NCBI GenBank assembly: GCA_002928515.1
Contig: PERI01000001.1
Span: 1-64,000, forward strand
Direction of reading: 5' to 3'
DNA: 64,000 nucleotides
Source of the DNA: Hyphomicrobium sp.
GTDB taxonomy: Bacteria; Pseudomonadota; Alphaproteobacteria; Rhizobiales; Hyphomicrobiaceae
The notes below the pieces were generated by a model. The model made no database searches. It was given only the letters and a program-made list of their open reading frames with translations, and was not told where the DNA came from. Positions 1 through 64,000 of this stretch are shown here, piece after piece (the stretch's first letter is position 1; each line of letters opens with the position of its first letter). Position numbers and translations under genes: made by a program.

Positions 1-1089
1 CTCGCCTTCGGTGCTGCCGCTGCCATGACGCTATGTTACGGCGGTTTCGTTCATGTATTGCAAAAAGGCGTTGCGCCGCTTCCGCCGGAAGAGCGCGTCA
101 AGGCACGGCCGGTTCTGATCGGTGGCACGTTGCTCATTATGCTTGGGTCTGCATATCCCAACGTCATCGTTGCGGGCGGCGGCCTTGCAGCTAACATCGA
201 AGATCGCAGCTACATCGCCTCGGTTGCAGCCGTTGGCGATAGCTTGAAAGCCGCTGCTCAATCGGGCGAGCAGATCGAAACCGTTGTGGCCGCTGGCGCA
301 GCCAAAATCGTAGGACTTTCAGAACTAGAAGCGACGGGAGGTTTAAGTGGGTCACCATCGTCCGGTGCGCTGGCTGATCTGATAGCCGCCAAAGCCCGCG
401 CCTTGACCGATTTACAAACCGAGCTTTCGGGGCCGCGCGAGCGCGTCAACGATGAGATTTCTCGCATCGATCAATCGACCGACAAAATGCGTTCATCGCT
501 GATCGCAAAAGATTTAAAGCCGGATGAACGGCGCGCGCTCATGCAGCGTCACGGCGATGAGGCACGATCTGCGGCAATCGCTATCCGGTCGCTGACACCG
601 GTGGCCGCACTGCAGTCCCTGGCCGACGATTTGATGGGCCCACAAACAGAGCCGAAATGGTCGAAGAAGCCAGAGACGCGTAGCAACCAGGAAGACGGTT
701 TCCGAAAGTACAAGGATGAGCTGAAGCGTCTTGGCAAATCCATTGCCCGGCATACCGATGAGCTTCAGGAATCCCTGAAGGTGAAAGTGCCAATCTATGA
801 TCCGCCACCAACATCGGTGCTGGTCGTCAAGCATTGGTCGGCCCTCACCAATACTTATGCACTGGCCGTCGCGCTCGATGGTTTGCCACTCGTTTTGTAT
901 TTTATCGCGTGTGTTCTGCACGACGCCGCGCGCCGGGTGACGCGTGAAACGCTCGCCAAGGACATGCCATCGCCATCGCAGACGACGGATGTCGAGCTAG
1001 GCCCGCATCCTCATGCGACGGCCGCCCGCGCGCGGTCGACATCGACCGTTCGCCGCAATGGTCGCGTCGATGCCGACGAAACGCAGTGA
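1..1089 (+). CDS. Membrane protein of unknown function, 5' end outside window
   Basis: The reading frame is open from base 1, so the start lies left of the window; 362 residues are visible. They show a hydrophobic helix at about residues 1-21, a second at about 38-60, then a long charged, probably coiled-coil stretch (about 120-280) and a third helix near 290-310, followed by a basic Ser/Thr/Arg-rich tail. I do not recognise the family. The next gene begins 7 bases after the stop, suggesting an operon with the two following genes. Its position in front of a tRNA gene together with an excisionase-like regulator suggests it belongs to a genomic island, but no conjugation or phage motif is visible. 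Confidence 0.7.
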   Translation, partial: LAFGAAAAMTLCYGGFVHVLQKGVAPLPPEERVKARPVLIGGTLLIMLGSAYPNVIVAGGGLAANIEDRSYIASVAAVGDSLKAAAQSGEQIETVVAAGAAKIVGLSELEATGGLSGSPSSGALADLIAAKARALTDLQTELSGPRERVNDEISRIDQSTDKMRSSLIAKDLKPDERRALMQRHGDEARSAAIAIRSLTPVAALQSLADDLMGPQTEPKWSKKPETRSNQEDGFRKYKDELKRLGKSIARHTDELQESLKVKVPIYDPPPTSVLVVKHWSALTNTYALAVALDGLPLVLYFIACVLHDAARRVTRETLAKDMPSPSQTTDVELGPHPHATAARARSTSTVRRNGRVDADETQ

Positions 1090-1096
1090 GGGTGCC

Positions 1097-1582
1097 ATGT
1101 GGGATAGTTTTACAGAAGTCATTCCGGCATCAGTCGTGATCGGCGTCGGCTTGGTGGTTGGCACGGCGTATCTGATGGCCCCGGAAGTGGGCCGTCGGAT
1201 CGCAGATCGTACGGCGATGGCACAGTGCCAAGCGAATGCCGAGGCACTGACGTCAGGCAATCCAGATACACAGATTAACCGCCAGTTGGGCATGGCGGTA
1301 CTCGAAGCCATTGCCGGCCATTTTCCAGGCACGCTTATCGGCGAGGCAGGGTTGCACTTAAAGGGTCAGATGCAATCGGCCGCCAATCAGTCGATATCAA
1401 ATGTCGTCGATACTTGCCGGTGCCTGATCGAACAGGTTGTTCACGACCCAGCCACGCGCACGGAGCTGACGATCTGGCTCTTGTCGCTTCGCATCGTGGA
1501 ACAGCGGCGCGTTGCCAACCTCGGCAGCGAAATGGCGATAAAAGCCAGGCTCGGACATTGCCGGGGAGGGGTGATGCCATGA
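1097..1582 (+). CDS. Small single-pass membrane protein, unknown function
   Basis: This 161-residue protein starts at the ATG at 1097, preceded by a GAGGG-type ribosome site that overlaps the end of the previous gene; an in-frame ATG at 1013 would overlap that gene by 77 bases and is less likely. One membrane helix lies at about residues 8-30 and the rest is soluble, with several cysteines (TCRCL). No domain is recognised. The stop overlaps the next start (ATGA), so the two are probably translationally coupled. Part of the putative island operon at the left edge. Confidence 0.6.
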   Translation: MWDSFTEVIPASVVIGVGLVVGTAYLMAPEVGRRIADRTAMAQCQANAEALTSGNPDTQINRQLGMAVLEAIAGHFPGTLIGEAGLHLKGQMQSAANQSISNVVDTCRCLIEQVVHDPATRTELTIWLLSLRIVEQRRVANLGSEMAIKARLGHCRGGVMP

Positions 1583-1989
1583 CCCAGCATGATGTCCAGT
1601 GCGAAGCGGGTGGCTGCACGTTATCTGGCGGCATTCTATCGACGCCCAAGCAGGTATTCATTCTTCGCGATGTGGATCACGTCGAATGCCGCCGACCGCT
1701 GATGGCACTGCTTGCGCCGGTCGCCGCAGGCTTCAGCGCCATTAGTATTCGCTTCTCCGACATTCTAGATGTCAACGAGATGGTTTGTATGATCGGACTT
1801 CCTTTGGGCGGGCTGATCATCGCCCGCGAGATCGGCACCCTGAAAATCCATTCGCTCTCACTGAGAGGTGAGAGAATTTGGGGGTCATACCATCAACTAA
1901 AAAGAATTCACGACGCGATGGCGGTTGCCATGCAAGTCACAAAACAACCACTGCATCGAAATCATCCGACGACCGAAGTAGATTCATAA
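1579..1989 (+). CDS. Small membrane protein, unknown function
   Basis: This 136-residue protein starts at an ATG that overlaps the upstream stop codon by ATGA. It has a Cys-containing N-terminus (EAGGC), two hydrophobic stretches at roughly residues 40-60 and 66-84, and a basic cytoplasmic-looking C-terminal part. I do not recognise a family. It is the last of three tightly packed membrane-protein genes and is followed 19 bases later by a helix-turn-helix gene, which fits an accessory or island module. Confidence 0.6.
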   Translation: MTQHDVQCEAGGCTLSGGILSTPKQVFILRDVDHVECRRPLMALLAPVAAGFSAISIRFSDILDVNEMVCMIGLPLGGLIIAREIGTLKIHSLSLRGERIWGSYHQLKRIHDAMAVAMQVTKQPLHRNHPTTEVDS

Positions 1990-2008
1990 TGTACATTCAG
2001 AGGGTGTC

Positions 2009-2215
2009 ATGACTGAGTATTTAACCACAAAAGAAGCCGCCAGAATTGTGCGTTTATCGCCACGAACACTTGAGCGTCTTCGACTGACAGGAGATGGCCC
2101 TAAGTTTTTGAAGGCAGGAATTGGCCTTCGTGCAAAAGTTTTGTATCGCATTACAGACTTGCAAGCATGGATTGAGCGCAGTGATTATCAATCTACAGCT
2201 GAGTATCAAATGTAG
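2009..2215 (+). CDS. AlpA/excisionase-like helix-turn-helix protein
   Basis: This 68-residue protein has the layout of the MerR-like HTH_17/AlpA families: a helix-turn-helix at residues 5-30 (LTTKEAARIVRLSPRTLERL), then a short wing (GDGPKFLKAG ... VLYRITDLQAWIE). Members act as excisionases or as activators of integrase genes in prophages and integrative elements. Its place at the edge of a block of unknown genes beside the 3' end of a tRNA gene fits such a role. Start: ATG at 2009 with an AGAGGGTG ribosome site. The integrase itself is not in the window. Confidence 0.75.
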   Translation: MTEYLTTKEAARIVRLSPRTLERLRLTGDGPKFLKAGIGLRAKVLYRITDLQAWIERSDYQSTAEYQM

Positions 2216-2578
2216 TTCAGGTCATTCATTACTATAGGTAGTTGCCGTGCTCTTGAAGCTTATGTGCAGTTGGCTCGCTTATGCCTGCTGTACTTAAAAA
2301 TATTCATCCGGCTTAGTAGCTAAGCCCTCAAGCTTGAGAGCAGCGTCTGCTGCAACTTTTCGATTTTCCAAAGCTCAGTTTCAACAAGCCGCATCGGCCA
2401 TCGCTGTTTGATGGTCGCAATATGTGTGGCTGTCAGGAAGCATGCATTCCAAATACGCCAGTCACGCAATAAACGCTGCGCAAAATGAAGCGACTGCTTC
2501 CCCGCTGCTTCCCCGGACTAAAAAGATTACGCGCTCCAAAAATACCGCTAATTAAGTTTTTGAATGTTATTATTAAAA
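2216..2578. other. AT-rich gap between island genes and tRNA-Arg
   Basis: There is no convincing gene here. It contains a short tandem repeat (CTGCTTCCCCG, 2493-2515). A minus-strand frame of about 65 codons is open over roughly 2325-2520, but it has no start codon near its 5' end. If the island integrated into the tRNA, its attachment core should lie at the right end of this gap, overlapping the tRNA 3' end. Confidence 0.4.
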
Positions 2579-2655
2579 TGGCGCACCCGGTAGGATTCGA
2601 ACCTACGACCTCTGCCTTCGGAGGGCAGCACTCTATCCAGCTGAGCTACGGGTGC
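2579..2655 (-). tRNA. tRNA-Arg(CCG)
   Basis: On the minus strand the acceptor arms GCACCCG (2649-2655) and CGGGTGC (2583-2589) pair; the D arm, a 5-bp anticodon stem CTGCC/GGCAG around loop CTCCGAA, and a T arm with GGTTCGAATCC are all present. The anticodon CCG reads CGG (Arg). The 3' CCA is encoded (2579-2581). The 3' end faces the putative island on the left, the usual arrangement for integration into a tRNA gene. Confidence 0.96.
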
Positions 2656-2808
2656 ATCGCGATTGCGTGATACCGCATTCGCTGCTCAGTCGCAAATCAT
2701 CGTCCGAGCAGAAGAAGGACCGCCTGGGCGCACTCTGGCCCAGGCGTAAACGGAGTTAGATTTGACGTGCACGCTTGAGATGCCAAACCGTCAAATGGCT
2801 CGTTCAGA

Positions 2809-3132
2809 TCAAGCGCGGCAGGGTCTAGCAACGACCACGCACTTCGCCAGCAGGATCGCGCCTTTTTTGCAGTCCCAGCGAACAAGGCGTGCCTTGTTCA
2901 AATTGGCATAGCGTCGGCCATAGACGTTCTCGGCGCGGTTTTCCCAGTCGGCGCGGGCGGCGGAACGGGCGATGGCGGTGCCCTGTCCAAGAATGCCAGT
3001 GCTAGAAGCCGATCCTTGGATCGCGCCGAGGCAGACCGGCGGGCGGCGTTTGGCTTCAGCTTCACCTGCTATGCTGAATAATGGCGCTGCCAATACTGCT
3101 AGCAGCAGTGTCTTTTTGAATATCGCGGACAT
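2809..3132 (-). CDS. Small secreted protein, unknown function
   Basis: A 107-residue protein with a classical signal peptide (residues 1-25: basic start, hydrophobic core, then AEA/K). The mature part has three cysteines (VCLG, DCKK, KCVV) and an Ala/Arg-rich central helix followed by YGRRYANLNKARLVRWDC. The start at 3132 is chosen because GAGGGGA lies just upstream and it places the signal peptide at the N-terminus; a 25-residue longer frame exists but is not preceded by a ribosome site. Small secreted cysteine-containing proteins of this type are frequent in Hyphomicrobiales; no function is known to me. Confidence 0.65.
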   Translation of the reverse strand: MSAIFKKTLLLAVLAAPLFSIAGEAEAKRRPPVCLGAIQGSASSTGILGQGTAIARSAARADWENRAENVYGRRYANLNKARLVRWDCKKGAILLAKCVVVARPCRA

Positions 3133-3323
3133 GAAAATTCCCCTCGACTGACGTTTGTTGTCATGGGCTTTTGGCTCATTGGCCTCAAAGCCGCGCCAAG
3201 AAGCCATGTGACCTTAGGCGTGTCAACGCACGAACCCGCGCTTGCTGACAGGCCGACAGCGTCCGGTTGAAAGTGTTGCGCTGCCGCCTTCCCTTGATGG
3301 GCGATCTGCCTATAGTGCGCCGC

Positions 3324-6300
3324 ATGAGTGAGATCAGCCCGAAAAAAATGACCAAAAAGCCTTCAACCTCGACGGTACCGGCCGGGGAAGAGGTGCCGAT
3401 CATCAAAGGCAGCCACGTCTATTTGATTGATGGGTCTGGCTACATTTTCCGCGCGTTTCATGCTTTGCCACCACTCACGCGACCTTCAGATGGATTGCCG
3501 GTCGGGGCCGTCCACGGTTTTTGCCAGATGCTGTGGAAGTTATTGCGCGAAACGAAATCGTCAGAAGCGCCAACACACCTTGCTGTGATTTTTGATGCAG
3601 GGCGTGAGACGTTTCGTAACGAGATTTATCCGGCCTACAAGGCGCAGCGCCCGCCTCCGCCTGATGAGCTTATTCCGCAGTTCGCGCTGATCCGAGATGC
3701 CGTCAAATCGTTTCAGGTCGCATGCGTCGAGCATGATGGATTCGAGGCCGACGACATTATTGCGACCTATGCACGACATGTTGTTGATGGCGGTGGCGAC
3801 GTTACCATCGTTTCGTCGGACAAGGATTTGATGCAACTCGTGCGTCCTGGCGTTACGATGTTCGACGGCATGAAAGCCAAGCGCATTGGCCGCGACGAAG
3901 TGATCGAAAAGTTCGGTGTCGCGCCGAACAAGGTCGTCGATGTGCAGGCGCTGGCTGGCGACAGCATCGACAACGTGCCAGGCGTGCCCGGTATCGGTAT
4001 CAAGACCGCTGCCGAATTGATCGGCGAATATGGGGATCTCGATACTCTGCTGGAACGTGCGGGCGAGATCAAGCAGCCGAAACGGCGCGAAAAACTGATC
4101 GAGTTTGCCGAACAGGCGCGCATCTCGCGCGAACTCGTGCGCTTGAAAGACGATGTGCCGGTTGAAATTCCGGTTGCACAATTGGGTGTGCATGATCCCG
4201 ATCCCAAGACGCTGCTGACGTTTTTGCGCGCGATGGAATTCAATACTCTGACGAAACGGATCGCAGAAGGTTTAGGGGTAGAGGCTCCACCGCCACTCGA
4301 TACTTCAGTCGGTGCGTCGGTCGCGAAGGAATCGTCGCGTGATGCAACTGAAGCAGATGCTTCCTTAGCGCCTGCGAGAACACGTTCGCACTCCGACACG
4401 GGTGCGGCCACCCCGCATGCCGCAGTGGCGTTTCAATCGCGAGCGTTGGCGGCCGTTCCGTTCGATCGCAGTGCTTATGAAACTGTAACGACGACCAAGG
4501 CATTGCAGGCATGGGTCGATGCCGCATTTGAAGCCGGTCGTGTGGCGTTCGATACCGAGACAACAGGTTTGGATAGTCATCGTGCGGAGTTGGTCGGCGT
4601 TTCGCTGGCTGTTACGCCGGGCCATGCTTGCTATATGCCGCTCGCGCATCGTGAGGGGGCCAGTGATCTGTTCGGTGGTGGCGGCTTAGCACCTGGGCAG
4701 ATGCCGGTGCGCGATGCACTCGCGATCCTGAAGCCGATGCTTGAAGACCCGAGCGTTTTGAAAATCGGCCAGAACTTAAAATTCGACATGCTGGTTATGG
4801 CGCGCCACGGCATCGCGATCGCTCCGCTCGATGACACTATGCTGTTGTCGTATGCGCTCGATGGCGGGCGCGGGGGACACGGCATGGATGACTTATCCGA
4901 ACGCCATCTTGCTCACACATGCATTCCATTCAGCAGCGTCATTGAGCATGCGCCTGGAGTCAAAAAGTCCGACAAAAATTTTGCTGGCGTTCCAATTGCA
5001 AAGGCGACGGAATATGCGGCTGAGGATGCCGATGTGACGTTGCGCCTTTGGCTGAAATTGAAGCCGCGCCTTCCCGCTGAGCGCATGACGACGGTTTATG
5101 AAACGCTGGAACGCCCCCTTGTTCCTGTTATCGCGGATATGGAAAAAGCAGGGATTAAAGTCGATCGCGCTATTCTATCTCGCTTATCGAGCACATTTGC
5201 GCAGCGGGCCGCACGACTCGAAGAAGAAGTTTATGAGTTGGCTGGCCACAAATTCAATTTAGCGTCACCTAAGCAACTCGGTGAATTTCTGTTCGATAAT
5301 TTGAAATTGCCTGGCGGCAAAAAAACAAAATCCGGTCAATGGGAGACGCGTGCAGGCTTGCTCGACGATCTGGCCGCCAACGAAGAATTACCAACGGATG
5401 CACGTCGCCTCATCAATACGATGCTGGAATGGCGTCAGCTCACCAAGCTGAAATCGACATATACGGATGCGCTCCCTGAGTTTGTCGATCCGGATAGCGG
5501 GCGCATTCATACAAGTTACGCGCTCGCATCAACGACCACGGGACGGTTGTCGTCGTCCGATCCTAACCTTCAGAACATTCCAATCCGCACGAAGGAGGGG
5601 CGCGAAATTCGCACAGCTTTCATTGCCGATAAGGGCATGAAGTTGGTTTCGGCTGACTACTCGCAGATTGAGCTGCGGGTTCTGGCGCACGTTGCCGATA
5701 TTCCGCAGCTGAAGAAGGCATTTGCGAACGGACTTGATATTCATGCCATGACGGCGTCAGAAATGTTCGGTGTGCCGGTGAAGGATATGCCGTCCGACGT
5801 GCGGCGTCGCGCCAAAGCGATCAACTTCGGCATCATCTATGGCATCTCGGCGTTTGGGCTGGCCAATCAGCTTGGTATTTCGCGCGAGGAAGCTGGCGAC
5901 TATATCAAAACGTATTTTCAGCGGTTCCCTGGCATCCGCGATTACATGGATGCAACCAAGAAAGCGGCGCACGCGCAAGGGTATGTGGAAACTATTTTTG
6001 GTCGGAGAATTCATTATCCCGAGATCAACACGAAAAATCCGTCGATGCGCGGGTTTTTGGAGCGTGCTGCCATCAACGCGCCGATACAAGGTTCCGCCGC
6101 TGATATCATTCGTCGGGCGATGATCCGCATGCCAGCGGCTCTTGATCGAGCGGAACTTGGCGGCGCGCGGATGCTCTTGCAAGTTCATGACGAACTGGTC
6201 TTCGAAGCGAAGGCCGTTGATGTCGAGAAGCTTATGGCTACTGCGCGGCATGTTATGGAGACGGCAGCAGAACCGGCAGTGAAACTCTCAGTTCCCATTC

Positions 6301-6344
6301 ATGTTGATGCGAAAGCTGCGGATAATTGGGACGAGGCGCATTGA
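3324..6344 (+). CDS. polA: DNA polymerase I
   Basis: This 1006-residue repair and Okazaki-fragment polymerase has all three classical domains. The 5'-3' nuclease spans about residues 30-320 (VYLIDGSGYIFRAFHA, FEADDIIAT, SSDKDLMQL). The 3'-5' exonuclease spans about 400-600, and its active-site Asp and Glu are kept (AFDTETTGLD), so proofreading is predicted to be functional. The polymerase domain carries motif A (DYSQIELRVLAH, about 773), motif B (RRRAKAINFGIIYG, about 826) and motif C (QVHDELVFE, about 950). A Pro/Ala-rich linker lies at about 320-390. ATG 3324 is chosen; ATG 3267 and ATG 3348 are in frame. It is longer than the E. coli enzyme (928) because of the N-terminal extension and linker. 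Confidence 0.97.
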   Translation: MSEISPKKMTKKPSTSTVPAGEEVPIIKGSHVYLIDGSGYIFRAFHALPPLTRPSDGLPVGAVHGFCQMLWKLLRETKSSEAPTHLAVIFDAGRETFRNEIYPAYKAQRPPPPDELIPQFALIRDAVKSFQVACVEHDGFEADDIIATYARHVVDGGGDVTIVSSDKDLMQLVRPGVTMFDGMKAKRIGRDEVIEKFGVAPNKVVDVQALAGDSIDNVPGVPGIGIKTAAELIGEYGDLDTLLERAGEIKQPKRREKLIEFAEQARISRELVRLKDDVPVEIPVAQLGVHDPDPKTLLTFLRAMEFNTLTKRIAEGLGVEAPPPLDTSVGASVAKESSRDATEADASLAPARTRSHSDTGAATPHAAVAFQSRALAAVPFDRSAYETVTTTKALQAWVDAAFEAGRVAFDTETTGLDSHRAELVGVSLAVTPGHACYMPLAHREGASDLFGGGGLAPGQMPVRDALAILKPMLEDPSVLKIGQNLKFDMLVMARHGIAIAPLDDTMLLSYALDGGRGGHGMDDLSERHLAHTCIPFSSVIEHAPGVKKSDKNFAGVPIAKATEYAAEDADVTLRLWLKLKPRLPAERMTTVYETLERPLVPVIADMEKAGIKVDRAILSRLSSTFAQRAARLEEEVYELAGHKFNLASPKQLGEFLFDNLKLPGGKKTKSGQWETRAGLLDDLAANEELPTDARRLINTMLEWRQLTKLKSTYTDALPEFVDPDSGRIHTSYALASTTTGRLSSSDPNLQNIPIRTKEGREIRTAFIADKGMKLVSADYSQIELRVLAHVADIPQLKKAFANGLDIHAMTASEMFGVPVKDMPSDVRRRAKAINFGIIYGISAFGLANQLGISREEAGDYIKTYFQRFPGIRDYMDATKKAAHAQGYVETIFGRRIHYPEINTKNPSMRGFLERAAINAPIQGSAADIIRRAMIRMPAALDRAELGGARMLLQVHDELVFEAKAVDVEKLMATARHVMETAAEPAVKLSVPIHVDAKAADNWDEAH

Positions 6345-6375
6345 TTGCTGGCCTTCGTCGGACGCCGTTGTTGTG

Positions 6376-6849
6376 TCAGGAACTCGGAGGCGCTTCATTG
6401 GGTGGCTTTGGATTTTCATCGACCTTTGGCCACATACTCTTCATCATGGAATCTGCGAACAGTACAAGAAGTGCCAGCACCGTTACAAATCCTGCCAATT
6501 CAACGTCACCGGTACCCGCCAACAATCCGATAGCTGCGGTCAGCCAAATTGATGCGGCCGTCGTCAGTCCTTTGATCGTCTTCATGCTGTCGGATTGAAG
6601 AATAACGCCGCCACCCAGGAAGCCGATGCCGGTCACGACACCTTGAGCCACGCGGCTAAAGCCATCGGAGTCGCCAGCTTTTAATGCAGCAATCACGGCT
6701 GCGCATGCACCGAGACAGACAAGTGCTAGCGTCCGCGATCCTGTCGGCATGCCACGTCGGTCTCGTTCGAAACCAATTGCTGCACCGCAGATCATAGCTA
6801 TTGTCAAGCGCACCATGCACTCGAAGTCAGTTGGTGGAATGATCGTCAT
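6376..6849 (-). CDS. MgtC/SapB family membrane protein
   Basis: This 157-residue protein matches the membrane domain of MgtC/SapB: four to five helices with the conserved GAAIGFERDRRGMPTGSRT segment (residues 22-40), then LVCLGA and GIGFLGGGVIL (about 74-84). The soluble C-terminal domain of true MgtC virulence proteins is missing; the tail is short and Pro-rich. The short form is common in free-living bacteria and is linked to Mg2+ homeostasis or membrane potential, though its exact role is unsettled. It is convergent with polA and lies 12 bases downstream of phaZ on the same strand, so it may be co-transcribed with phaZ. Confidence 0.9.
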   Translation of the reverse strand: MTIIPPTDFECMVRLTIAMICGAAIGFERDRRGMPTGSRTLALVCLGACAAVIAALKAGDSDGFSRVAQGVVTGIGFLGGGVILQSDSMKTIKGLTTAASIWLTAAIGLLAGTGDVELAGFVTVLALLVLFADSMMKSMWPKVDENPKPPNEAPPSS

Positions 6850-6861
6850 AGCGCTCTGGCT

Positions 6862-8268
6862 TTATTCGCCGGCTGTTGGCGGATGTTTGCCGTTTGCGCC
6901 ATTTAAGGCGCCATTGGCTTTGGATGCTGGCTTTGATGCGGCCTTCGATTGATCCCAATGTGGCGCAGTATCGGGGGTATCTTTAATGACGCGATAAGGT
7001 TGCGGCATCCGCGTGTCTTCGCCGCCGGTTAATCTCTTGTATTGAATGGTACGAATGAATTCACGGATGCGCGGCTGAATTTCTGTGCGCCAGCGCGTGC
7101 CGTTGAATACGCCGTAGTGGCCGACGCCTTGCTGCACGTAGTGCACCTTCTCGTCGTGTGAAATTGACGTGCACAGATCGTGCGCAGCTTCGGTTTGACC
7201 AAGTCCGCAAATATCGTCGCGCTCGCCTTCAACCGTCATAAGCGCGGTTTTTTTGATCGCTGAGCAATCGACAAGTTCATTGCGGTGCACGAGTTTTTTG
7301 TCGGGCAGCAAATGGTCTTGGAAAACTGTTTGGACCGTCTGCAAATAGAATTCTGCTGTGAGGTCCATGACAGCGAGATATTCTTCGTAGAAATCTTGAT
7401 GCTGTTTGACGCTGTCGCAATCGCCCTGCACGAGATTGTTAAACAGGCCAACGTGCGCATCCATGTGGCGTTCGAGATTCATCGTCATGAAGCCTGTGAG
7501 CTGCATGAAGCCTGGGTAAACGGGCCGCATGAAGCCTGCATGCGGAAACGGCACTGCGGAGATAACGTTTTGTTCGAACCAGTTGATCGAGCGTTGTCCG
7601 GCGAGGTCGTTGACTTTGGTCGGATTGCGGCGCGTGTCGATGGGACCGCCCATCAAAACCAGTGAGGTGGGTTGGCAATCATCATTACGCGCAGCCATCA
7701 GCGCAGTCGCAACGAGAGCCGGTACGGCTGGTTGGCAAACAGCAATGACGTGCGTGTTGGTACCAATAAAACGAACGAAGTCGATGCAGTAATCGACGAA
7801 ATCGTCGAAATCGAAACGGCCCATCGCTACGGGAACGTTTCGTGCATCCGTCCAGTCGGTGACATAGACATCATGTTCAGGCAGCATGGCCTGAACTGTT
7901 CCGCGCAGCAGTGTCGCGTAGTGACCAGACATCGGTGCGATGATCAAAACTTTTGGATCGTAACGCTTGCCAACAACGGCTTCATCACGTTCGAAGTGGA
8001 TCAAATTGCAGAACGGTTTTGAGAGCACCACCTCTTCTTTGATTGGAACGGTGAGGCCGGAAATTTGAACGCTTTTAATTCCGAATTCTGGCTTGCCGTA
8101 GCGGCGCGTAATGTTTTCAAAAACCTCGCAGGCGGCGCGCATGTTTTTGCCGACCGTTGTGTTCTTCATCGGGTTCATCGGCCAGTCGAGCGTTTGACGC
8201 AGCGCCTGCATACCGAATCTCATAGGGGACATGAACGCGTGGGCCATTTCATAGGCGTAATAGTTCAT
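6862..8268 (-). CDS. phaZ: Intracellular polyhydroxyalkanoate depolymerase
   Basis: This 468-residue enzyme belongs to the intracellular PHB depolymerase family, which degrades native PHA granules in the cytoplasm. There is no signal peptide. The nucleophile elbow carries cysteine instead of serine (VCQPAV, Cys178), as in the Cupriavidus PhaZa1 type. The acid is in GERDD (Asp351 or Asp352) and the histidine in GVGHYGVF (His384). The C-terminal PHB_depo_C region ends in FNGTRWRTEIQPRIREFI, followed by a low-complexity tail of about 45 residues. Start ATG 8268 is preceded by AAGGAAG. Together with the phasin-like gene at 14283 it indicates that the organism stores and mobilises PHB. Confidence 0.95.
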   Translation of the reverse strand: MNYYAYEMAHAFMSPMRFGMQALRQTLDWPMNPMKNTTVGKNMRAACEVFENITRRYGKPEFGIKSVQISGLTVPIKEEVVLSKPFCNLIHFERDEAVVGKRYDPKVLIIAPMSGHYATLLRGTVQAMLPEHDVYVTDWTDARNVPVAMGRFDFDDFVDYCIDFVRFIGTNTHVIAVCQPAVPALVATALMAARNDDCQPTSLVLMGGPIDTRRNPTKVNDLAGQRSINWFEQNVISAVPFPHAGFMRPVYPGFMQLTGFMTMNLERHMDAHVGLFNNLVQGDCDSVKQHQDFYEEYLAVMDLTAEFYLQTVQTVFQDHLLPDKKLVHRNELVDCSAIKKTALMTVEGERDDICGLGQTEAAHDLCTSISHDEKVHYVQQGVGHYGVFNGTRWRTEIQPRIREFIRTIQYKRLTGGEDTRMPQPYRVIKDTPDTAPHWDQSKAASKPASKANGALNGANGKHPPTAGE

Positions 8269-8894
8269 CGTCCGCTCTTCCTTTTTCTTTTGTCAGGTGC
8301 GTTTCGCACCTGCGGTAGGAATGCTTATGGGCAGTCAAACTATAACGCAGACAGACTGCATTTGTTCTCAGCGCAGTGCACAACTGGCGCAGTTGCGCTT
8401 AGATGGTGCATCGCAAGAGTATAATCCGATCCGTGGCAGCAACAATCGATAAATCGTGAGCTTGCCTAATGATAGGGCTGGAACGTGCAGGAAAGGTACA
8501 GTGCTTTTGATAGTAAGCCACACTCATTTGCCTGCGTTGATCTTGTGCAACGCCGCGCTTCTTGTCGTGCAGGTATGCGATTCTCTGAATTACAGCCGGA
8601 GCCGCACTAATTCATCGCAAAATATGCCGACAAGTCAGCGGAGCTCTATCGAGTAGCGATGGTCTCGAAATAAAGCTGCAAGTGTTTATGACGCGCAGAA
8701 AATTATTGCAGACGTTTGCTGCGAGCAGCCTTTGGAGCCCCTGCGACACCACTTTTGCGGTGTCGCTTATGCTGCGCTAACTTTTTGTTTTGCTCACCAA
8801 CTGCGGTCCAGTAGATGCAGAGCTACGGCAACGCTGAGCTCAGGACGGGAGTCCGTGAGAGTTCTCAGCACGGCCGCAGAGCATGATGCAGCGA
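8269..8894. other. Long intergenic region phaZ-infA
   Basis: About 625 bases without a supported gene. It should hold the phaZ promoter (minus strand) and the 3' end of the infA transcript. One perfect 8-bp hairpin (GCGACACC/GGTGTCGC, 8743-8766) lacks a T-run on either strand. A plus-strand frame at 8501-8656 begins with GTG after AGGAAAGG, but its composition is not persuasive. Confidence 0.5.
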
Positions 8895-9206
8895 TTATCG
8901 TCCACCGGGGCGGCGTGGGGGACCACCTGGACGCGAGCCGCCGCCACCGCCTGGGCCGCTGGCACCTTCGCTCTGACCGGGACGCACGTCCTTGTGTCGG
9001 AAGTTGATACGCCCTTTGGTGAGATCGTAGGGGGTCATTTCGACCGTTACGCGATCGCCAGCCAGGATTCGGATGCGGTTCTTTTTCATGCGCCCCGACG
9101 TATAGGCAATCACCTCGTGGCCGTTGTCGAGCTTCACGCGGCAGCGGGCATCGGGAAGTACTTCATCCACGATGCCTTCGAATTCTAGCATTTCTTCTTT
9201 GGCCAT
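8895..9206 (-). CDS. infA: Translation initiation factor IF-1 with C-terminal extension
   Basis: IF-1 binds the 30S A site with IF-2 and IF-3 during initiation. Residues 1-72 are the complete S1-type OB fold ([40 protein letters not shown]). The usual bacterial IF-1 stops here. This protein continues for about 31 residues of Gly/Pro/Arg-rich sequence ([20 protein letters not shown]) resembling an RGG-like RNA-binding tail. Start ATG 9206 is set by AGAGGA and by the family N-terminus; an in-frame longer start at 9278 would translate through a leader hairpin. It lies downstream of cspA on the same strand. Confidence 0.93.
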
Positions 9207-9223
9207 TCGGTCCTCTAAGGGTG

Positions 9224-9265
9224 CTTCACGTGTCGGCGCTTGTTGAGCGTACACGACACGTGAAG
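9224..9265 (-). promoter_or_regulatory. Perfect 12-bp inverted repeat in the infA leader
   Basis: CTTCACGTGTCG (9224-9235) and CGACACGTGAAG (9254-9265) are exact reverse complements, separated by 18 bases that contain a second small stem (CGCT/AGCG). The repeat ends 18 bases before the infA start codon, just upstream of the AGAGGA ribosome site, and 14 bases after the cspA terminator. There is no T-run next to it, so it is not an intrinsic terminator. It may be a leader RNA hairpin or a DNA operator for infA. Confidence 0.75.
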
Positions 9266-9278
9266 TGTTACTTCGCAT

Positions 9279-9311
9279 GAAAAGCGGGGAGCAGACGCAT
9301 CTGCTCCCCGC
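9279..9311 (-). terminator. Intrinsic terminator of cspA
   Basis: On the minus strand a perfect 12-bp stem GCGGGGAGCAGA/TCTGCTCCCCGC with a 4-base loop is followed by TTTTC, 26 bases after the cspA stop. It separates cspA from infA, which leaves almost no room for an independent infA promoter. Confidence 0.88.
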
Positions 9312-9336
9312 ACAAGTGGAGTGGCTTCGATAACCT

Positions 9337-9543
9337 TTAGAGCGGACGCAAGTTCACGGCTGCGATTTTGCCGTTACGTCCGCGCTCAGTTTCGAAATAA
9401 ACTTTTTGGCCTTCGCGCAGTGACTGTAAACCTGCACGTTCAACTGCCGAAATGTGGACGAACACGTCATTGCCGCCTTCTTCCGGTTGTATAAAGCCAT
9501 AGCCTTTCTGACCATTGAACCACTTCACAGTGCCGTTCGACAT
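9337..9543 (-). CDS. cspA: Cold-shock protein, CspA family
   Basis: This 68-residue single-domain cold-shock protein binds single-stranded RNA and DNA as an RNA chaperone. Both nucleic-acid binding motifs are present: RNP1 (KGYGFIQ) and RNP2 (VFVHIS), with the N-terminal GTVKWFN signature. ATG 9543 is selected by GGAGG eight bases upstream. The terminator just downstream and the following infA gene form a compact cspA-infA arrangement. Which paralogue this is cannot be told from the sequence, so the symbol is generic. Confidence 0.95.
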
Positions 9544-9961
9544 TCCATGCCTCCAAAGCATTTAGGCGTTCTTCGGTTGAATTACCAAAGACCATCAAAT
9601 CGCGCGATGGAGACGTCTTAGGGCAGGCGGTAGCGCTGTCGAAGAGTGAGCCAAGGCGTGTTCGATCAGATATTTATGACCGGGTTGGGGTTGAAAGGCA
9701 AGAACGTCGCAGGCAGTTCAAACCCCTAAAGCTTTACCTCAGAGCCTTGATTTCAGTTCAATTTCCGCAATCTTTGCCGCTTGACCCCTAAATGCGGAAG
9801 TGGGCTATTCGGCACATGAAAGAAAGCGAATTAACCCGAATTGTACGCATACGGACGTTTCGCGTGAGCACCGCTTAAGTTGGCTATGGTTACTGAATAG
9901 TATTTGGAAAGAGGACGATAAATTTGAAGCAAACCGCCCTCCTACGCTGTCGATACTGAAA
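9544..9961. other. Intergenic region upstream of cspA
   Basis: About 420 bases without a supported gene. It must contain the cspA promoter and, as in other csp genes, possibly a long 5' leader. No clear hairpin, promoter box or small gene could be recognised. Confidence 0.4.
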
Positions 9962-10495
9962 CTAGGTTCGGCCGCTCGGACGGTTTAAGGCGACAAAGCG
10001 GGAGCCTACATCGACGTGGATATGATCCATATCACGGTATGTCATGGTGCCGCCTGAGCGGTGATTAGCCGTGAGCCAGCGCACAACCTCAGCCTTGCGA
10101 CCGGGAACGCGGAAGTCGATGGCTTGCCCTGATGCATGCTTCGATGGGCGGCCTGAACCCGCAATGCGAGCGCCAGGGCGACATGTCGAAATGATTTGGA
10201 CATTGCCAAATTGAGATCGGATGCGGCTGAGAAGGTTTTGTGCCGATGATGTCAAGCAGCTTGTCGATGTACCAGATCCACCTTTGTAGTTCCGGTTGGT
10301 AAAGCCGCGGTTCTTAACTCTTCGTCCCGTGCGGTATTTCGATTTTCTGCCTGACCTATTGGCATGTTTTTTCCCCGAGTACTTACTGGAGTAGCTGTAA
10401 GATGATTTTTCACCTTGATAGGATTTTGCATTCGCTGCCACCGGTGCCAGAAGCGCCAGACATCCGGCAAGTGCAGTCAACGTGAGAATACGCAT
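9962..10495 (-). CDS. Periplasmic M15-family peptidase (YcbK/DUF882-like)
   Basis: This 177-residue protein has a signal peptide (residues 1-23), a basic Ser/Lys/Gly-rich linker (25-75) and a C-terminal Peptidase_M15_3 domain. The zinc-site pattern is visible: His120 and Asp127 in HASGQAIDFR, and His158/His160 in MDHIHVD. Such proteins are predicted D-Ala-D-Ala-type carboxypeptidases or amidases acting on murein. Two cysteines (80 and 105) may form a disulfide. Start ATG 10495 follows AAGGGG and begins the signal peptide; the longer frame to 10552 lacks such support. It is transcribed alone. Confidence 0.8.
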   Translation of the reverse strand: MRILTLTALAGCLALLAPVAANAKSYQGEKSSYSYSSKYSGKKHANRSGRKSKYRTGRRVKNRGFTNRNYKGGSGTSTSCLTSSAQNLLSRIRSQFGNVQIISTCRPGARIAGSGRPSKHASGQAIDFRVPGRKAEVVRWLTANHRSGGTMTYRDMDHIHVDVGSRFVALNRPSGRT

Positions 10496-10946
10496 GAGTA
10501 CCCCTTGTTTGATTTGATACTTTGGAAATTGAGAAGCCCGACGAGCTCGCACCCCGCGTCATGCGAGCCATCGTGACGTGTGACCGAGAAGGCGATGGTC
10601 ACGAGATGTTGGGGGACCGCAAGCGCCAGCCACTCCCTGTGCCGCACGGCCAAACCTACGAAAGGAGGTGGCGAGGGGAGACGTTCGAGCACAAAGCTCA
10701 ACCCCCATATTGCAGCGCGGCGAATACCGCGAAGTCGTGTGGCTGAAATGTGGCCGTCACCTAGCGTAGTTAATTGATGCGACGACCGGGCACAGACGAC
10801 ACGCTTTTGAGCAATTGCTGCTTCAAAGCCTATAAATCATGGCTGGAACGTGAAATAGTCCCGGCCGCTAACGGGGAAAGTCAACCATAACGACGAAACG
10901 CCACAGGCGCGTCGCGGGACTGGCACTAGGGAGAAGGGAGTCGATC
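10496..10946. other. Intergenic region between divergent genes
   Basis: About 450 bases separating the divergent peptidase and membrane-protein genes, so it should carry promoters for both. A strong ribosome-site-like string (AAAGGAGGTG, 10661-10670) has no start codon at a usable distance. Nothing else was recognised. Confidence 0.4.
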
Positions 10947-11402
10947 ATGAATTTTATCAAAGCGATCGTGCTGGGTTTTATTGCCGGTGCGATAGCAACG
11001 GTGACCATCCACGAAGTCATTAGCTGGCTGTTCTTGAATTATTGGACAGGCTGGGATCGACCGTCGTGGAATATGGAACCGGTCAGCAATTCTCTCTACC
11101 CAGATCTCGTAATGCCTCAGATTGCAAGTGACGCGTTTTGGGGAGGTCTGTGGGGTTCGCTATTCGGGTTGATTTTGGGTGCGCGGCCTGAAGGTATGAT
11201 GACCATTCGAGGCGCGATACTTGGCATCTTTTTACCGGCGTTGATCGGTGTCTTCATAGCTATTCCATTTTTGACGGGTCGCTTCCCACCGTTCTTTGGT
11301 GGCGACGTCAGCAAACTCATTCCAGTTCTTGTGATCCTCGCCGGTTGGGGTGCCATGACGGCGTGGCTTTACGGGTTGTTCCGCTATTGTCGGCTTCCCT
11401 AA
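10947..11402 (+). CDS. Four-helix membrane protein, unknown function
   Basis: This 151-residue protein has about four transmembrane helices (roughly residues 4-30, 60-80, 88-108 and 122-145). Gly-rich spacing in the first and last (GFIAGAIATVTIHEV, LVILAGWGAMTAW) resembles small conserved inner-membrane proteins of Hyphomicrobiales. No functional family is recognised. The start is well supported by AGGGAGAAGGGAG. It is followed by a good intrinsic terminator, so it is monocistronic. Confidence 0.7.
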   Translation: MNFIKAIVLGFIAGAIATVTIHEVISWLFLNYWTGWDRPSWNMEPVSNSLYPDLVMPQIASDAFWGGLWGSLFGLILGARPEGMMTIRGAILGIFLPALIGVFIAIPFLTGRFPPFFGGDVSKLIPVLVILAGWGAMTAWLYGLFRYCRLP

Positions 11403-11431
11403 TTTTGCTTCCGTAAAAACTGTCAAATTTC

Positions 11432-11460
11432 AAAGGCGGCGCGATTGTGCCGCCTTTTTT
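11432..11460 (+). terminator. Intrinsic terminator
   Basis: Stem AAAGGCGGC/GCCGCCTTT with an 8-base loop followed by a T-run, 30 bases after the stop of the upstream membrane-protein gene. Confidence 0.9.
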
Positions 11461-11589
11461 GTTTGCCTAGTCGGGAAAGCGTTAGGACCTTGCTGCTCCG
11501 CTCACTGACATGTGAGTTCATTTAGTGGAACAGAACTTGAGCTTGGGCGTTTTGAGACCATGATTTCGTTTAAAATGGAAAATTATCCC

Positions 11590-11859
11590 ATGATCAAAAA
11601 TTCAAAATTTATCTTAGCATGTGCCGTGATAGTAGGATTTGCGTCGTCAGCGACAGCAAGTGAACGTGCTCCGACAGCGAGTGAATCAGCCGCAATCAGT
11701 TCAGCTTTGAACACATTAGGTTATTCATCGTGGGGCAGTATCGAACTCGATGACGGCAAGTGGGAAGTCGATAATGCCGTTCACAGCGATGGCAAAGTTT
11801 ATGATGTCGATCTGAGACTCTCAGATCTTTCGGTCATTAAAAAAGATCTTGAAGATTAA
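11590..11859 (+). CDS. Small secreted PepSY-like protein
   Basis: This 89-residue protein has a signal peptide (to about residue 24, ATAS/E) followed by one PepSY-type domain. It shows the usual pattern: a helix ending LNTLGYSSW, then SIELDDGKWEVDN, then a hairpin with DGKVYDVDL. PepSY domains are thought to inhibit or chaperone peptidases or to bind ligands in the periplasm. Start ATG 11590 gives the signal peptide; in-frame ATGs at 11560 and 11575 are possible. It is followed 62 bases later by an Asp-rich secreted protein and shares the terminator beyond it, so the pair is probably one unit. Confidence 0.72.
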   Translation: MIKNSKFILACAVIVGFASSATASERAPTASESAAISSALNTLGYSSWGSIELDDGKWEVDNAVHSDGKVYDVDLRLSDLSVIKKDLED

Positions 11860-11921
11860 GCCAAGCTGAAAGCTCAGATGTTCGGTGAACTTTTCCCCCA
11901 AGATTTTCTCAGAAGGAAAAC

Positions 11922-12245
11922 ATGATGTCATTCGAGATCAAGGTTGCAGCGGTTGCTATTGCGCTGGGATTGTTTTCTTCAAGTGCGATCTCCGCTGACT
12001 ATTCTCATATGACTCACGATGGTACTGAACACCGATTGGTCAATGATCGTGATGACGATGAGCGTTATGAGTGGGGCAATTTTGGCGAAGCAGACGATGG
12101 CTTTGCTTTAAGCAACGCTTCAGAGCCCGTTTACAAAGACGATGACGACGACGATGATCATAACGATGATGATCGCGACGATGTTAGCGATGATCGTGAC
12201 GACGATGATGACGATGACAAGGATGATGACGGCCGCGACGGCTAA
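11922..12245 (+). CDS. Secreted highly acidic Asp-rich protein
   Basis: A 107-residue protein with a signal peptide (residues 1-24, ending SAISA/D), a short middle region and a C-terminal 40 residues that are almost pure Asp interrupted by Arg, His, Asn and Lys (such as DDDDDDDHNDDDRDD). A ribosome site (AGAAGGAAAAC) precedes the ATG. The tail could bind Ca2+ or other cations. Many secreted PepSY-associated proteins have acidic tails, but I know no assigned function. GAT/GAC codons are mixed, so it is selected protein sequence rather than a simple DNA microsatellite. Confidence 0.75.
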   Translation: MMSFEIKVAAVAIALGLFSSSAISADYSHMTHDGTEHRLVNDRDDDERYEWGNFGEADDGFALSNASEPVYKDDDDDDDHNDDDRDDVSDDRDDDDDDDKDDDGRDG

Positions 12246-12260
12246 TGTATTTACGACAAT

Positions 12261-12288
12261 AAAAAGGCGGCCTGAAAGCCGCCTTTTT
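12261..12288. terminator. Bidirectional intrinsic terminator
   Basis: AAAAAGGCGGC and GCCGCCTTTTT form an 11-bp stem around a 6-base loop. The A- and T-runs on its two sides let it serve both the Asp-rich protein gene (plus strand) and lepA (minus strand), which converge here. Confidence 0.92.
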
Positions 12289-12311
12289 ATTTATAAAAAA
12301 TCTGATTGTTA

Positions 12312-14114
12312 TTAGTTCTCATCCATTTTTAAAGCGGCAATGAAGGCCTGCTGCGGGATTTCGACCTTGCCGAATTCGCGCATTTTCTTCTTGCCGGCTT
12401 TTTGTTTGTCGAGAAGTTTTCTTTTACGCGAGATGTCTCCACCGTAGCACTTGGCGATCACGTCCTTGCGCATGGCACGAATGGTTTCGCGCGCAATAAC
12501 TTTTGCGCCGATAGCTGCTTGTATGGGAATTTGAAACAGATGCGGCTTGATGAGCTCTTTCAGTTTTTCGCACATGGAACGGCCACGGCTTTCTGCGCGT
12601 GACCGGTGCACGACGATCGACAAAGCATCAACAGGTTCGGCATTGACAAGAATTGATAGCTTAACGAGGTCGCCTTCCTCATAGCCCTTAATGTGATAGT
12701 CGAAGGATGCATATCCGCGCGATACGCTTTTCAGCCTATCGTAGAAATCGAACACGACTTCGTTGAGTGGCAATTCGTAAATTGCCATTGCTCGCGAGCC
12801 AACATACGTCAGTTGCTTTTGGCGTCCGCGCCGATCCTGGCACAATTTCAATACCGAACCCAGGTGTTCGTCAGGAACGAGGATCGTGGCTTCGATCCAA
12901 GGTTCTTTAATGTGATCGATGCGCACAACTTCAGGCATGTCTGCTGGGTTGTGCATTTCGATCATCGTGCCGTCGGTCATTTGCAACTGATAGATGACGC
13001 TTGGCGCTGTGGTGATGAGGTCGAGATTGAATTCGCGCTCTAGGCGCTCGGTGATGATTTCCAGGTGAAGAAGCCCTAGGAAGCCACAGCGGAAACCAAA
13101 ACCGAGGGCTGCTGAGCTTTCTGCTTCGAATGAAAAGCTCGCATCGTTCAAGCGCAACTTGCCCATCGCTTCGCGCAAGTCTTCGAAGTCTGCGGCGTCG
13201 ACGGGAAACAATCCGCAGAACACCACAGGTTGCGCCTGTTTGAAGCCTGGCAACGGTTCGGCCGTTGGATTGCGCTCGTCGGTGATGGTATCGCCGACGC
13301 GGGTATCGGCGACTTCCTTAATGGCGGCAGTAAAGAAGCCCACTTCGCCAGGCGTCAATTCGTTGAGCATTTCCTGCTTGGGGCGGAAAATGCCGACGCG
13401 TTCAATTTGATAGTGTCCGCCGGACGCCATCATTTGAACCTTCTGGCCTTTTTTCAGAGTGCCATCGACGATGCGCACGAGCACGACAACGCCGAGGTAA
13501 GCGTCATACCAGCTATCGATGAGCATGGCCTTGAGTGGCTTGTTGAGGTCGCCGGTCGGGGCAGGCAAACGCTCGACGATGGCTTCCAGTACAGCTTCGA
13601 CGTTAAGGCCCGTTTTGGCCGATACGCCGATCGCATTCGAGGCATCGATACCGATCACATCTTCGATTTGTTCTTTGACGCGGTCTGCGTCAGCCGCAGG
13701 CAAATCGATTTTGTTCAGGACGGGCAAAATTTCGAGATTGTTGTCGAGCGCCTGATAAACGTTGGCAAGCGTTTGAGCTTCAACGCCTTGACTGGCATCG
13801 ACAACGAGAATGGCGCCTTCGCAGGCTGCAAGAGACCGTGACACTTCGTAGGCAAAGTCCACGTGACCTGGTGTGTCCATCAGGTTGAGCTGATAGGTTT
13901 TGCCATCTTTGGCGAGATAATCGAGGCGCACCGTTTGTGCTTTGATCGTGATGCCGCGCTCGCGCTCGATATCCATCGAGTCGAGGATTTGCGCTTTCAT
14001 TTCGCGGTTCGTCACATTGCCACATAACTGTATCAATCTGTCGGACAGAGTCGACTTGCCGTGATCGATGTGCGCGATAATGGAGAAGTTGCGAATAAGG
14101 GAGGTGTTGGTCAT
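12312..14114 (-). CDS. lepA: Elongation factor 4 (LepA), ribosomal back-translocase
   Basis: A 600-residue GTPase of the usual family length. The G1 loop AHIDHGKST, the switch DTPGHVDF and NKIDLP are all intact. EF-G-like domains II, III and V follow, and the LepA-specific C-terminal domain is present ([21 protein letters not shown]). EF4 acts on stalled or mistranslocated ribosomes and during assembly. ATG 14114 is chosen as the family start ([19 protein letters not shown]); the frame extends 11 codons upstream. Single gene, terminated at the shared hairpin. Confidence 0.98.
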
Positions 14115-14282
14115 GGGGCGCTCATAGCACCCGGAACTTTCCGGCAAAAGGGGCGTTGGAAAGCACGGGCAAGGGGTCGCAATCGCGATTGAACGATGTA
14201 CGGCCGGATTTACTGGCTAGTTCTGCCGGTGTGTGCGAGAAAAACATCATAACTTTCGGAACTGGCGACAGGAGACCACGCC

Positions 14283-14843
14283 ATGGCGAATTCACCATTT
14301 CAATCTAACCCAGCTTTTGCAAAATTGAGCGACGATGCGCGTAAAGCCGTCTCGCAGGCCTTCGATGCCATGTCCGATTGGCGGTCACAGATGGCCGAAC
14401 TCGGCGATAAGAATAGCGATGCCGTTTTCGACAAGATGTCTGAAGCCGCAAAGGCGTTGGGCTGGCCCACAGATTTTGTCGAGATGAGCCGTAAGCAGGT
14501 TCAAAGCGCGACCAAGATGCAAGTCCAAATGGTCGAGCAAGTTATGGATACATGGGAAAAGCAGGTCGAGGCCGCCAGCAATGGCAAGATGCCTGATATG
14601 CCAACTTTTCCGGGGATGCCGACATTCCCCGGTATGCCATCATTTCCGGGCTTCACGACCGGCGGTCAATCCAATATGGCTATGCCCGATTTCGGCGCAG
14701 CTAACCCTATGCAATTTTGGATGCAAGCTGCCGAGATGTGGCAGAAGAATTGGCAGCAGGCTATGTCGACCTGGATGGATGCGCAGGGAAGTTCAACAGG
14801 CAAAGGCAATTCGGGGTCGGGTAAGTCTGGATCAAACCGATAA
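14283..14843 (+). CDS. Phasin-like granule-associated protein (predicted)
   Basis: This 186-residue soluble protein consists of amphipathic helices (residues 1-100), a striking PTFPGM/PTFPGM/PSFPGF tandem repeat (about 106-123), and a Trp/Met/Gln-rich amphipathic helix (MQFWMQAAEMWQKNWQQA, about 142-159), ending in a Gly/Ser tail. The composition and helix pattern resemble PHA-granule phasins and the N-terminus of PHA synthase; with phaZ in the window, a PHB granule role is plausible. This is inference rather than a clear family match. The start is supported by GACAGGAGACC, and a strong terminator follows. Confidence 0.6.
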   Translation: MANSPFQSNPAFAKLSDDARKAVSQAFDAMSDWRSQMAELGDKNSDAVFDKMSEAAKALGWPTDFVEMSRKQVQSATKMQVQMVEQVMDTWEKQVEAASNGKMPDMPTFPGMPTFPGMPSFPGFTTGGQSNMAMPDFGAANPMQFWMQAAEMWQKNWQQAMSTWMDAQGSSTGKGNSGSGKSGSNR

Positions 14844-14883
14844 CTTTGCCCAAGCAGCGCTTCGCTAACGATGTATTTCTCAA

Positions 14884-14909
14884 GGACCAGCCTCCCGGCT
14901 GGTCTTTTT
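14884..14909 (+). terminator. Intrinsic terminator
   Basis: GACCAGCC/GGCTGGTC stem with loop TCCC followed by a T-run, about 40 bases after the phasin-like gene. Confidence 0.9.
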
Positions 14910-15087
14910 GTATGTGCCGATGCAACCCCAGTTCGATCTTCCCATTGAGGTAGCGTATTGCCGGAGAGGGGTTGAAGCGTCTATCGTCCGCGCCGCAATG
15001 GGGTTCAAGCGGCCAGCACCGCAGATAACAATATACAAAGGGGGCGGTTTGCTTCGGGTTCATCCGACGAGCAAATTGCGAAACAAC

Positions 15088-16656
15088 ATGGCTGCGACGA
15101 GCGACGTGACGGCGCCTGTTTCTGCAACGATAGGTCGCGATTTGCTCGCGTCCCTGGTGGTTTTTCTCGTCGCTCTGCCGCTGTGCATGGGCATTTCAAT
15201 TGCGTCCGGCCTGCCGCCGACAGCCGGCATCATTACAGGCATCGTCGGCGGAATAATTGTTGGCTATTTAGCGGGTTCGCCGCTGCAAGTTAGTGGCCCT
15301 GCTGCTGGCCTCACCGTGTTGGTCTGGATGTTCGTTGAGCAGAATGGCGTCGGGATGCTCGGTGTTGCTGTGCTGTTTGCAGGCTTGCTGCAACTACTGG
15401 CCGGTGTCTGCAAGCTAGGCCAATGGTTTCGAGCCGTTTCACCGGCCGTCATTCACGGCATGCTCGCTGGTATTGGCGTGCTCATTCTCGTCTCGCAGTT
15501 TCATGTGATGCTCGATGGCAAACCGATTGGCACCGGCATCGACAATTTATTGGGTATTCCTGGAGCTTTGTTTGCAGCGTTCGAAGCTGGAGATAGCCGT
15601 CTCACGGCGGGCGAAATCGGCTTACTGACGATTGCAACGATTTTCGGTTGGAGCGCTTTTGCGCCAAAATCTTTGAAAGTTATACCAGCGCCACTCGTTG
15701 GCGTTGTCGTCGCGATCGTGGCGGCACTTATTTTTCAGCTCGATGCCATCAAATACGTGGATGTGCCTGACAATATTTGGGCTTGGTCGATGGAACATTA
15801 TCCGACCGCTGAAAAGCTCATGCGTATCGTTGAGCCATCGATTTTGATCGGCGCCATTTCGATTGCGTTTATTGCAAGCGCTGAGACTTTGTTGTGCGCG
15901 ACGGCCGTCGATCAAATGCATTCTGGTCCACGCACGAAATACGACAAGGAGCTTTCGGCTCAAGGTGTTGGCAATACGATCTGCGGTTTGATGGGCGTGT
16001 TGCCCATGACTGGGGTTATTGTGCGCTCTGGTGCGAACGTCGAAGCAGGCGCACAAACGCGAATGTCGGCCATTCTGCATGGCATCTGGTTGTTGCTGTT
16101 CGTTACCGCACTGCCATTCACCCTGAAGTTCATTCCACTTTCAGCCTTAGCTGCGGTGCTCGTATTCACAGGCTACAAGCTGGCATATCCGAAGATCGTG
16201 CCGACGCTGATGAAATTCGGGCGTGGCGAAGTCTTCATCTACTTTGCCACGGTCGTAACCATTGTCATGACGGACCTGTTGAAAGGCGTTGTGCTTGGCT
16301 TGGTTCTGTCGCTGCTGAAATTGCTGTACGCATTTTCGCATTTGGAAATCGTCAAGAACGAGAAGCCGGACGAAAATCGTGTTGATCTACATCTCAAAGG
16401 TTCAGCAACGCTGATCCGATTGCCGCTACTGGCTTCGACGCTTGAAGACTTGAAGCCAGATTCTAAAGTGCGCGTGTTTATCGATGACCTCGATTACATT
16501 GACCATGCTTGCATCGACTTATTGACGAACTGGGATCGTCAGCATCGCATTTCTGGCGGTGAATTGGAGATTGAGTGGGCTGGTCTGACGAACCGTTATC
16601 AAAAACGAAGCGGAACGGCCGCTGAACGTGCTGCGGCGGACGGAATGACAACTTAA
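15088..16656 (+). CDS. SulP family anion transporter with STAS domain
   Basis: An inner-membrane transporter of the SLC26/SulP family (sulfate, bicarbonate or other anions). It has a long hydrophobic domain (LVALPLCMGISIASGLPPTAGIITGIVGG at the start, then SPLQVSGPAAGLTVLV) and a C-terminal STAS domain (VRVFIDDLDYIDHACIDLL). It belongs to the bacterial subgroup often annotated as a bicarbonate or C4-dicarboxylate carrier; the substrate cannot be fixed from sequence. ATG 15088 (522 residues) matches the family N-terminus, but its ribosome site is weak; ATG 14998 is in frame. No carbonic anhydrase gene is adjacent. Confidence 0.9.
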   Translation: MAATSDVTAPVSATIGRDLLASLVVFLVALPLCMGISIASGLPPTAGIITGIVGGIIVGYLAGSPLQVSGPAAGLTVLVWMFVEQNGVGMLGVAVLFAGLLQLLAGVCKLGQWFRAVSPAVIHGMLAGIGVLILVSQFHVMLDGKPIGTGIDNLLGIPGALFAAFEAGDSRLTAGEIGLLTIATIFGWSAFAPKSLKVIPAPLVGVVVAIVAALIFQLDAIKYVDVPDNIWAWSMEHYPTAEKLMRIVEPSILIGAISIAFIASAETLLCATAVDQMHSGPRTKYDKELSAQGVGNTICGLMGVLPMTGVIVRSGANVEAGAQTRMSAILHGIWLLLFVTALPFTLKFIPLSALAAVLVFTGYKLAYPKIVPTLMKFGRGEVFIYFATVVTIVMTDLLKGVVLGLVLSLLKLLYAFSHLEIVKNEKPDENRVDLHLKGSATLIRLPLLASTLEDLKPDSKVRVFIDDLDYIDHACIDLLTNWDRQHRISGGELEIEWAGLTNRYQKRSGTAAERAAADGMTT

Positions 16657-16674
16657 GTTCTGGCTATCGCTTGG

Positions 16675-17721
16675 CTACGCCGTGATGGAGTGCGTTGACG
16701 CTTGATGAGCAGCAGGTTGTGTCTCTTGTTCATCGGTTGCGCGCGAGAAGCGTTTGCGCAAAAGAGATCCTGCGGCTGTGAATGGGCGCAGGAATATAAC
16801 TTGAAGCGACCGGAAGTCTTGCGTTTCCTCGCCGATTCCAAAGCCCTCGATTTCACGTCCTCGGGGAATGTGCAGTGTGCCCGCCATTCGATCCCACACG
16901 GACAATGCGCCACCGAGGTTTTTGTCGAAGTGCTCGGGTTTGTTGGAGTGATGAATCTGATGCATGGCCGGGGAGATGATCCATTTTTCTATGCGCGGAC
17001 CAAATGAGACCCAAAACGGCGAGTGTCGTAGTACGCCGCCGCACACATTGAAAGCGAACAGAAAGACATTGGCTCCAGCGACGGTGGTCACGGTCAGTTT
17101 TTCACCAAACAAGCCAATGAATATGCCGTTGACAGCGCCGTAGCCTAGAAACAGCAAGCTGCTCGTCATGATTGTTTCAACGGGATGGTGACGTTCGGCT
17201 GTCGCGAAATTCAAGACTTCGGCGGAGTGATGGACTTTGTGGAATTCCCACAGTTCGGGAATGCGATGAAAGGTGTAGTGCGCGTACCAACGTAAGAAAT
17301 CATCGACCAGAAATAGCGTGACGGTGAGCGCTACTCCCAGAGCCATGACGTTGGCATCATGGGTTAGGCCGCTGACGCCTGCGCTTTCCAGAACGGTGAC
17401 GATCGTTGCCGATACGGCCTTCCAATTCAGTGCTAGCCCAGAAAGAACTGTCAGTCGCAGGACTGGCGTTACGACAACGATGATGTAGTCGTTGATCGCG
17501 CTTTTCGAAAGCCAAACCTGCTTATCGAGCAAGGTCGTTTCAAACGACATCGCGGTGCTATGTTTTCGGTACGCGTACGCTGCGATGATCAATCCTGATA
17601 GCACGTAAATCCAGTGATACCTGGATGAACCATCGACGAGAAAATCGTAAATCGGCATCAACGCGCCAATGACGGCATGCGTTACTGTCGAGGTTAGTGT
17701 TTGGTGCAGCCAATCGAGCAT
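16675..17721 (-). CDS. Sterol desaturase/fatty acid hydroxylase family protein
   Basis: A 348-residue integral membrane di-iron oxidoreductase. Several membrane helices are interrupted by the histidine clusters of the family: HYTFHRIPELWEFHKVHHS in the middle and HQIHHS near the C-terminus, plus an ERHH segment. Members hydroxylate or desaturate lipids (sterols, fatty acids, carotenoids, ornithine lipids); the substrate here is unknown. ATG 17721 (MLDWLHQ) is chosen, preceded by CGGAG; the frame stays open upstream to 17976 but that part has no domain or ribosome site. It is convergent with the SulP gene. Confidence 0.88.
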   Translation of the reverse strand: MLDWLHQTLTSTVTHAVIGALMPIYDFLVDGSSRYHWIYVLSGLIIAAYAYRKHSTAMSFETTLLDKQVWLSKSAINDYIIVVVTPVLRLTVLSGLALNWKAVSATIVTVLESAGVSGLTHDANVMALGVALTVTLFLVDDFLRWYAHYTFHRIPELWEFHKVHHSAEVLNFATAERHHPVETIMTSSLLFLGYGAVNGIFIGLFGEKLTVTTVAGANVFLFAFNVCGGVLRHSPFWVSFGPRIEKWIISPAMHQIHHSNKPEHFDKNLGGALSVWDRMAGTLHIPRGREIEGFGIGEETQDFRSLQVIFLRPFTAAGSLLRKRFSRATDEQETQPAAHQASTHSITA

Positions 17722-17995
17722 GCGCAAGGCTCCGCAGAGCAGAGAATGAAAATCTATGCTGGACTTTAGCCGACTGGCGATGAAGAAGCTGTTAACCGAT
17801 ACCCAGAGTGCATTGAGATGCGCATAGGTTTGAACTGAAAACCCGCGGTTGTTCGAGTTGGGCAAAGCCTGAGAAGTCCTTAGAAAAGCGTCGCAATCTG
17901 CGCAAATTGGCCTCACTGGAGCCATACTCTCTTGACGCCATCCGGCTGATGGGCAGAGTGCCGATCTGGGCACCAACGACGAGGGTTTTCAATTG

Positions 17996-19237
17996 ATGCG
18001 GGTTCTGGTTCTTGCCGCTGTAGGATTTCTATTGAGTGTTCCAGTGAGCGTGCGTCACGCTCAGGCAGAGGTTGCGCCTCCACCGCCTGCGAACAAACGC
18101 AATTGTAAGAACGATGTGCCGTTTCCCGCTTGGTTTGCGGATTTCAAAAAAGAAGCGATGGCCGAGGGTATCAAGGCTGGCACGATCCAGGCTGAGCTGG
18201 GTGGCATGACGCCTGACATGAGCGTTGTATCGCGTGATCGCAAGCAAGGGTTTTTCAATCAGACATTTTTGCAATTCTACGGCAAGCTGGCTACGAATAA
18301 TCGATATCAGAACGGGCGCACTCATCTGCAAAAATACGGTTCGATCTTTGATCGTGCAGAACAAGAATTTGGTGTGCCGGGCGCTGTGATTACCGGCTTT
18401 TGGGCATTGGAGAGCGATTTTGGTGTGGGCATGGGTGAGCTGCCGGTTATGCGCTCGCTATTAACGCTGGCTTGGGACTGCCGTCGCGGCGATCTATTCA
18501 GAGAAGAATTGAAAGCGGCACTCAAAATTATCGAGCTTGGATATTTGCGCGCCGATGAAATGATCGGCTCTTGGGCGGGCGAGTTAGGGCAGACGCAATT
18601 TCTTCCACGCCACTATCTGAATTACGCTCTTGATTACGATAATGACGGCCGTCGCGATTTGATGCGTGATATCCCTGACATCATCGGATCGACGGCCAAT
18701 TTCATCGGAAAGTTGGGTTGGCGTCGCGGTGAGCCTTGGCTGGAACAAGTCAAGCTCACTCAAGACCTCGAATGGGATCAGGCAGATCTCGCCATCGAGC
18801 ATCCGCGTTCACAATGGGCGGCTTGGGGGGTCACCGGTTTATCGGGCAAATTGCCTGCGGACACTCTGCCTGCATCGTTGCTTTTACCGATGGGTCGCAC
18901 TGGCCCTGCATTCCTCGCTTATCCGAATTTCCGCGTATATCTGCAATGGAACCAGTCTCTCACTTACGCGACCACGGCTGCACACTTGGCGTCACGCATC
19001 GCGGGGGCGCCGCAAATGGCGCGCGGCAATAGTGCTGAGATCGAAACACTCAGCTACGAGCAACTCAAAGAGTTGCAGATTCTTCTGACGCGGCTCGGCT
19101 ATGATGTCGGGGAAGCTGACGGTAAGCTTGGTGCTGGAACGCGCAAGGCTGTTAAAGCCATGCAACAAAAGTTCGGGTTGCCTGCCGACAGCTATCCGAC
19201 AACTGAGCTTCTGAATGCGGTGCGCGGGCGTAGCTAA
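17996..19237 (+). CDS. Lytic murein transglycosylase (MltB/SLT_2 type) with peptidoglycan-binding domain
   Basis: This 413-residue periplasmic enzyme cleaves murein with formation of 1,6-anhydro-muramic ends. A signal peptide covers residues 1-24. The SLT_2 catalytic domain carries the glutamate in WALESDFGVG and the GELGQTQFLP segment typical of MltB-like enzymes. A C-terminal PG_binding_1 domain follows (LQILLTRLGYDVGEADGKLGAGT). ATG 17996 has GAGGG upstream; a TTG one codon earlier is the only nearby alternative. There is no lipobox cysteine, so it is soluble rather than a lipoprotein. Confidence 0.95.
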   Translation: MRVLVLAAVGFLLSVPVSVRHAQAEVAPPPPANKRNCKNDVPFPAWFADFKKEAMAEGIKAGTIQAELGGMTPDMSVVSRDRKQGFFNQTFLQFYGKLATNNRYQNGRTHLQKYGSIFDRAEQEFGVPGAVITGFWALESDFGVGMGELPVMRSLLTLAWDCRRGDLFREELKAALKIIELGYLRADEMIGSWAGELGQTQFLPRHYLNYALDYDNDGRRDLMRDIPDIIGSTANFIGKLGWRRGEPWLEQVKLTQDLEWDQADLAIEHPRSQWAAWGVTGLSGKLPADTLPASLLLPMGRTGPAFLAYPNFRVYLQWNQSLTYATTAAHLASRIAGAPQMARGNSAEIETLSYEQLKELQILLTRLGYDVGEADGKLGAGTRKAVKAMQQKFGLPADSYPTTELLNAVRGRS

Positions 19238-19259
19238 GAGAGTGCATGAAAATTTTATG

Positions 19260-19295
19260 GCGGTCGCGCTTTGGTGGGCGGCCGCTAATTTTTTC
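19260..19295 (+). terminator. Probable intrinsic terminator
   Basis: GCGGTCGC pairs with GCGGCCGC (one G-T wobble) around a 10-base loop, followed by TAATTTTTTC, just after the transglycosylase stop. On the other strand it may also stop NDH-2 transcripts. Confidence 0.6.
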
Positions 19296-19306
19296 TGACT
19301 AGGCCA

Positions 19307-20683
19307 TCAATGCAATTTGACTTGTGGCTCGGTGCGCCGCGTCAATAGTCGCGACAGAGTGTCGAGCGTGACTTTGATCGGGCCGTGCAGCGCCATCTCG
19401 TGCATCTTGTAGAGCGAGCGGTACATCATTTTGGCTATGAAGCCCTCGATGCGCATGGACTTGCCTTGGACGAAGCCCATCAAATTTCCGAAAGTCGAGT
19501 AGTGTCCCAATGACACCAGCGAGCCGAAATCCTGATATTTGAAGGGTGCAAGGTTGGTTTCGCCTGCAATGCGGCGCGGCAGTTGCTTGACGAGATGCGA
19601 AGATTCCTGATGTGCCGTCTGTGCGCGCGGCGGCAACGGTGCCTCTTCGCCCGGCGGCACAAGATAAGCGCAATCGCCGATGGCGAACACGTTGTCGTCG
19701 AGCGTGGTCTGCAACGTCGGTTTGACGATCAGCATATTGTTGCGGCTGACTTCCAAACCGTCGAGCTTTGCCAGAACATCTGGCCCTTTGACGCCTGCGG
19801 CCCAAACGACAAGTTCAGAAGGCACAAATTCTCCGCTCGCCAGCTTGACGCCGTCTGCTGTGACTTCTGTGACCATAGCGTTGGTGCGAATATCTACGCC
19901 GAGGCCACTCAGGACGTTTGTGACGGCGTCTGCCATGCGCTCGGGCAATGCAGTCAGGATGCGCGGGGCAGCCTCGATCAATGTGATCTTAATGTCTTTC
20001 TCAGGATTGATCTTGTCGAGGCCGAAGGCGACGAGGCCGCGCAAACTCGAATGGAGTTCTGCCGATAATTCCGTGCCGGTCGCGCCAGCACCGACGATGG
20101 CGACGTGTAACTGTCCCGGCCGGACCGGACCTGGTTGAGAGTTAGCGCGCACGCATGCGTTGAGAAGTCGGCGATTGAAGCGTTCGGCCTGTTCAGGCGT
20201 GTCAAGCATGACTGCGTTCTGATAGACACCTGGTGTGCCGAATGCGTTCGATACGCTGCCGACGGCGACCACCAATGTGTCGTAAGGTATCCAGCGATCC
20301 GGCGTTATTTGGCGTCCGTCTTCGTCGGCGGTGGCTGCCAGATGCACCCGCTTGGCTGTGCGGTCGATGCCGATCATTTCGCCATAGCGATATTTGAAAC
20401 CGTGCCAGTGGCCTTGCGCTTGATATTCGAGTTCGTGGCGGCCGGTATCCATGCTGCCAGCAGCAATCTCGTGCAGCAGCGGCTTCCAGATGTGAGTACG
20501 CGCTTTATCGACGAGCGTGATGTGGGCCTTCTTCTTGCGACCCATCTTTCGACCGAGCTGGGTTGCAAGTTCGAGCCCGCCTGCGCCTCCGCCGACAATG
20601 ACGATGTGATGCAAGTCACCTTGGCGCGCAACGATCAATGGCGGGACTTCTGAAGCGGAGGGGCTGGGTAAATGATCGGTCAT
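19307..20683 (-). CDS. ndh: Type II NADH:quinone oxidoreductase (NDH-2)
   Basis: A 458-residue single-subunit flavoprotein that passes electrons from NADH to quinone without pumping protons, on the cytoplasmic face of the membrane. The FAD site is IVGGGAGGLELA near residue 30, the NADH site is VAIVGAGATGTELSAEL near 170, and the second FAD motif is NVFAIGDCAYL. The C-terminal region (GFVQGKSMRIEGFIAKMMYRSL) is the amphipathic membrane anchor. ATG 20683 fits the family start; the frame extends 11 codons further. Single gene. Confidence 0.94.
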   Translation of the reverse strand: MTDHLPSPSASEVPPLIVARQGDLHHIVIVGGGAGGLELATQLGRKMGRKKKAHITLVDKARTHIWKPLLHEIAAGSMDTGRHELEYQAQGHWHGFKYRYGEMIGIDRTAKRVHLAATADEDGRQITPDRWIPYDTLVVAVGSVSNAFGTPGVYQNAVMLDTPEQAERFNRRLLNACVRANSQPGPVRPGQLHVAIVGAGATGTELSAELHSSLRGLVAFGLDKINPEKDIKITLIEAAPRILTALPERMADAVTNVLSGLGVDIRTNAMVTEVTADGVKLASGEFVPSELVVWAAGVKGPDVLAKLDGLEVSRNNMLIVKPTLQTTLDDNVFAIGDCAYLVPPGEEAPLPPRAQTAHQESSHLVKQLPRRIAGETNLAPFKYQDFGSLVSLGHYSTFGNLMGFVQGKSMRIEGFIAKMMYRSLYKMHEMALHGPIKVTLDTLSRLLTRRTEPQVKLH

Positions 20684-20743
20684 GGCATATGTCCATCCGC
20701 GCATATCGGTGCGCATTGATCGGCCGCAAAGCGTAACGCGAGT

Positions 20744-23176
20744 TTATCCGCGAATCTCGCCGCCGGTTGCCTTTTTTACCTCTGCAATGACTTTATCCGC
20801 GATCCCTTCAATCGCCGCATCCGTGAGGGTTTCCGTCGCAGGCTGGAGCGTTATCGCGATGGCGACTGATTTTTTGCCTTCAAGCGCTAAGCTGCCACCT
20901 TCAAAAATGTCGAACACACTGACGGACTGGATGAGAGCTTTGTCGGCTGCCATCGCAGCCTTGATGACATCGGCTGCTGCTACATCTTTTTTGACCACAA
21001 AAGCGAAATCGCGCGTGACAGGCAGCAGATCGGACGCCGCAAGCGCTGGTTTAGCGCGTGTTTTCTTTTTCTCGGGCGGAAGCGCGTCGAGGAAGATTTC
21101 GAATGCTGCGACTGGGGCCTCGACGTCGAGCGTTGCCAAGGTCGCTGGATGGACTTCTCCGAAATGAGCCAGCACGGTTTTGGGACCAAGCCGAAGGGTG
21201 CCAGAGCGGCCAGGGTGATACCACGAGGGCGCATCGCGCGTGATTTGAGCTTTAGCGGGATCCATACCAAGTGCAGTCAACGCTGCATAAACGTCGGCTT
21301 TGACATCGTAAACGTTCACAGAGTCGGCTGGTCCATCCCAGTGACGGCCGGAGCCTTTCAGTTGTGCGGTTCCCGCGCGAACGCCTGCGGCGCTCATGTA
21401 TTGGTCATCGGGCTTTTCGCCACGATAGGCTTGCCCGAGCTCAAAGAGTGCGACGTCAGCGGCTGCGCGATTACGGTTACGGGTGACTGCTGTCAGCAGT
21501 CCTGGCAGCAAGCCGGGGCGCATTGAGGATAATTCGCTGGAAATCGGGTTGGCGAGTTCGAGGGCGTCGGAGCCGCCGCCGAAGTGGCGGGCAGCATCTC
21601 GCGTGATGAATGACCACGTCACCGCTTCAACGAAGCCGCGGGCGGCAAGCAAGCGGCGCGTTCGGCGTGCACGCTTTTGTTTATCGGTCAGCACGGCGCG
21701 TGTTACGCCGTGTTGACGTGGAAGCGGTGTTGCTGGCACGCGATCCATACCGGCAATGCGGACGACTTCTTCGACGAGATCGGCTGAGCCGTGCACGTCA
21801 GGTCGCCAGGTCGGCACTGTGATTTTTGCTGCATTGGCTGGGCCGTCGATTTTGAAGCCGAGCTTTTCAAGTGTCGTTTTGATTTCAGCTTGCGACAGCT
21901 TGAGACCGGTGAGCTTTTCAACGCGGGCGAAATCGAAGGCGATGACGCGCGCGTCGATGGGTTCTTTGCCAGCGATCTTAGCTTTGGTTGGCGTGCCGCC
22001 GCATAATTTCAAAATCATGTCGGTGGCAAGGTCGAGGCCCGGCATGACGGAGGCTGGATCGACGCCGCGTTCGAAGCGATAGCGTGCGTCCGTCATCAAT
22101 CCTGTTTTGCGACCCGTCGCGGCCGTGCGCAGCGGATCGAAATAGGCGCTTTCGATGAGAACGTTTGTCGTGGCTTCGGTGGAGCCCGATGGTTCTCCGC
22201 CCATGATACCGCCAAAGCCTAAAGGTCCGCTGTCATCGGCGATTACGCACATGGTGGTATCGACTGCGTGGTCTTTGCCATCGAGACCGAGAAATTGCTC
22301 GCCCGTTTTGCCGAGGCGTGCGCGCACTGCACCTTGCAGTTTGTCGGCGTCATAGACGTGCAGTGGACGACCGCGATCGAGAGAGATGTAATTGGTGACA
22401 TCGACGAGCGCGTTGATCGGGCGCTGGCCGACCGCCTTCAAGCGTGCCTGCATCCAAGCGGGGGATGGCCCGTTCTTGACGCCGCGCACCACGCGCCCCG
22501 CAAATACGGGGCAAGCGGTTGCCGTGTCAGCGGAGAAGTCGAGTTTGATGTCGATGGGGCAAGCGTCTTTGCCTTCAACGGTGCCGAGCTTGGGTTCGGC
22601 TTTGAGTGTGCCAAGTCCTGCTGCTGCAAGATCGCGTGCAATACCGCGAACGCCGGTGCAGTCGGGGCGATTTGGTGTCAGTTTAACTTCGAACACCGGA
22701 TCGTTGAGGCCAGCGGCATCGACGTAGCTCTGGCCAATTTGATTGGCGAATGACTCTGGTAGATCGATAATGCCGTCGCTGTCATCGGCCAGTTCGAGTT
22801 CGGCCGATGAACACATCATGCCATTCGAGACGACGCCGCGGACGGGCTTTTTCTCCAGCGTGATTTTGGAGCCGGGAATGTAGGTGCCGAGTGGGGCAAA
22901 TACCGCCAGCATACCGGCACGCGCGTTGGGCGCGCCGCACACGACTTCCATCAGCGGTTGGCCTTTGGCCACTTCGACTTGCACGATTTGCAGCTTATCG
23001 GCGTTGGGATGCTTTTTGGCTTCGACAATGCGTGCAACCGTGAATGCGCCGAGCTTTGCGCCGGCATCTTCGACGCCTTCGACTTCCAGGCCGATGGCCG
23101 ACAGCTTGGTCGATAGCTCATCGACGGACGACGTCGTGTCGAGATGATCCTTGAGCCAGGAGAGTGTGAACTTCAT
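20744..23176 (-). CDS. pheT: Phenylalanine-tRNA ligase beta subunit
   Basis: An 810-residue beta chain of the alpha2-beta2 synthetase. Domains in order: an N-terminal tRNA-binding EMAP-like OB fold (AFTVARIVEAKKHPNADKL), B3/B4 editing region, B5 DNA-binding-like fold, the catalytic-like core, and the C-terminal FDX-ACB anticodon-binding domain (DLLPVTRDFAFVVKKDV). Length is typical. It starts 10 bases after pheS, so the two are translated from one mRNA. Confidence 0.98.
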   Translation of the reverse strand: MKFTLSWLKDHLDTTSSVDELSTKLSAIGLEVEGVEDAGAKLGAFTVARIVEAKKHPNADKLQIVQVEVAKGQPLMEVVCGAPNARAGMLAVFAPLGTYIPGSKITLEKKPVRGVVSNGMMCSSAELELADDSDGIIDLPESFANQIGQSYVDAAGLNDPVFEVKLTPNRPDCTGVRGIARDLAAAGLGTLKAEPKLGTVEGKDACPIDIKLDFSADTATACPVFAGRVVRGVKNGPSPAWMQARLKAVGQRPINALVDVTNYISLDRGRPLHVYDADKLQGAVRARLGKTGEQFLGLDGKDHAVDTTMCVIADDSGPLGFGGIMGGEPSGSTEATTNVLIESAYFDPLRTAATGRKTGLMTDARYRFERGVDPASVMPGLDLATDMILKLCGGTPTKAKIAGKEPIDARVIAFDFARVEKLTGLKLSQAEIKTTLEKLGFKIDGPANAAKITVPTWRPDVHGSADLVEEVVRIAGMDRVPATPLPRQHGVTRAVLTDKQKRARRTRRLLAARGFVEAVTWSFITRDAARHFGGGSDALELANPISSELSSMRPGLLPGLLTAVTRNRNRAAADVALFELGQAYRGEKPDDQYMSAAGVRAGTAQLKGSGRHWDGPADSVNVYDVKADVYAALTALGMDPAKAQITRDAPSWYHPGRSGTLRLGPKTVLAHFGEVHPATLATLDVEAPVAAFEIFLDALPPEKKKTRAKPALAASDLLPVTRDFAFVVKKDVAAADVIKAAMAADKALIQSVSVFDIFEGGSLALEGKKSVAIAITLQPATETLTDAAIEGIADKVIAEVKKATGGEIRG

Positions 23177-23186
23177 TTATGTTTCC

Positions 23187-24266
23187 TCAGCTCGATAGGC
23201 CGCCGCCGAGGGTCGGCACGTCAAGCACGCCGAAGCCGTAGTGGCGCAGCCATTTCAAGTCGCCAGAGAAGAACGCGCGCAAATCCGGGATGCCGTATTT
23301 CAACATCGTCAATCGGTCGAGGCCCATGCCGAATGCGAAACCTTGATACTTGTCAGGATCAAGCCCGCAATTGCGCAGCACGTTGGGATGCACCATTCCG
23401 CAGCCGAGAATCTCCAGCCATTGGCCCGGTTTGCCGATGGCTTCTGCGCCGATATCTACTTCCATGGACGGTTCGGTGAATGGGAAGTGGGATGCGCGAA
23501 ACCGCATTTTCACTTCATCGACTTCGAAGAAAGCTTTGCAGAATTCCTCCAAAACCCATTTCAAATGTCCCATATGGGTCGTCTCGTCGATGACGAGGCC
23601 TTCGATCTGGTGGAACATGGGTGTGTGCGTTTGATCTGAATCACAGCGATAGACGCGACCCGGCGCGATAATGCGGATCGGTGGCTTTTGCGTGGACATC
23701 GTTCGGATTTGAACGGGACTCGTATGTGTGCGCAGCAACAATCTCGTTCCGTCGCTGCCCGGCGAGAAATAGAACGTGTCGTGGTCCTGGCGCGCTGGAT
23801 GTTCGGCGGGAATGTTCAGCTTGTCGAAGTTCATGGCGTCGGTTTCGATATCCGGGCCTTCTGCGACAGCGAACCCCATATCTGCGAAAATTTCGATCAC
23901 CTCATCCAGCACTTGGCTGACGGGATGGATGCGCCCTTCCGCGACCGGGCCAAGGCGGACCGGCAATGTCACGTCGGCGCGTTCTGTGTTCAGACGTTCG
24001 TTGAGGGCTGAGGCTTCCAGCACACTTTTGCGCGCGTCGAGAGCGGCACTTACGGCACTCTTTAAAATATTCACTGCTGCGCCGAAGGTTTTCTTTTCTT
24101 CGACGGGGAGTGCGCCCAAGCGGCTCATCAATTCGGAGACGCGGCCCTTTTTGCCAAGCGCCGATACGCGAACAGCTTCGAGGGCTGGCAAATCGCCCGC
24201 GCTCGAAATTTCATGGAGCAATTCATTTTCAAGCGTTGTCAGATCAACGGAAGCTGGAACGCTCAT
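23187..24266 (-). CDS. pheS: Phenylalanine-tRNA ligase alpha subunit
   Basis: The 359-residue catalytic subunit. An N-terminal coiled coil (residues 1-90) binds tRNA-Phe. The class II core shows motif 2 ([26 protein letters not shown]) and motif 3 ([22 protein letters not shown]). It activates phenylalanine and transfers it to tRNA together with PheT. It sits 162 bases downstream of rplT, with a REP-like palindrome in between, in the usual rpmI-rplT-pheS-pheT order. Confidence 0.98.
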
Positions 24267-24345
24267 GGGCTATCTCACTTTCATCACCTGCTGCCACGCA
24301 AAGCCATGTGCATCGCAGGCGGCGCGAAGATTGCAGCGGAACTGG

Positions 24346-24366
24346 CCCTCGGGACAAGCCCGAGGG
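24346..24366. repeat. REP-like palindrome between rplT and pheS
   Basis: CCCTCGGG-ACAAG-CCCGAGGG is a perfect 8-bp inverted repeat followed by TGACA. It has no T-run and resembles the short dispersed CCTCGGG/CCCGAGG intergenic palindromes found in many alphaproteobacterial genomes. I saw no second intergenic copy of the same element in this window. It may also act as an mRNA stem between rplT and pheS. Confidence 0.6.
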
Positions 24367-24428
24367 TGACATTTGTGGAGATCCGTCAACTGTGATCGAA
24401 CGAACGATGTTGATCAAGGAGAGATGGC

Positions 24429-24824
24429 TTAAGCCGCTTTCTTGACTTGATCGGCTTTGGCAACTGGTGAGCTGGCTGCCTTCGATGCTTGATCGACCAG
24501 GGCTTTGAAGCCCGTTGGATCGTTGATCGCGATATCCGACAAAATTTTGCGATCGACTTCGAGGCCGAGATTCGAGAGGCCGTTGATAAATCGGCCGTAG
24601 GTCATGCCGTGCTCGCGAACAGCCGCGTTGATACGCTGAATCCATAGCGCTCGGAAATTGCGCTTGCGACGCTTGCGGTCGCGATAAGCATACTGCTGCG
24701 ATTTCTCGACGGCCTGTTTGGCAACGCGAATGGTATTCTTGCGACGGCCGTAAAAGCCTTTCGCGGCTTTGAGAACTTTTTTGTGCTTGGCGTGGGCGGT
24801 AACGCCCCGTTTGACGCGGGCCAT
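24429..24824 (-). CDS. rplT: 50S ribosomal protein L20
   Basis: 131 residues with the family signature [27 protein letters not shown] at the start and [18 protein letters not shown] later. L20 binds 23S rRNA early in 50S assembly. A GAGGAGCAACC-type ribosome site precedes the ATG. It lies 105 bases after rpmI. The C-terminal tail (about 15 Ala/Lys-rich residues) is slightly longer than in E. coli, as is common in alphaproteobacteria. Confidence 0.99.
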
Positions 24825-24929
24825 GGGAGGTTGCTCCTCAGAGTTAGAACTTCAAAATGATGGAAGCGATGAGATTTAAGTTTCCGCGTGCTTTCGCCAG
24901 GAGGCGTCAGCGCACGAGGCTTTAAAAAC

Positions 24930-25130
24930 TCAGCGCGCGTAGGGCATGTATTTTTTGACGATCTTGGCGTCAGAGTCGTTCAGCACTCCGGTGCCGCGCG
25001 CCTTCTGCACAAACTTCGCCGTGCGTTTGATCATGCCGTGACGTTTGCCAGCCTGACCGGCTTTGACTTTGCCAGTGGCGGTCATCTTGAAGCGCTTCTT
25101 CGCGCCGCTCTTGGTTTTCATTTTAGGCAT
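24930..25130 (-). CDS. rpmI: 50S ribosomal protein L35
   Basis: 66 residues, beginning [21 protein letters not shown] and ending VKKYMPYAR, the typical L35 frame. It heads the rpmI-rplT-pheST operon here. infC, which usually precedes rpmI, is 7.6 kb away on the same strand. Confidence 0.98.
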
Positions 25131-25761
25131 TTTGCTCGTGTCCTTTATTCGCTCACGGGCCGCACCGATCCAACGCTACCGCGTTTGATCTGTCCCTTTG
25201 CGGAGGCCGCGCTGTTGCGAATTGAAACTGCCTCGCGGCTCCAGGCATTTGCCGGAGTGCGCTATGGCGAGCTTCAAGGCGCTGCGTGCCCAGGTTCGTT
25301 GCCAAACCTAAGTGCGGGCTGATTGAGGCGGCCCGCACTCTCGGTCGTCCGAAGACGGCCGGTCCTGCGAAGGGATGCTTTTTGCGGTTTCCGCTGATTT
25401 ATCAAAAGCATAAGAGCCGCCACGGCATGCCTCGCCGGGCGGCTCTGGACGGGGTTATAGGGGTAAGCGGCCAGAAAGGGAAGGGGGATGTGTTGGCTCA
25501 CAGATGCGGCAGACGCCGCAGTCATAGTCCACTCTGGCGGCACTTGAGGGCTGGTCCCCTTGCCTATGCTTATCTTTACACAAGTTTACGGCGCAACACG
25601 TAAAGGCTCTAACGACGGGAGGTCGTTATGCAGAATAAGCTGAGTGTCCTTCTTGCAGGTCTTTTTTTGAATTTTAACTTTTAACTTCGGCTGCACTGCC
25701 TCTGCATAATTAGTCACGGCTCAAAAGTGCCGCCATCAACGTCGTAGATTTCTCAGTCCCA
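25131..25761. other. Long leader/intergenic region upstream of rpmI
   Basis: About 630 bases with no large gene. It should contain the rpmI operon promoter and leader. A 9-bp inverted repeat (AGAGCCGCC/GGCGGCTCT, 25413-25446) is followed on the minus strand by TATGCTTTTG, making it a weak terminator or leader stem. A second repeat, TTATGCAGA (25626-25634) and TCTGCATAA (25701-25709), flanks a small plus-strand reading frame described separately. Confidence 0.5.
25628..25684 (+). CDS. Candidate 18-residue peptide
   Basis: The frame ATG 25628 to TAA 25684 encodes an 18-residue hydrophobic peptide (MQNKLSVLLAGLFLNFNF). GGGAGG lies five bases before the ATG, an unusually good ribosome site for an otherwise empty region. 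A 9-bp inverted repeat encloses the frame. Three of the last six codons are Phe, but the pheST operon runs in the opposite direction, so it cannot be its attenuation leader. It could be a small membrane peptide or chance. Confidence 0.3.
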   Translation: MQNKLSVLLAGLFLNFNF

Positions 25762-26640
25762 TCAATCGTTTTCGTGGCAGCCTTCTTGCGGGTTCCAGCC
25801 CATGCCGGGTTTGCAGCCTTTCTTGATGGCTTCGATCTGCCATGATGGGCGCTGCGCTTGTTGCTTGGGCGCTTGATAGCCCTGCACGCATGTATTGCCC
25901 TTCAAGCGATAGCCAGGTCCGCAATGGGTCGCGGCATCGCGTTTTTTGACGCATCGGCCGTCGATGCGAATGCTGCTGCGACCGCATCCTTTCTGTTCTT
26001 GTTTCGCTTCGCGTTGTGTCGCGCGTTTGCTTTCGACTTTGCGCTGGGGTTGGGCACGTTGGGGTTGGGCTGGGCAGGTTTGGAAGATATCCGGGCGTTC
26101 CGGTCCGGTTGCGCACAGAATGCCGCCCCACTTGTAGCCAGTTTGTCCATCGCGGAAGGCGATTTTGAACCAAGGATAGCCGTTTTCCATCACGTCTGAG
26201 CGACCCATGAGCGTGATGCGCTCGCCTTCCTTCAAGCTCTCGACTTGGCGATAATCTCTGCCAGGGCCTGAGCGAACTATGCCGCCCCATGAGCCCGCTT
26301 CCGTTGGATAGTCATCGGCAGGCGGAGACGGTGGAGGTGCTGTCGCTGTTGGAGCGGCAGGAGCTGAGGCAGGTGTGTCGGCAGCCAGCTTTTTGACGTA
26401 GGCGCGCGCCAAGTCTGCGCGAAAGCCGGTCGAATAATTCGATAGAAATGCGTCCCAAGCTTCGACGGTGCCCAATTCTTTAGCGGCCTCGAAGGCTTCC
26501 TTCTCGGTCGCGTCATTGGATTGTGCGTGTGCACCATCGTGTTGCCAACTGATGGATGAGCCGATGTCGATGCTCGGCGCAATGAGGGCTGCTGCGCACA
26601 ATGCGATACGCTGTGCACAGGTCCAATACTTCACCGGCAT
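25762..26640 (-). CDS. Secreted SH3-domain protein with cysteine-containing C-terminal repeats
   Basis: This 292-residue exported protein has a long signal region (cleavage near AHAQS, about residue 40), an Ala-rich helical segment resembling caspase-associated repeats (EAFEAAKELGTVEAWDAFLSNY), and a Pro-rich linker. A bacterial SH3-like domain follows (about 115-180: GGIVRSGPGRDYRQVESLKEGERITLM ... YPWFKIAFRDGQTGYKWGGILC). Three short Cys motifs close the protein (CGRSSIRIDGRCV, CGPGYRLKGNTCV, CKPGMGWNPQEGC). Likely periplasmic and possibly murein-binding; the exact role is unknown. Single gene. Confidence 0.75.
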   Translation of the reverse strand: MPVKYWTCAQRIALCAAALIAPSIDIGSSISWQHDGAHAQSNDATEKEAFEAAKELGTVEAWDAFLSNYSTGFRADLARAYVKKLAADTPASAPAAPTATAPPPSPPADDYPTEAGSWGGIVRSGPGRDYRQVESLKEGERITLMGRSDVMENGYPWFKIAFRDGQTGYKWGGILCATGPERPDIFQTCPAQPQRAQPQRKVESKRATQREAKQEQKGCGRSSIRIDGRCVKKRDAATHCGPGYRLKGNTCVQGYQAPKQQAQRPSWQIEAIKKGCKPGMGWNPQEGCHEND

Positions 26641-26765
26641 GCTTTCATTCCTTGCTTGTAATTCGCGATTTTGCGCCGACCGTACCTGTTGTTATAGGCG
26701 CGGCAAGCATAATACTGATGTGTCAGCTGCATTTTCTGGCTGCCGTGGCTGTAATACCTAAGCCG

Positions 26766-28031
26766 CTATAAAAGTGTGCGTGCTTGATCCTTGGCTCGCG
26801 ACGGTTCGAGAGGCTTCACAGCAAATAGCATCAAGCCTGCAACGAGAATGAAGAGGCTCGCGACCTGAAACGTAGTGCCGAATGGGATTTGCTGTTCTTT
26901 CAGCATGCCACCGACATAGGTCATCACGCCGCCTGCTGTGGTGCCGACAAAGTTTAACAATCCATAGGCGGTCGCGCGATGGCGGTAGTCGCTCACGGTG
27001 CAGACGGCTGGCATCAGGTTCGCATCTAGAAATCCTTGCGACATGCCGGCCATGAGAACGCATGCTAGGATCACAGGTACGTAATCGACGGCGCCGATTG
27101 CAAACAAGCAAGGTGCGGCGATGCAGAAACCAACCGCTGGCACGAGCGCGCGGGCGCGTTCATTCCAGCGCGACCACCAGTCGGAGATGTGGCTGGCGAT
27201 CAGCATACCAATAAAGGCCGCGCCGTTGAACGCCATCGGTCCGTAAATGCCGGCACGTGTGGGGCTGACGCCAAGCTCCGATCGGAAAAACTCTGGCAGC
27301 CAATTGCGCAGTGGCCAGTAGGCGGCTCCGTTCAGCAAATTCATGCCGAGTAGGAATAAGAAGCTGCGCGTGGTCAATAAGGTTTTGAATGCGCCAAGGC
27401 GTGGCAATTCCAATGCGGCTTGCGAGGCGGTGTTGGGTGCAACGTGATCCGTTTCCGTTGACGGTCGAGGAAATATTATCATCAACATGAGCGCGTACGC
27501 GACGCCGATGGCGCCGAACACCAGGAAGCCCGCGCGCCAGCCATAGAGTTCCGCAAAGCCTCCGCCAAGACCACCAAGTACGGAGCCTGCATAAACACCA
27601 CTCAAATGCAGCCCGGTGGCGCGGCTGCGGGTTGGGCCTTGATGATACTCGACGATTAAAGCGACGGCGGCAGGCATATAAAATGCTTCGCTGATGCCGA
27701 GTGCTGCGCGAGCGAATAACATTTGTTCGAATGTTTGCGCAAAGCCGGTAAAGAGCGTTGCCGCTGACCAGATCAGCAGGCTTGCGATGATCACGGGTCG
27801 CTTGCCAACGCGATCGGCGACATATCCGGCTATTGGCGACGTGAAGCCATAGACCCACAAAAAAACCGAGGAGAGCAGTCCAAAGCGTTCGTCACCAATG
27901 CCAATATCTGCCTTGATGGGGCCGGGCATCGTTACGACGAGTTGGCGGTCGAGATAGTTGAGGAGCGCGACGAGCCAAAGCATTCCTACAATGGCCCATG
28001 CCGCTCGGCTAAACCCAACAGGCCGGTCCAT
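26766..28031 (-). CDS. MFS transporter (ACS-like subfamily)
   Basis: A 421-residue major facilitator protein with 12 predicted helices. Family motifs: LNYLDRQLVVTMPGPIKADIGI in helix 1, the loop 2-3 signature GYVADRVGKRPV, and GISEAFYMPAAVALIVEYHQGPTRSRATG near helix 4-5. These match the anion:cation symporter (hexuronate/phthalate) group, which takes up organic acids. The substrate is not determinable. It stands alone, with an empty 125-base gap before the SH3 protein gene. Confidence 0.9.
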   Translation of the reverse strand: MDRPVGFSRAAWAIVGMLWLVALLNYLDRQLVVTMPGPIKADIGIGDERFGLLSSVFLWVYGFTSPIAGYVADRVGKRPVIIASLLIWSAATLFTGFAQTFEQMLFARAALGISEAFYMPAAVALIVEYHQGPTRSRATGLHLSGVYAGSVLGGLGGGFAELYGWRAGFLVFGAIGVAYALMLMIIFPRPSTETDHVAPNTASQAALELPRLGAFKTLLTTRSFLFLLGMNLLNGAAYWPLRNWLPEFFRSELGVSPTRAGIYGPMAFNGAAFIGMLIASHISDWWSRWNERARALVPAVGFCIAAPCLFAIGAVDYVPVILACVLMAGMSQGFLDANLMPAVCTVSDYRHRATAYGLLNFVGTTAGGVMTYVGGMLKEQQIPFGTTFQVASLFILVAGLMLFAVKPLEPSRAKDQARTLL

Positions 28032-28217
28032 TCCAAATCCCCTATGACGAACACACGCTCAGGCGCTGTCCACTATTACGAGGCGCGCTGCACAAACACT
28101 AGGCGGTTTGATATTTTGGCCGCGCAATTCAATTCAATTCGCCTATTGGGCCAAAGCTATTGCAATTGAAAATTGCTGGGTAGCACAGTCGGTCATTGGT
28201 AACCGTTGGAGGGTGCG

Positions 28218-28706
28218 ATGATCCTAGGCATGTCGATTGAAACACTGACTTCGGTGCATACCATCATCAGCCTCATCGCAATTGGCACGGGTATGTTGGT
28301 TTTGTTGAGTATGGTTGCTGGTTATCACGTGCCGGGAATGACGGCTGTTTTCTTGCTGACGACTATCTTGACGAGTGCCACTGGGTTCTTGTTTCCGTTT
28401 CAAGACGTGACGCCGGGAATTATCATCGGTGCGATTTCACTTTTCGTTTTGGCGGTCGCACTTCTCGCGCTTTACGTCTTTAAGCTATCCGGTGTTTGGA
28501 AGCACATCTACGTCGTGACAGCGACGGTAGCACTCTATCTCAACGTGCTCGTTGCCGTCGTGCAGGCGTTTCAGAAGCTGTCGTCGCTGCAGCCCTTAGC
28601 GCCGACGCAATCCGAGCCGCCGTTTATTGCGGCGCAAGTGGGGGTTTTGATTTTGTTTCTCATTCTCGGTGCGTTGGCCGTTCGACGATTTCTTCGGTTC
28701 GGTTGA
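28218..28706 (+). CDS. Four-helix membrane protein, unknown function
   Basis: 162 residues with four or five transmembrane helices (about 10-32, 38-58, 65-90, 98-118 and 136-155). ATG 28218 is preceded by GGAGGG; a TTG at 28206 is in frame but lies within the ribosome site. The fold resembles conserved small inner-membrane proteins of alphaproteobacteria (VHTIISLIAIGTGMLVLLSM; VYVVTATVALYLNV-like segments), but I cannot name a family. It is divergent from the MFS gene. Confidence 0.7.
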   Translation: MILGMSIETLTSVHTIISLIAIGTGMLVLLSMVAGYHVPGMTAVFLLTTILTSATGFLFPFQDVTPGIIIGAISLFVLAVALLALYVFKLSGVWKHIYVVTATVALYLNVLVAVVQAFQKLSSLQPLAPTQSEPPFIAAQVGVLILFLILGALAVRRFLRFG

Positions 28707-28942
28707 CGGGGTGAACAGCACAACATGGCTGCCTAACGGTTGAGCAAAATTATTGATTGAGCCTATCGCTTCAGCATTTGAATGATGCTGACCAAGTGTA
28801 CCCGACTGAATAACGCAATTTCTGTTAAGCGCTTCAATCAGTTCTGGACAGGGCTGCTTCTGGCACGCAACTTGATCACATATTGCGTATCAGGCACCTC
28901 AATCATTTTATGGTGCTGTTCAGTTAGCAGAATGGGTCGGCT

Positions 28943-29461
28943 GTGAGCCAAGACGACATCAATGGCTATACGGTCGCTTATGACCAGGATGAATTGCAAT
29001 TTCCTGTTTATGTCGTGCTGGTCATTGGTATCGCGCTGTGCATTGCTGCGATGATCCATTCCAACATCATACTGCTCGTGCTTGGCTTTGCTGCGATCTG
29101 TTACGGCTACTATAATGTTCCATTGCTTGAAACAGGACGGCCGCGTATCGGTGCCGGGCAATACGGAATTTTTATTGAAGGCCTGGGTATTATTTCGTGG
29201 CGCGCGACACAGGACATCGATCTTGTCGCCGTTGAGATGCGCGGTATTCCGCAAAATGAATTGCAGATAACTTTAGCTCAACCTTTACAGCGTGCGTTGA
29301 TTGCGGATTGGCGTCAGCGACCGATGCATCGATTACTCATGCGCTTGCCGTGGTCGCTGACCGCGAAGGGTGTCATTCGCATTCCACTCGATGTGTTCGA
29401 TCATGACGCTGGTGATATTCACAAAACCTTTGTCCGCATGCTGCGTTTTTATCGCTCGTAA
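28943..29461 (+). CDS. Two-helix membrane protein, unknown function
   Basis: 172 residues beginning at GTG 28943 (no in-frame ATG nearby). A soluble N-terminus of about 20 residues is followed by a hydrophobic hairpin (about 22-60), then a cytoplasmic domain that resembles a bacterial PH-like fold (GAGQYGIFIEGLGIISWRATQDIDLVAVEMRG). A later segment names a typical pattern for such proteins (KGVIRIPLDVFDHDAGDIH). I do not recognise a named family. The weak start is a caveat. Confidence 0.6.
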   Translation: MSQDDINGYTVAYDQDELQFPVYVVLVIGIALCIAAMIHSNIILLVLGFAAICYGYYNVPLLETGRPRIGAGQYGIFIEGLGIISWRATQDIDLVAVEMRGIPQNELQITLAQPLQRALIADWRQRPMHRLLMRLPWSLTAKGVIRIPLDVFDHDAGDIHKTFVRMLRFYRS

Positions 29462-29609
29462 GCTGCACAAGGTCGGTTTCCTGACGCATTCATTAGCTCA
29501 ACAATAGATGCCTTTTTTCATTCATGGTCCATTCAGGCTGTGTGGACAAAAGTTCATGCAACACGCTCCCCTCGGCGTGTCCATTCAGTCTGAAACAAGG
29601 AGACGCAAC

Positions 29610-29906
29610 ATGCGTGTCGCAACATTTCTTGCAGGAACTTTTATTGCGCTGGGTATGGCCGCAGCCGCCACACCGGCCAGCGCTGCTCCACTCGCACCTT
29701 TGGCGGTTGATAGTCAGTCGATGATCCAACAGGTCGCCGATTGGGATGGCGATGGTCGTTGGGACCGTCGTCGTCGATGGGGCCGCGGCGATGGCTGGCG
29801 CCATCATCGTTATAACCGTTGCCATTCTTGGCGTCGAGAATGTGCTGATCGTTGGGGCTGGGGCGGTCACCGCTTCCGTCGTTGCTTGGCTCGTCACGGT
29901 TGCTAA
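29610..29906 (+). CDS. Small secreted Trp/Arg/His-rich protein
   Basis: 98 residues: signal peptide to about residue 25 (PASAA/P), then a short DWDGDGRWD stretch and a tail dominated by Arg, Trp, His and Gly with four cysteines (RCHSWRREC ... RRCLARHGC). ATG 29610 has AAGGAGACGC upstream; the longer frame from 29508 is not needed. The strongly cationic, cysteine-containing mature part looks like a small exported antimicrobial-like or envelope-binding peptide; the function is unknown. A bidirectional terminator follows. Confidence 0.65.
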   Translation: MRVATFLAGTFIALGMAAAATPASAAPLAPLAVDSQSMIQQVADWDGDGRWDRRRRWGRGDGWRHHRYNRCHSWRRECADRWGWGGHRFRRCLARHGC

Positions 29907-29923
29907 TTCATTTCGTAAATAAC

Positions 29924-29953
29924 AAAAGGCCCCGGATTATCTATCCGGGGCCT
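29924..29953. terminator. Bidirectional intrinsic terminator
   Basis: GGCCCCGGAT/ATCCGGGGCC, 10 perfect pairs around a 5-base loop. On the minus strand it is followed by TTTTGTTATTT and ends the CoA-transferase transcript; on the plus strand it follows the small secreted protein gene. Confidence 0.9.
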
Positions 29954-29980
29954 CACTATTTCTTTCATAGAGTGATTTTA

Positions 29981-31915
29981 TCAACTCGCTTTTTCGAGAT
30001 GCGCGTGAGCCTCTTCTGCACGCTCGAAAATGTGTGGTTTCAATCCGCGCTTATTGAGCGCTTCTTGCATTTTCAAACGCATGAATGCGCTGGTCGTGTA
30101 GCGTGATGTGGTCGCGTAATGGTGCTCGACCATATACTCGATCATTTCAGCGTAATCGTCGTAGAGATCGTCGGCGATGCGGCAGCCATCATGGTTGACG
30201 ACAGAGTTAACGCGCTTGCCTGCTTTCGTTGCGGCATTGACGAGCACTTTCTTGAGATCTTCGACATCGGCTTTTTTGCGGACGCTCCATCCTTCAAGGT
30301 TCAGGAATAGAATATTGCGTTCAGTATCGTAACTGACGCGCTCAGATAGCTTCACATTCAGGAGATCTTCTAATAGGCCCATAGGTTCGTCGATGAAAAG
30401 ACGGGCGTTCATCGGTACCGGCTTTGTAATGATAGGTTTGAAATCCATGTGTGCCAGGATATCGCGCTCGATATCGATGCCGGGTGCGACTTCGATCAAC
30501 TCTAGTCCGTCTGGCGTTAATTGGAACACGCAACGTTCGGTCACGTATATCACCGGCTGCGTGCGGCTTTGGGCAAACGAACCGCTGAAGGTGATTTGCT
30601 CAACATTCTTGACGAATTTGCGCGCGCGACCCTCTTTGACGATTTTGAGTTTTCCGTCTTCGATTGCAATGTCGAGTCCCCCCGCTGTGAACGTCCCGGC
30701 AAATACGACCGCACGCGCATTCTGAGAAATGTTGATAAACCCACCGCAACCGTTCAGTCGTCCGCCGAAGCGGCTGGTGTTGACGTTGCCGTGCTCATCG
30801 CATTCGGCCATACCCAAGCACGTCATATCGAGCCCACCACCATCATAGAAATCGAACATTTGGTTTTGGTCGATAACGGAATGTGCGTTTGCGGCCGAGC
30901 CGAAACTCGATCCACCAGCGAGTACGCCGCCGATGGCCCCTGCTTCTGTGGTCATCGTGATGTAGGGGGTGACTTTTTCTTCGTTAGCAACCGATGCAAC
31001 GCCATCGGGTGCGCCAACGCCCAGATTGATCACGCCGTTTGGCGGGAGTTCAAACGCTGCTCTGCGCGCGATAATTTTGCGTTCGTCGAGCGGCATCTTG
31101 GCCATGTTTTCCATGGGCACACGTATTTCGCCAGCAAACGCTGGATTATAAACAACGCCGTAATTCATGCGGTGCATTTCGATGGGGTCGGCCACCACAA
31201 CGCAATCGACGAGTATGCCTGGAACTTTCACGTCTTTTGGACGGATCGATCCGTGTTCAACGATACGCTCTACCTGTGCAATGACGATGCCGCCGTTGTT
31301 TCGCGCAGCCATGGCTTGCGCCAGGTTGTCGAGCAGCAGGCATTCGCGTTCCATTGAAATGTTGCCGGATGGATCGGAGCTAGTGCCGCGAATGAATGCA
31401 ACATTGATTGGGGTCGATTTATAGAACAGCCATTCTTCGCCCTCGACTTCGACAAGCTTCACAATGTCATCGGTTGTGACCTCGTTGACCTTGCCACCCC
31501 CAAGTCGTGGATCGATGTACGTCTGCAAACCGACTTTAGAAAATAGACCTGGCTGACCTGCCGCGCATGCACGATAAAGTTGCGAGATGACGCCTTGGGG
31601 CAGATTGTAGCCGAGGATTTTGTTTTCTTGTGCGGCCTGGGCAACCTTTGGCATTCGTCCAAAGTTTGCAGCAATCACGCGACGCAATAGGCCGTCGTGA
31701 TGCAATCGTCCGGTTCCTAATCCTTTGCTGTCGCCTGCCCCTGCCGTCATTATCAGCGTGATATCGCGTGGCGCTCCCGTTTCGACGAAGCGTTTTTCCA
31801 GCGCTGCATGCAATGCTTCTGGGATGCAGCTTTGGACAAATCCTGTGGTTGTCACGACATCATTGTCGCTTATCAGCGCAATCGCATCGTCGGCCGAAAT
31901 GACCTTATTTTTCAT
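29981..31915 (-). CDS. Family I CoA-transferase, long form with C-terminal extension
   Basis: A 644-residue protein homologous to fused alpha-beta CoA-transferases (YdiF/propionate CoA-transferase, acyl-CoA:acetate/3-ketoacid type). The alpha half begins with DVVTTTGFVQSCIPEAL. The beta half contains the catalytic glutamate motif TTEAGAIGGVLAGG and FDFYDGGGLD. Typical YdiF proteins end near 530 residues; here about 110 more follow (from SERVSYDTERNILFLNLEGWS to the end), with a predicted alpha/beta fold followed by helices. Transfers CoA between short-chain carboxylates; the specificity is unknown. GGGGAAA precedes ATG 31915. Confidence 0.88.
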   Translation of the reverse strand: MKNKVISADDAIALISDNDVVTTTGFVQSCIPEALHAALEKRFVETGAPRDITLIMTAGAGDSKGLGTGRLHHDGLLRRVIAANFGRMPKVAQAAQENKILGYNLPQGVISQLYRACAAGQPGLFSKVGLQTYIDPRLGGGKVNEVTTDDIVKLVEVEGEEWLFYKSTPINVAFIRGTSSDPSGNISMERECLLLDNLAQAMAARNNGGIVIAQVERIVEHGSIRPKDVKVPGILVDCVVVADPIEMHRMNYGVVYNPAFAGEIRVPMENMAKMPLDERKIIARRAAFELPPNGVINLGVGAPDGVASVANEEKVTPYITMTTEAGAIGGVLAGGSSFGSAANAHSVIDQNQMFDFYDGGGLDMTCLGMAECDEHGNVNTSRFGGRLNGCGGFINISQNARAVVFAGTFTAGGLDIAIEDGKLKIVKEGRARKFVKNVEQITFSGSFAQSRTQPVIYVTERCVFQLTPDGLELIEVAPGIDIERDILAHMDFKPIITKPVPMNARLFIDEPMGLLEDLLNVKLSERVSYDTERNILFLNLEGWSVRKKADVEDLKKVLVNAATKAGKRVNSVVNHDGCRIADDLYDDYAEMIEYMVEHHYATTSRYTTSAFMRLKMQEALNKRGLKPHIFERAEEAHAHLEKAS

Positions 31916-32200
31916 TGGCTGCGTTTCCCCGGTCTCTATCCGCTCTCAGATCGTGCTCGCCGCGTTTCAATGGAGAGTTTCGTCCGGGCAGATTTTTTGA
32001 TTTCAGGCGCTGAACTTTTTTCGGCCTGCGCACTATCAATATAGATGACAACGGGGTGTGGCCCCACTCAATAGGGTAATTGGCACCTATCCGTTGAGGG
32101 TAAACTAGGACCGGAAGTCAGGTGCAGTGCACAATAACTTTATAAATAATTGGCTTCATACTTTTTGCTTCTAGCTTTTGATGATGGCAATTCCAGAGAC

Positions 32201-32575
32201 TTAGATTTGTTGGTTCATGCGGCGAATGCGGGTCGTTAACAGACGCATGATGTAAAGCGCAAATTCTGGGTCTGAGCGGATAATTGCGAGGAAGGTCGGC
32301 TTATCGATTACGACAACGTCCGTTGGTTCGGCAGCGATTGCTGCTGCGCTGCGAGGGCCATCGTCAATCAATGACATTTCGCCAAACACGCCGCCAGTGC
32401 GGATGTTTTCGAGCACAGTTCCATAGGTAATCACATCGACTCGGCCAGTGCGGACCATGAACATGGCCGCTCCGGTTTGGTTTTCGAGGAAAATGCGCTC
32501 GCCTGCATCAAAACTATGTGTCGGCGCGCTAAGCTGATCGAGTTTTGCAAAATCGAAGACGTTATCATCCGGCAT
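32201..32575 (-). CDS. Stand-alone cyclic-nucleotide-binding domain protein
   Basis: A 124-residue protein comprising only a Crp-type cNMP-binding domain: beta-barrel (FDAGERIFLENQTGAAMFMVRTGRVDV), the phosphate-binding cassette GGVFGEMSLIDDGPRSAAA with the conserved Glu and Arg, and a C-terminal helix. There is no DNA-binding or catalytic domain, so it may regulate a partner protein. cAMP versus cGMP is not decidable. Single gene between infC and the CoA-transferase. Confidence 0.88.
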   Translation of the reverse strand: MPDDNVFDFAKLDQLSAPTHSFDAGERIFLENQTGAAMFMVRTGRVDVITYGTVLENIRTGGVFGEMSLIDDGPRSAAAIAAEPTDVVVIDKPTFLAIIRSDPEFALYIMRLLTTRIRRMNQQI

Positions 32576-32670
32576 TATAGCTCAAGCTCCTTGCCGACCT
32601 TTTGCCCGTGATATTGCCCTTACTATCATCCCAAGTTTTGTGTTTAGTGAAGTTAAAACGAGACGAGTGT

Positions 32671-32708
32671 AAATAAAATCGCCGCGCAGGTCTTAACCAA
32701 GCGCGGCG
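32671..32708 (-). terminator. Intrinsic terminator of infC
   Basis: On the minus strand CGCCGCGC/GCGCGGCG (8 bp) with a 13-base loop is followed by ATTTTATTT, about 40 bases after the infC stop. Confidence 0.8.
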
Positions 32709-32748
32709 TTTGAATTTTAGTTGAATTAGTCCAGTGCAGTCAAAATAG

Positions 32749-33291
32749 CTACTTTGGGGCCAATACCATAACCATTTGTTTGCCCTCGAAACGTGGTTCG
32801 CTTTCGACTTTCGCGATTGGCTCGGTATCTGCCTTGACGCGCTGAAGCACAGCCATGCCTAGCTGTGAATGCGCCATTTCTCGGCCGCGGAACCGCAACG
32901 TCACTTTGACCTTATCGCCCTCTTCAAAGAAACGGCGAATGGCGCGCATCTTTACGTCGTAGTCATGATCGTCGATGCCAGGGCGCATCTTGATTTCTTT
33001 GAGTTCGACGATTTTTTGATTTTTTCGAGCCTCTGCAGCCTTCTTCTGCTCCTGGAACTTAAACTTTCCAAAATCAAGAATTTTGCAGACCGGCGGCTCA
33101 GCGTCCGGTGAGATCTCGACGAGGTCGAGGCCTGCCTCTTCAGCGCGAGCAATGGCATCAAACTTTGCAACGACACCGACGTTCTGTCCCGTCTCGTCGA
33201 TTAAGCGGACTTCTCGGGCCCGAATTTGATCGTTAATGCGGGGCCCGGATTGTTCCCGGCTCTGTGGCTCGGGGCGCATAGGTTTGCGGAT
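32749..33291 (-). CDS. infC: Translation initiation factor IF-3, AUC start
   Basis: IF-3 binds the 30S subunit, keeps it from joining 50S too early and checks start codon and initiator tRNA. Both domains are complete: N-terminal ([48 protein letters not shown]) and C-terminal ([42 protein letters not shown]). The start is set at ATC 33291-33289, eight bases after AAGGAG. The first ATG (33279) is 20 bases from that site. Non-AUG starts are typical for infC and allow autoregulation by IF-3. The protein is then 180 residues. Confidence 0.95.
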
Positions 33292-33305
33292 GGTAAAGTC
33301 TCCTT
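33289..33305 (-). promoter_or_regulatory. infC ribosome site and AUC start codon
   Basis: AAGGAG (33300-33305) is eight bases from ATC (33289-33291), which is in frame with infC through CGC AAA CCT ATG. The downstream ATG is too far from the ribosome site. Known infC genes use AUU, AUA or AUC. Confidence 0.8.
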
Positions 33306-33495
33306 ATGTCGTTTCAAAAATGGGTTCGGGAAAACTCGCACGTCATCCGAAGCCGGTGGGAAGATGCGGAGGAAAGAACGATGAAGTCAAGCGTCGGCTT
33401 ACGCGATATGGCACCTAATCCGAGGCTTTTTTGATGGGCGAGGTGAATAGAACACAAATTTTATGACTTTTCCCAGCCTGGCGGTGCAAAGATCA

Positions 33496-34230
33496 CTAGC
33501 GCCAATGTTCGGCAATCCAAGGCGTTGGGCGAACATGTTTATACAATTTCTTCCAGGCGGCGTTGACCGGCCAGATACCGTCACGCGCTTCATGAGGGTT
33601 GGGATTACCGGTGAAAGCAACGACCTTTGTTTGATGCGGCAGTGGGGGCACAACTAGAAAATTCAATGGCCAAGTTGGCATCAGCGTGTGTTTAAAGCTG
33701 ACACACCACTCCGGAGGAAAGAAAGTCATTTCCTTGGCCGTGGTCGAAATGAATGTTTGTGAATTTGGAAAAGTGTCGACGATGGTTTGGCCGTTACGGG
33801 CGAATTCATCGAAGATATAAGTCATCTTTCCAACTGGGAACCGATAGACTGAAGTATTGCCGATATTCCCATCGGGCTGAGTCCAGTTTTTAGCGATACA
33901 AAACCTTCCGGGTTCATAATCGAATAATTCGTCAATCGATCCGGTTATAACGATATCGAGATCCAGGAACAGAACGTCACCAGTTAAATCATGCAGTGGG
34001 AATTGCCACAGTGAAACTTTGCGCCAAGGAGAGACTTTTCTTAATTGTGGCAGGTTGATCGGCGGGAGAGGCGCGATCTCGATAGATGGATCAGCGCCTT
34101 TGCCATCGTCTGTGAAACATACCAAACGCGTCGGGCGCTTTGTATTCCGTTGCACCATAGATGCAAGTCGATTCAAGTAGTCTATTCCGTACAGAGTTCC
34201 CCATTTGATGCAGATAACTGTTTGCGTCAT
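33496..34230 (-). CDS. Glycosyltransferase-like protein (DxD type)
   Basis: A 244-residue protein with a GT-A-like layout: an N-terminal Rossmann part (LASMVQRNTKRPTRLVCFTDD), then the metal-binding motif FLDLDIVITGSIDELF at about residue 87, as in nucleotide-sugar transferases of the GT8/GT32 type. C-terminal histidine and tryptophan motifs (AFTGNPNPHEARDG ... WIAEHWR) are typical of small LPS/capsule enzymes. The donor and acceptor are unknown. It is preceded by a second such gene 57 bases upstream; both lie in an AT-richer patch next to a GT4 gene. Confidence 0.72.
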   Translation of the reverse strand: MTQTVICIKWGTLYGIDYLNRLASMVQRNTKRPTRLVCFTDDGKGADPSIEIAPLPPINLPQLRKVSPWRKVSLWQFPLHDLTGDVLFLDLDIVITGSIDELFDYEPGRFCIAKNWTQPDGNIGNTSVYRFPVGKMTYIFDEFARNGQTIVDTFPNSQTFISTTAKEMTFFPPEWCVSFKHTLMPTWPLNFLVVPPLPHQTKVVAFTGNPNPHEARDGIWPVNAAWKKLYKHVRPTPWIAEHWR

Positions 34231-34287
34231 TCTAATAATCTCGGTTGTGATGATGTCGAATGCGAGCGAAGTGCACTATGATTTTGC

Positions 34288-34962
34288 TCACTTGAATACA
34301 AAAAGGCGGGATGCTCTGTTCAGCGCGCGAGCAGTCATCGATGTGTTCTCTTGGAACGTCTTCACTGCGCTTTTATGTGTGATGATTGCGTTTGTGGCCT
34401 TCTTGGTTCCAACTTCACGACCCGAGTATGTTATTGATAGAGGTGAAAACGATACCCCGATGGCACGGGAAAAGGCTAATACTAGATTGCGTTCCGCACC
34501 ATACATCCAAGGTCTTTCGTCACACGCCTCGCGCCATTTAATCATGAAATCTCTTGCGCCATGCGTTGGTCTTATCAGCATGACTCGCGAGCTCAGAGAA
34601 AAATTTTGGCGATGTCTCCGAAGTTGCTTCATTGTCAATGTGGTGTAGCAAGACACATCCGCATTAGGTTGAAATTGTGCGAGTTCGTGGAGCGATCCAT
34701 TTACGATGCAATCGACGTCCATTAGAATGAGTGATTTATTAGGATAGTGATCCATAGCGTTGAGGATCACTGTCGGTTTCAGCATTGTCACGTTTGACCA
34801 TGTGCCCGAATTTTCAACGGCGAATAAATGGTGCGGGTGGTTTTGACTGCTCAGTGACTTTGCAAAAGCTTCAGCCATTGGACGATAGTTAGGAGTAAAG
34901 AATCCAATCACGATCCAATCGGATAAATCACGCAACTCAATTATGTCGGCTCTATCGCTCAT
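34288..34962 (-). CDS. Glycosyltransferase-like protein (DxD type)
   Basis: 224 residues with a GT-A-like core: a short N-terminal Rossmann segment (WIVIGFFTPNYRPMAEAFAKSL), LILMDVDCIVNGSLHEL with a DxD metal site at about residues 101-103, and a C-terminal part with a possible acceptor-binding loop. The arrangement parallels the neighbouring gene at 33496, but the sequence identity outside the motif is low. Likely part of a surface-polysaccharide module with that gene and the GT4 gene upstream. The weak ribosome site makes the start uncertain. Confidence 0.65.
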   Translation of the reverse strand: MSDRADIIELRDLSDWIVIGFFTPNYRPMAEAFAKSLSSQNHPHHLFAVENSGTWSNVTMLKPTVILNAMDHYPNKSLILMDVDCIVNGSLHELAQFQPNADVSCYTTLTMKQLRRHRQNFSLSSRVMLIRPTHGARDFMIKWREACDERPWMYGAERNLVLAFSRAIGVSFSPLSITYSGREVGTKKATNAIITHKSAVKTFQENTSMTARALNRASRLFVFK

Positions 34963-35166
34963 GAGTGGATATACCTGGAAAATTGGCAGCCGTATTCCTG
35001 TCGATTGACTGAAGCTTACGGCCTTGATCTAGCATATATACCTGATTTTGCTCGACTTCTAGCCGCAGTTTAGTGATGCTCTAACATGTAAATTTAGTTG
35101 GGAATCTGCCCTAATAAGTATTTTGCTCAATAGCTTCACAGCAAAAGTGAAAAATGCAATTTTCGA

Positions 35167-36333
35167 TCAATGCTTAATGCGTATGCTTGGCTCAAGCACA
35201 CGCTTGTAAACTTCGAGTGTTTTGCTTGTTAGCTGGTCTAGGGTAAAGCGGGCGCGAACGTGCGAAGACCCGCGTGCGCCACATGCTTTTCGTTCCGCTG
35301 GCGTCCAAGACAGCATCGTTTCGATGGCATCAGCGACCGCTTGAGGGTTGGCAAAAGGAACGCGAAGTCCTGATGCATTTTCTGGTGCTACATCCGGAGC
35401 GGTCAATGCCACCTCGCGACCTGGCCCGGTGTCTGAAACGATCATGGGGACGCCCATGGCTTGCGCCTCGATCGCGACGCGCGGCAATCCTTCCTGCTCA
35501 GATATATTGAGCGAAATGTCTGTGATGGCGTAAGCGGCCGCCATATCTTTGACGTGCCCGGGGAAACGCAACCAGTTCGCAACACCTAATTTTGCGGCCT
35601 GCGATTCAAGCTCTTTTTTGAAATCTGGCTTTTCGATTTCACCGGCCAATACACAAATGAATTCTTTAAATCCGCGTTGCTTCAAAATACCGAGCGCTTC
35701 GACGAGATGGTGCTGGGCTTTGCGCGGCGTGATGCGTCCAGCGAGCAGTAGCACTGGCTTTGTACCGTCAGCACCGAGTTGTTGGCGAACGGCGTCGATG
35801 CGATCTATCGTGAGCGTAACGGGATTAAAAATTTCTCCGTCAAATGCGCGATGAATGATGGCAATGCGATCTTCTGGTGTCTGATACCGCGTGCGGATCA
35901 AATGTGCCATATAATCTGAAACCGCTATCACCGTGTCGCTGCGGGCCATGACACTGTTATAGAAGTTCTTGATGCGACCGCGTTCGGAATATTCAGAATG
36001 GTAGGTTGTGACGAACGGAATTTTTGTGCTTCGTGCAGCCGACAACGCACTCCAAGCGGGCGCGCGGCTACGTGCGTGAATGATTGATACCTTCTCTCGG
36101 CGTATGATATCGGCGAGGCTGCGCGCATTTCTAAGGAGCGCAATCGGGCCTTTAGCTGCAACCGGTAACACGATGTGTTCGGCGCCTGCTTGAGCGAGTT
36201 GGGATACCAATTGACCGCCTTCTGAGACTACGATCGCTCTATGTCCTGCCTTGGTCAGAGCGGTGGCGATCTGTAAACATCCGAGTTCGGCTCCACCTGC
36301 GCGCATGCGCGGAATGACTTGCAGCACGGTCAT
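35167..36333 (-). CDS. GT4-family glycosyltransferase
   Basis: A 388-residue GT-B glycosyltransferase. The N-terminal half starts with VLQVIPRMRAGGAELGCLQIATAL, the acceptor-binding loop of the family. The C-terminal half has LLAGRITPRKAQHHLVEAL and the GT4 donor-site motif EQEGLPRVAIEAQAMGVPMIVSD. Such enzymes transfer sugars during LPS core or exopolysaccharide synthesis at the cytoplasmic face. ATG 36333 is chosen; a TTG at 36351 with a GAGAG-like site is in frame. It is divergent from the hydrolase at 36415. Confidence 0.93.
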   Translation of the reverse strand: MTVLQVIPRMRAGGAELGCLQIATALTKAGHRAIVVSEGGQLVSQLAQAGAEHIVLPVAAKGPIALLRNARSLADIIRREKVSIIHARSRAPAWSALSAARSTKIPFVTTYHSEYSERGRIKNFYNSVMARSDTVIAVSDYMAHLIRTRYQTPEDRIAIIHRAFDGEIFNPVTLTIDRIDAVRQQLGADGTKPVLLLAGRITPRKAQHHLVEALGILKQRGFKEFICVLAGEIEKPDFKKELESQAAKLGVANWLRFPGHVKDMAAAYAITDISLNISEQEGLPRVAIEAQAMGVPMIVSDTGPGREVALTAPDVAPENASGLRVPFANPQAVADAIETMLSWTPAERKACGARGSSHVRARFTLDQLTSKTLEVYKRVLEPSIRIKH

Positions 36334-36414
36334 GCGGTGGGGCACAGTCAATGCAATCTCTCAAAGCGATCTATTGGGCGCTACTGCCTATTAGCGAAGG
36401 TCTATAAAGTGGCA

Positions 36415-37200
36415 ATGCAAGAACCGCAATTCCTGAGCGTGGGACTGGGCGTAGACGCGCGCGACATTGCCTACAACCATGATGCCGCATCTACAGCTAA
36501 TCGCGTTGGCATATTTTGGTTGTCCGGGTTTATGTCTGACATGGCGTCAACCAAAGCTGCTGCTTTGGCGGATTATGCACAACGGCATGATCTGGAATGC
36601 ACGCGATTTGATTACTCAGGTCATGGTTCATCTGACGGCATATTGACCGACGGCACGATAGGGCGATGGCTCGAAGAGGCGCGCACGGTATTTACGCAAA
36701 TCACGAGCGGGCCTCAGGTCATCATCGGCTCCAGTATGGGTGGGCACATTGCGCTTCTTCTGCTCAAGAGTTTACATCGCGAAGCGTCAGAGCAAGCGAA
36801 ACGTATCAAAGGATTAATATTGATTGCGCCGGCTTGGGACATGACCGAAGAACTCATGTGGAAGAAATTTCCCGAGGCAGCGCGACGCGATATTCTCGAA
36901 CTCGGATTTCACAAACGGCCATCGGCCTATTCTGAACCTTACACCATCACGCGGAACTTGATCGAGGATGGGCGTCGGCATTTGCTCGCGCGCAAGCCGT
37001 TCGATCCAGGCTGTCCGGTTATCATTCTACAAGGTTTGCTAGATCCAGATGTGCCAGCGACACATACGCGTGAGCTTGTCCAATTTCTTCAGGGTTCAAG
37101 TATAGAATTGATTGAGATCGCGGACGGGCAACATCGGCTTTCTCGCCCGGAAGATCTGGAAAAGCTCTATGCGGCAGTCGCTAAAATTGTAGCGCTATAA
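36415..37200 (+). CDS. Alpha/beta hydrolase
   Basis: A 261-residue serine hydrolase of the ABHD10/BEM46-like group. The nucleophile elbow is GSSMGGH (Ser at about 109), the oxyanion strand is WLSGFMSDMASTKAAAL, the acid follows LQGLLDPDVP and the histidine is in DGQHRLSRPEDLE. Cytoplasmic esterase or thioesterase; substrate unknown. ATG 36415 gives the domain a normal N-terminus; the frame is open back to 36319 without a better start. It converges with a secreted-protein gene with an 11-base gap. Confidence 0.87.
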   Translation: MQEPQFLSVGLGVDARDIAYNHDAASTANRVGIFWLSGFMSDMASTKAAALADYAQRHDLECTRFDYSGHGSSDGILTDGTIGRWLEEARTVFTQITSGPQVIIGSSMGGHIALLLLKSLHREASEQAKRIKGLILIAPAWDMTEELMWKKFPEAARRDILELGFHKRPSAYSEPYTITRNLIEDGRRHLLARKPFDPGCPVIILQGLLDPDVPATHTRELVQFLQGSSIELIEIADGQHRLSRPEDLEKLYAAVAKIVAL

Positions 37201-37210
37201 TTTTATGCAC

Positions 37211-38212
37211 TTACTTATCTTCAGCGCGTGAGACGTTCATGTGTGGCAGACCTTCGACAATCGCTGTTTCGAGGGCTGCTGCGCCTGCAGATTTCGCTGT
37301 ATCTTCGGGTACAATCCACACTCGGAACGTAGAGGTCGATAACGGGTTTTCGCAGCTCAATATCTTATTGTTCGCTTTGCAACTGCGATCAACTTCAGCG
37401 CTATAGCCGTTGTGGCTTTCAAATTTATTAGGGCTGCCAAGATCTATTACTTCGACGATGGCATCTTCGGGAATAGGCACGTCCCGGAATACGCATGCTG
37501 AATGGCCCATGCAAGAATTTGCTGAGGCTGCGCGCGAATTCGTTAGCGCCTTGGTATCTTTGCGTTCGATATTGACGGCGGCGCGCTCAAATCCTGAAGA
37601 CACATGACATGTGTCGCCTAAGCAAAGGATAGGATCGGGTGTCGATTTGGTCGTGTCGAAGTTTTCGTCCATTACTAAAAGCAACGTTGCCCGTGTCGCA
37701 TTTGCCTGGACTTTAGGAACGGTGGATTTGTCTGGCGAGACTTTTTCTGCAGAATTAGGAAGCGCCGTTGGTGTTGGTGACGGCGCGTTAGATTTTGCCG
37801 GTTCAGCTGGGAGCTCATTGGCAGCATGTATGGATTTTTGATCCATATGCATCACTTGCGGCGTTCGGTTCGTCAGCGAAAACGTTTTGGTGGGTTCACC
37901 AACGCTCCTTTTTGCATCGGCGATGGGATTTACCGGCATGGGATTGGTGATCGTTTTGCGCTCTTCGGCTTCGACGCGCGCGCGACGCAGCATTTCCATT
38001 TCATAATCTAAACTTGGACGCTCAATTTTCGTTTTCGGCTGAGATGGTGCTGTCGCCTGTGCTGTCCGCGAAGGCTCTGCAAATTTCTGTGCCATAGTAT
38101 GGGCGGGATCAGGCTGAGAGTTTACAGTGTCAGCGGCTTGTGCATGAGCGACTAAGACCATTGATAGAGCCATTGTGAAACAGGTGCGGCGCAGCCTCGA
38201 TGGTGTTGACAT
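37211..38212 (-). CDS. Secreted protein, unknown function
   Basis: A 333-residue protein with a signal peptide (to about residue 27, AQA/A), a Pro/Ala/Ser/Thr-rich disordered region (30-165) and a C-terminal globular part. The latter contains six cysteines arranged in closely spaced pairs (ILCLGDTCHVS, NSCMGHSACVF, RSCKANNKILSCENP), suggesting three disulfides. I do not recognise a family. The Cys-paired module following VTLLLVMDENFD-like strands could be a C2- or beta-sandwich-like binding domain. Likely periplasmic. Confidence 0.7.
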   Translation of the reverse strand: MSTPSRLRRTCFTMALSMVLVAHAQAADTVNSQPDPAHTMAQKFAEPSRTAQATAPSQPKTKIERPSLDYEMEMLRRARVEAEERKTITNPMPVNPIADAKRSVGEPTKTFSLTNRTPQVMHMDQKSIHAANELPAEPAKSNAPSPTPTALPNSAEKVSPDKSTVPKVQANATRATLLLVMDENFDTTKSTPDPILCLGDTCHVSSGFERAAVNIERKDTKALTNSRAASANSCMGHSACVFRDVPIPEDAIVEVIDLGSPNKFESHNGYSAEVDRSCKANNKILSCENPLSTSTFRVWIVPEDTAKSAGAAALETAIVEGLPHMNVSRAEDK

Positions 38213-38343
38213 GATGTGACCTGTGCAACTCTAAGGTTTGCTGCGCCATATTCGATTTGACGTGTTGGAACAGACTTTCAGTCGTCATTCTGGCGGAATC
38301 GCGGATGTCTGATGACTGCTTCGTGAATAACCGTCTATCTGCA

Positions 38344-39213
38344 TTAGTTTTGGCGCCCTGCGATGTCTTTTAGACCTTCCCGATAAGAGGGAAATTGCAA
38401 TTGTACACCAAGCTCCGCTTTCATGCGTGCGTTCGCAATGCGCTTGTTCTCCGAATAAAAGCTTTGACCCATAGGGGATAATTTCGCAGTTGCGAAATCC
38501 AATTCAGGTGGCGGTGGAACACCGAGAAGTGACGCAGCATATGCGACGACATCTTGTGGTGGGCTTGGTTCATCATCGGTGATGTTAAAGGCCCGACCGG
38601 GCGAAGGATGGTCAACTGCAGCTTCCACCGCGCTGGCGATGTCCTGGACATGAATTCGATTGAAAACTTGACCGGGTTTAACGATGCGTCGCGCTGTGCC
38701 ATTGCGTAAGTCATCGAGTGTGCTGCGCCCAGGGCCGTAAATGCCCGGCAGGCGAAAAATCATCACGCACTTATTGGTATTGCACCCGAGTTCCAGCCAT
38801 TCGTTTTCGGCTTTTAGGCGCCGTTGTCCACGCTCGGAACCCGGACGTGGCATTGTCGTCTCATCAATCCAGCCGCCAGCGGAATCGCCATAGACGCCCA
38901 CGGTCGAAAAGTAGCCAATCCATTGGATTGAAGAGCTGCTTGCAATGTCCGAGCCGTGTACGCGCACTGCCGGGTCACCATATTCTTCAGGCGGGATTGA
39001 AAGCAGTATGTGAGTCGCCTGTGTCAGCGCGCCTGCGACATCGGGGTTTGGTCGCTTGCCGTCGAAGAGGTAGCCTCGATAGCCACGCCCATTGATTTCG
39101 GCGACTCCGGCATCCCGCGTTGCGGTGCCGGAGATCGTCCAGCCGCGCATCGCCAATCGTTGAGCGACATAGCTGGCGCAATAGCCAAAGCCAAAACAAA
39201 ATAGGTGGCTCAT
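38344..39213 (-). CDS. NAD(P)-dependent epimerase/dehydratase-like protein (YeeZ-like)
   Basis: A 289-residue short-chain dehydrogenase/reductase of the extended, atypical type. The cofactor loop is CFGFGYCASYVA (residues 5-16) in place of GxxGxxG, and an active-site-like segment YFSTVGVYGDSAGGWIDETT is present, as in YeeZ proteins. The classical YxxxK is not obvious, so catalysis is uncertain. Its ATG overlaps the queG stop (ATGA), and it probably forms an operon with gst and queG. A longer frame to 39243 is rejected in favour of the coupled start. Confidence 0.85.
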   Translation of the reverse strand: MSHLFCFGFGYCASYVAQRLAMRGWTISGTATRDAGVAEINGRGYRGYLFDGKRPNPDVAGALTQATHILLSIPPEEYGDPAVRVHGSDIASSSSIQWIGYFSTVGVYGDSAGGWIDETTMPRPGSERGQRRLKAENEWLELGCNTNKCVMIFRLPGIYGPGRSTLDDLRNGTARRIVKPGQVFNRIHVQDIASAVEAAVDHPSPGRAFNITDDEPSPPQDVVAYAASLLGVPPPPELDFATAKLSPMGQSFYSENKRIANARMKAELGVQLQFPSYREGLKDIAGRQN

Positions 39214-40361
39214 GCGATGTGTTCCTCGTAACCGACACGCCATTCGCTGGCGACGTCCTTGTCATGTTCGCGATGTTCGTGATGCTCGCGCATCATCGCG
39301 AATTCATCGCTCTCGGTCAGTTGCATTGTTGCCCATATGGCGGCTGCGCGGACCAGGGATGAGTCGTCGCTCAGCAGTCGCGTGATATCTGACAATAGAG
39401 TTTGGTCTTGTGAATTGCCTGCAGCGATGAGCGTGTTGCGCACTATGCGATTGCGTCCTGTGCGTTTGACAGGTGTGCCGGCAAAGCGTGCGCGAAATGC
39501 TTGATCGTCGAGTTCGAGAAGTTCTTTGAGGGGTGGGTTATCCGTCGCGTCGCGCGCGGCAAATTGGGCTTCGCGTGAGGCGCTGGCAAATTTGTTCCAC
39601 GGGCACACGGCCAAGCAGTCATCGCAGCCAAATACGCGGTTGCCGAGGGGTTTGCGAAACTGCCTGGGAACATGGCCCTTATGTTCGATGGTCAGATAGG
39701 CGAGACAGCGGCGTGCATCAAGTTGATAAGGCGCTGGAAACGCATCGGTTGGGCACACGTCGAGACAGCGGCGGCATGAGCCGCAGTGATCAAATTCGCC
39801 GACATCGGGTTGCAAGTCAGCCGTTGTCAGAATTGCGCCGAGGAATAGCCATGAGCCATGATCACGCGAAACGAGATTGGTGTGTTTGCCTTGCCACCCT
39901 AGGCCAGCAGTAGCCGCCAGAGGCTTTTCCATGAGCGGGGCAGTGTCCACGAAAACTTTGACTTCGGCACCGGATGCTTGTGCGAAATTCAAAGCGAGTT
40001 GTTTGATCTTGCTTTTCAGGACATCGTGATAGTCGCGACCTTTTGCGTATGCTGAAATGTTAGCGCGGTGTTTGTATTCGAGTGCCGCCATCGGATCGGA
40101 GGCCGGGGCGTAAGACAAACCAACCAATATCGCGCTGCGCGCTTGCGGCCAGAGTATCAGTGGATCGGCGCGGCGATCTGCTGAGGATGCCATCCAATCC
40201 ATGTCGCCGTGATGTCCAGCGTTGAGAAACTCGAAAAGGCGTGCGCCCGTTTGGCTTGAATTGCCAAGCCTTGTGACGCCAATAGCATCAAGACCGAGCT
40301 CCAGTGCATGGCTACTTAATAAAGCCTTCAACGATTGGGAACCTGCAGGTGATTTTGCCAT
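39210..40361 (-). CDS. queG: Epoxyqueuosine reductase
   Basis: A 383-residue iron-sulfur and cobalamin enzyme that reduces epoxyqueuosine in tRNA to queuosine, the last step of the pathway. Both 4Fe-4S sites are present (CGSCRRCLDVCPTDAF and CDDCLAVCPWNKF). The N-terminal domain carries GWQGKHTNLVSRDHGSW and a HEAT-like C-terminal region follows. The protein ends in a His/Glu-rich tail (REHHEHREHDKD) that is unusual for the family. It sits between gst and the epimerase in one operon. The other que genes are not in the window. Confidence 0.96.
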   Translation of the reverse strand: MAKSPAGSQSLKALLSSHALELGLDAIGVTRLGNSSQTGARLFEFLNAGHHGDMDWMASSADRRADPLILWPQARSAILVGLSYAPASDPMAALEYKHRANISAYAKGRDYHDVLKSKIKQLALNFAQASGAEVKVFVDTAPLMEKPLAATAGLGWQGKHTNLVSRDHGSWLFLGAILTTADLQPDVGEFDHCGSCRRCLDVCPTDAFPAPYQLDARRCLAYLTIEHKGHVPRQFRKPLGNRVFGCDDCLAVCPWNKFASASREAQFAARDATDNPPLKELLELDDQAFRARFAGTPVKRTGRNRIVRNTLIAAGNSQDQTLLSDITRLLSDDSSLVRAAAIWATMQLTESDEFAMMREHHEHREHDKDVASEWRVGYEEHIA

Positions 40362-40382
40362 CTAGCCATTCATACTTCGATC

Positions 40383-41087
40383 TCAGAAATCTAGATCTGC
40401 ATAACAGGTTGGTGGTGTCATGCCCGGCACTTTGTCAGTCAACAGTGAGCGGAAGGACGGACGTGATTTTACGCGCTGATACCATGCCTGAACACTTGGG
40501 TTATCGCGCCACGGCAATTCATCTAAATAGTCGACGGTTGAAAGTTGTGCCGCAGCGGCGAGATCGGCGAAACTTAATTCATCGCCTGCTAGCCAGCGAC
40601 GCGATTCCGAGAGATATGCGATATAGGAAAGATGGTAGCGCAAATTTGCGCGTACGGAGCGCAATACGTCGGCATCTGGTGGGGAATTTCCGGTCGGTCT
40701 CATGCGTTGGTAAACTTTTTCAAACAATAATTCGCGCGTCACTTCACGGTCGAACTTGCCATGGAACCAGTCAACAAGGCGTCGGACCTCAGCGCGATCC
40801 TCGCGATCTCCCGGAAATAACTCGGGCGCGCGTGACTGACCTAATGTCGCAGCAGGCGCTGGTCTTTCGGCGAGATATTCCGATATCGCGTACGCTCCAG
40901 CGAGACTTAATCCGTCCTCGAATTCAATAACCGGAAACTCACCGGCTGGGTTTTTCGCTAAAAAGCCTTGACGCCAATCCCATGGATTTTCATCGGATAA
41001 TATGACCTCGTGCCCAAGCTCTGCGAGCGCGAGGCGCACGGATCGCGAGCGTGGGCACAGTCGAAATTGTATGAGCCGCACAGCCAT
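40383..41087 (-). CDS. Glutathione S-transferase family protein
   Basis: A 234-residue cytosolic protein. The N-terminal thioredoxin-like domain (LIQFRLCPRSRSVRLALAEL) has Cys-Pro-Arg-Ser in the active-site position, and the cis-Pro loop is FPVIEFEDGLSLAGAYAI. The C-terminal all-helical domain is present (WLAGDELSFADLAAAAQLS). It could act in glutathione-dependent detoxification or dehalogenation; no substrate can be assigned. ATG 41087 matches the fold start. It lies 21 bases upstream of queG, so the two are probably co-transcribed. Confidence 0.92.
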   Translation of the reverse strand: MAVRLIQFRLCPRSRSVRLALAELGHEVILSDENPWDWRQGFLAKNPAGEFPVIEFEDGLSLAGAYAISEYLAERPAPAATLGQSRAPELFPGDREDRAEVRRLVDWFHGKFDREVTRELLFEKVYQRMRPTGNSPPDADVLRSVRANLRYHLSYIAYLSESRRWLAGDELSFADLAAAAQLSTVDYLDELPWRDNPSVQAWYQRVKSRPSFRSLLTDKVPGMTPPTCYADLDF

Positions 41088-41259
41088 GATTTTCACTCCG
41101 TGTTCATAGCGTTGCAATATACGGTTCGTGGCGGCAATTCGAGGGCTGTGTGGGCTAAATGCCCTAGAACCGCACGACTATGGCATCGCTGCGAATTCTG
41201 TTAACGCATCGATACATCTTGCGTCACTTTCAGCGACGTCTCAACGGGGATGGAATTTC

Positions 41260-42057
41260 ATGGAAACCTGGCATGCGATTTTGCTCGGTTTGGTCGAAGG
41301 GCTGACCGAGTATTTGCCGGTCTCCTCAACGGCACATCTATTGTTGGCTGAGCGTGCTCTTGGTGTTTCCTCTCCGGGTCGTACGTTCGAAGTCCTCATC
41401 CAGCTCGGAGCGATCCTGGCTTTATTGAGCGTTTATGCTGCCAAGCTGTGGAAGATGGTCGTCGATCTACCGAGCGATCGGCGCACGCAAATGTTTGTCT
41501 TGGCCGTCTTGGTGGCTTTCATTCCATCGGCACTGCTTGGCGCACTTGGGCACAAGATGATCAAGGAAATTCTTTTTGAATCTCCGACCATCATTTGTTT
41601 GTCGTTGATTATTGGTGGCATCATCTTGATCATCGTCGATCGGATGCAGTTCGAGCAGCGCTACCACGATGTTATGGATATTCCGCCAAGCACGGCCTTT
41701 AAAATTGGTTTGTGCCAATGCCTCGCGCTTATTCCTGGGGTGTCGCGTTCAGGCTCAACAATTGTGGGCGCTCTATTTCTAGGTGCCGACAAACGCATTG
41801 CAGCGGAGTTTTCTTTTTTCCTGGCGATCCCGACAATGGCAGGGGCATTCGCTTATGATTTATATAAGAACCATGCCATTCTAACGCCTGCGGATATGCA
41901 GAACATTGTGGTCGGGTTCATTGCGGCATTTATAGCAGGCGTCCTCGTGGTGCGTTTCGTGCTTGATTTTATTTCTGCACGAGGACTTTCGTTCTTTGGC
42001 TGGTGGCGCATTGTCGTCGGAGCCATTGGCCTGCTTGCATTTACAGGGGCCGTTTGA
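41260..42057 (+). CDS. uppP: Undecaprenyl-diphosphatase (BacA/UppP)
   Basis: A 265-residue inner-membrane enzyme that regenerates undecaprenyl phosphate, the lipid carrier for peptidoglycan and LPS, and gives bacitracin resistance. Both catalytic motifs are seen: [14 protein letters not shown] near residue 17 and [14 protein letters not shown] near 164. ATG 41260 has GGGGA upstream; the longer frame is ignored. The stop codon lies in the loop of a 9-bp hairpin (CAGGGGCCG/CGGCCCCTG, 42044-42069) that may end the transcript although it lacks a T-run. Confidence 0.97.
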
Positions 42058-42090
42058 TTGCGGCCCCTGCACTATTGGAAAAGCTTGCTT

Positions 42091-42555
42091 TTAAGCGGCG
42101 TGCGACGTGACAGGCGCTGTCAATACGGTGCGCAGGCTGTCTGCGTCTTTGGCTGATCGCAGTCGTTCAAGTGTGGCTGGGTCACGCACTAATCGCGAAA
42201 TGCGCGCCAAAGCTTTGAGATGGTCGCCCCCAGCATCTTCTGGTGCGAGTAGAAAAAACAATACGTCGACGGGTTCGCCATCGTGGCTATCGAATGGGAT
42301 GGCACGATCGAGCTTGGCAAAGATGCAGGTGATAGCATTGACACCCTTGAGCTTCACGTGCGGGATCGCAATTCCACGACCAAGGCTCGTTGAACTCAAG
42401 CGTTCCCGTTGTAGCAGTGCATTGAACACATCGTGTGCGCTGACCCCGGTTGCTTCGCTTGCTCGATTGGCGAGTTCTTGAAGCGCCTGCTTTTTATCGC
42501 CGGCCTTGAGGTCTGCAATAACGCCGTTCTTGGCGAGGAGATCCCCGAGATTCAT
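42091..42555 (-). CDS. ptsN: Nitrogen regulatory PTS IIA protein (EIIANtr)
   Basis: 154 residues of a PTS EIIA type-2 domain. The phosphorylated histidine is in IAIPHVKL (His65 region), with GVSAHDVFNALLQRERLSSTSLGRG before it. EIIANtr receives phosphate from NPr and regulates potassium uptake, PHB metabolism and nitrogen functions in alphaproteobacteria. It follows hpf and rpoN, the standard rpoN-hpf-ptsN block. There is a 98-base gap to hpf. Confidence 0.97.
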   Translation of the reverse strand: MNLGDLLAKNGVIADLKAGDKKQALQELANRASEATGVSAHDVFNALLQRERLSSTSLGRGIAIPHVKLKGVNAITCIFAKLDRAIPFDSHDGEPVDVLFFLLAPEDAGGDHLKALARISRLVRDPATLERLRSAKDADSLRTVLTAPVTSHAA

Positions 42556-42653
42556 GATCGTCTCATCCAGTTCATAAGTTCTTCGATGATGTATAAAAAT
42601 GCTGAGATGGCATGCCGAGCAAGTTGTTGAAGCTGATGTTCGTCAGCCGCTCC

Positions 42654-43271
42654 TTAACTCATACTCGCAGCGGAAGCGCCATTTAATTTTCCTGTTCCCG
42701 ATTGATCGGCGTCAACCCAGCCGATATGTCCATCTTGACGCCGGTACACCACATTGAGGCTGCCATGTGCTGCATTCTTGAAAATGAGAAATGGGGCTTC
42801 AGAAAGGTCAAGCTGCATAACGGCTTCGCTGACTGTTAGTTCCCCAATATTGCGCGCTGTTTCTGCAATGATGAGGGGGTGGGCATCGACGTGGTCTGAA
42901 TGGTCGGTTTCCGCTACGCTGACGACAAAATCGCGTGCATCGAAACTGCCTTTGCGGCGTGCAGATGTCGAGCCATTAGTATGGCTTTTCAGACGGCCCT
43001 TATAGCGTCGCACGCGTGTTTCTAGACGATGGACGGCTTCGTCGGCACTGGCGTATGCGTCTCCGCCTTCGCCATGGGCTTCGAGCAACAGGCCGCTTGC
43101 GAGTTTTACAGAGCAGGATGTTTTAAATAGTCCGCGTTCTTTTTCTAAGCGAACGTGGCTGTCGACGTCATGGCCTATATATTTTTGAATCACAGCGCGG
43201 ATTTTGTCGCTTGCATAGGCTTGATAGGCATCGCCAGCATCAACGTTTTTTCCAGTGACTTGAATGGTCAT
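42654..43271 (-). CDS. hpf: Ribosome hibernation promoting factor, long form
   Basis: A 205-residue long HPF: N-terminal domain (TIQVTGKNVDAGDAYQAYASDKI), then a linker of about 65 residues, then the C-terminal dimerisation domain (AVMQLDLSEAPFLIFKNAAHGSLNVVYRRQDGHIGWVD). Long HPF drives 100S ribosome dimers in stationary phase. ATG 43271 is chosen by homology. Preceded by 297 bases that separate it from rpoN and probably carry its own promoter; nothing else was recognised there. Confidence 0.96.
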   Translation of the reverse strand: MTIQVTGKNVDAGDAYQAYASDKIRAVIQKYIGHDVDSHVRLEKERGLFKTSCSVKLASGLLLEAHGEGGDAYASADEAVHRLETRVRRYKGRLKSHTNGSTSARRKGSFDARDFVVSVAETDHSDHVDAHPLIIAETARNIGELTVSEAVMQLDLSEAPFLIFKNAAHGSLNVVYRRQDGHIGWVDADQSGTGKLNGASAASMS

Positions 43272-43568
43272 GTGATTGCCTAATTGAGAGAAAGCGGTGA
43301 AAGCACCCTTTGAGGGATTACCAATCAAACATTATGATCGGTTTGTCACGGCGGTGTCGATGTTGGATATGATGGGCTCGCTTGCGATGACCAATCGATG
43401 CCATAGAGCGTCGTGTCATCTCGACCTTGGATCATATCATCGACCCTCATTCTGCCACGTACCATGTCACTAGCGTTAGGGAATATGGTGAGCGCTGTCA
43501 AATCACGGATAGCTTATGGTAGTGTAATAAAAACTATTTTTATCATAAGGTTACGAGCGAGACGGTTG

Positions 43569-45104
43569 TTACAGAGTGCCGCCAAGTCGTTCCACAAGTC
43601 GCTTGTCTCGGCGACGCTGGACAGACGATGGAATACGCATGGCTTCACGATATTTTGCAACGGTTCGGCGCGCGATATCCACGCCTTCGGTTTTCAGCCG
43701 GTCAACAAGTTGGTCGTCAGACAATACGTCGGTGGCCTGTTCGGCATCAATTAGTTGCTTGATGCGGAAGCGCACCGATTCAGATGAATGTGCTTCGCCG
43801 TCATCAGCAGACTGAATGGCGGAGGTGAAAAAGTATTTCAGTTCGAAAATTCCGCGTGGCGTCGCGATGTACTTATTCGATGTCACACGAGAGACGGTCG
43901 ATTCATGCATCGAGATCGCATCGGCAATGGTGCGCAAGTTCAGTGGCCGCAGATGCTGAACGCCATACATGAAGAAGCTGTCTTGTTGGCGCACGATTTG
44001 CTCGGCGACTTTCAAAATCGTGCGCGCGCGCTGGTCTAAACTTTTTACGAGCCAATTTGCAGTTTGCAAACATTCAAACAAATAGCCCTTGTCTTTATCG
44101 CTGACAGAGGATTTTGAAATTCGCGTGTAATAGCTGCGATTGACAAGCACGCGGGGAAGCGTGTCGCTGTTGAGTTCGACATGCCAGCCGCCGTCGGAAG
44201 CCGCGCGTACGATGACGTCAGGCACAACCGGCTGCATTTGCACGGCGCCAAATTTTAGGCCTGGTTTCGGATTGAGCCGTTTGATTTCTTGAATCATATC
44301 GACCAACTCATCCATGTCGCAACCCACGACCTTCTTCAGACCCGCTAGATTGCGGTTGGCGAGAAGATCAAGGTTGGCAAGCAGGCCCGCCATCAATGGG
44401 TCGTAGCGATTTTGCTCTTTGAGCTGAAGCGCTAAGCACTCCGACAACGATCGGGCAAAAATTCCAGGCGGGTCGAAGGTTTGTAATTTTGTCAGTACGC
44501 TCTCTACCAGTTCCAATGGCGCACCCAGACGATTGGCGAGCGTCTCCAGGTTTGCCGGGATGTAGCCAGCTTCGTCCACAAGATCGACGAGGTATCTGCC
44601 GATCATGCGCTCGATGTTGCCGGCGATTGCCAGCGGCAACTGTGCGCTGAGGTGATCGCGCAGCGATAGTTCACTGGCAACATAGGACTCGAGATTTTGA
44701 TCATCTTCATAGCCCGAGTGCATGCGTTGGGTGACGCCTGCCCAACTCATTCCCGTCATCGCGCCGCCGAGCGGTTCGCCGGTTCCTGGTTCTTGAAAGA
44801 CGTTGCCGAAATCTGCATCCAATGCGCCTGCGTGGTCTTCGACCGGCTTGCGCAAATCAAGCCATGAATCGTCGGCACCTTCACTGCGTTCGATGCCAGG
44901 ACTTTCTGCCATGACTTCGTCAGCTATTTTGGGGGCGCTGCTGTTTTCTTCGCGTTCGAGCAGCGGGTTGCGTTCGAGTTCGGCGTCCACGAACTCGGTC
45001 AATTCCATGTTTGAGAGTTGCAAAAGACGAATGGCCTGTTGCAGCTGTGGTGTCATCACCAGCTGCTGGCCTTGTCTCATTTCTAATTTGGCTGAGAGCG
45101 CCAT
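43569..45104 (-). CDS. rpoN: RNA polymerase sigma-54 factor
   Basis: A 511-residue sigma-54. Region I is Gln/Leu-rich (LEMRQGQQLVMTPQLQQAIRLLQLSNMEL). The core-binding domain is in the middle, and the RpoN box sits at the C-terminus (ARRTVAKYREAMRIPSS). The helix-turn-helix stretch is IADAISMHESTVSRVTSNKY. It directs transcription from -24/-12 promoters with an activator ATPase. Located 46 bases after lptB, as in other Hyphomicrobiales. No clear -24/-12 promoter was found elsewhere in the window. Confidence 0.98.
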   Translation of the reverse strand: MALSAKLEMRQGQQLVMTPQLQQAIRLLQLSNMELTEFVDAELERNPLLEREENSSAPKIADEVMAESPGIERSEGADDSWLDLRKPVEDHAGALDADFGNVFQEPGTGEPLGGAMTGMSWAGVTQRMHSGYEDDQNLESYVASELSLRDHLSAQLPLAIAGNIERMIGRYLVDLVDEAGYIPANLETLANRLGAPLELVESVLTKLQTFDPPGIFARSLSECLALQLKEQNRYDPLMAGLLANLDLLANRNLAGLKKVVGCDMDELVDMIQEIKRLNPKPGLKFGAVQMQPVVPDVIVRAASDGGWHVELNSDTLPRVLVNRSYYTRISKSSVSDKDKGYLFECLQTANWLVKSLDQRARTILKVAEQIVRQQDSFFMYGVQHLRPLNLRTIADAISMHESTVSRVTSNKYIATPRGIFELKYFFTSAIQSADDGEAHSSESVRFRIKQLIDAEQATDVLSDDQLVDRLKTEGVDIARRTVAKYREAMRIPSSVQRRRDKRLVERLGGTL

Positions 45105-45150
45105 GCGCTAACCTACTGCTCCGTCGTAACGTCTCAGTCGGCAGATGTAA

Positions 45151-46014
45151 TCAACGCGTATTAACGAACATGTCACCCAAATAGACCCGACGCACATCTT
45201 CATTGGCTATGATTTCCGAAGGCTTACCCTGTGTCAGAACTTGACCATCATAGATGATATAGGCGCGGTCGATGAGGCTTAATGTTTCGCGAACGTTATG
45301 ATCGGTAATCAGCACTCCAATCCCGCGCTCGGTCAAGTGGCGGACAAGCTGCTGAATGTCGCCGACGGCAATCGGGTCGATGCCGGCAAATGGTTCGTCC
45401 AGCAACATAAATGAGGGTCTGGAGGCCAAAGCACGGGCAATTTCGCAGCGTCGCCGCTCGCCTCCGGATAAAGCCATGGCCGGGGATTTGCGCAGGCGCG
45501 TAATAGAAAATTCTTCCAAAAGGCTTTCGAGTTGCTCTTTGCGCTCCTTTTTATTGGGTTCGACCAATTCCAGGATCGACATGATATTCTGCTCGACCGT
45601 CATGCCTCGGAAAATAGAAGCTTCCTGCGGTAGATAGCCAATGCCGAGGCGTGCGCGCTGATACATCGGCAGAGTTGTCACATTCTCACCGTCCATGGTG
45701 ATGCGCCCGGCATCGGAGGGGACCAGTCCGGTAATCATATAAAAGACAGTTGTCTTGCCGGCGCCGTTGGGTCCGAGAAGCCCGACGGATTCTCCCCGTC
45801 CCACGGCAAGGCTCACACCTTTGACAACCATGCGTTTGCGATAGGATTTCTTGATGTCGTAGGCGGTCAGCCAGCCTTCGGCGCCAACAGCGTGGGGGTC
45901 GTCGATGGTTGTCGCATCACGGCTGCGACCGTTGGCTCTTGTTGGAGCGGCGATGTGTGGCGCGCCTGCGCTGCGGCCATTTAATTTTATACCGAAGGGA
46001 AGAGCCTTAAACAC
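45151..46014 (-). CDS. lptB: LPS export ABC transporter ATP-binding protein
   Basis: LptB powers LPS extraction from the inner membrane with LptF and LptG. The ATPase has Walker [14 protein letters not shown], signature [16 protein letters not shown], Walker [13 protein letters not shown] and the H-loop TDHNV. The domain begins near residue 48; the preceding 47 residues (Arg/Ala/Gly-rich) are an N-terminal extension not found in E. coli. It lies 81 bases after the LptC-LptA fusion and 46 before rpoN. Confidence 0.97.
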
Positions 46015-46095
46015 GCAATGTCCTCGTCGACGGAAGGTACAGAACTAGACGTCGTATCTTTCTCGGTGATGATCTTCGATCGTTTTGTGCGACGT

Positions 46096-48036
46096 TCACT
46101 CAGTATTACGCTGTTGCCAGCCATCGGCGGCAGATTTCTTTTCTGACTTTGCACCGGATTTGGCTTTCAGGTCACCGGGAAAAAAGACAGCACTTGGTCG
46201 CCCCGATGTCACGGCACCTGCGCCGTCGGGTCCACCGCTCGATATTGCGGTGCCGCCTGCCGCGCCGGTCCCAGCTTCCGTTTTGATCACGCTTTCGCCG
46301 GTCGTCATATCAATCACGAGTTTCGTGCCGCGGACAATGTTTTTGCCTTGGGTCAAAACAACATTGCCACCGAGCGTCGCGGTGTTGGCTTTCACGTCGA
46401 AGTCGGCCCAATCGCCGGTGGCTGTTTGACCATCGTTAGACGTGATCTGCACTTTGTCGCGGGCTTTCATGCGACTGATTTGGGCAGCACCTTGTTTGCT
46501 AGGCTCTGGAGCCGCCGTGCCACTGAGACCAGCAGATCCAGCGTATGCCGCCGACAGCGTTCCCGAACGAATGATGAAATCACCTTGCACGGCGCGCACG
46601 TCACCCGTGAATACAGCTTGTTTCGCTGTATCATCGACATCGAGCTTGGCGGCTTCGACGCTGACGGGCGCACCGGGGTTCGTCTTGAATGTGGCACCGA
46701 ACGCAATGCCTTGGCGTTTGATATCCTCGGCAGGCGCTGTAGATGTGTCGGCAGATTTACCGGCAGGTTGTTTGAAGCGCGCGAATATCCTTCCCGTGCC
46801 ACCGGTCGCGCTAGGAGCTGTGAGCTGCATTTTGCCGGTCGCACGGTAGAACAGCAGGCGACTGCCGCGCAGTTCGTTTTCGCCTTGCGTGAGATTGACG
46901 GTGCCGGTCAGCAGAATGCTGTCGGCGGTTTGATCGAATTCGGCACGGTCGCCGACCGCACGTCGGTCAGGTGCTTGTGTCATGACGACGTCACCATCAA
47001 TGACCGCCTTCTGCGTGACGGCGTCGAAATCGGCCGTTTGACCTGTCACAACGTCGTTTTCGCCTTGGCGCAACTCCACCGGACTTTGTGCGACGAGGCG
47101 CTTGAGTTTGCCGTTGTTGTCGGATGCCTCTGCTTTGCCGGATGTCGTGGCGCTGCCTTCATAGGTCACTTCAAGCTCTGGCGCGGTCAGCGAGGCGGGG
47201 CCTTGAACGGCTGTGACGCTGCCTGAGAACGTGGCGACTTTGGTGGCGTCGTTAATATCGAGACGATTGGCCGTGATGTTCACCGGCTCATTCGAGCTGC
47301 CGAATAGTTTCGGCGCTGATTTTGTGGCGTCAGGATTTTGGTTCGGAGACGCGTTAGACGCGCGCGATTTGATCTCAGTCTGCACGTTATCGATAAACGT
47401 GTATTCCTTGACCTTTTGACGAATGGTCATTTGGTTGGCGCTAATTTTACCCGCAGCCATCGACACGTTCACCGGTTGGTCCGAGGTGATGATGCCGTCT
47501 TTGGTATTCACCGAAGCGCGGGTCAGTTGCGCTTTGAGTTCATTGTCGCCGCTGATGTCGATGTTGTCGAATAGCTCAAGCTTGTTGGATTTGTTATCGA
47601 AGGCACCGCGTGCGGCTGCGATCACGGTTTTCAATTTCTGAGCATCGGTCAACTCGCCAGTTATCCCTTCCAGCGTGATGACGTTCATCGCTTTGAGATC
47701 TTGTTTGGCGCGCGCGGCGCGAACCCAATAGCGACCACCGTCGGCATTGAAGCCTTCGTAATGCGGGTTCTCCATCGCGAGATTTTCGGGCAGGATTTGT
47801 GGCATGGCGAGTTCGGGCATGCTGGTGCCCCACCCGGCCGTTTGCATGATGGAGAGGCCGTAAACCGACACTGCTGCTATTGCTGTTATCGGCAACGCGA
47901 ATTTGAGGATGCGCACGCCCTTGGAATGTCGTCGGGCAACGTGTCGGCTCGCGGTTCTGTCGCCCGCCAAAACGATACCTTTGCCAGCCGTGCGGTCCCT
48001 GCCGGACGTGACGGAAGTGTCACTCGCGCTCGCCAT
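46096..48036 (-). CDS. LptC-LptA-LptA fusion, LPS transport
   Basis: A 646-residue protein that joins components normally encoded separately. Residues 43-64 form one membrane helix and 65-225 an LptC domain (MENPHYEGFNADGGRYWVRA). Residues 250-405 (PVNITANRLDINDATKVATFSGSV) and about 455-600 (VSVEAAKLDVDDTAKQAVFTGDV, then TATLGGNVVLTQGKNIVRGTKL) each carry an OstA/LptA-type beta-jellyroll repeat. Such a protein would start as the inner-membrane LptC and continue as the periplasmic LptA bridge. The frame is continuous and starts at ATG 48036; no lptA gene is seen between it and lptB. Confidence 0.85.
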   Translation of the reverse strand: MASASDTSVTSGRDRTAGKGIVLAGDRTASRHVARRHSKGVRILKFALPITAIAAVSVYGLSIMQTAGWGTSMPELAMPQILPENLAMENPHYEGFNADGGRYWVRAARAKQDLKAMNVITLEGITGELTDAQKLKTVIAAARGAFDNKSNKLELFDNIDISGDNELKAQLTRASVNTKDGIITSDQPVNVSMAAGKISANQMTIRQKVKEYTFIDNVQTEIKSRASNASPNQNPDATKSAPKLFGSSNEPVNITANRLDINDATKVATFSGSVTAVQGPASLTAPELEVTYEGSATTSGKAEASDNNGKLKRLVAQSPVELRQGENDVVTGQTADFDAVTQKAVIDGDVVMTQAPDRRAVGDRAEFDQTADSILLTGTVNLTQGENELRGSRLLFYRATGKMQLTAPSATGGTGRIFARFKQPAGKSADTSTAPAEDIKRQGIAFGATFKTNPGAPVSVEAAKLDVDDTAKQAVFTGDVRAVQGDFIIRSGTLSAAYAGSAGLSGTAAPEPSKQGAAQISRMKARDKVQITSNDGQTATGDWADFDVKANTATLGGNVVLTQGKNIVRGTKLVIDMTTGESVIKTEAGTGAAGGTAISSGGPDGAGAVTSGRPSAVFFPGDLKAKSGAKSEKKSAADGWQQRNTE

Positions 48037-48198
48037 GCCCGCCTATCACAATCAAATCCCCTGAATGTCCAAGCTCGACCATTGACACGAAATGGGGAAA
48101 CTTTGGGACCAAATGCGGCCGGTCTTGCATTTGTTGCTTTTTCTGGCGCCGTTTTCGACCATCAACATAAAATATCGGCTGTTTTCTGCGTCGCGCCA

Positions 48199-48834
48199 TC
48201 AATGCGAGAAGATATCCTGCTCGGCAAAGCCCGCTAGGTCCAACTTCGCGCGAGTGGCTAAAAATGCGAACGCGGCCTGAGCGTACTCGGTACGGCCCTC
48301 GCGATCCAGCATCTCATCCAGCTTTGCTTTGAGCTTGTGGAGATGCAACACATCCGATGCAGCGTAGGCGAGTTGGCTTTGCGACAGCTCTTTAGCGCCC
48401 CAATCGGATGATTGCTGCTGTTTCGACAGCTCAATGCCGAGCAGCTCTGCGCACAGGTCTTTCAATCCGTGGCGGTCGGTGTAGGTGCGCACAAGTTTTG
48501 AAGCAATTTTTGTGCAGTAGATCGGCGCCGTTTCAACGTCGAGATATTTTTCCAGCACGGCTATGTCGAAGCGGGCGAAGTGAAAGATCTTTTCAGTTTT
48601 TGGATCTTTCAAAAGGGCTTTCAATCTTGGGGCGTTGTAAGTGTCGCCGTCGAATTTGACGAGATGGACGAAATTGTCGCCGCCTGACAATTGCGCCAAG
48701 CACAACCGGTCGCGGTGCGGATTAAGGCCCAGCGTTTCTGTGTCGATGGCCACGCCACGGGGAAATTTCAAGCCGGCGGGAAGATCGCCATGATGCAACT
48801 TAATGACCGGGCTTGTCTGCGCTGCGGAGGCCAT
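48199..48834 (-). CDS. rnd: Ribonuclease D, single exonuclease domain
   Basis: A 211-residue DEDDy 3'-5' exonuclease. Motif I is AIDTETLGL, motif II HFARFDIAVLEKY, and motif III YAASDVLHLHKL, with all acidic residues present. The HRDC domains of E. coli RNase D are missing, which is the usual alphaproteobacterial form. It trims tRNA 3' ends. The start is set at ATG 48834 with AGGA five bases upstream; the frame stays open through tRNA-Leu, which is not coding. It lies 51 bases downstream of tRNA-Leu on the same strand and may share its transcript. Confidence 0.92.
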   Translation of the reverse strand: MASAAQTSPVIKLHHGDLPAGLKFPRGVAIDTETLGLNPHRDRLCLAQLSGGDNFVHLVKFDGDTYNAPRLKALLKDPKTEKIFHFARFDIAVLEKYLDVETAPIYCTKIASKLVRTYTDRHGLKDLCAELLGIELSKQQQSSDWGAKELSQSQLAYAASDVLHLHKLKAKLDEMLDREGRTEYAQAAFAFLATRAKLDLAGFAEQDIFSH

Positions 48835-48885
48835 TCGCATCCTGAAAGTAAAGGGCAAGACGCCCGTGACTGTGGAAAATCTTAG

Positions 48886-48972
48886 TGGTGCCCAGAAGAG
48901 GACTCGAACCTCCACGCCCTTGCGAGCGCTGCTACCTGAAAGCAGTGCGTCTACCAATTCCGCCATCTGGGC
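48886..48972 (-). tRNA. tRNA-Leu(CAG)
   Basis: An 87-base class II tRNA on the minus strand. Acceptor GCCCAGA/TCTGGGC, D arm with GGTAGACGC, anticodon stem CTGCT/AGCAG around loop TTCAGGT (anticodon CAG), a long variable arm (GCGCTCGCAAGGGCGT) and T arm GGTTCGAGTCC. CCA is encoded at 48886-48888. Confidence 0.96.
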
Positions 48973-49166
48973 TTGTCAGGAACGTGTTCAGGTAAAGTGG
49001 GGCTGCGCCGAAGTCAATTGCGCCGAGACGCCCAATCGGCATGATCTCATATCGGCGCCGATCAGCCACGCTTCACAGCTGCCATCCGGCTCGGTACATC
49101 ACTCGTAGGCTATTCGAAAGCAGCCGATATCTTTGACGGACAAGCAACTGAGGGCGGGACAGCACG

Positions 49167-50141
49167 ATGGCGGGCAATGGCAAGCTAGTGACGGTGTTTG
49201 GCGGCTCGGGGTTTGTTGGTCGGCATATCGTCAGCGCTTTGGCAAAGGACGGCTATCGCGTGCGCGCGGCGGTGCGGCGGCCCGATCTTGCGGGTTATCT
49301 GCAACCCATGGGCGCGGTCGGGCAAATTCATGCCGTTCAGGCGAATTTGAGATTTCCAGACTCGGTTGCCAAGGCGACGGAGGGGGCATTCGCGGTCGTC
49401 AATGCGGTCGGCATTCTGGCTCCTGTCGGTGCGCAATCGTTTGAGGCGGTCCATGCATCTGGCGCGCGCGCGGTCGCTAAAGCAGCGCGGGTCTCGGATG
49501 CTCAGCATCTCATCCATATTTCCGCTATCGGGGCAGATTTAGAATCGCCGTCCACGTATGCGCGAACGAAAGCTGAAGGCGAGCTGTCGATCATGAAAGA
49601 GTTTCTCGGTGCGATCACCTTGAGACCTTCCATCGTGTTTGGACCCGAGGACGAGTTTTTCAATCGCTTTGCAGCACTGGCGCGTGTCAGTCCGGCGCTG
49701 CCGTTGATTGGCGGCGGGAGAACCAAATTTCAGCCGGTTTATGTTGGCGACCTCGCGCAGGCCGTGGTTCATTCCATCAACGGCGCTGGCAAGCGCGGCT
49801 CCATCTATGAGATCGGCGGTCCGCAAGTGCTGACCTTCCGCGAATTATTGGATTTGACGCTAGAATATACTGATCGCCGCCGGGCGTATTTGCCGATGCC
49901 GTTTTGGTTGGCGAAGTTGCAAGCGCTGGCAACGTGGCCGCTTCCCAATGCCTTACGACCGATTACCGTCGATCAAGTGCGTCTGTTGAAGCGCGATAAC
50001 ATCGTGTCGGACAAAGCCAAAGCGGAAGGGCGTACGCTAGAAGCGCTCGGGGTTTCCGAGCCGGTTGCCATTTCGGCTGTCGTGCCGGGCTATCTGGAGC
50101 GGTTTAAGCCACGCGGCCAGTACGCCCATTACCGAACATAA
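49167..50141 (+). CDS. NDUFA9-like NAD(P)-binding protein (atypical SDR)
   Basis: A 324-residue protein of the atypical SDR group related to the complex I accessory subunit NDUFA9. The nucleotide site is VTVFGGSGFVGRHIVSAL (residues 8-25). A catalytic-like Tyr-Lys follows (YARTKAEGEL, about 131), then RPSIVFGPEDEFFNRF and PVYVGDLAQAVVH. The C-terminal part carries PYLERFKPRGQYAHYR-like sequence. In alphaproteobacteria such genes often lie near uppP or aro genes and may serve complex I stability or act as an oxidoreductase. The precise role here is unproven. Confidence 0.9.
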   Translation: MAGNGKLVTVFGGSGFVGRHIVSALAKDGYRVRAAVRRPDLAGYLQPMGAVGQIHAVQANLRFPDSVAKATEGAFAVVNAVGILAPVGAQSFEAVHASGARAVAKAARVSDAQHLIHISAIGADLESPSTYARTKAEGELSIMKEFLGAITLRPSIVFGPEDEFFNRFAALARVSPALPLIGGGRTKFQPVYVGDLAQAVVHSINGAGKRGSIYEIGGPQVLTFRELLDLTLEYTDRRRAYLPMPFWLAKLQALATWPLPNALRPITVDQVRLLKRDNIVSDKAKAEGRTLEALGVSEPVAISAVVPGYLERFKPRGQYAHYRT

Positions 50142-50155
50142 AAGCTTGGACATCG

Positions 50156-50190
50156 AAACGGAGCCACCCGAGGGTAGCTCCGTTGTGTTT
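50156..50190. terminator. Probable bidirectional terminator
   Basis: AACGGAGC/GCTCCGTT (8 bp) plus an inner ACC/GGT stem with loop CGAG, between the NDUFA9-like gene (plus) and the DUF1150 gene (minus). The flanking T-runs are short. Confidence 0.55.
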
Positions 50191-50208
50191 GGTCAGTAGC
50201 TGGATTGA

Positions 50209-50496
50209 TCAGTTCAAGGCTGCGATTTCAAGTTCGCCTTCTTCGGCATGACCAATGGCAGCCTGCAACGTGTCGGTCAACGCGATGGGCGTGCCGTCTG
50301 CGGCATGCAGCGAGAATAGCGGAATGCCGGTCGGCAAACCTTCGACCATCGGGAACATTTGCGTCGCTTGGTCGGACGACAGCGTTTTGATGTAGGCAAC
50401 TTCGCCGCCACCCAAACGCGCAAGTTCTAGTTCACTCATAACCGACGCCATATTCGGCGACGGCGTGTTGTGCCGGACTGATGATTTAGAGGTCAT
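50209..50496 (-). CDS. DUF1150 family protein
   Basis: A 95-residue cytosolic protein of the DUF1150 family, recognised by LARLGGGEVAYIKTLSSD and GIPLFSLHAADGTPIALTDT near the C-terminus. The family is restricted to alphaproteobacteria and commonly follows an Hsp20 gene, as here (144-base gap). Its function is not established; a link with heat or stress response is inferred from context. Strong ribosome site AGGAGGAAGAG before ATG 50496. Confidence 0.88.
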   Translation of the reverse strand: MTSKSSVRHNTPSPNMASVMSELELARLGGGEVAYIKTLSSDQATQMFPMVEGLPTGIPLFSLHAADGTPIALTDTLQAAIGHAEEGELEIAALN

Positions 50497-50640
50497 GTAC
50501 GCTCTTCCTCCTTGCGCGATGAGGTCGGGCTAAAGCAGGTAGGTGATGCAACGCGCGATTTCGAGATGCGCTGCCAAAATAATTCCTGCCTAGCCAGTCT
50601 CGGACGATTCGAAACAAAATGCTGTGATGCAAAAACCGCT

Positions 50641-51135
50641 CTAGCTCCGGTTTTTAAATGGCTGGGGTTCGCCAGGTGACTTCGTGCTGCCATTGATATC
50701 GATACGTCGCACGAGCCGTTCCGGTTCGAGACGGATGAGATCAATTGACAACAAACCGTTGGATAGATCAGCGTTTCGCACTTCGATGCCATCAGCCAGC
50801 ACAAACGTGCGCGTGAATTGCCGCGCCGCTATGCCTCGATAAAGGTACTCGCGTGCCTTATCGTCCTGCTGCTTTCCGCGAATGGTGAGCTGCTTGTCTT
50901 CCAACGTAATGTCGAGCTGATCGCGCGTGAAGCCAGCTACGGCCAGTGTGATGCGCAACACATCGGTGCGATCGCTATCTGACTCTGACGCGCCGTTCAT
51001 GGCGGGTTTGGCTAAACGCTCGATATTGTAAGGGGGATAGCCGTCGGACGAACCTTTTCCGGCTCGGTCGATTAGGCGCTCAATCTCCTCAAAACCCAAA
51101 AGGAGCGGGTTGGAGAGCATGGTCATGCGTGTCAT
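50641..51135 (-). CDS. Small heat-shock protein, Hsp20 family
   Basis: A 164-residue alpha-crystallin chaperone. The core domain (about 60-145) shows VLRITLAVAGFTRDQLDITLEDKQL and ARQFTRTFVLADGIEVRNADLSNGLL; the usual C-terminal I-X-I/V motif is represented only by weak RRIDINGS. The N-terminal IDRAGKGSSDGYPPYNIERL is the IbpA-type start. ATG 51135 is chosen for AAGGA seven bases upstream; an ATG 12 bases later is in frame. A hairpin covers part of the ribosome site. It is followed by DUF1150. Confidence 0.95.
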   Translation of the reverse strand: MTRMTMLSNPLLLGFEEIERLIDRAGKGSSDGYPPYNIERLAKPAMNGASESDSDRTDVLRITLAVAGFTRDQLDITLEDKQLTIRGKQQDDKAREYLYRGIAARQFTRTFVLADGIEVRNADLSNGLLSIDLIRLEPERLVRRIDINGSTKSPGEPQPFKNRS

Positions 51136-51137
51136 CG

Positions 51138-51161
51138 GAAAGTCCTTTAAAAGCGACCTTC
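51138..51161 (-). promoter_or_regulatory. Leader hairpin at the hsp20 ribosome site
   Basis: In the mRNA GAAGGUC (51155-51161) pairs with GACUUUC (51138-51144), with one G-U pair. The 10-base loop GCUUUUAAAG contains most of the AAAGGA ribosome site (51143-51148), and its last bases are within the stem. The hairpin ends two bases before the start codon. A temperature-dependent release would be consistent with RNA thermometers of small heat-shock genes in rhizobia, but the typical ROSE pattern is not evident. Confidence 0.4.
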
Positions 51162-51441
51162 TAGTTTATGAGCGCCCGAAGGCCGCCCAGCGTCTCGTAT
51201 GTCCTCAAGAGAGGCCCATGCGATTGAACAGGATATGGGGGCTTTTGGGACGTGTTCAAGCGCCTTTCAAACCGATGTGTCTGGAGAAGGGCCTTAAAAA
51301 ACCCACGTTCCAACGAGCCTGAGATTAAAATATCGAACTGTGGCCTTAGTCCTGCTTTGGTTCTCAAGCACGCCGTGGTTTTGGGCAGCATGGCTGGCAG
51401 GGCACCCAGCCGATACCATTAGTTATTCAGAGGGATCATCT

Positions 51442-52125
51442 ATGTCGACTTTCAAATCGTGTGCAGTTCTACTCGTGATCGCTGCGTTTGCCGCAGGTCC
51501 CGCTACGGCACAAGACAAGCCTGCCGCAGATACCAAGCCAGATGTCAGTTTGAGTGATAATCGTCCGGACGCGCAGCTCACTCCCGAAGAAAAAGCCGAA
51601 CGCGACGGGCGCAAAGCTTGCAAGGTCGAGATTTGTTCGGCGTTTCGTTCAAAGCAGGCCACGGGTCGCGATATCTCATGTGACATCGTCAAAAGCTGGC
51701 GCAAAGAGCAGCTCAATAAGTTGGTCGGGAAGTTGAAAGTGACGTGGCCTTACGAAGGCGTGCGTTGCTCGTCGAAGGTCAATCTTAAACGCGCCGACCT
51801 CATGAAGGCGATGAGCGATCCGAAACTGGAATTGCAGCTCGATCCACATTCCGTGTCGTGCGTCGTCAATCGCGACAAAGAGCCTGCAACCGAAATCAAA
51901 CTCGATTTTTCGCCCAAGGTCATGTTCGAGAACGGCAAAGCGAAGAGCGCAGAAATCAACTGGGGCAAGATCGAAGCGCCGACACTTATCAAGAGCGCTT
52001 TGTGGACCGCGACGGCTGCCGACAACACAGCGAATATTCTGTCCGGCACGCTGGTTGAAGATATCAACGATTTCATCGGCAAGAAGTGCGATGAGGTGAA
52101 AGATCAGTGGGCGACGAAGCAGTGA
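51442..52125 (+). CDS. Secreted protein, unknown function
   Basis: A 227-residue protein with a signal peptide (about residue 24, ATAQ/D), then an Asp/Glu-rich linker and a globular part with four cysteines (CKVEICSAF, SCDIVKSW, VRCSSKV, SCVV, KKCDEV). The pattern is known to me only from conserved hypothetical exported proteins of Hyphomicrobiales. ATG 51442 is supported by CAGAGGGATC; the frame from 51340 would hide the signal peptide. It precedes pqqA by 172 bases on the same strand, with no evident terminator between them. Confidence 0.7.
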   Translation: MSTFKSCAVLLVIAAFAAGPATAQDKPAADTKPDVSLSDNRPDAQLTPEEKAERDGRKACKVEICSAFRSKQATGRDISCDIVKSWRKEQLNKLVGKLKVTWPYEGVRCSSKVNLKRADLMKAMSDPKLELQLDPHSVSCVVNRDKEPATEIKLDFSPKVMFENGKAKSAEINWGKIEAPTLIKSALWTATAADNTANILSGTLVEDINDFIGKKCDEVKDQWATKQ

Positions 52126-52297
52126 TGGCCATGGGCCGAGGTTGCGATGACTAAAGCGGCGGGCGGGGACTAAATGTTATAATGTTATTAGGGTTGCTTA
52201 TGGATCATATTCGTAAAATCGATTGGTACTTATGCAACTGACACCCTATTTAACCGTTGTGGTGAAGTTCAACAACTCACCTTCTATGGAGGAAATT

Positions 52298-52387
52298 ATG
52301 AAGATTTGGTCGAAGCCTGAAGTTCGCGAGCAGGAAGTTGGTCTCGAAGTCACCAGCTACCTCCCAGCTGAAATCGACGTCATCTAA
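52298..52387 (+). CDS. pqqA: PQQ precursor peptide PqqA
   Basis: A 29-residue peptide that ends in GLEVTSYLPAEIDVI. PqqA precursors carry the Glu and Tyr that PqqE crosslinks, in an E-x3-Y motif; here Glu17 and Tyr21 (EVTSY) are exactly spaced, and the sequence is close to PqqA of Methylobacterium. A perfect ribosome site GGAGG (52289-52293) precedes ATG 52298. No pqqB, C, D or E lies in the window, so the peptide would have to be processed by enzymes encoded elsewhere. It has its own terminator. PQQ is the cofactor of methanol dehydrogenase, consistent with a methylotroph. Confidence 0.92.
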   Translation: MKIWSKPEVREQEVGLEVTSYLPAEIDVI

Positions 52388-52417
52388 TTGGTGTCGGCTC
52401 ATCGGTTGAGCTTCAAA

Positions 52418-52455
52418 CGGCGATCAGGGTGACCTGGTCGTCGTTTTTGTTTTTT
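52418..52455 (+). terminator. Intrinsic terminator of pqqA
   Basis: CGGCGATCAGG pairs with CCTGGTCGTCG (11 pairs, two wobbles) around loop GTGA and is followed by TTTTTGTTTTTT, 30 bases after the pqqA stop. Confidence 0.9.
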
Positions 52456-52457
52456 CA

Positions 52458-54281
52458 TCACGCATCGACGCCGCTGCGGAGTTCTTCGAGTTCCAACCAG
52501 CGCAATTCTGCTGCTTCGAGTTTTTCTTGCGCAGCATTCAATTTCGCCGTCGTCGCGTCGAAGGTCTTGCGATCGCGTGCGAAGAGTTCCGTATCTGCCA
52601 AAATGGAACCCAGCCGTTCGATTTCCGTCTCAAGTTTCTTGATTTCACCCGGCAATGTTTCAAGCGCGTGCTTGTCTTTGAAAGATAGTTTGCGCGTTGT
52701 TGGCGTTGATGCCGAAGCGGTTGGAACGGTATCGGTCACATCACGATTGTCGTCTTCGCTATCGCGATCAGCCGATGCCTTTTTCATGGCGTCGCCTTTG
52801 CGCTGGGTCAGCATATCGGAATAGCCGCCAGCGTATTCTGTCCATTTCCCGTTCGCGTCAGGCGCTAGAACACTTGTCACGACACGATCTAGGAAATCGC
52901 GGTCGTGGCTGACGAGCAAAACCGTGCCTGGATAATCGGCCAACAGCTCTTGCATCAAGTCCAGCGTTTCGAGGTCGAGATCGTTGGTCGGCTCATCGAG
53001 CACGAGCAAGTTCGATGGCTTGGCGAGCGCGCGTGCCAGCATCAAGCGTGCGCGTTCGCCGCCTGACAAAACGCGTAACGGTGTCAGGCGTTGCTCAGGT
53101 TGGAATAAAAAGTCTTTCATGTAGCTGGCGACGTGGCGCGCCTTGCCATTGATGACGACTTGATCGCCACGACCGCCGGTCAATGCCTGCGCGACTGTCC
53201 AATTCGGATCGAGTTCGTCGCGACGTTGATCAAGTGCCACGAGTTCGAGGTTCGTGCCAAGGCGAATGGTGCCGGCGTCAGGCTCTAATGCGCCCGTCAG
53301 TAATTTCAAAATAGTCGTTTTGCCAGCACCATTGGGTCCAACGAGCCCAAGTCGATCGCCGCGCATGACGCGCAATGAGAGATCTTTAACGATGGGTGTT
53401 TCGCCGTAACTTTTCGATACGGCTTTGGTTTCGACAACGAGACGGCCAGACAGCCCGCCTTCGGCGGCATCGAAGCGGACGTTGCCTTGGACGTGGCGTT
53501 GTTCGCGCACGCTTTTGCGCATCGCCTTTAACTCGCGCACGCGACGTACGTTGCGTTTTCGTCGCCCCGTCACGCCGCCGTGCATCCACTGATCTTCGCG
53601 CACGATTTTGCGATCGAGTTTGTGGCGTTCGTTTTCTTCTTCTTCGAGAACCTTGTCGCGCCAATCTTCGAAGGCACCGAAGCCTTCTTCTAAACGGCGG
53701 GCTTTGCCTCGGTCGATCCATACGGTCGAACGCGAAAGCGTTTCGAGAAAACGGCGGTCGTGGCTGATGACGATGATGGCCGAGCGCAGGCCTTTGAGTT
53801 CGCTTTCCAGCCATTCTATGGCGGGAAGATCGAGATGGTTTGTCGGCTCGTCCAGCATCAACACGTCAGGTTTTGCAACGAGAACGCGTGCTAAGGCTGC
53901 GCGGCGCGCTTCGCCGCCCGAAAGAGTGTCCGGCTTTTCGTCGCCGGTCAGGCTAAGTTCTTGAAGGAGATATTGCGCGAGGTAATCGTCGTCTGTGGGC
54001 CCTAGTCCCGCTTCGACGTAGGCGCGCGTCGTCTCATAGCCGGTAAAATCGGCTTCCTGTGGTAGATAGCGAACGGACGCATTGGGATGCGCAAAGCGCG
54101 TGCCTTTATCGGGTTCGACCAATCCAGCGGCAATTTTGAGCAACGTAGATTTGCCTGAGCCGTTCCGGCCGACGAGGCAAATGCGATCACCGGGCGCAAC
54201 CGTCAGTTCGGCACCTTCCAATAACGGCGTGCCGCCGAATGTCAGGTGGATGTCTTTCAGGGTCAGTAAAGGAGGAGCCAT
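52458..54281 (-). CDS. uup: ABC-F ATPase, Uup-type
   Basis: A 607-residue soluble protein with two ABC ATPase domains. First: Walker A VGRNGSGKST and signature LSGGEARRAALARVL. Second: Walker [10 protein letters not shown] and signature LSGGERARLMLARAL, each with Walker B VLMLDEPTNHLD or LVLDEPTNDLD. A C-terminal charged coiled coil (about 545-607) is characteristic of Uup. ABC-F proteins act on ribosomes or, for Uup, in transposon excision control and ribosome assembly. ATG 54281 is set by AGGA seven bases upstream. Confidence 0.94.
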   Translation of the reverse strand: MAPPLLTLKDIHLTFGGTPLLEGAELTVAPGDRICLVGRNGSGKSTLLKIAAGLVEPDKGTRFAHPNASVRYLPQEADFTGYETTRAYVEAGLGPTDDDYLAQYLLQELSLTGDEKPDTLSGGEARRAALARVLVAKPDVLMLDEPTNHLDLPAIEWLESELKGLRSAIIVISHDRRFLETLSRSTVWIDRGKARRLEEGFGAFEDWRDKVLEEEENERHKLDRKIVREDQWMHGGVTGRRKRNVRRVRELKAMRKSVREQRHVQGNVRFDAAEGGLSGRLVVETKAVSKSYGETPIVKDLSLRVMRGDRLGLVGPNGAGKTTILKLLTGALEPDAGTIRLGTNLELVALDQRRDELDPNWTVAQALTGGRGDQVVINGKARHVASYMKDFLFQPEQRLTPLRVLSGGERARLMLARALAKPSNLLVLDEPTNDLDLETLDLMQELLADYPGTVLLVSHDRDFLDRVVTSVLAPDANGKWTEYAGGYSDMLTQRKGDAMKKASADRDSEDDNRDVTDTVPTASASTPTTRKLSFKDKHALETLPGEIKKLETEIERLGSILADTELFARDRKTFDATTAKLNAAQEKLEAAELRWLELEELRSGVDA

Positions 54282-54362
54282 CCGCACGTCCTACCTGCAC
54301 GCAAGCACCTGTTCAATGGCCGCATCGCCGCGCGTGGTGCGTTCATGACAGTGGATTAGCGT

Positions 54363-55460
54363 TTACCTCGTAAATGCGTTGACCCGATCGATCGCATTTT
54401 TGCGAATATTGGCGTAAAACAGGCTATAATCCTGATTATGATAGCTGCCAAAACCCGTCAGTGGATCTTTGAAGTTTTTTCGCTTCAGCCAAGGAATTGA
54501 AATCGCGAGGCGGCCGCGCGTACATCTGGCTCCTGTGACAGCTTTCATGACGCTTGGCAGTGGTTTGCCCAATCCGGCCAAAGGTAGAGCACCTTGGTTG
54601 GCTGATGCGGCTGCTGCTCCATTGCGCTGCCAGTTCAACGGATTGACGCACATCCATGTGTTGTTGCCGACGTTGGTATATTTCCCGTCAGTGAACATCG
54701 CCATGTTTCTGCGACCGAGGGCAAGAATGGTTCGCGCGGATGTCGTGTTCCAATCGACCATACATCCCGTTTGGGTTGCAGAATCGCAAACAGGAAGTCC
54801 GCTATAGTCTTTTGTGTCAGGAATTGCTGCGCCGACAACATAAGCAACGACTAATCTCTTGCTGAGTTCTGGATCGGTCGATATCCGCTGTTGCAACAGG
54901 CGTGAGGCATGTAGCGAGCCTTGGCTGTGGCTTGCGAGTACAAACGGACGACCGTTGTTTTCATTTGCGATGTAATGATCGAAGGCGCGGAGAACGTCCG
55001 AGTATGCGAGATCGAAAGCTTTGTAAGCGTTATCGCCGAGGCTTAAAAATGCACTGAGCGTCGATTGGCGATAGCGTGGCGCATATATGCGGCAGCAGCC
55101 GTTAAAAACGCTGACTTGGTAGCGCAGTACGCCATCTTCGAGTTGCTGGCCGGTGAAGTCGCCTTCGTCGAACTTGGCGTTCCATGTCGTGTTCGTCAGA
55201 TACGTCGTTGGATGAATAAAAAACACATCGGCTTTTGGATTGCGCGCCAATTCACCATTGATGCCACCAGGAATGACATCGGCTTTGCTCGGGCGTCCGG
55301 GCCATACGACCCAGGATTTTTTATCGTTATAATCTGGCGAAGGTGGCGGTGTGTAAGCGTCAAACGGTTTTTCAGGCGGTCGAATTTTCAGTTCTGCGGC
55401 AATCGTAGGTGTCGCTGTTGAAAAGATGAGTGCGGTCGCGAGTATTTGGCAAACTCTCAT
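54363..55460 (-). CDS. DUF3089 exported alpha/beta hydrolase
   Basis: A 365-residue protein with a signal peptide (to about residue 22, TIAA/E) and an alpha/beta hydrolase fold of the DUF3089 family. The nucleophile elbow is ASHSQGSLHA (Ser at about 178), preceded by DVFFIHPTTY and followed by VVAYVVGAAIPDTKDYSGLPVC. An acid and a His (SYHNQDYSLFY) follow. The family is poorly characterised; members are probably periplasmic esterases. ATG 55460 has AAGGAG with good spacing. It is 26 bases downstream of ybdD, so it may belong to the cstA operon. Confidence 0.86.
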   Translation of the reverse strand: MRVCQILATALIFSTATPTIAAELKIRPPEKPFDAYTPPPSPDYNDKKSWVVWPGRPSKADVIPGGINGELARNPKADVFFIHPTTYLTNTTWNAKFDEGDFTGQQLEDGVLRYQVSVFNGCCRIYAPRYRQSTLSAFLSLGDNAYKAFDLAYSDVLRAFDHYIANENNGRPFVLASHSQGSLHASRLLQQRISTDPELSKRLVVAYVVGAAIPDTKDYSGLPVCDSATQTGCMVDWNTTSARTILALGRRNMAMFTDGKYTNVGNNTWMCVNPLNWQRNGAAAASANQGALPLAGLGKPLPSVMKAVTGARCTRGRLAISIPWLKRKNFKDPLTGFGSYHNQDYSLFYANIRKNAIDRVNAFTR

Positions 55461-55485
55461 ACGCATTCTCCTTAAATACAAACGC

Positions 55486-55701
55486 TCAACAGCAACGGCT
55501 AATTTTGCCGCCATTTACGCCATAGCGACTTGCTTGGCGTTCGCGAAAGAATTCTTCATACGACATGATGGTTTCGTTTGGGTGACGCGCTTTGCGATGG
55601 GCGACGTAAGCCTCATAGTCGGGAACGCCAACCATCAGTCTGGCGGTGCGTACCAGTCCGCGACCGAAGTTGGATGCATAAAGTGAAATTTGGTTGCTCA
55701 T
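55486..55701 (-). CDS. YbdD/YjiX family protein
   Basis: A 71-residue protein with the family pattern RTARLMVGVPDYEAYVAHRKARHP ... MSYEEFFRERQASRYG, ending in RCC. YbdD (CstA-associated) is required for pyruvate uptake together with CstA/BtsT in E. coli. Located five bases after cstA, in the typical cstA-ybdD pair. Confidence 0.92.
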   Translation of the reverse strand: MSNQISLYASNFGRGLVRTARLMVGVPDYEAYVAHRKARHPNETIMSYEEFFRERQASRYGVNGGKISRCC

Positions 55702-55706
55702 GTTGA

Positions 55707-57758
55707 TTACTCCGCAGCGACGATGGCGGTTTCCCGCGCGGTGATGTTTGGATTTGCCAAGGCCCGCCAGATTGCTGCGAGAGCAAAACCGGCCATGGTG
55801 AGCACCAAGGTGATGAGCAGTGCGGCCATGGTCGCGTTGACGTAATCGTTGAAGACGATTCGCTGCATATCTTCGATGGTTTTTGCTGGGGCTAATATTT
55901 CGCCCGCAGCCAGCGATGCACCGAATTTTTCTGCGTGCGAGAGGAAGCCAATCGCTGGATTGGTGTGAAAGATTTTTTGCCATCCAGCCGTCAATGTACA
56001 CGTTGCGACCCACAGGGCTGGCACAATCGTCACCCATGCATATTTCTCGCGCTTCATTTTAAAGAGTACGACAGTGCACAGCGTGAGCGCGATGCAGGCG
56101 AGCATTTGATTGGCGATACCAAACAGTGGCCATAGCGTGTTGATGCCGCCGAGCGGATCGACGACGCCTTGATAGAGAAAATATCCCCAGCCGCTGACGG
56201 CTATCGTCGTGGCGATAATGTTCGCGCTCCACGACTTCGTGTCTTTGAAGGATGGGCGATATGTGCCGATTAAATCCTGGATCATGAAGCGCGCAACACG
56301 CGTGCCCGCATCAATCGTCGTCAAAATAAACAGCGCTTCAAACAGAATGGCGAAATGATACCAGAACGCCATCAGCGCTTTGCCGCCAATCGCGCTCGAT
56401 AAAATTTCGGCCATGCCGACGGCGAGGGTCGGTGCGCCGCCGGTGCGCGAGAGGATTGTCGATTCTCCGACATCTTTTGCGGCCTGTGTCAGCATTTCGG
56501 GCGTGACCACAAAGCCCCAATTCGAAATCACTTGGGCGGCCTGCTCGGGCGTGGTGCCGATGATGGCGACGGGGCTGTTCATCGCGAAGTAGATGCCGGG
56601 TTCCAGCGTGCAGGCTGCGATCAACGCCATGATCGCGACGAAGCTTTCCATCAGCATAGCGCCGTAGCCGATGAAGCGCGCGTTGATCTCGTTATCGAGC
56701 ATTTTCGGCGTCGTACCGGATGAGACAAGTGAGTGGAAACCTGAGATGGCTCCGCATGCGATCGTGATAAACAAGAATGGGAACAGCGTGCCGGAGAAAA
56801 CCGGCCCGGTGCCGTCGATGAAGCGCGTCACGGCTGGCATTTTCAGATCGGGGCTGACGAACAAAATGCCGATGGCGAGTCCGAGGATCGTGCCGATTTT
56901 CAAGAAGGTTGAAAGATAATCGCGCGGGGCTAGCAGTATCCAAACAGGTAGGACCGAGGCGATGAAGCCATAAGCGATCAGCATCATCGATAATTGCTCA
57001 CCCGTGAACGTGAACATCGGTCCGAGCACGGGGTCGGCTGCGACGTGTTCGCCGTAAACAATCGACAGCATCAATAGCGCAAAGCCAATCAACGACATTT
57101 CGCCGATACGGCCAGGGCGCAGATAACGCCCGTAAACGCCCATGAAGACCGCAATAGGAATGGTGGCTGCGACCGTGAACGTGCCCCAAGGGCTTTGCTT
57201 CAAGGCTTTGACGACGACGAGTGCGAGCACTGCCAGCAAGATCACCATGATAAGCAACACGCCGATCATGGCGATGGTGCCTGCGACTTGGCCGAGTTCG
57301 GCGCGGATCATGTCGCCCAAAGAGCGGCCGTCGCGACGTGTGGAGGCCCACAGCACAATGAGGTCTTGCACGGCTCCGGCAAACACAACGCCGACGAGCA
57401 GCCAGAGTGTGCCGGGCAGATATCCCATTTGTGCGGCCAACACCGGACCGACCAGCGGGCCTGCGCCAGCAATCGCCGCGAAGTGATGACCGAAGAGGAC
57501 GTTCTTGTTGGTGGGGCAATAGTCGAGACCGTCATTCAAGCGAACGGCCGGGGTTCGGCGATTTGGGTCGAGCCGCAGGACGCGCTCGGCAATGAACAGG
57601 CTATAGAAGCGATAGGCCAGCAGATAGACGCAGACGGCTGCCGAGACGAGCCAGAAGGCGTTGATGGTTTCGCCGCGCGCCAAAGCGATGACGCCGAAAG
57701 AAAATGCTCCAAGGCACGCGACGGCGACCCAAGTCAAATTGGCGCGAAGGTCGGTCAT
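55707..57758 (-). CDS. cstA: Carbon starvation protein CstA family transporter
   Basis: A 683-residue inner-membrane transporter (CstA/BtsT family) with about 16 helices. Typical segments: NKNVLFGHHFAAIAGAGPLVGPVLAAQMGYLPG, WASTRRDGRSLGDMI, SSGTTPKMLDNEINARFIGYGAMLMESFVA and FILTTIDAGTRVARFM. The E. coli proteins take up pyruvate or peptides. Together with ybdD it forms one unit. The 313 bases upstream have no gene. Confidence 0.95.
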   Translation of the reverse strand: MTDLRANLTWVAVACLGAFSFGVIALARGETINAFWLVSAAVCVYLLAYRFYSLFIAERVLRLDPNRRTPAVRLNDGLDYCPTNKNVLFGHHFAAIAGAGPLVGPVLAAQMGYLPGTLWLLVGVVFAGAVQDLIVLWASTRRDGRSLGDMIRAELGQVAGTIAMIGVLLIMVILLAVLALVVVKALKQSPWGTFTVAATIPIAVFMGVYGRYLRPGRIGEMSLIGFALLMLSIVYGEHVAADPVLGPMFTFTGEQLSMMLIAYGFIASVLPVWILLAPRDYLSTFLKIGTILGLAIGILFVSPDLKMPAVTRFIDGTGPVFSGTLFPFLFITIACGAISGFHSLVSSGTTPKMLDNEINARFIGYGAMLMESFVAIMALIAACTLEPGIYFAMNSPVAIIGTTPEQAAQVISNWGFVVTPEMLTQAAKDVGESTILSRTGGAPTLAVGMAEILSSAIGGKALMAFWYHFAILFEALFILTTIDAGTRVARFMIQDLIGTYRPSFKDTKSWSANIIATTIAVSGWGYFLYQGVVDPLGGINTLWPLFGIANQMLACIALTLCTVVLFKMKREKYAWVTIVPALWVATCTLTAGWQKIFHTNPAIGFLSHAEKFGASLAAGEILAPAKTIEDMQRIVFNDYVNATMAALLITLVLTMAGFALAAIWRALANPNITARETAIVAAE

Positions 57759-58071
57759 GCGGCGTTCCCCTGGTGGCGTTTTATCAAGGCGCTGGTTTTA
57801 ATTGCTTACGGCGGCGAACCCTACACCAGTTTTCGCAACGCGGTCAGCAACGAAGTCCGTTCGACATGCGAAATGTAAACTGGGGGCACATCAGTGCGTC
57901 AACGCGCTTGAGGCGTGCGCACGGCAGGTCATACAAGTTTGAGGTTTACTATTGTCGGGGTTGCCCGATTACCAGTTTCTGGCCCACAACAGACGTTCGG
58001 TTCAGAATACTGTGCTTCTGTTTGGTAGCTGACCAGCAGGCGCTTCTTACGTGAAGAATACTGGGGCGAAT
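57759..58071. other. Intergenic region upstream of cstA
   Basis: 313 bases between cstA and the PD-(D/E)XK-like gene, both minus-strand. It should hold the cstA promoter. No gene, strong hairpin or regulator site was recognised. Confidence 0.4.
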
Positions 58072-59100
58072 CTATGTTTGGCGAGAGATAAGCCTCAGCA
58101 AATGTTGAACTATGGTTATGGGGCGCCTTCCCCATTCGCGCGCCGTCAGTGGAGTCATCTCCGAGAATGCGTCTAACGAACGGCCACTCATATTGGGCAC
58201 GAAGGCTTTGCCCGACACGATCTCAATTGCGTGATCAAGAGCCTTCTTTGATGTGCGCTCCGCGAAAGGCACGACAAATTCGGAAATGTATCTTTCGAAG
58301 AAATCTTTGTGGACTACGTCGATAGCGAAGAATTGACTTCTATCAGTCCAATTGCTTGCCTCTACCGCTTCACTGCGGACTAATCGGAGCCAAGGGTCAT
58401 AAATCAAGTTCTGCGTCGTGTCCGTCACCTCGACTGCAATCATCGGTGCGTCAATCACCGCGACGGCTAGAACCAAATGCATGTCATGGTAGTAAGCTGT
58501 CGAAGGAGGTGCTTCTTGGTTCTGGAAGTGCTTCATGGCCTTCACCAGAGGAAGCACCAACCCATTAAATATTTCGGCCCCTGAAACTTCAAGCTCCTTT
58601 CCTTTTCGCATGCATTTTGACAGTGACATGCAGTGCTTCGGACCACCCTTAACAAACGGATCCTGAGGTATCCCTAGAGCCTCTTGGACGCTGCATGTCC
58701 AGGTCGAAGGATTGTCGTTGGTCATCGCCGTAATCGTGTCCCCAAACAAACCTGCTAGGGTAGGAAATTTGGGCATCCAAATTTGATCGGAAGCTAAAAA
58801 AAAGACGTAGTGCAGGTCTGACTGCTTACATTCGATTAGCAAATCGAGTGTGGGGCGAATTCGCGAAGATAAGGTGGGATCGTAGAAACGTCGCTCCGCT
58901 TGGATATCGAGTGTACGGAGTTCTTTGGTGTCCGCATCGATAAAACTCCATTCCTCGCGGACGTGGAAAGTACGCTTTAATGTTTGTGCAATCAGTGTTT
59001 GAAGCGGAAAGCCTGATCGACGCACCGCATCCTCAACCAGCGCATCGGTAAGTCCCGCTCCGATGGCGTTGCCAGGAGGATTTCTATCAGCAGTTCGCAT
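58072..59100 (-). CDS. Orphan protein with PD-(D/E)XK nuclease-like motif
   Basis: A 342-residue soluble protein with no recognised family name. Residues 45-95 have the arrangement of PD-(D/E)XK nucleases: a Glu in VREEWSFIDADTKEL, Asp65 in RTLDIQAERRF, and Glu90-Cys-Lys92 in LLIECKQS after a loop. This LDI...IECK pattern is common in restriction-like enzymes. The rest is unannotated. It sits alone between cstA and tRNA-Ala, and codon use looks AT-richer than its neighbours. ATG 59100 is chosen; a GTG at 59178 is in frame with an overlapping AGGGAG, so the start is uncertain. Confidence 0.6.
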   Translation of the reverse strand: MRTADRNPPGNAIGAGLTDALVEDAVRRSGFPLQTLIAQTLKRTFHVREEWSFIDADTKELRTLDIQAERRFYDPTLSSRIRPTLDLLIECKQSDLHYVFFLASDQIWMPKFPTLAGLFGDTITAMTNDNPSTWTCSVQEALGIPQDPFVKGGPKHCMSLSKCMRKGKELEVSGAEIFNGLVLPLVKAMKHFQNQEAPPSTAYYHDMHLVLAVAVIDAPMIAVEVTDTTQNLIYDPWLRLVRSEAVEASNWTDRSQFFAIDVVHKDFFERYISEFVVPFAERTSKKALDHAIEIVSGKAFVPNMSGRSLDAFSEMTPLTAREWGRRPITIVQHLLRLISRQT

Positions 59101-59349
59101 ACGTGCTCGAGCTCTTTCAACTCTCCCGGTTGAGCACAGCCAATTGTCGCGAGCCAGGATCGCGAAAATTCTATGCACTCCCTACCAGCATCCTAGACGT
59201 CAACTTTCGGCTGATCGCTATAATTCCGCTTGCGCAGCTAAATGTATGCTCATTGGCAAGCCCGTGTACCGCTAAAAAAATCTCTCAGCTTCCGCCCAAT
59301 AGACGGAACCTGTTGTTTCATTTCGATAGGGAAGTTTTTTTGATAGTCT

Positions 59350-59425
<76 letters not shown>

Positions 59426-59552
59426 TAACCAATGTAGCGCGCCAAGCCTGGGTGGTCGGTCGCGTGTGTGGCGTGATTAAGTCGTTCACGCCGAAACATC
59501 AAGGTCGTTTTGGCGGCGAAGTTCGCCGCCAGTCCTAACGGATCGTCAAATC

Positions 59553-59921
59553 CTATGGTTCTTCGTCGCCTTCGGTCACGCCGCCGATGATCGTCGAGAC
59601 GCTGCCCTCTTCCTCTTCTTCCTCAAGGAAGGTTTCGTCGTCATCGCCGCCAGCTTCTGCGGTTTCGACATCGGCGAGCGCTTCTTCGCCCTCGACCGCT
59701 GGCAATTCGCCTTCGGCGTCGTCAGCCACAACAATTTTCTTCGGCTTTCTCAGCGCTGCTTTTTCTTCTGCTTGCAGAGCTGCCAGTGCTGCTGGAGACG
59801 ACGCGATGACATATTTCGCGCCGCAATGCGGGCAAAGGATAGGTGTGCGTTCCAGATCGTAGAAGCGCTCGTCGCAGCTTTGACAGGAGCGCTTCATGCC
59901 GCGCGCTTGCTTGGTCGCCAT
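59553..59921 (-). CDS. TIGR02300 family (FYDLN acid-tail) protein
   Basis: 122 residues. The N-terminus carries a zinc-ribbon-like pattern (CQSCDERFYDLERTPILCPHCGAKY) with FYDL, the hallmark of the TIGR02300 family. The remainder is strongly acidic (EEEEEEG near the end). The family is alphaproteobacterial and its function is unknown; divergent placement next to aroA is conserved. Start ATG 59921. Confidence 0.92.
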   Translation of the reverse strand: MATKQARGMKRSCQSCDERFYDLERTPILCPHCGAKYVIASSPAALAALQAEEKAALRKPKKIVVADDAEGELPAVEGEEALADVETAEAGGDDDETFLEEEEEEGSVSTIIGGVTEGDEEP

Positions 59922-60134
59922 GGGTGGCCTCGATAGGGTTTAAATAGAAGATCGTCCCTCTGCCATAGGCGAGGTATCGTGTCAAAACTAATCGGCCCAC
60001 ATTCGATGGCCTGCGGCAAGGGTGACCGGGATCACCCCGTTTGGCGGCGTTGACAGGTCGGTTCAAGTGCGGGCCTGTGGTGGTTTGGTGTGTCGCGGGC
60101 TAGAGCAGTCGCCACCTGCTGGCCTGTTTGCTAA

Positions 60135-61529
<1,395 letters not shown>

Positions 61530-61540
61530 GACTAGAGACC

Positions 61541-62563
61541 ATGGGGAATTTCGTGACCTTCGCAGAATGCGTGAATAGTCCGAGTTCAGCGTGCCTGACG
61601 TCGCCTGGGTTTTTGTTTCCGTTCGTCATGTTTGCGATGTTGGTTGCGGTTGGTGCATTTTCGGTGCGCCAAGATCGGACGCGATATCGACGCTTGGTGA
61701 AGACGGGTTTGTGGGCTGCATTCGGCGTTTTGTTCGCGAGCCTTTTGGCGATTGGGTACTTCTTTGTTTTTGATCCGGATGCTGCGCTGGGCGTTGACGG
61801 ATCCGCGCTGTCGCAAACCCTATGGCTTGTCGCCATTTCAGCGTTCGGCGGTGCGGTCGCGCTATTAATTGGTATATTGGGCTTTGCCCTCGGTGGCCGT
61901 GTATCTCAAATTTTCATGTCACAAGATGCTGCTTTGGTCATCGCGATCGACGGACCGGCAGCGTCGGGCAAAGGTACGCTTGCCAAGCGCATTGCGGCTC
62001 ACTTCGATTTGCCGTGTCTCGATACCGGGTTGTTGTATCGCGCCGTTGCGCGCGATGTCATGGCACTGGGTGGCAATCTCGAAGATGCCAAGACGGCCTG
62101 TGATGCTGCGCGACTATTGGATGCGACGACGCTAGATGATCCGAGTTTGCGTGGTCCGGCTGCCGGTGATGCTGCATCAATTGTAGCCCGCATCCCTGCG
62201 GTTCGCGCTGCCCTGCTGGATTATCAACGCGCCTTCGCTCAACAGCCACGCGGGGCCGTGCTGGATGGCCGCGACATTGGCACGGTCGTTTGCCCCGATG
62301 CTCGCGTGAAAATTTTTGTTACGGCAACAGCAGAAGAGCGCGCGCGACGGCGACATCTGGAGCATGTGGGTCGGGGCGAGACGATCAGTTATGACGAGGT
62401 TCTGGCTGATATTCGCCGCCGCGATGCACGCGATAGCGGTCGAGATATTGCGCCGATGGGAGCCGCTGCCGACGCCATCGTGCTGGATACAACCCATTTA
62501 AATGCAGAACAGGCCTTCGAGGCTGCTTTAGCGATGGTGTTGCAGCGAACGGCCAAATCGTAA
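61541..62563 (+). CDS. cmk: Cytidylate kinase fused to an N-terminal membrane domain
   Basis: A 340-residue protein. Residues 126-340 form a complete CMP kinase (P-loop [35 protein letters not shown]), which phosphorylates CMP and dCMP. Residues 1-125 contain three predicted transmembrane helices (about 24-42, 56-78, 94-119), normally absent from Cmk. The frame is continuous and the internal ATG 61916, where an ordinary Cmk would start, has no ribosome site. It starts 11 bases after aroA, in the usual aroA-cmk order. The alternative is a separate small membrane protein whose stop has been lost. Confidence 0.9.
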
Positions 62564-62623
62564 AGCCTGTCGCGAGATATTCTGTTTCTGCCGCTACGCT
62601 TTGATTTCTACGTGAGTGGCCAA

Positions 62624-64000
62624 TCATCCGCGAAATGTGTTGGTCGCACTTTGATCCAGATTTGCGACCGGGATATCTATTGTCACCGTCAAGCCTTCGC
62701 GTTCCCAGTGGCGTTCGAGTTTCGCGCCGAGTTGGGTAACTGCGGCTGTTACAACCAGCTCGGAGCCAAACCCCGATCGTGTCGGAGCCTCTTCGACGAT
62801 GGGACCACCGCGTTCACGCCACCTAATCGTGAGGGTTTCGCTCGCTGCATTGCACGAGATCGCAAGTTCACCTGCTTCTGCGGACAAGGCTCCGTACTTC
62901 ACAGAGTTGGTTGCCAATTCGTGTAACGCGAGTGCCAGCGCTGTAGCCGTGCGCATGTCTATTGGTGCGTCACAGCCATCGACAATGATGCGTTCGGGAT
63001 TTTCGGGCTCACGATAGGGCGCGAGCACAGTTGCGATAAGGCCATGCACGGTATGGTCATGATCAAAGGTCGCGTGCACACTATTGGCTCCGTCGGATTT
63101 GACGTACTTGTGTGCCTTAGCGAGAGCGAGGATTCGTCCTCCGACCGTATCTGCAAATTCACGCGCTGCCGGTACGCCTCGGGCGGACATGTTGACCAAG
63201 CTACTGACCACAGCGAAAATATTCTGAATGCGGTGGGCTAGTTCGCGAGCGATTAAATCGCGCTGCGTTTCTGCACTTTTGAGATCGTGGATGTCGGTAC
63301 AGGTTCCAAACCAGCGCTCGATCACACCAGTGCTGTCTCTGATCGGCAAAGCGCGACCGAGCGTCCAGCGATACTGACCGGACTTGTGACGCAGGCGATA
63401 CTCAATTTCGTAGGGCTCGCCTGTCGCCAGCGAATGGCGCCACTGTGTCCACGCTTTTTGCTGATCTTCGGCATGGAACATGTCATTCCATCCTTCGCCG
63501 TCGGTTGAGCCATATGGCACACCCGTGAACTCGTACCAGCGGTCGTTGTAATAATCGTGGAAGCCGTCGGGACGGGTTGACCAGACCATCTGCGGCATGG
63601 TGCTGAGAATTTCGCGCCAACGTTTCTCTGTAAAAGTCAGACCGATTTGATCTTCAACGATGGCTGCGAGATCGTAGAGCGTGCGTTCGTCATGATCGCT
63701 CCAATCGCGCGGCTTTGCATCGATGGCGCAGAGTGAGCCTAGTACGTGGCCGGTTGGTCCATGCAGCGGGACACCGAGATAGGCAACAACGCTGAGATCT
63801 TTGATCGCCATGTTTTGTGCGACGAGAGGATGACTGCGTGCGTCGGTCACCCTAAGTGTTCGGCTTTCTGCAACCACATGTTTGCAGAAGGAATGCGAGA
63901 GCGGGGTTTGACGGCTGGAATCCCAAGGCTCAGGCAATCCAACGGTACTTTTGAAGAACTGCCGGTCTTCATCGACAAGAGTGACGAGTGCTACGGGAAC
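62624..64000 (-). CDS. GAF-PAS-HWE family histidine kinase, N-terminus outside window
   Basis: 458 residues are visible; the reading frame continues through the right edge. A GAF domain (VALVTLVDEDRQFFKSTVGL at the very edge, then HPLVAQNMAIKDLSVVAYLGVPL) is followed by a PAS domain (WREILSTMPQMVWSTRPDGFHDYYNDRW ... RWFGTCTDIHDLK). The HWE kinase core comes last: H-box ARELAHRIQNIFAVV, N-box ALHELATNSVKYGAL and the WRERGG motif. Typically a light-, redox- or nutrient-sensing kinase that phosphorylates a separate regulator; no regulator gene is in the window. Confidence 0.93.
   Translation of the reverse strand, partial: VPVALVTLVDEDRQFFKSTVGLPEPWDSSRQTPLSHSFCKHVVAESRTLRVTDARSHPLVAQNMAIKDLSVVAYLGVPLHGPTGHVLGSLCAIDAKPRDWSDHDERTLYDLAAIVEDQIGLTFTEKRWREILSTMPQMVWSTRPDGFHDYYNDRWYEFTGVPYGSTDGEGWNDMFHAEDQQKAWTQWRHSLATGEPYEIEYRLRHKSGQYRWTLGRALPIRDSTGVIERWFGTCTDIHDLKSAETQRDLIARELAHRIQNIFAVVSSLVNMSARGVPAAREFADTVGGRILALAKAHKYVKSDGANSVHATFDHDHTVHGLIATVLAPYREPENPERIIVDGCDAPIDMRTATALALALHELATNSVKYGALSAEAGELAISCNAASETLTIRWRERGGPIVEEAPTRSGFGSELVVTAAVTQLGAKLERHWEREGLTVTIDIPVANLDQSATNTFRG

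Follow-up and report, generated by a model that had tools for sequence, protein, structure and literature searches.

In a 64,000-nucleotide stretch of Hyphomicrobium DNA (hereafter the window), a CMP kinase (Cmk) gene was found to carry, in the same open frame, an N-terminal membrane domain with three predicted helices. On balance, we think it probable that the product of this fused gene is a CMP kinase tethered to the cytoplasmic face of the membrane, where it likely acts on CMP that membrane enzymes set free.

A complete CMP kinase continues a hydrophobic N-terminal domain

The fused gene (61541..62563, + strand) is a single open frame of 340 amino acids, running from ATG 61541 to TAA 62561-62563, and was delimited by its open frame, its Pfam match and its recurrence in six of 22 genomes of the genus. 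The original prediction, of 125 hydrophobic N-terminal residues running on into a complete CMP kinase, was confirmed: no stop interrupts the frame and Cytidylate_kin is matched. Residues 1-125 (61541..61915, +) form the membrane domain, for which no Pfam or NCBIfam family scored above its cut-off. The CMP kinase core comprises residues 132-340 (61934..62560, +), as judged from Pfam PF02224 and from the bacterial Cmk structures that are its nearest solved neighbours by sequence, e.g. PDB 4e22 and 1kdo.

The gene directly upstream is aroA (EPSP synthase, PF00275; 60135..61529, +, start according to the ORF caller), whose stop lies 11 bases before ATG 61541. The ORF caller extended the fused frame to an alternative TTG start (61526..61528, +) that shares bases with the aroA stop codon (TTGA); the homologues align with ATG 61541 instead. 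The aroA stop and the start codon overlap in four of the six fused genes (G010, G012, G004 and G008) and are 78 bases apart in G005. Further upstream than aroA, on the opposite strand, lies a FYDLN_acid gene and, downstream of that, a 368-aa ORF (58072-59178, -) with no Pfam match at E<=0.001. Just 3' of cmk, a GAF/PAS/HWE histidine kinase frame (62624-64000, -) lies antisense and reaches the end of the window. By eye, an S1-like protein is encoded some distance downstream of cmk in G004 and G005.

Ordinary Cmk is a soluble protein of about 210-230 aa. The kinase part of the fused protein has the features of a (d)CMP kinase: residues 134-333 match the complete Cytidylate_kin domain (PF02224, E=1.5e-51), and TIGR00017, the (d)CMP kinase family, scored 159.4 bits against a cut-off of 135.55. 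A P-loop, GPAASGKG, was located in the sequence and alignment at residues 138-145 (61952..61975, +). What we take to be the ligand residues of E. coli Cmk align with K144, T162, R167, R222, R244, D245, R294, D298 and R301, where Thr162 takes the place of E. coli Ser36. All nine positions are kept in the window protein and are invariant in the five fused proteins aligned, so that kinase activity is expected; from these residues, the domain appears intact and is probably active. No other gene of the genome gave a Cytidylate_kin match above the cut-off of 26: the next place reached 24.7 bits and covered only the first 39 positions of the family.

The membrane domain has a predicted N-out/C-in topology

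The three helices originally predicted for residues 1-125 were recovered as three hydrophobic segments that agree with three AlphaFold helices. Segment 1 (residues 24-42; 61610..61666, +; AlphaFold helix 22-44) is followed by an Arg-rich loop predicted to be cytoplasmic, segment 2 (residues 59-77; 61715..61771, +; AlphaFold helix 46-76) by an acidic loop predicted to be periplasmic, and segment 3 (residues 96-114; 61826..61882, +; AlphaFold helix 89-127) completes the domain. Their Kyte-Doolittle means are 2.36, 2.24 and 2.35, respectively. Three hydrophobic segments with a mean above 1.0 were present in all seven homologues, namely the six fused proteins and a stand-alone protein from the genome G108. 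The first segment of the latter had a mean of 1.54, which lies below the stricter threshold of 1.6 that we used for gap ORFs, and all other segments had means of 1.66-2.69.

The distribution of charge is consistent with a positive-inside arrangement. Across the seven homologues, the N-terminus contains no K/R, the first loop 5-8, and the second loop 0-3 together with 2-5 D/E; the C-terminal side has 1-6 K/R in the fused proteins (one in the window protein) and two in G108. The signal is weakest in G005, where the second loop has three K/R and two D/E. An N-out/C-in pattern is therefore predicted for all seven homologues, which would leave Cmk in the cytoplasm. Such an arrangement fits the enzyme, since Cmk must be cytoplasmic to meet ATP and CMP. 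The membrane-anchored form proposed in the original prediction is thus well supported by hydropathy, the positive-inside pattern and the AlphaFold helices, all of them predictions.

AlphaFold modelling of the full protein (five sequences), the source of the helices given above, had a mean pLDDT of 75 and a pTM of 0.46. The membrane domain alone was modelled as three long helices with a mean pLDDT of 82. Since the pTM was 0.46 and the Cmk part of the full model agreed with known Cmk structures at a TM of only about 0.5, the model is no reliable guide to how the kinase is placed under its anchor.

A C-x7-C-x3-P motif (residues 10-22; 61568..61606, +), predicted to lie on the periplasmic side, was found in seven of seven homologues. 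C10, P14, C18, P22, A36, R43, R50, L64, P79, W95 and G118 are invariant in the six fused domains; with the G108 protein added, the invariant positions are C10, C18, P22, G38, L64, P79 and W95. There is no acidic residue or histidine among the invariants of the six domains, which suggests an anchor rather than a transporter or an enzyme. A fold search with the membrane domain gave no PDB match at E<=0.001. NCBIfam gave none over the cut-off for the window domain (best E=0.0045, 16.9 bits against 33), nor did Pfam for five of the six fused domains (best NrsF, 16.8 bits against 26.8) or for the stand-alone G108 protein.

Six of 22 Hyphomicrobium genomes share the fusion

Cmk was present in all 22 Hyphomicrobium genomes searched, and in six of them (G000, G010, G012, G004, G008 and G005) the membrane domain is joined to it in frame without a stop. 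The other five fused proteins are 54-66% identical to the window protein over nearly their full length, with N-terminal homology at E values from 3.3e-38 to 3.4e-6. Fifteen of the 16 unfused genomes have aroA followed by an ordinary cmk, directly, with the kinase core starting between -1 and 73 bases from the aroA stop; in the sixteenth, G021, a 986-base gap with other ORFs separates the two genes. The corresponding distance from aroA stop to kinase core in the fused genes is 395-401 bases, or 498 in G005. Separate genes in relatives, which the original prediction had regarded as evidence against a fusion, thus exist in part: aroA and cmk abut without the domain in 15 of the 22 genomes and G108 has a separate homologous gene, but the six fused genes have no stop between the two parts. 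As 16 of the 22 genomes lack the fusion, the domain is not needed in general.

The G012/G004 pair is the only one in which silent sites are far from saturation, the other 14 pairs being near saturation and little informative. Differences in its N-terminal part are distributed 10/2/42 over codon positions 1/2/3, with a dN of 0.040 and a dS of 0.659 for the N-terminal domain, as compared with 0.022 and 0.300 for the Cmk part. The membrane domain evolves faster than Cmk. Judged by these substitutions, it appears to be under purifying selection in this one informative pair, and dN/dS together with the codon-position bias makes it very likely that the N-terminal region is translated and under selection.

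Origin and spread of the domain

A search of 103 family genomes with an N-terminal profile recovered the six fused genes along with two other matches, one to a stand-alone gene in G108 (E 7.9e-19) and a weak one in G066 (E 0.0027). The G066 match was dropped, since a stop interrupts it and a long frame opposite it was judged by eye to encode a transporter. G108 belongs to another genus, and its gene, which encodes a 123-aa homologue with its own stop, lies between aroA and cmk on the same contig. The interval concerned (4688-13922) also holds carbamoyltransferase-like, LysR-like and other genes, named by eye. G108 is a draft of 450 contigs with 7% contamination, its genus mates gave no match to the N-terminal profile, and its AroA groups with that of fused Hyphomicrobium, its Cmk with those of other genera. 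In view of these features, the stand-alone gene could reflect transfer, contamination or gene fission. The membrane domain probably originated as a separate small membrane protein whose gene lay close to aroA and cmk, or can at any rate occur in that form.

In aroA-cmk gaps of at least 150 bases, looked for in the 75 of 91 family pieces with both genes, the profile matched only the six fused genes and G108, the next best frame having an E value of 0.45. In the G021 gap, the aroA tail (LGARYAAG and a stop) occurs twice, and there are two small hydrophobic ORFs unrelated to the domain, with MPLAE near the start of each, across an aroA tail; it looks like a tandem duplication. In G099, the 391-base gap between aroA and cmk is filled by a small ORF with three hydrophobic segments that extends a few codons into cmk. 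Remote homology of these three ORFs (two in G021, one in G099) to the domain was not supported by hhalign (probabilities 0.3-1.1%).

A combined AroA and Cmk tree was built from 29 genomes, with seven rows from outside the genus, in six of which Cmk is partial. It places the 15 other unfused Hyphomicrobium genomes in one clade (98.8/100), G021 as sister to the fused G010 (98.9/94) and G005 with G108 (97.3/81); other forks among the fused genomes are poorly resolved, except for G012/G004. On the Cmk tree and on the AroA tree alike, three changes are needed to account for the fused genomes, and strong branch support makes at least two of them unavoidable. A single gain followed by losses would fit, as would an earlier gain followed by a larger number of losses.

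Beyond the family, the A3 profile was searched in 397 order and 385 class genomes, which are samples of larger groups, with no more than 11 candidates scored in each genome. Partial matches outside Hyphomicrobium arose in 19 order and eight class genomes (best E 3.3e-4). Fourteen of these 27 loci were inspected, and several are by eye transporter permeases. These order and class samples contained no further convincing copy of the domain, searches of plasmids and phages with the G010 domain were negative, and a genome-contig scan with the window protein as query gave no match either. At least two membrane-like segments (mean >1.6) in frame before Cmk were seen in six of 149 genomes, all six being the fused Hyphomicrobium. 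The 149 are the 91 family and 58 further order and class genomes with a region before Cmk. Their class part is a selected set, taken from a search that matched Cmk in 342 of 385 genomes; it consists, among the matches listed, of the best 29 loci besides that of the window and of all but one (G756) of 41 additional rows with open frames of at least 300 aa, 11 genomes being common to the two groups. In the 12 of 103 family genomes outside the 149, Cmk gave either no match or only truncated or doubtful ones. One class genome, G779, has by eye a fusion of the AroA-Cmk kind, its aroA-like frame continuing into cmk with no intervening stop. The membrane domain is so far centred on Hyphomicrobium.

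Alternative explanations

The rarity of the architecture, and nothing else, would favour a sequencing error or a chance open frame. The same stop-free frame is present in six of the 22 genomes, in agreement with the original preference for a fusion over an error, the differences are biased to the third codon position, and the start overlaps the aroA stop in four of the six genes; the six genomes and the codon-position bias rule this explanation out, and we give it practically no chance. Alternatively, the gene might yield two products, with an internal start giving a soluble Cmk in addition to the full-length membrane form. A scan of the six fused genes for in-frame ATG, GTG, TTG or CTG codons up to 24 codons upstream of the AIDGP kinase core found one or more TTGs in the window as well as an ATG nine codons ahead of the core (61916..61918, +), an ATG 14 codons and TTGs three and five codons before the core in G012 and G004, an ATG, a GTG and a TTG in G008, and a GTG two codons before the core in G005. 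On codon content, an internal-start product is thus possible in five of the six genes. In the remaining one, G010, there is no ATG, GTG or TTG within this distance, only CTG, and a soluble second product is therefore excluded there unless CTG is used. Moreover, internal start positions vary among the genomes except in the close pair G012/G004, none of the other five genes has a start codon equivalent to ATG 61916, and the 20 bases before this ATG contain by eye no Shine-Dalgarno-like sequence, as originally noted. We consider a second, soluble product improbable.

The main rival is a neutral fusion, in which a separate small membrane protein with a role of its own was joined to cmk by stop loss and tethering is a tolerated side effect. 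The stand-alone homologue in G108, with other genes between it and its neighbours aroA and cmk, argues for this, as do the 16 of 22 genomes that lack the fusion and the retention of the C-x7-C-x3-P motif, which suggests more than a plain anchor. The unrelated small hydrophobic ORFs of G021 and G099 point the same way, indicating that small membrane genes between aroA and cmk are not rare accidents. Against it, the six fused genes have diverged to 54% identity and none has a stop between its parts, and there is only one stand-alone copy in 103 family genomes. We regard this explanation as unlikely, though as deserving serious consideration, and favour a functional tethering of Cmk.

Discussion

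In the mechanism that we favour, a single polypeptide would begin with a short periplasmic stretch bearing the conserved cysteine pair and cross the membrane in three helices, with the C-terminus of the membrane domain in the cytoplasm, where a short linker joins it to the CMP kinase. All or most Cmk of these cells would then be held at the inner face of the cytoplasmic membrane. CDP-alcohol phosphotransferases and Kdo transfer both release CMP at the inner membrane. The tethered enzyme might phosphorylate CMP from these membrane enzymes (CDP-alcohol phosphotransferases and Kdo transferase) and so help to return it to CTP. Since just one Cmk in the genome passes the cut-off, CMP recycling would run through the fused enzyme. 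The genome encodes three PF01066 (membrane CDP-alcohol phosphotransferase) proteins; this family was matched in 14 of 14 control genomes as well. The tether itself is, as far as the models and predictions go, well supported, and the channelling role in lipid or LPS synthesis is one that we infer. A more elaborate scheme is conceivable for this part of Hyphomicrobium, in which the only Cmk is obligately tethered and the cysteine pair on the periplasmic side acts as a switch that responds to redox state or to the envelope. CMP from phospholipid and Kdo transfer would then be recycled where it arises, and the supply of CTP for envelope growth would be adjusted from outside. This we offer as speculation, with little expectation that it will prove correct.

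CMP recycling is usually regarded as a soluble, cytosolic step. The fused Cmk probably works at the inner membrane, where lipid and lipopolysaccharide synthesis releases CMP, and a natural membrane-tethered Cmk, if true, would make local nucleotide recycling directly testable. The mixed genus, with six fused and 16 unfused among 22 genomes, offers a natural comparison. The finding also points to a small membrane-protein family that is unnamed in Pfam and NCBIfam.

How does the fused protein compare with known systems? It resembles the Cmk family (TIGR00017/PF02224) in its complete kinase, P-loop and CMP-binding residues, and in an aroA-cmk gene order shared with most family genomes examined; it differs in the additional 125-residue N-terminal three-helix membrane domain. 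Fusions of Cmk are represented by AroA-Cmk (NF008816), PanC-Cmk (NF010004) and Cmk-Der (NF007071), which likewise hold Cmk in one chain with another domain. The window protein scored 165.3, 151.1 and 122.9 bits against these families, below their cut-offs of 943, 524 and 953, and the best stretch fell in the Cmk part each time; unlike theirs, its partner is an unnamed membrane domain and not an enzyme.

Among the papers listed in the literature searches, which are no proof of absence from print, no title or abstract opening names a membrane-anchored Cmk. A published account describes IspH fusions, among them one with CMP kinase that is confined to a single species, and argues that an IspH-UbiA fusion places IspH at the membrane, raising local substrate (PMC4746011). 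There, as here, a soluble biosynthetic enzyme is probably brought to the membrane by fusion, whereas the enzymes are unrelated and the UbiA part is itself taken as an enzyme with about nine helices (PMC4746011). Another report links cytidylate kinase CT452 to the uncharacterised protein CT379, as inferred from gene fusion (PMC2248599).
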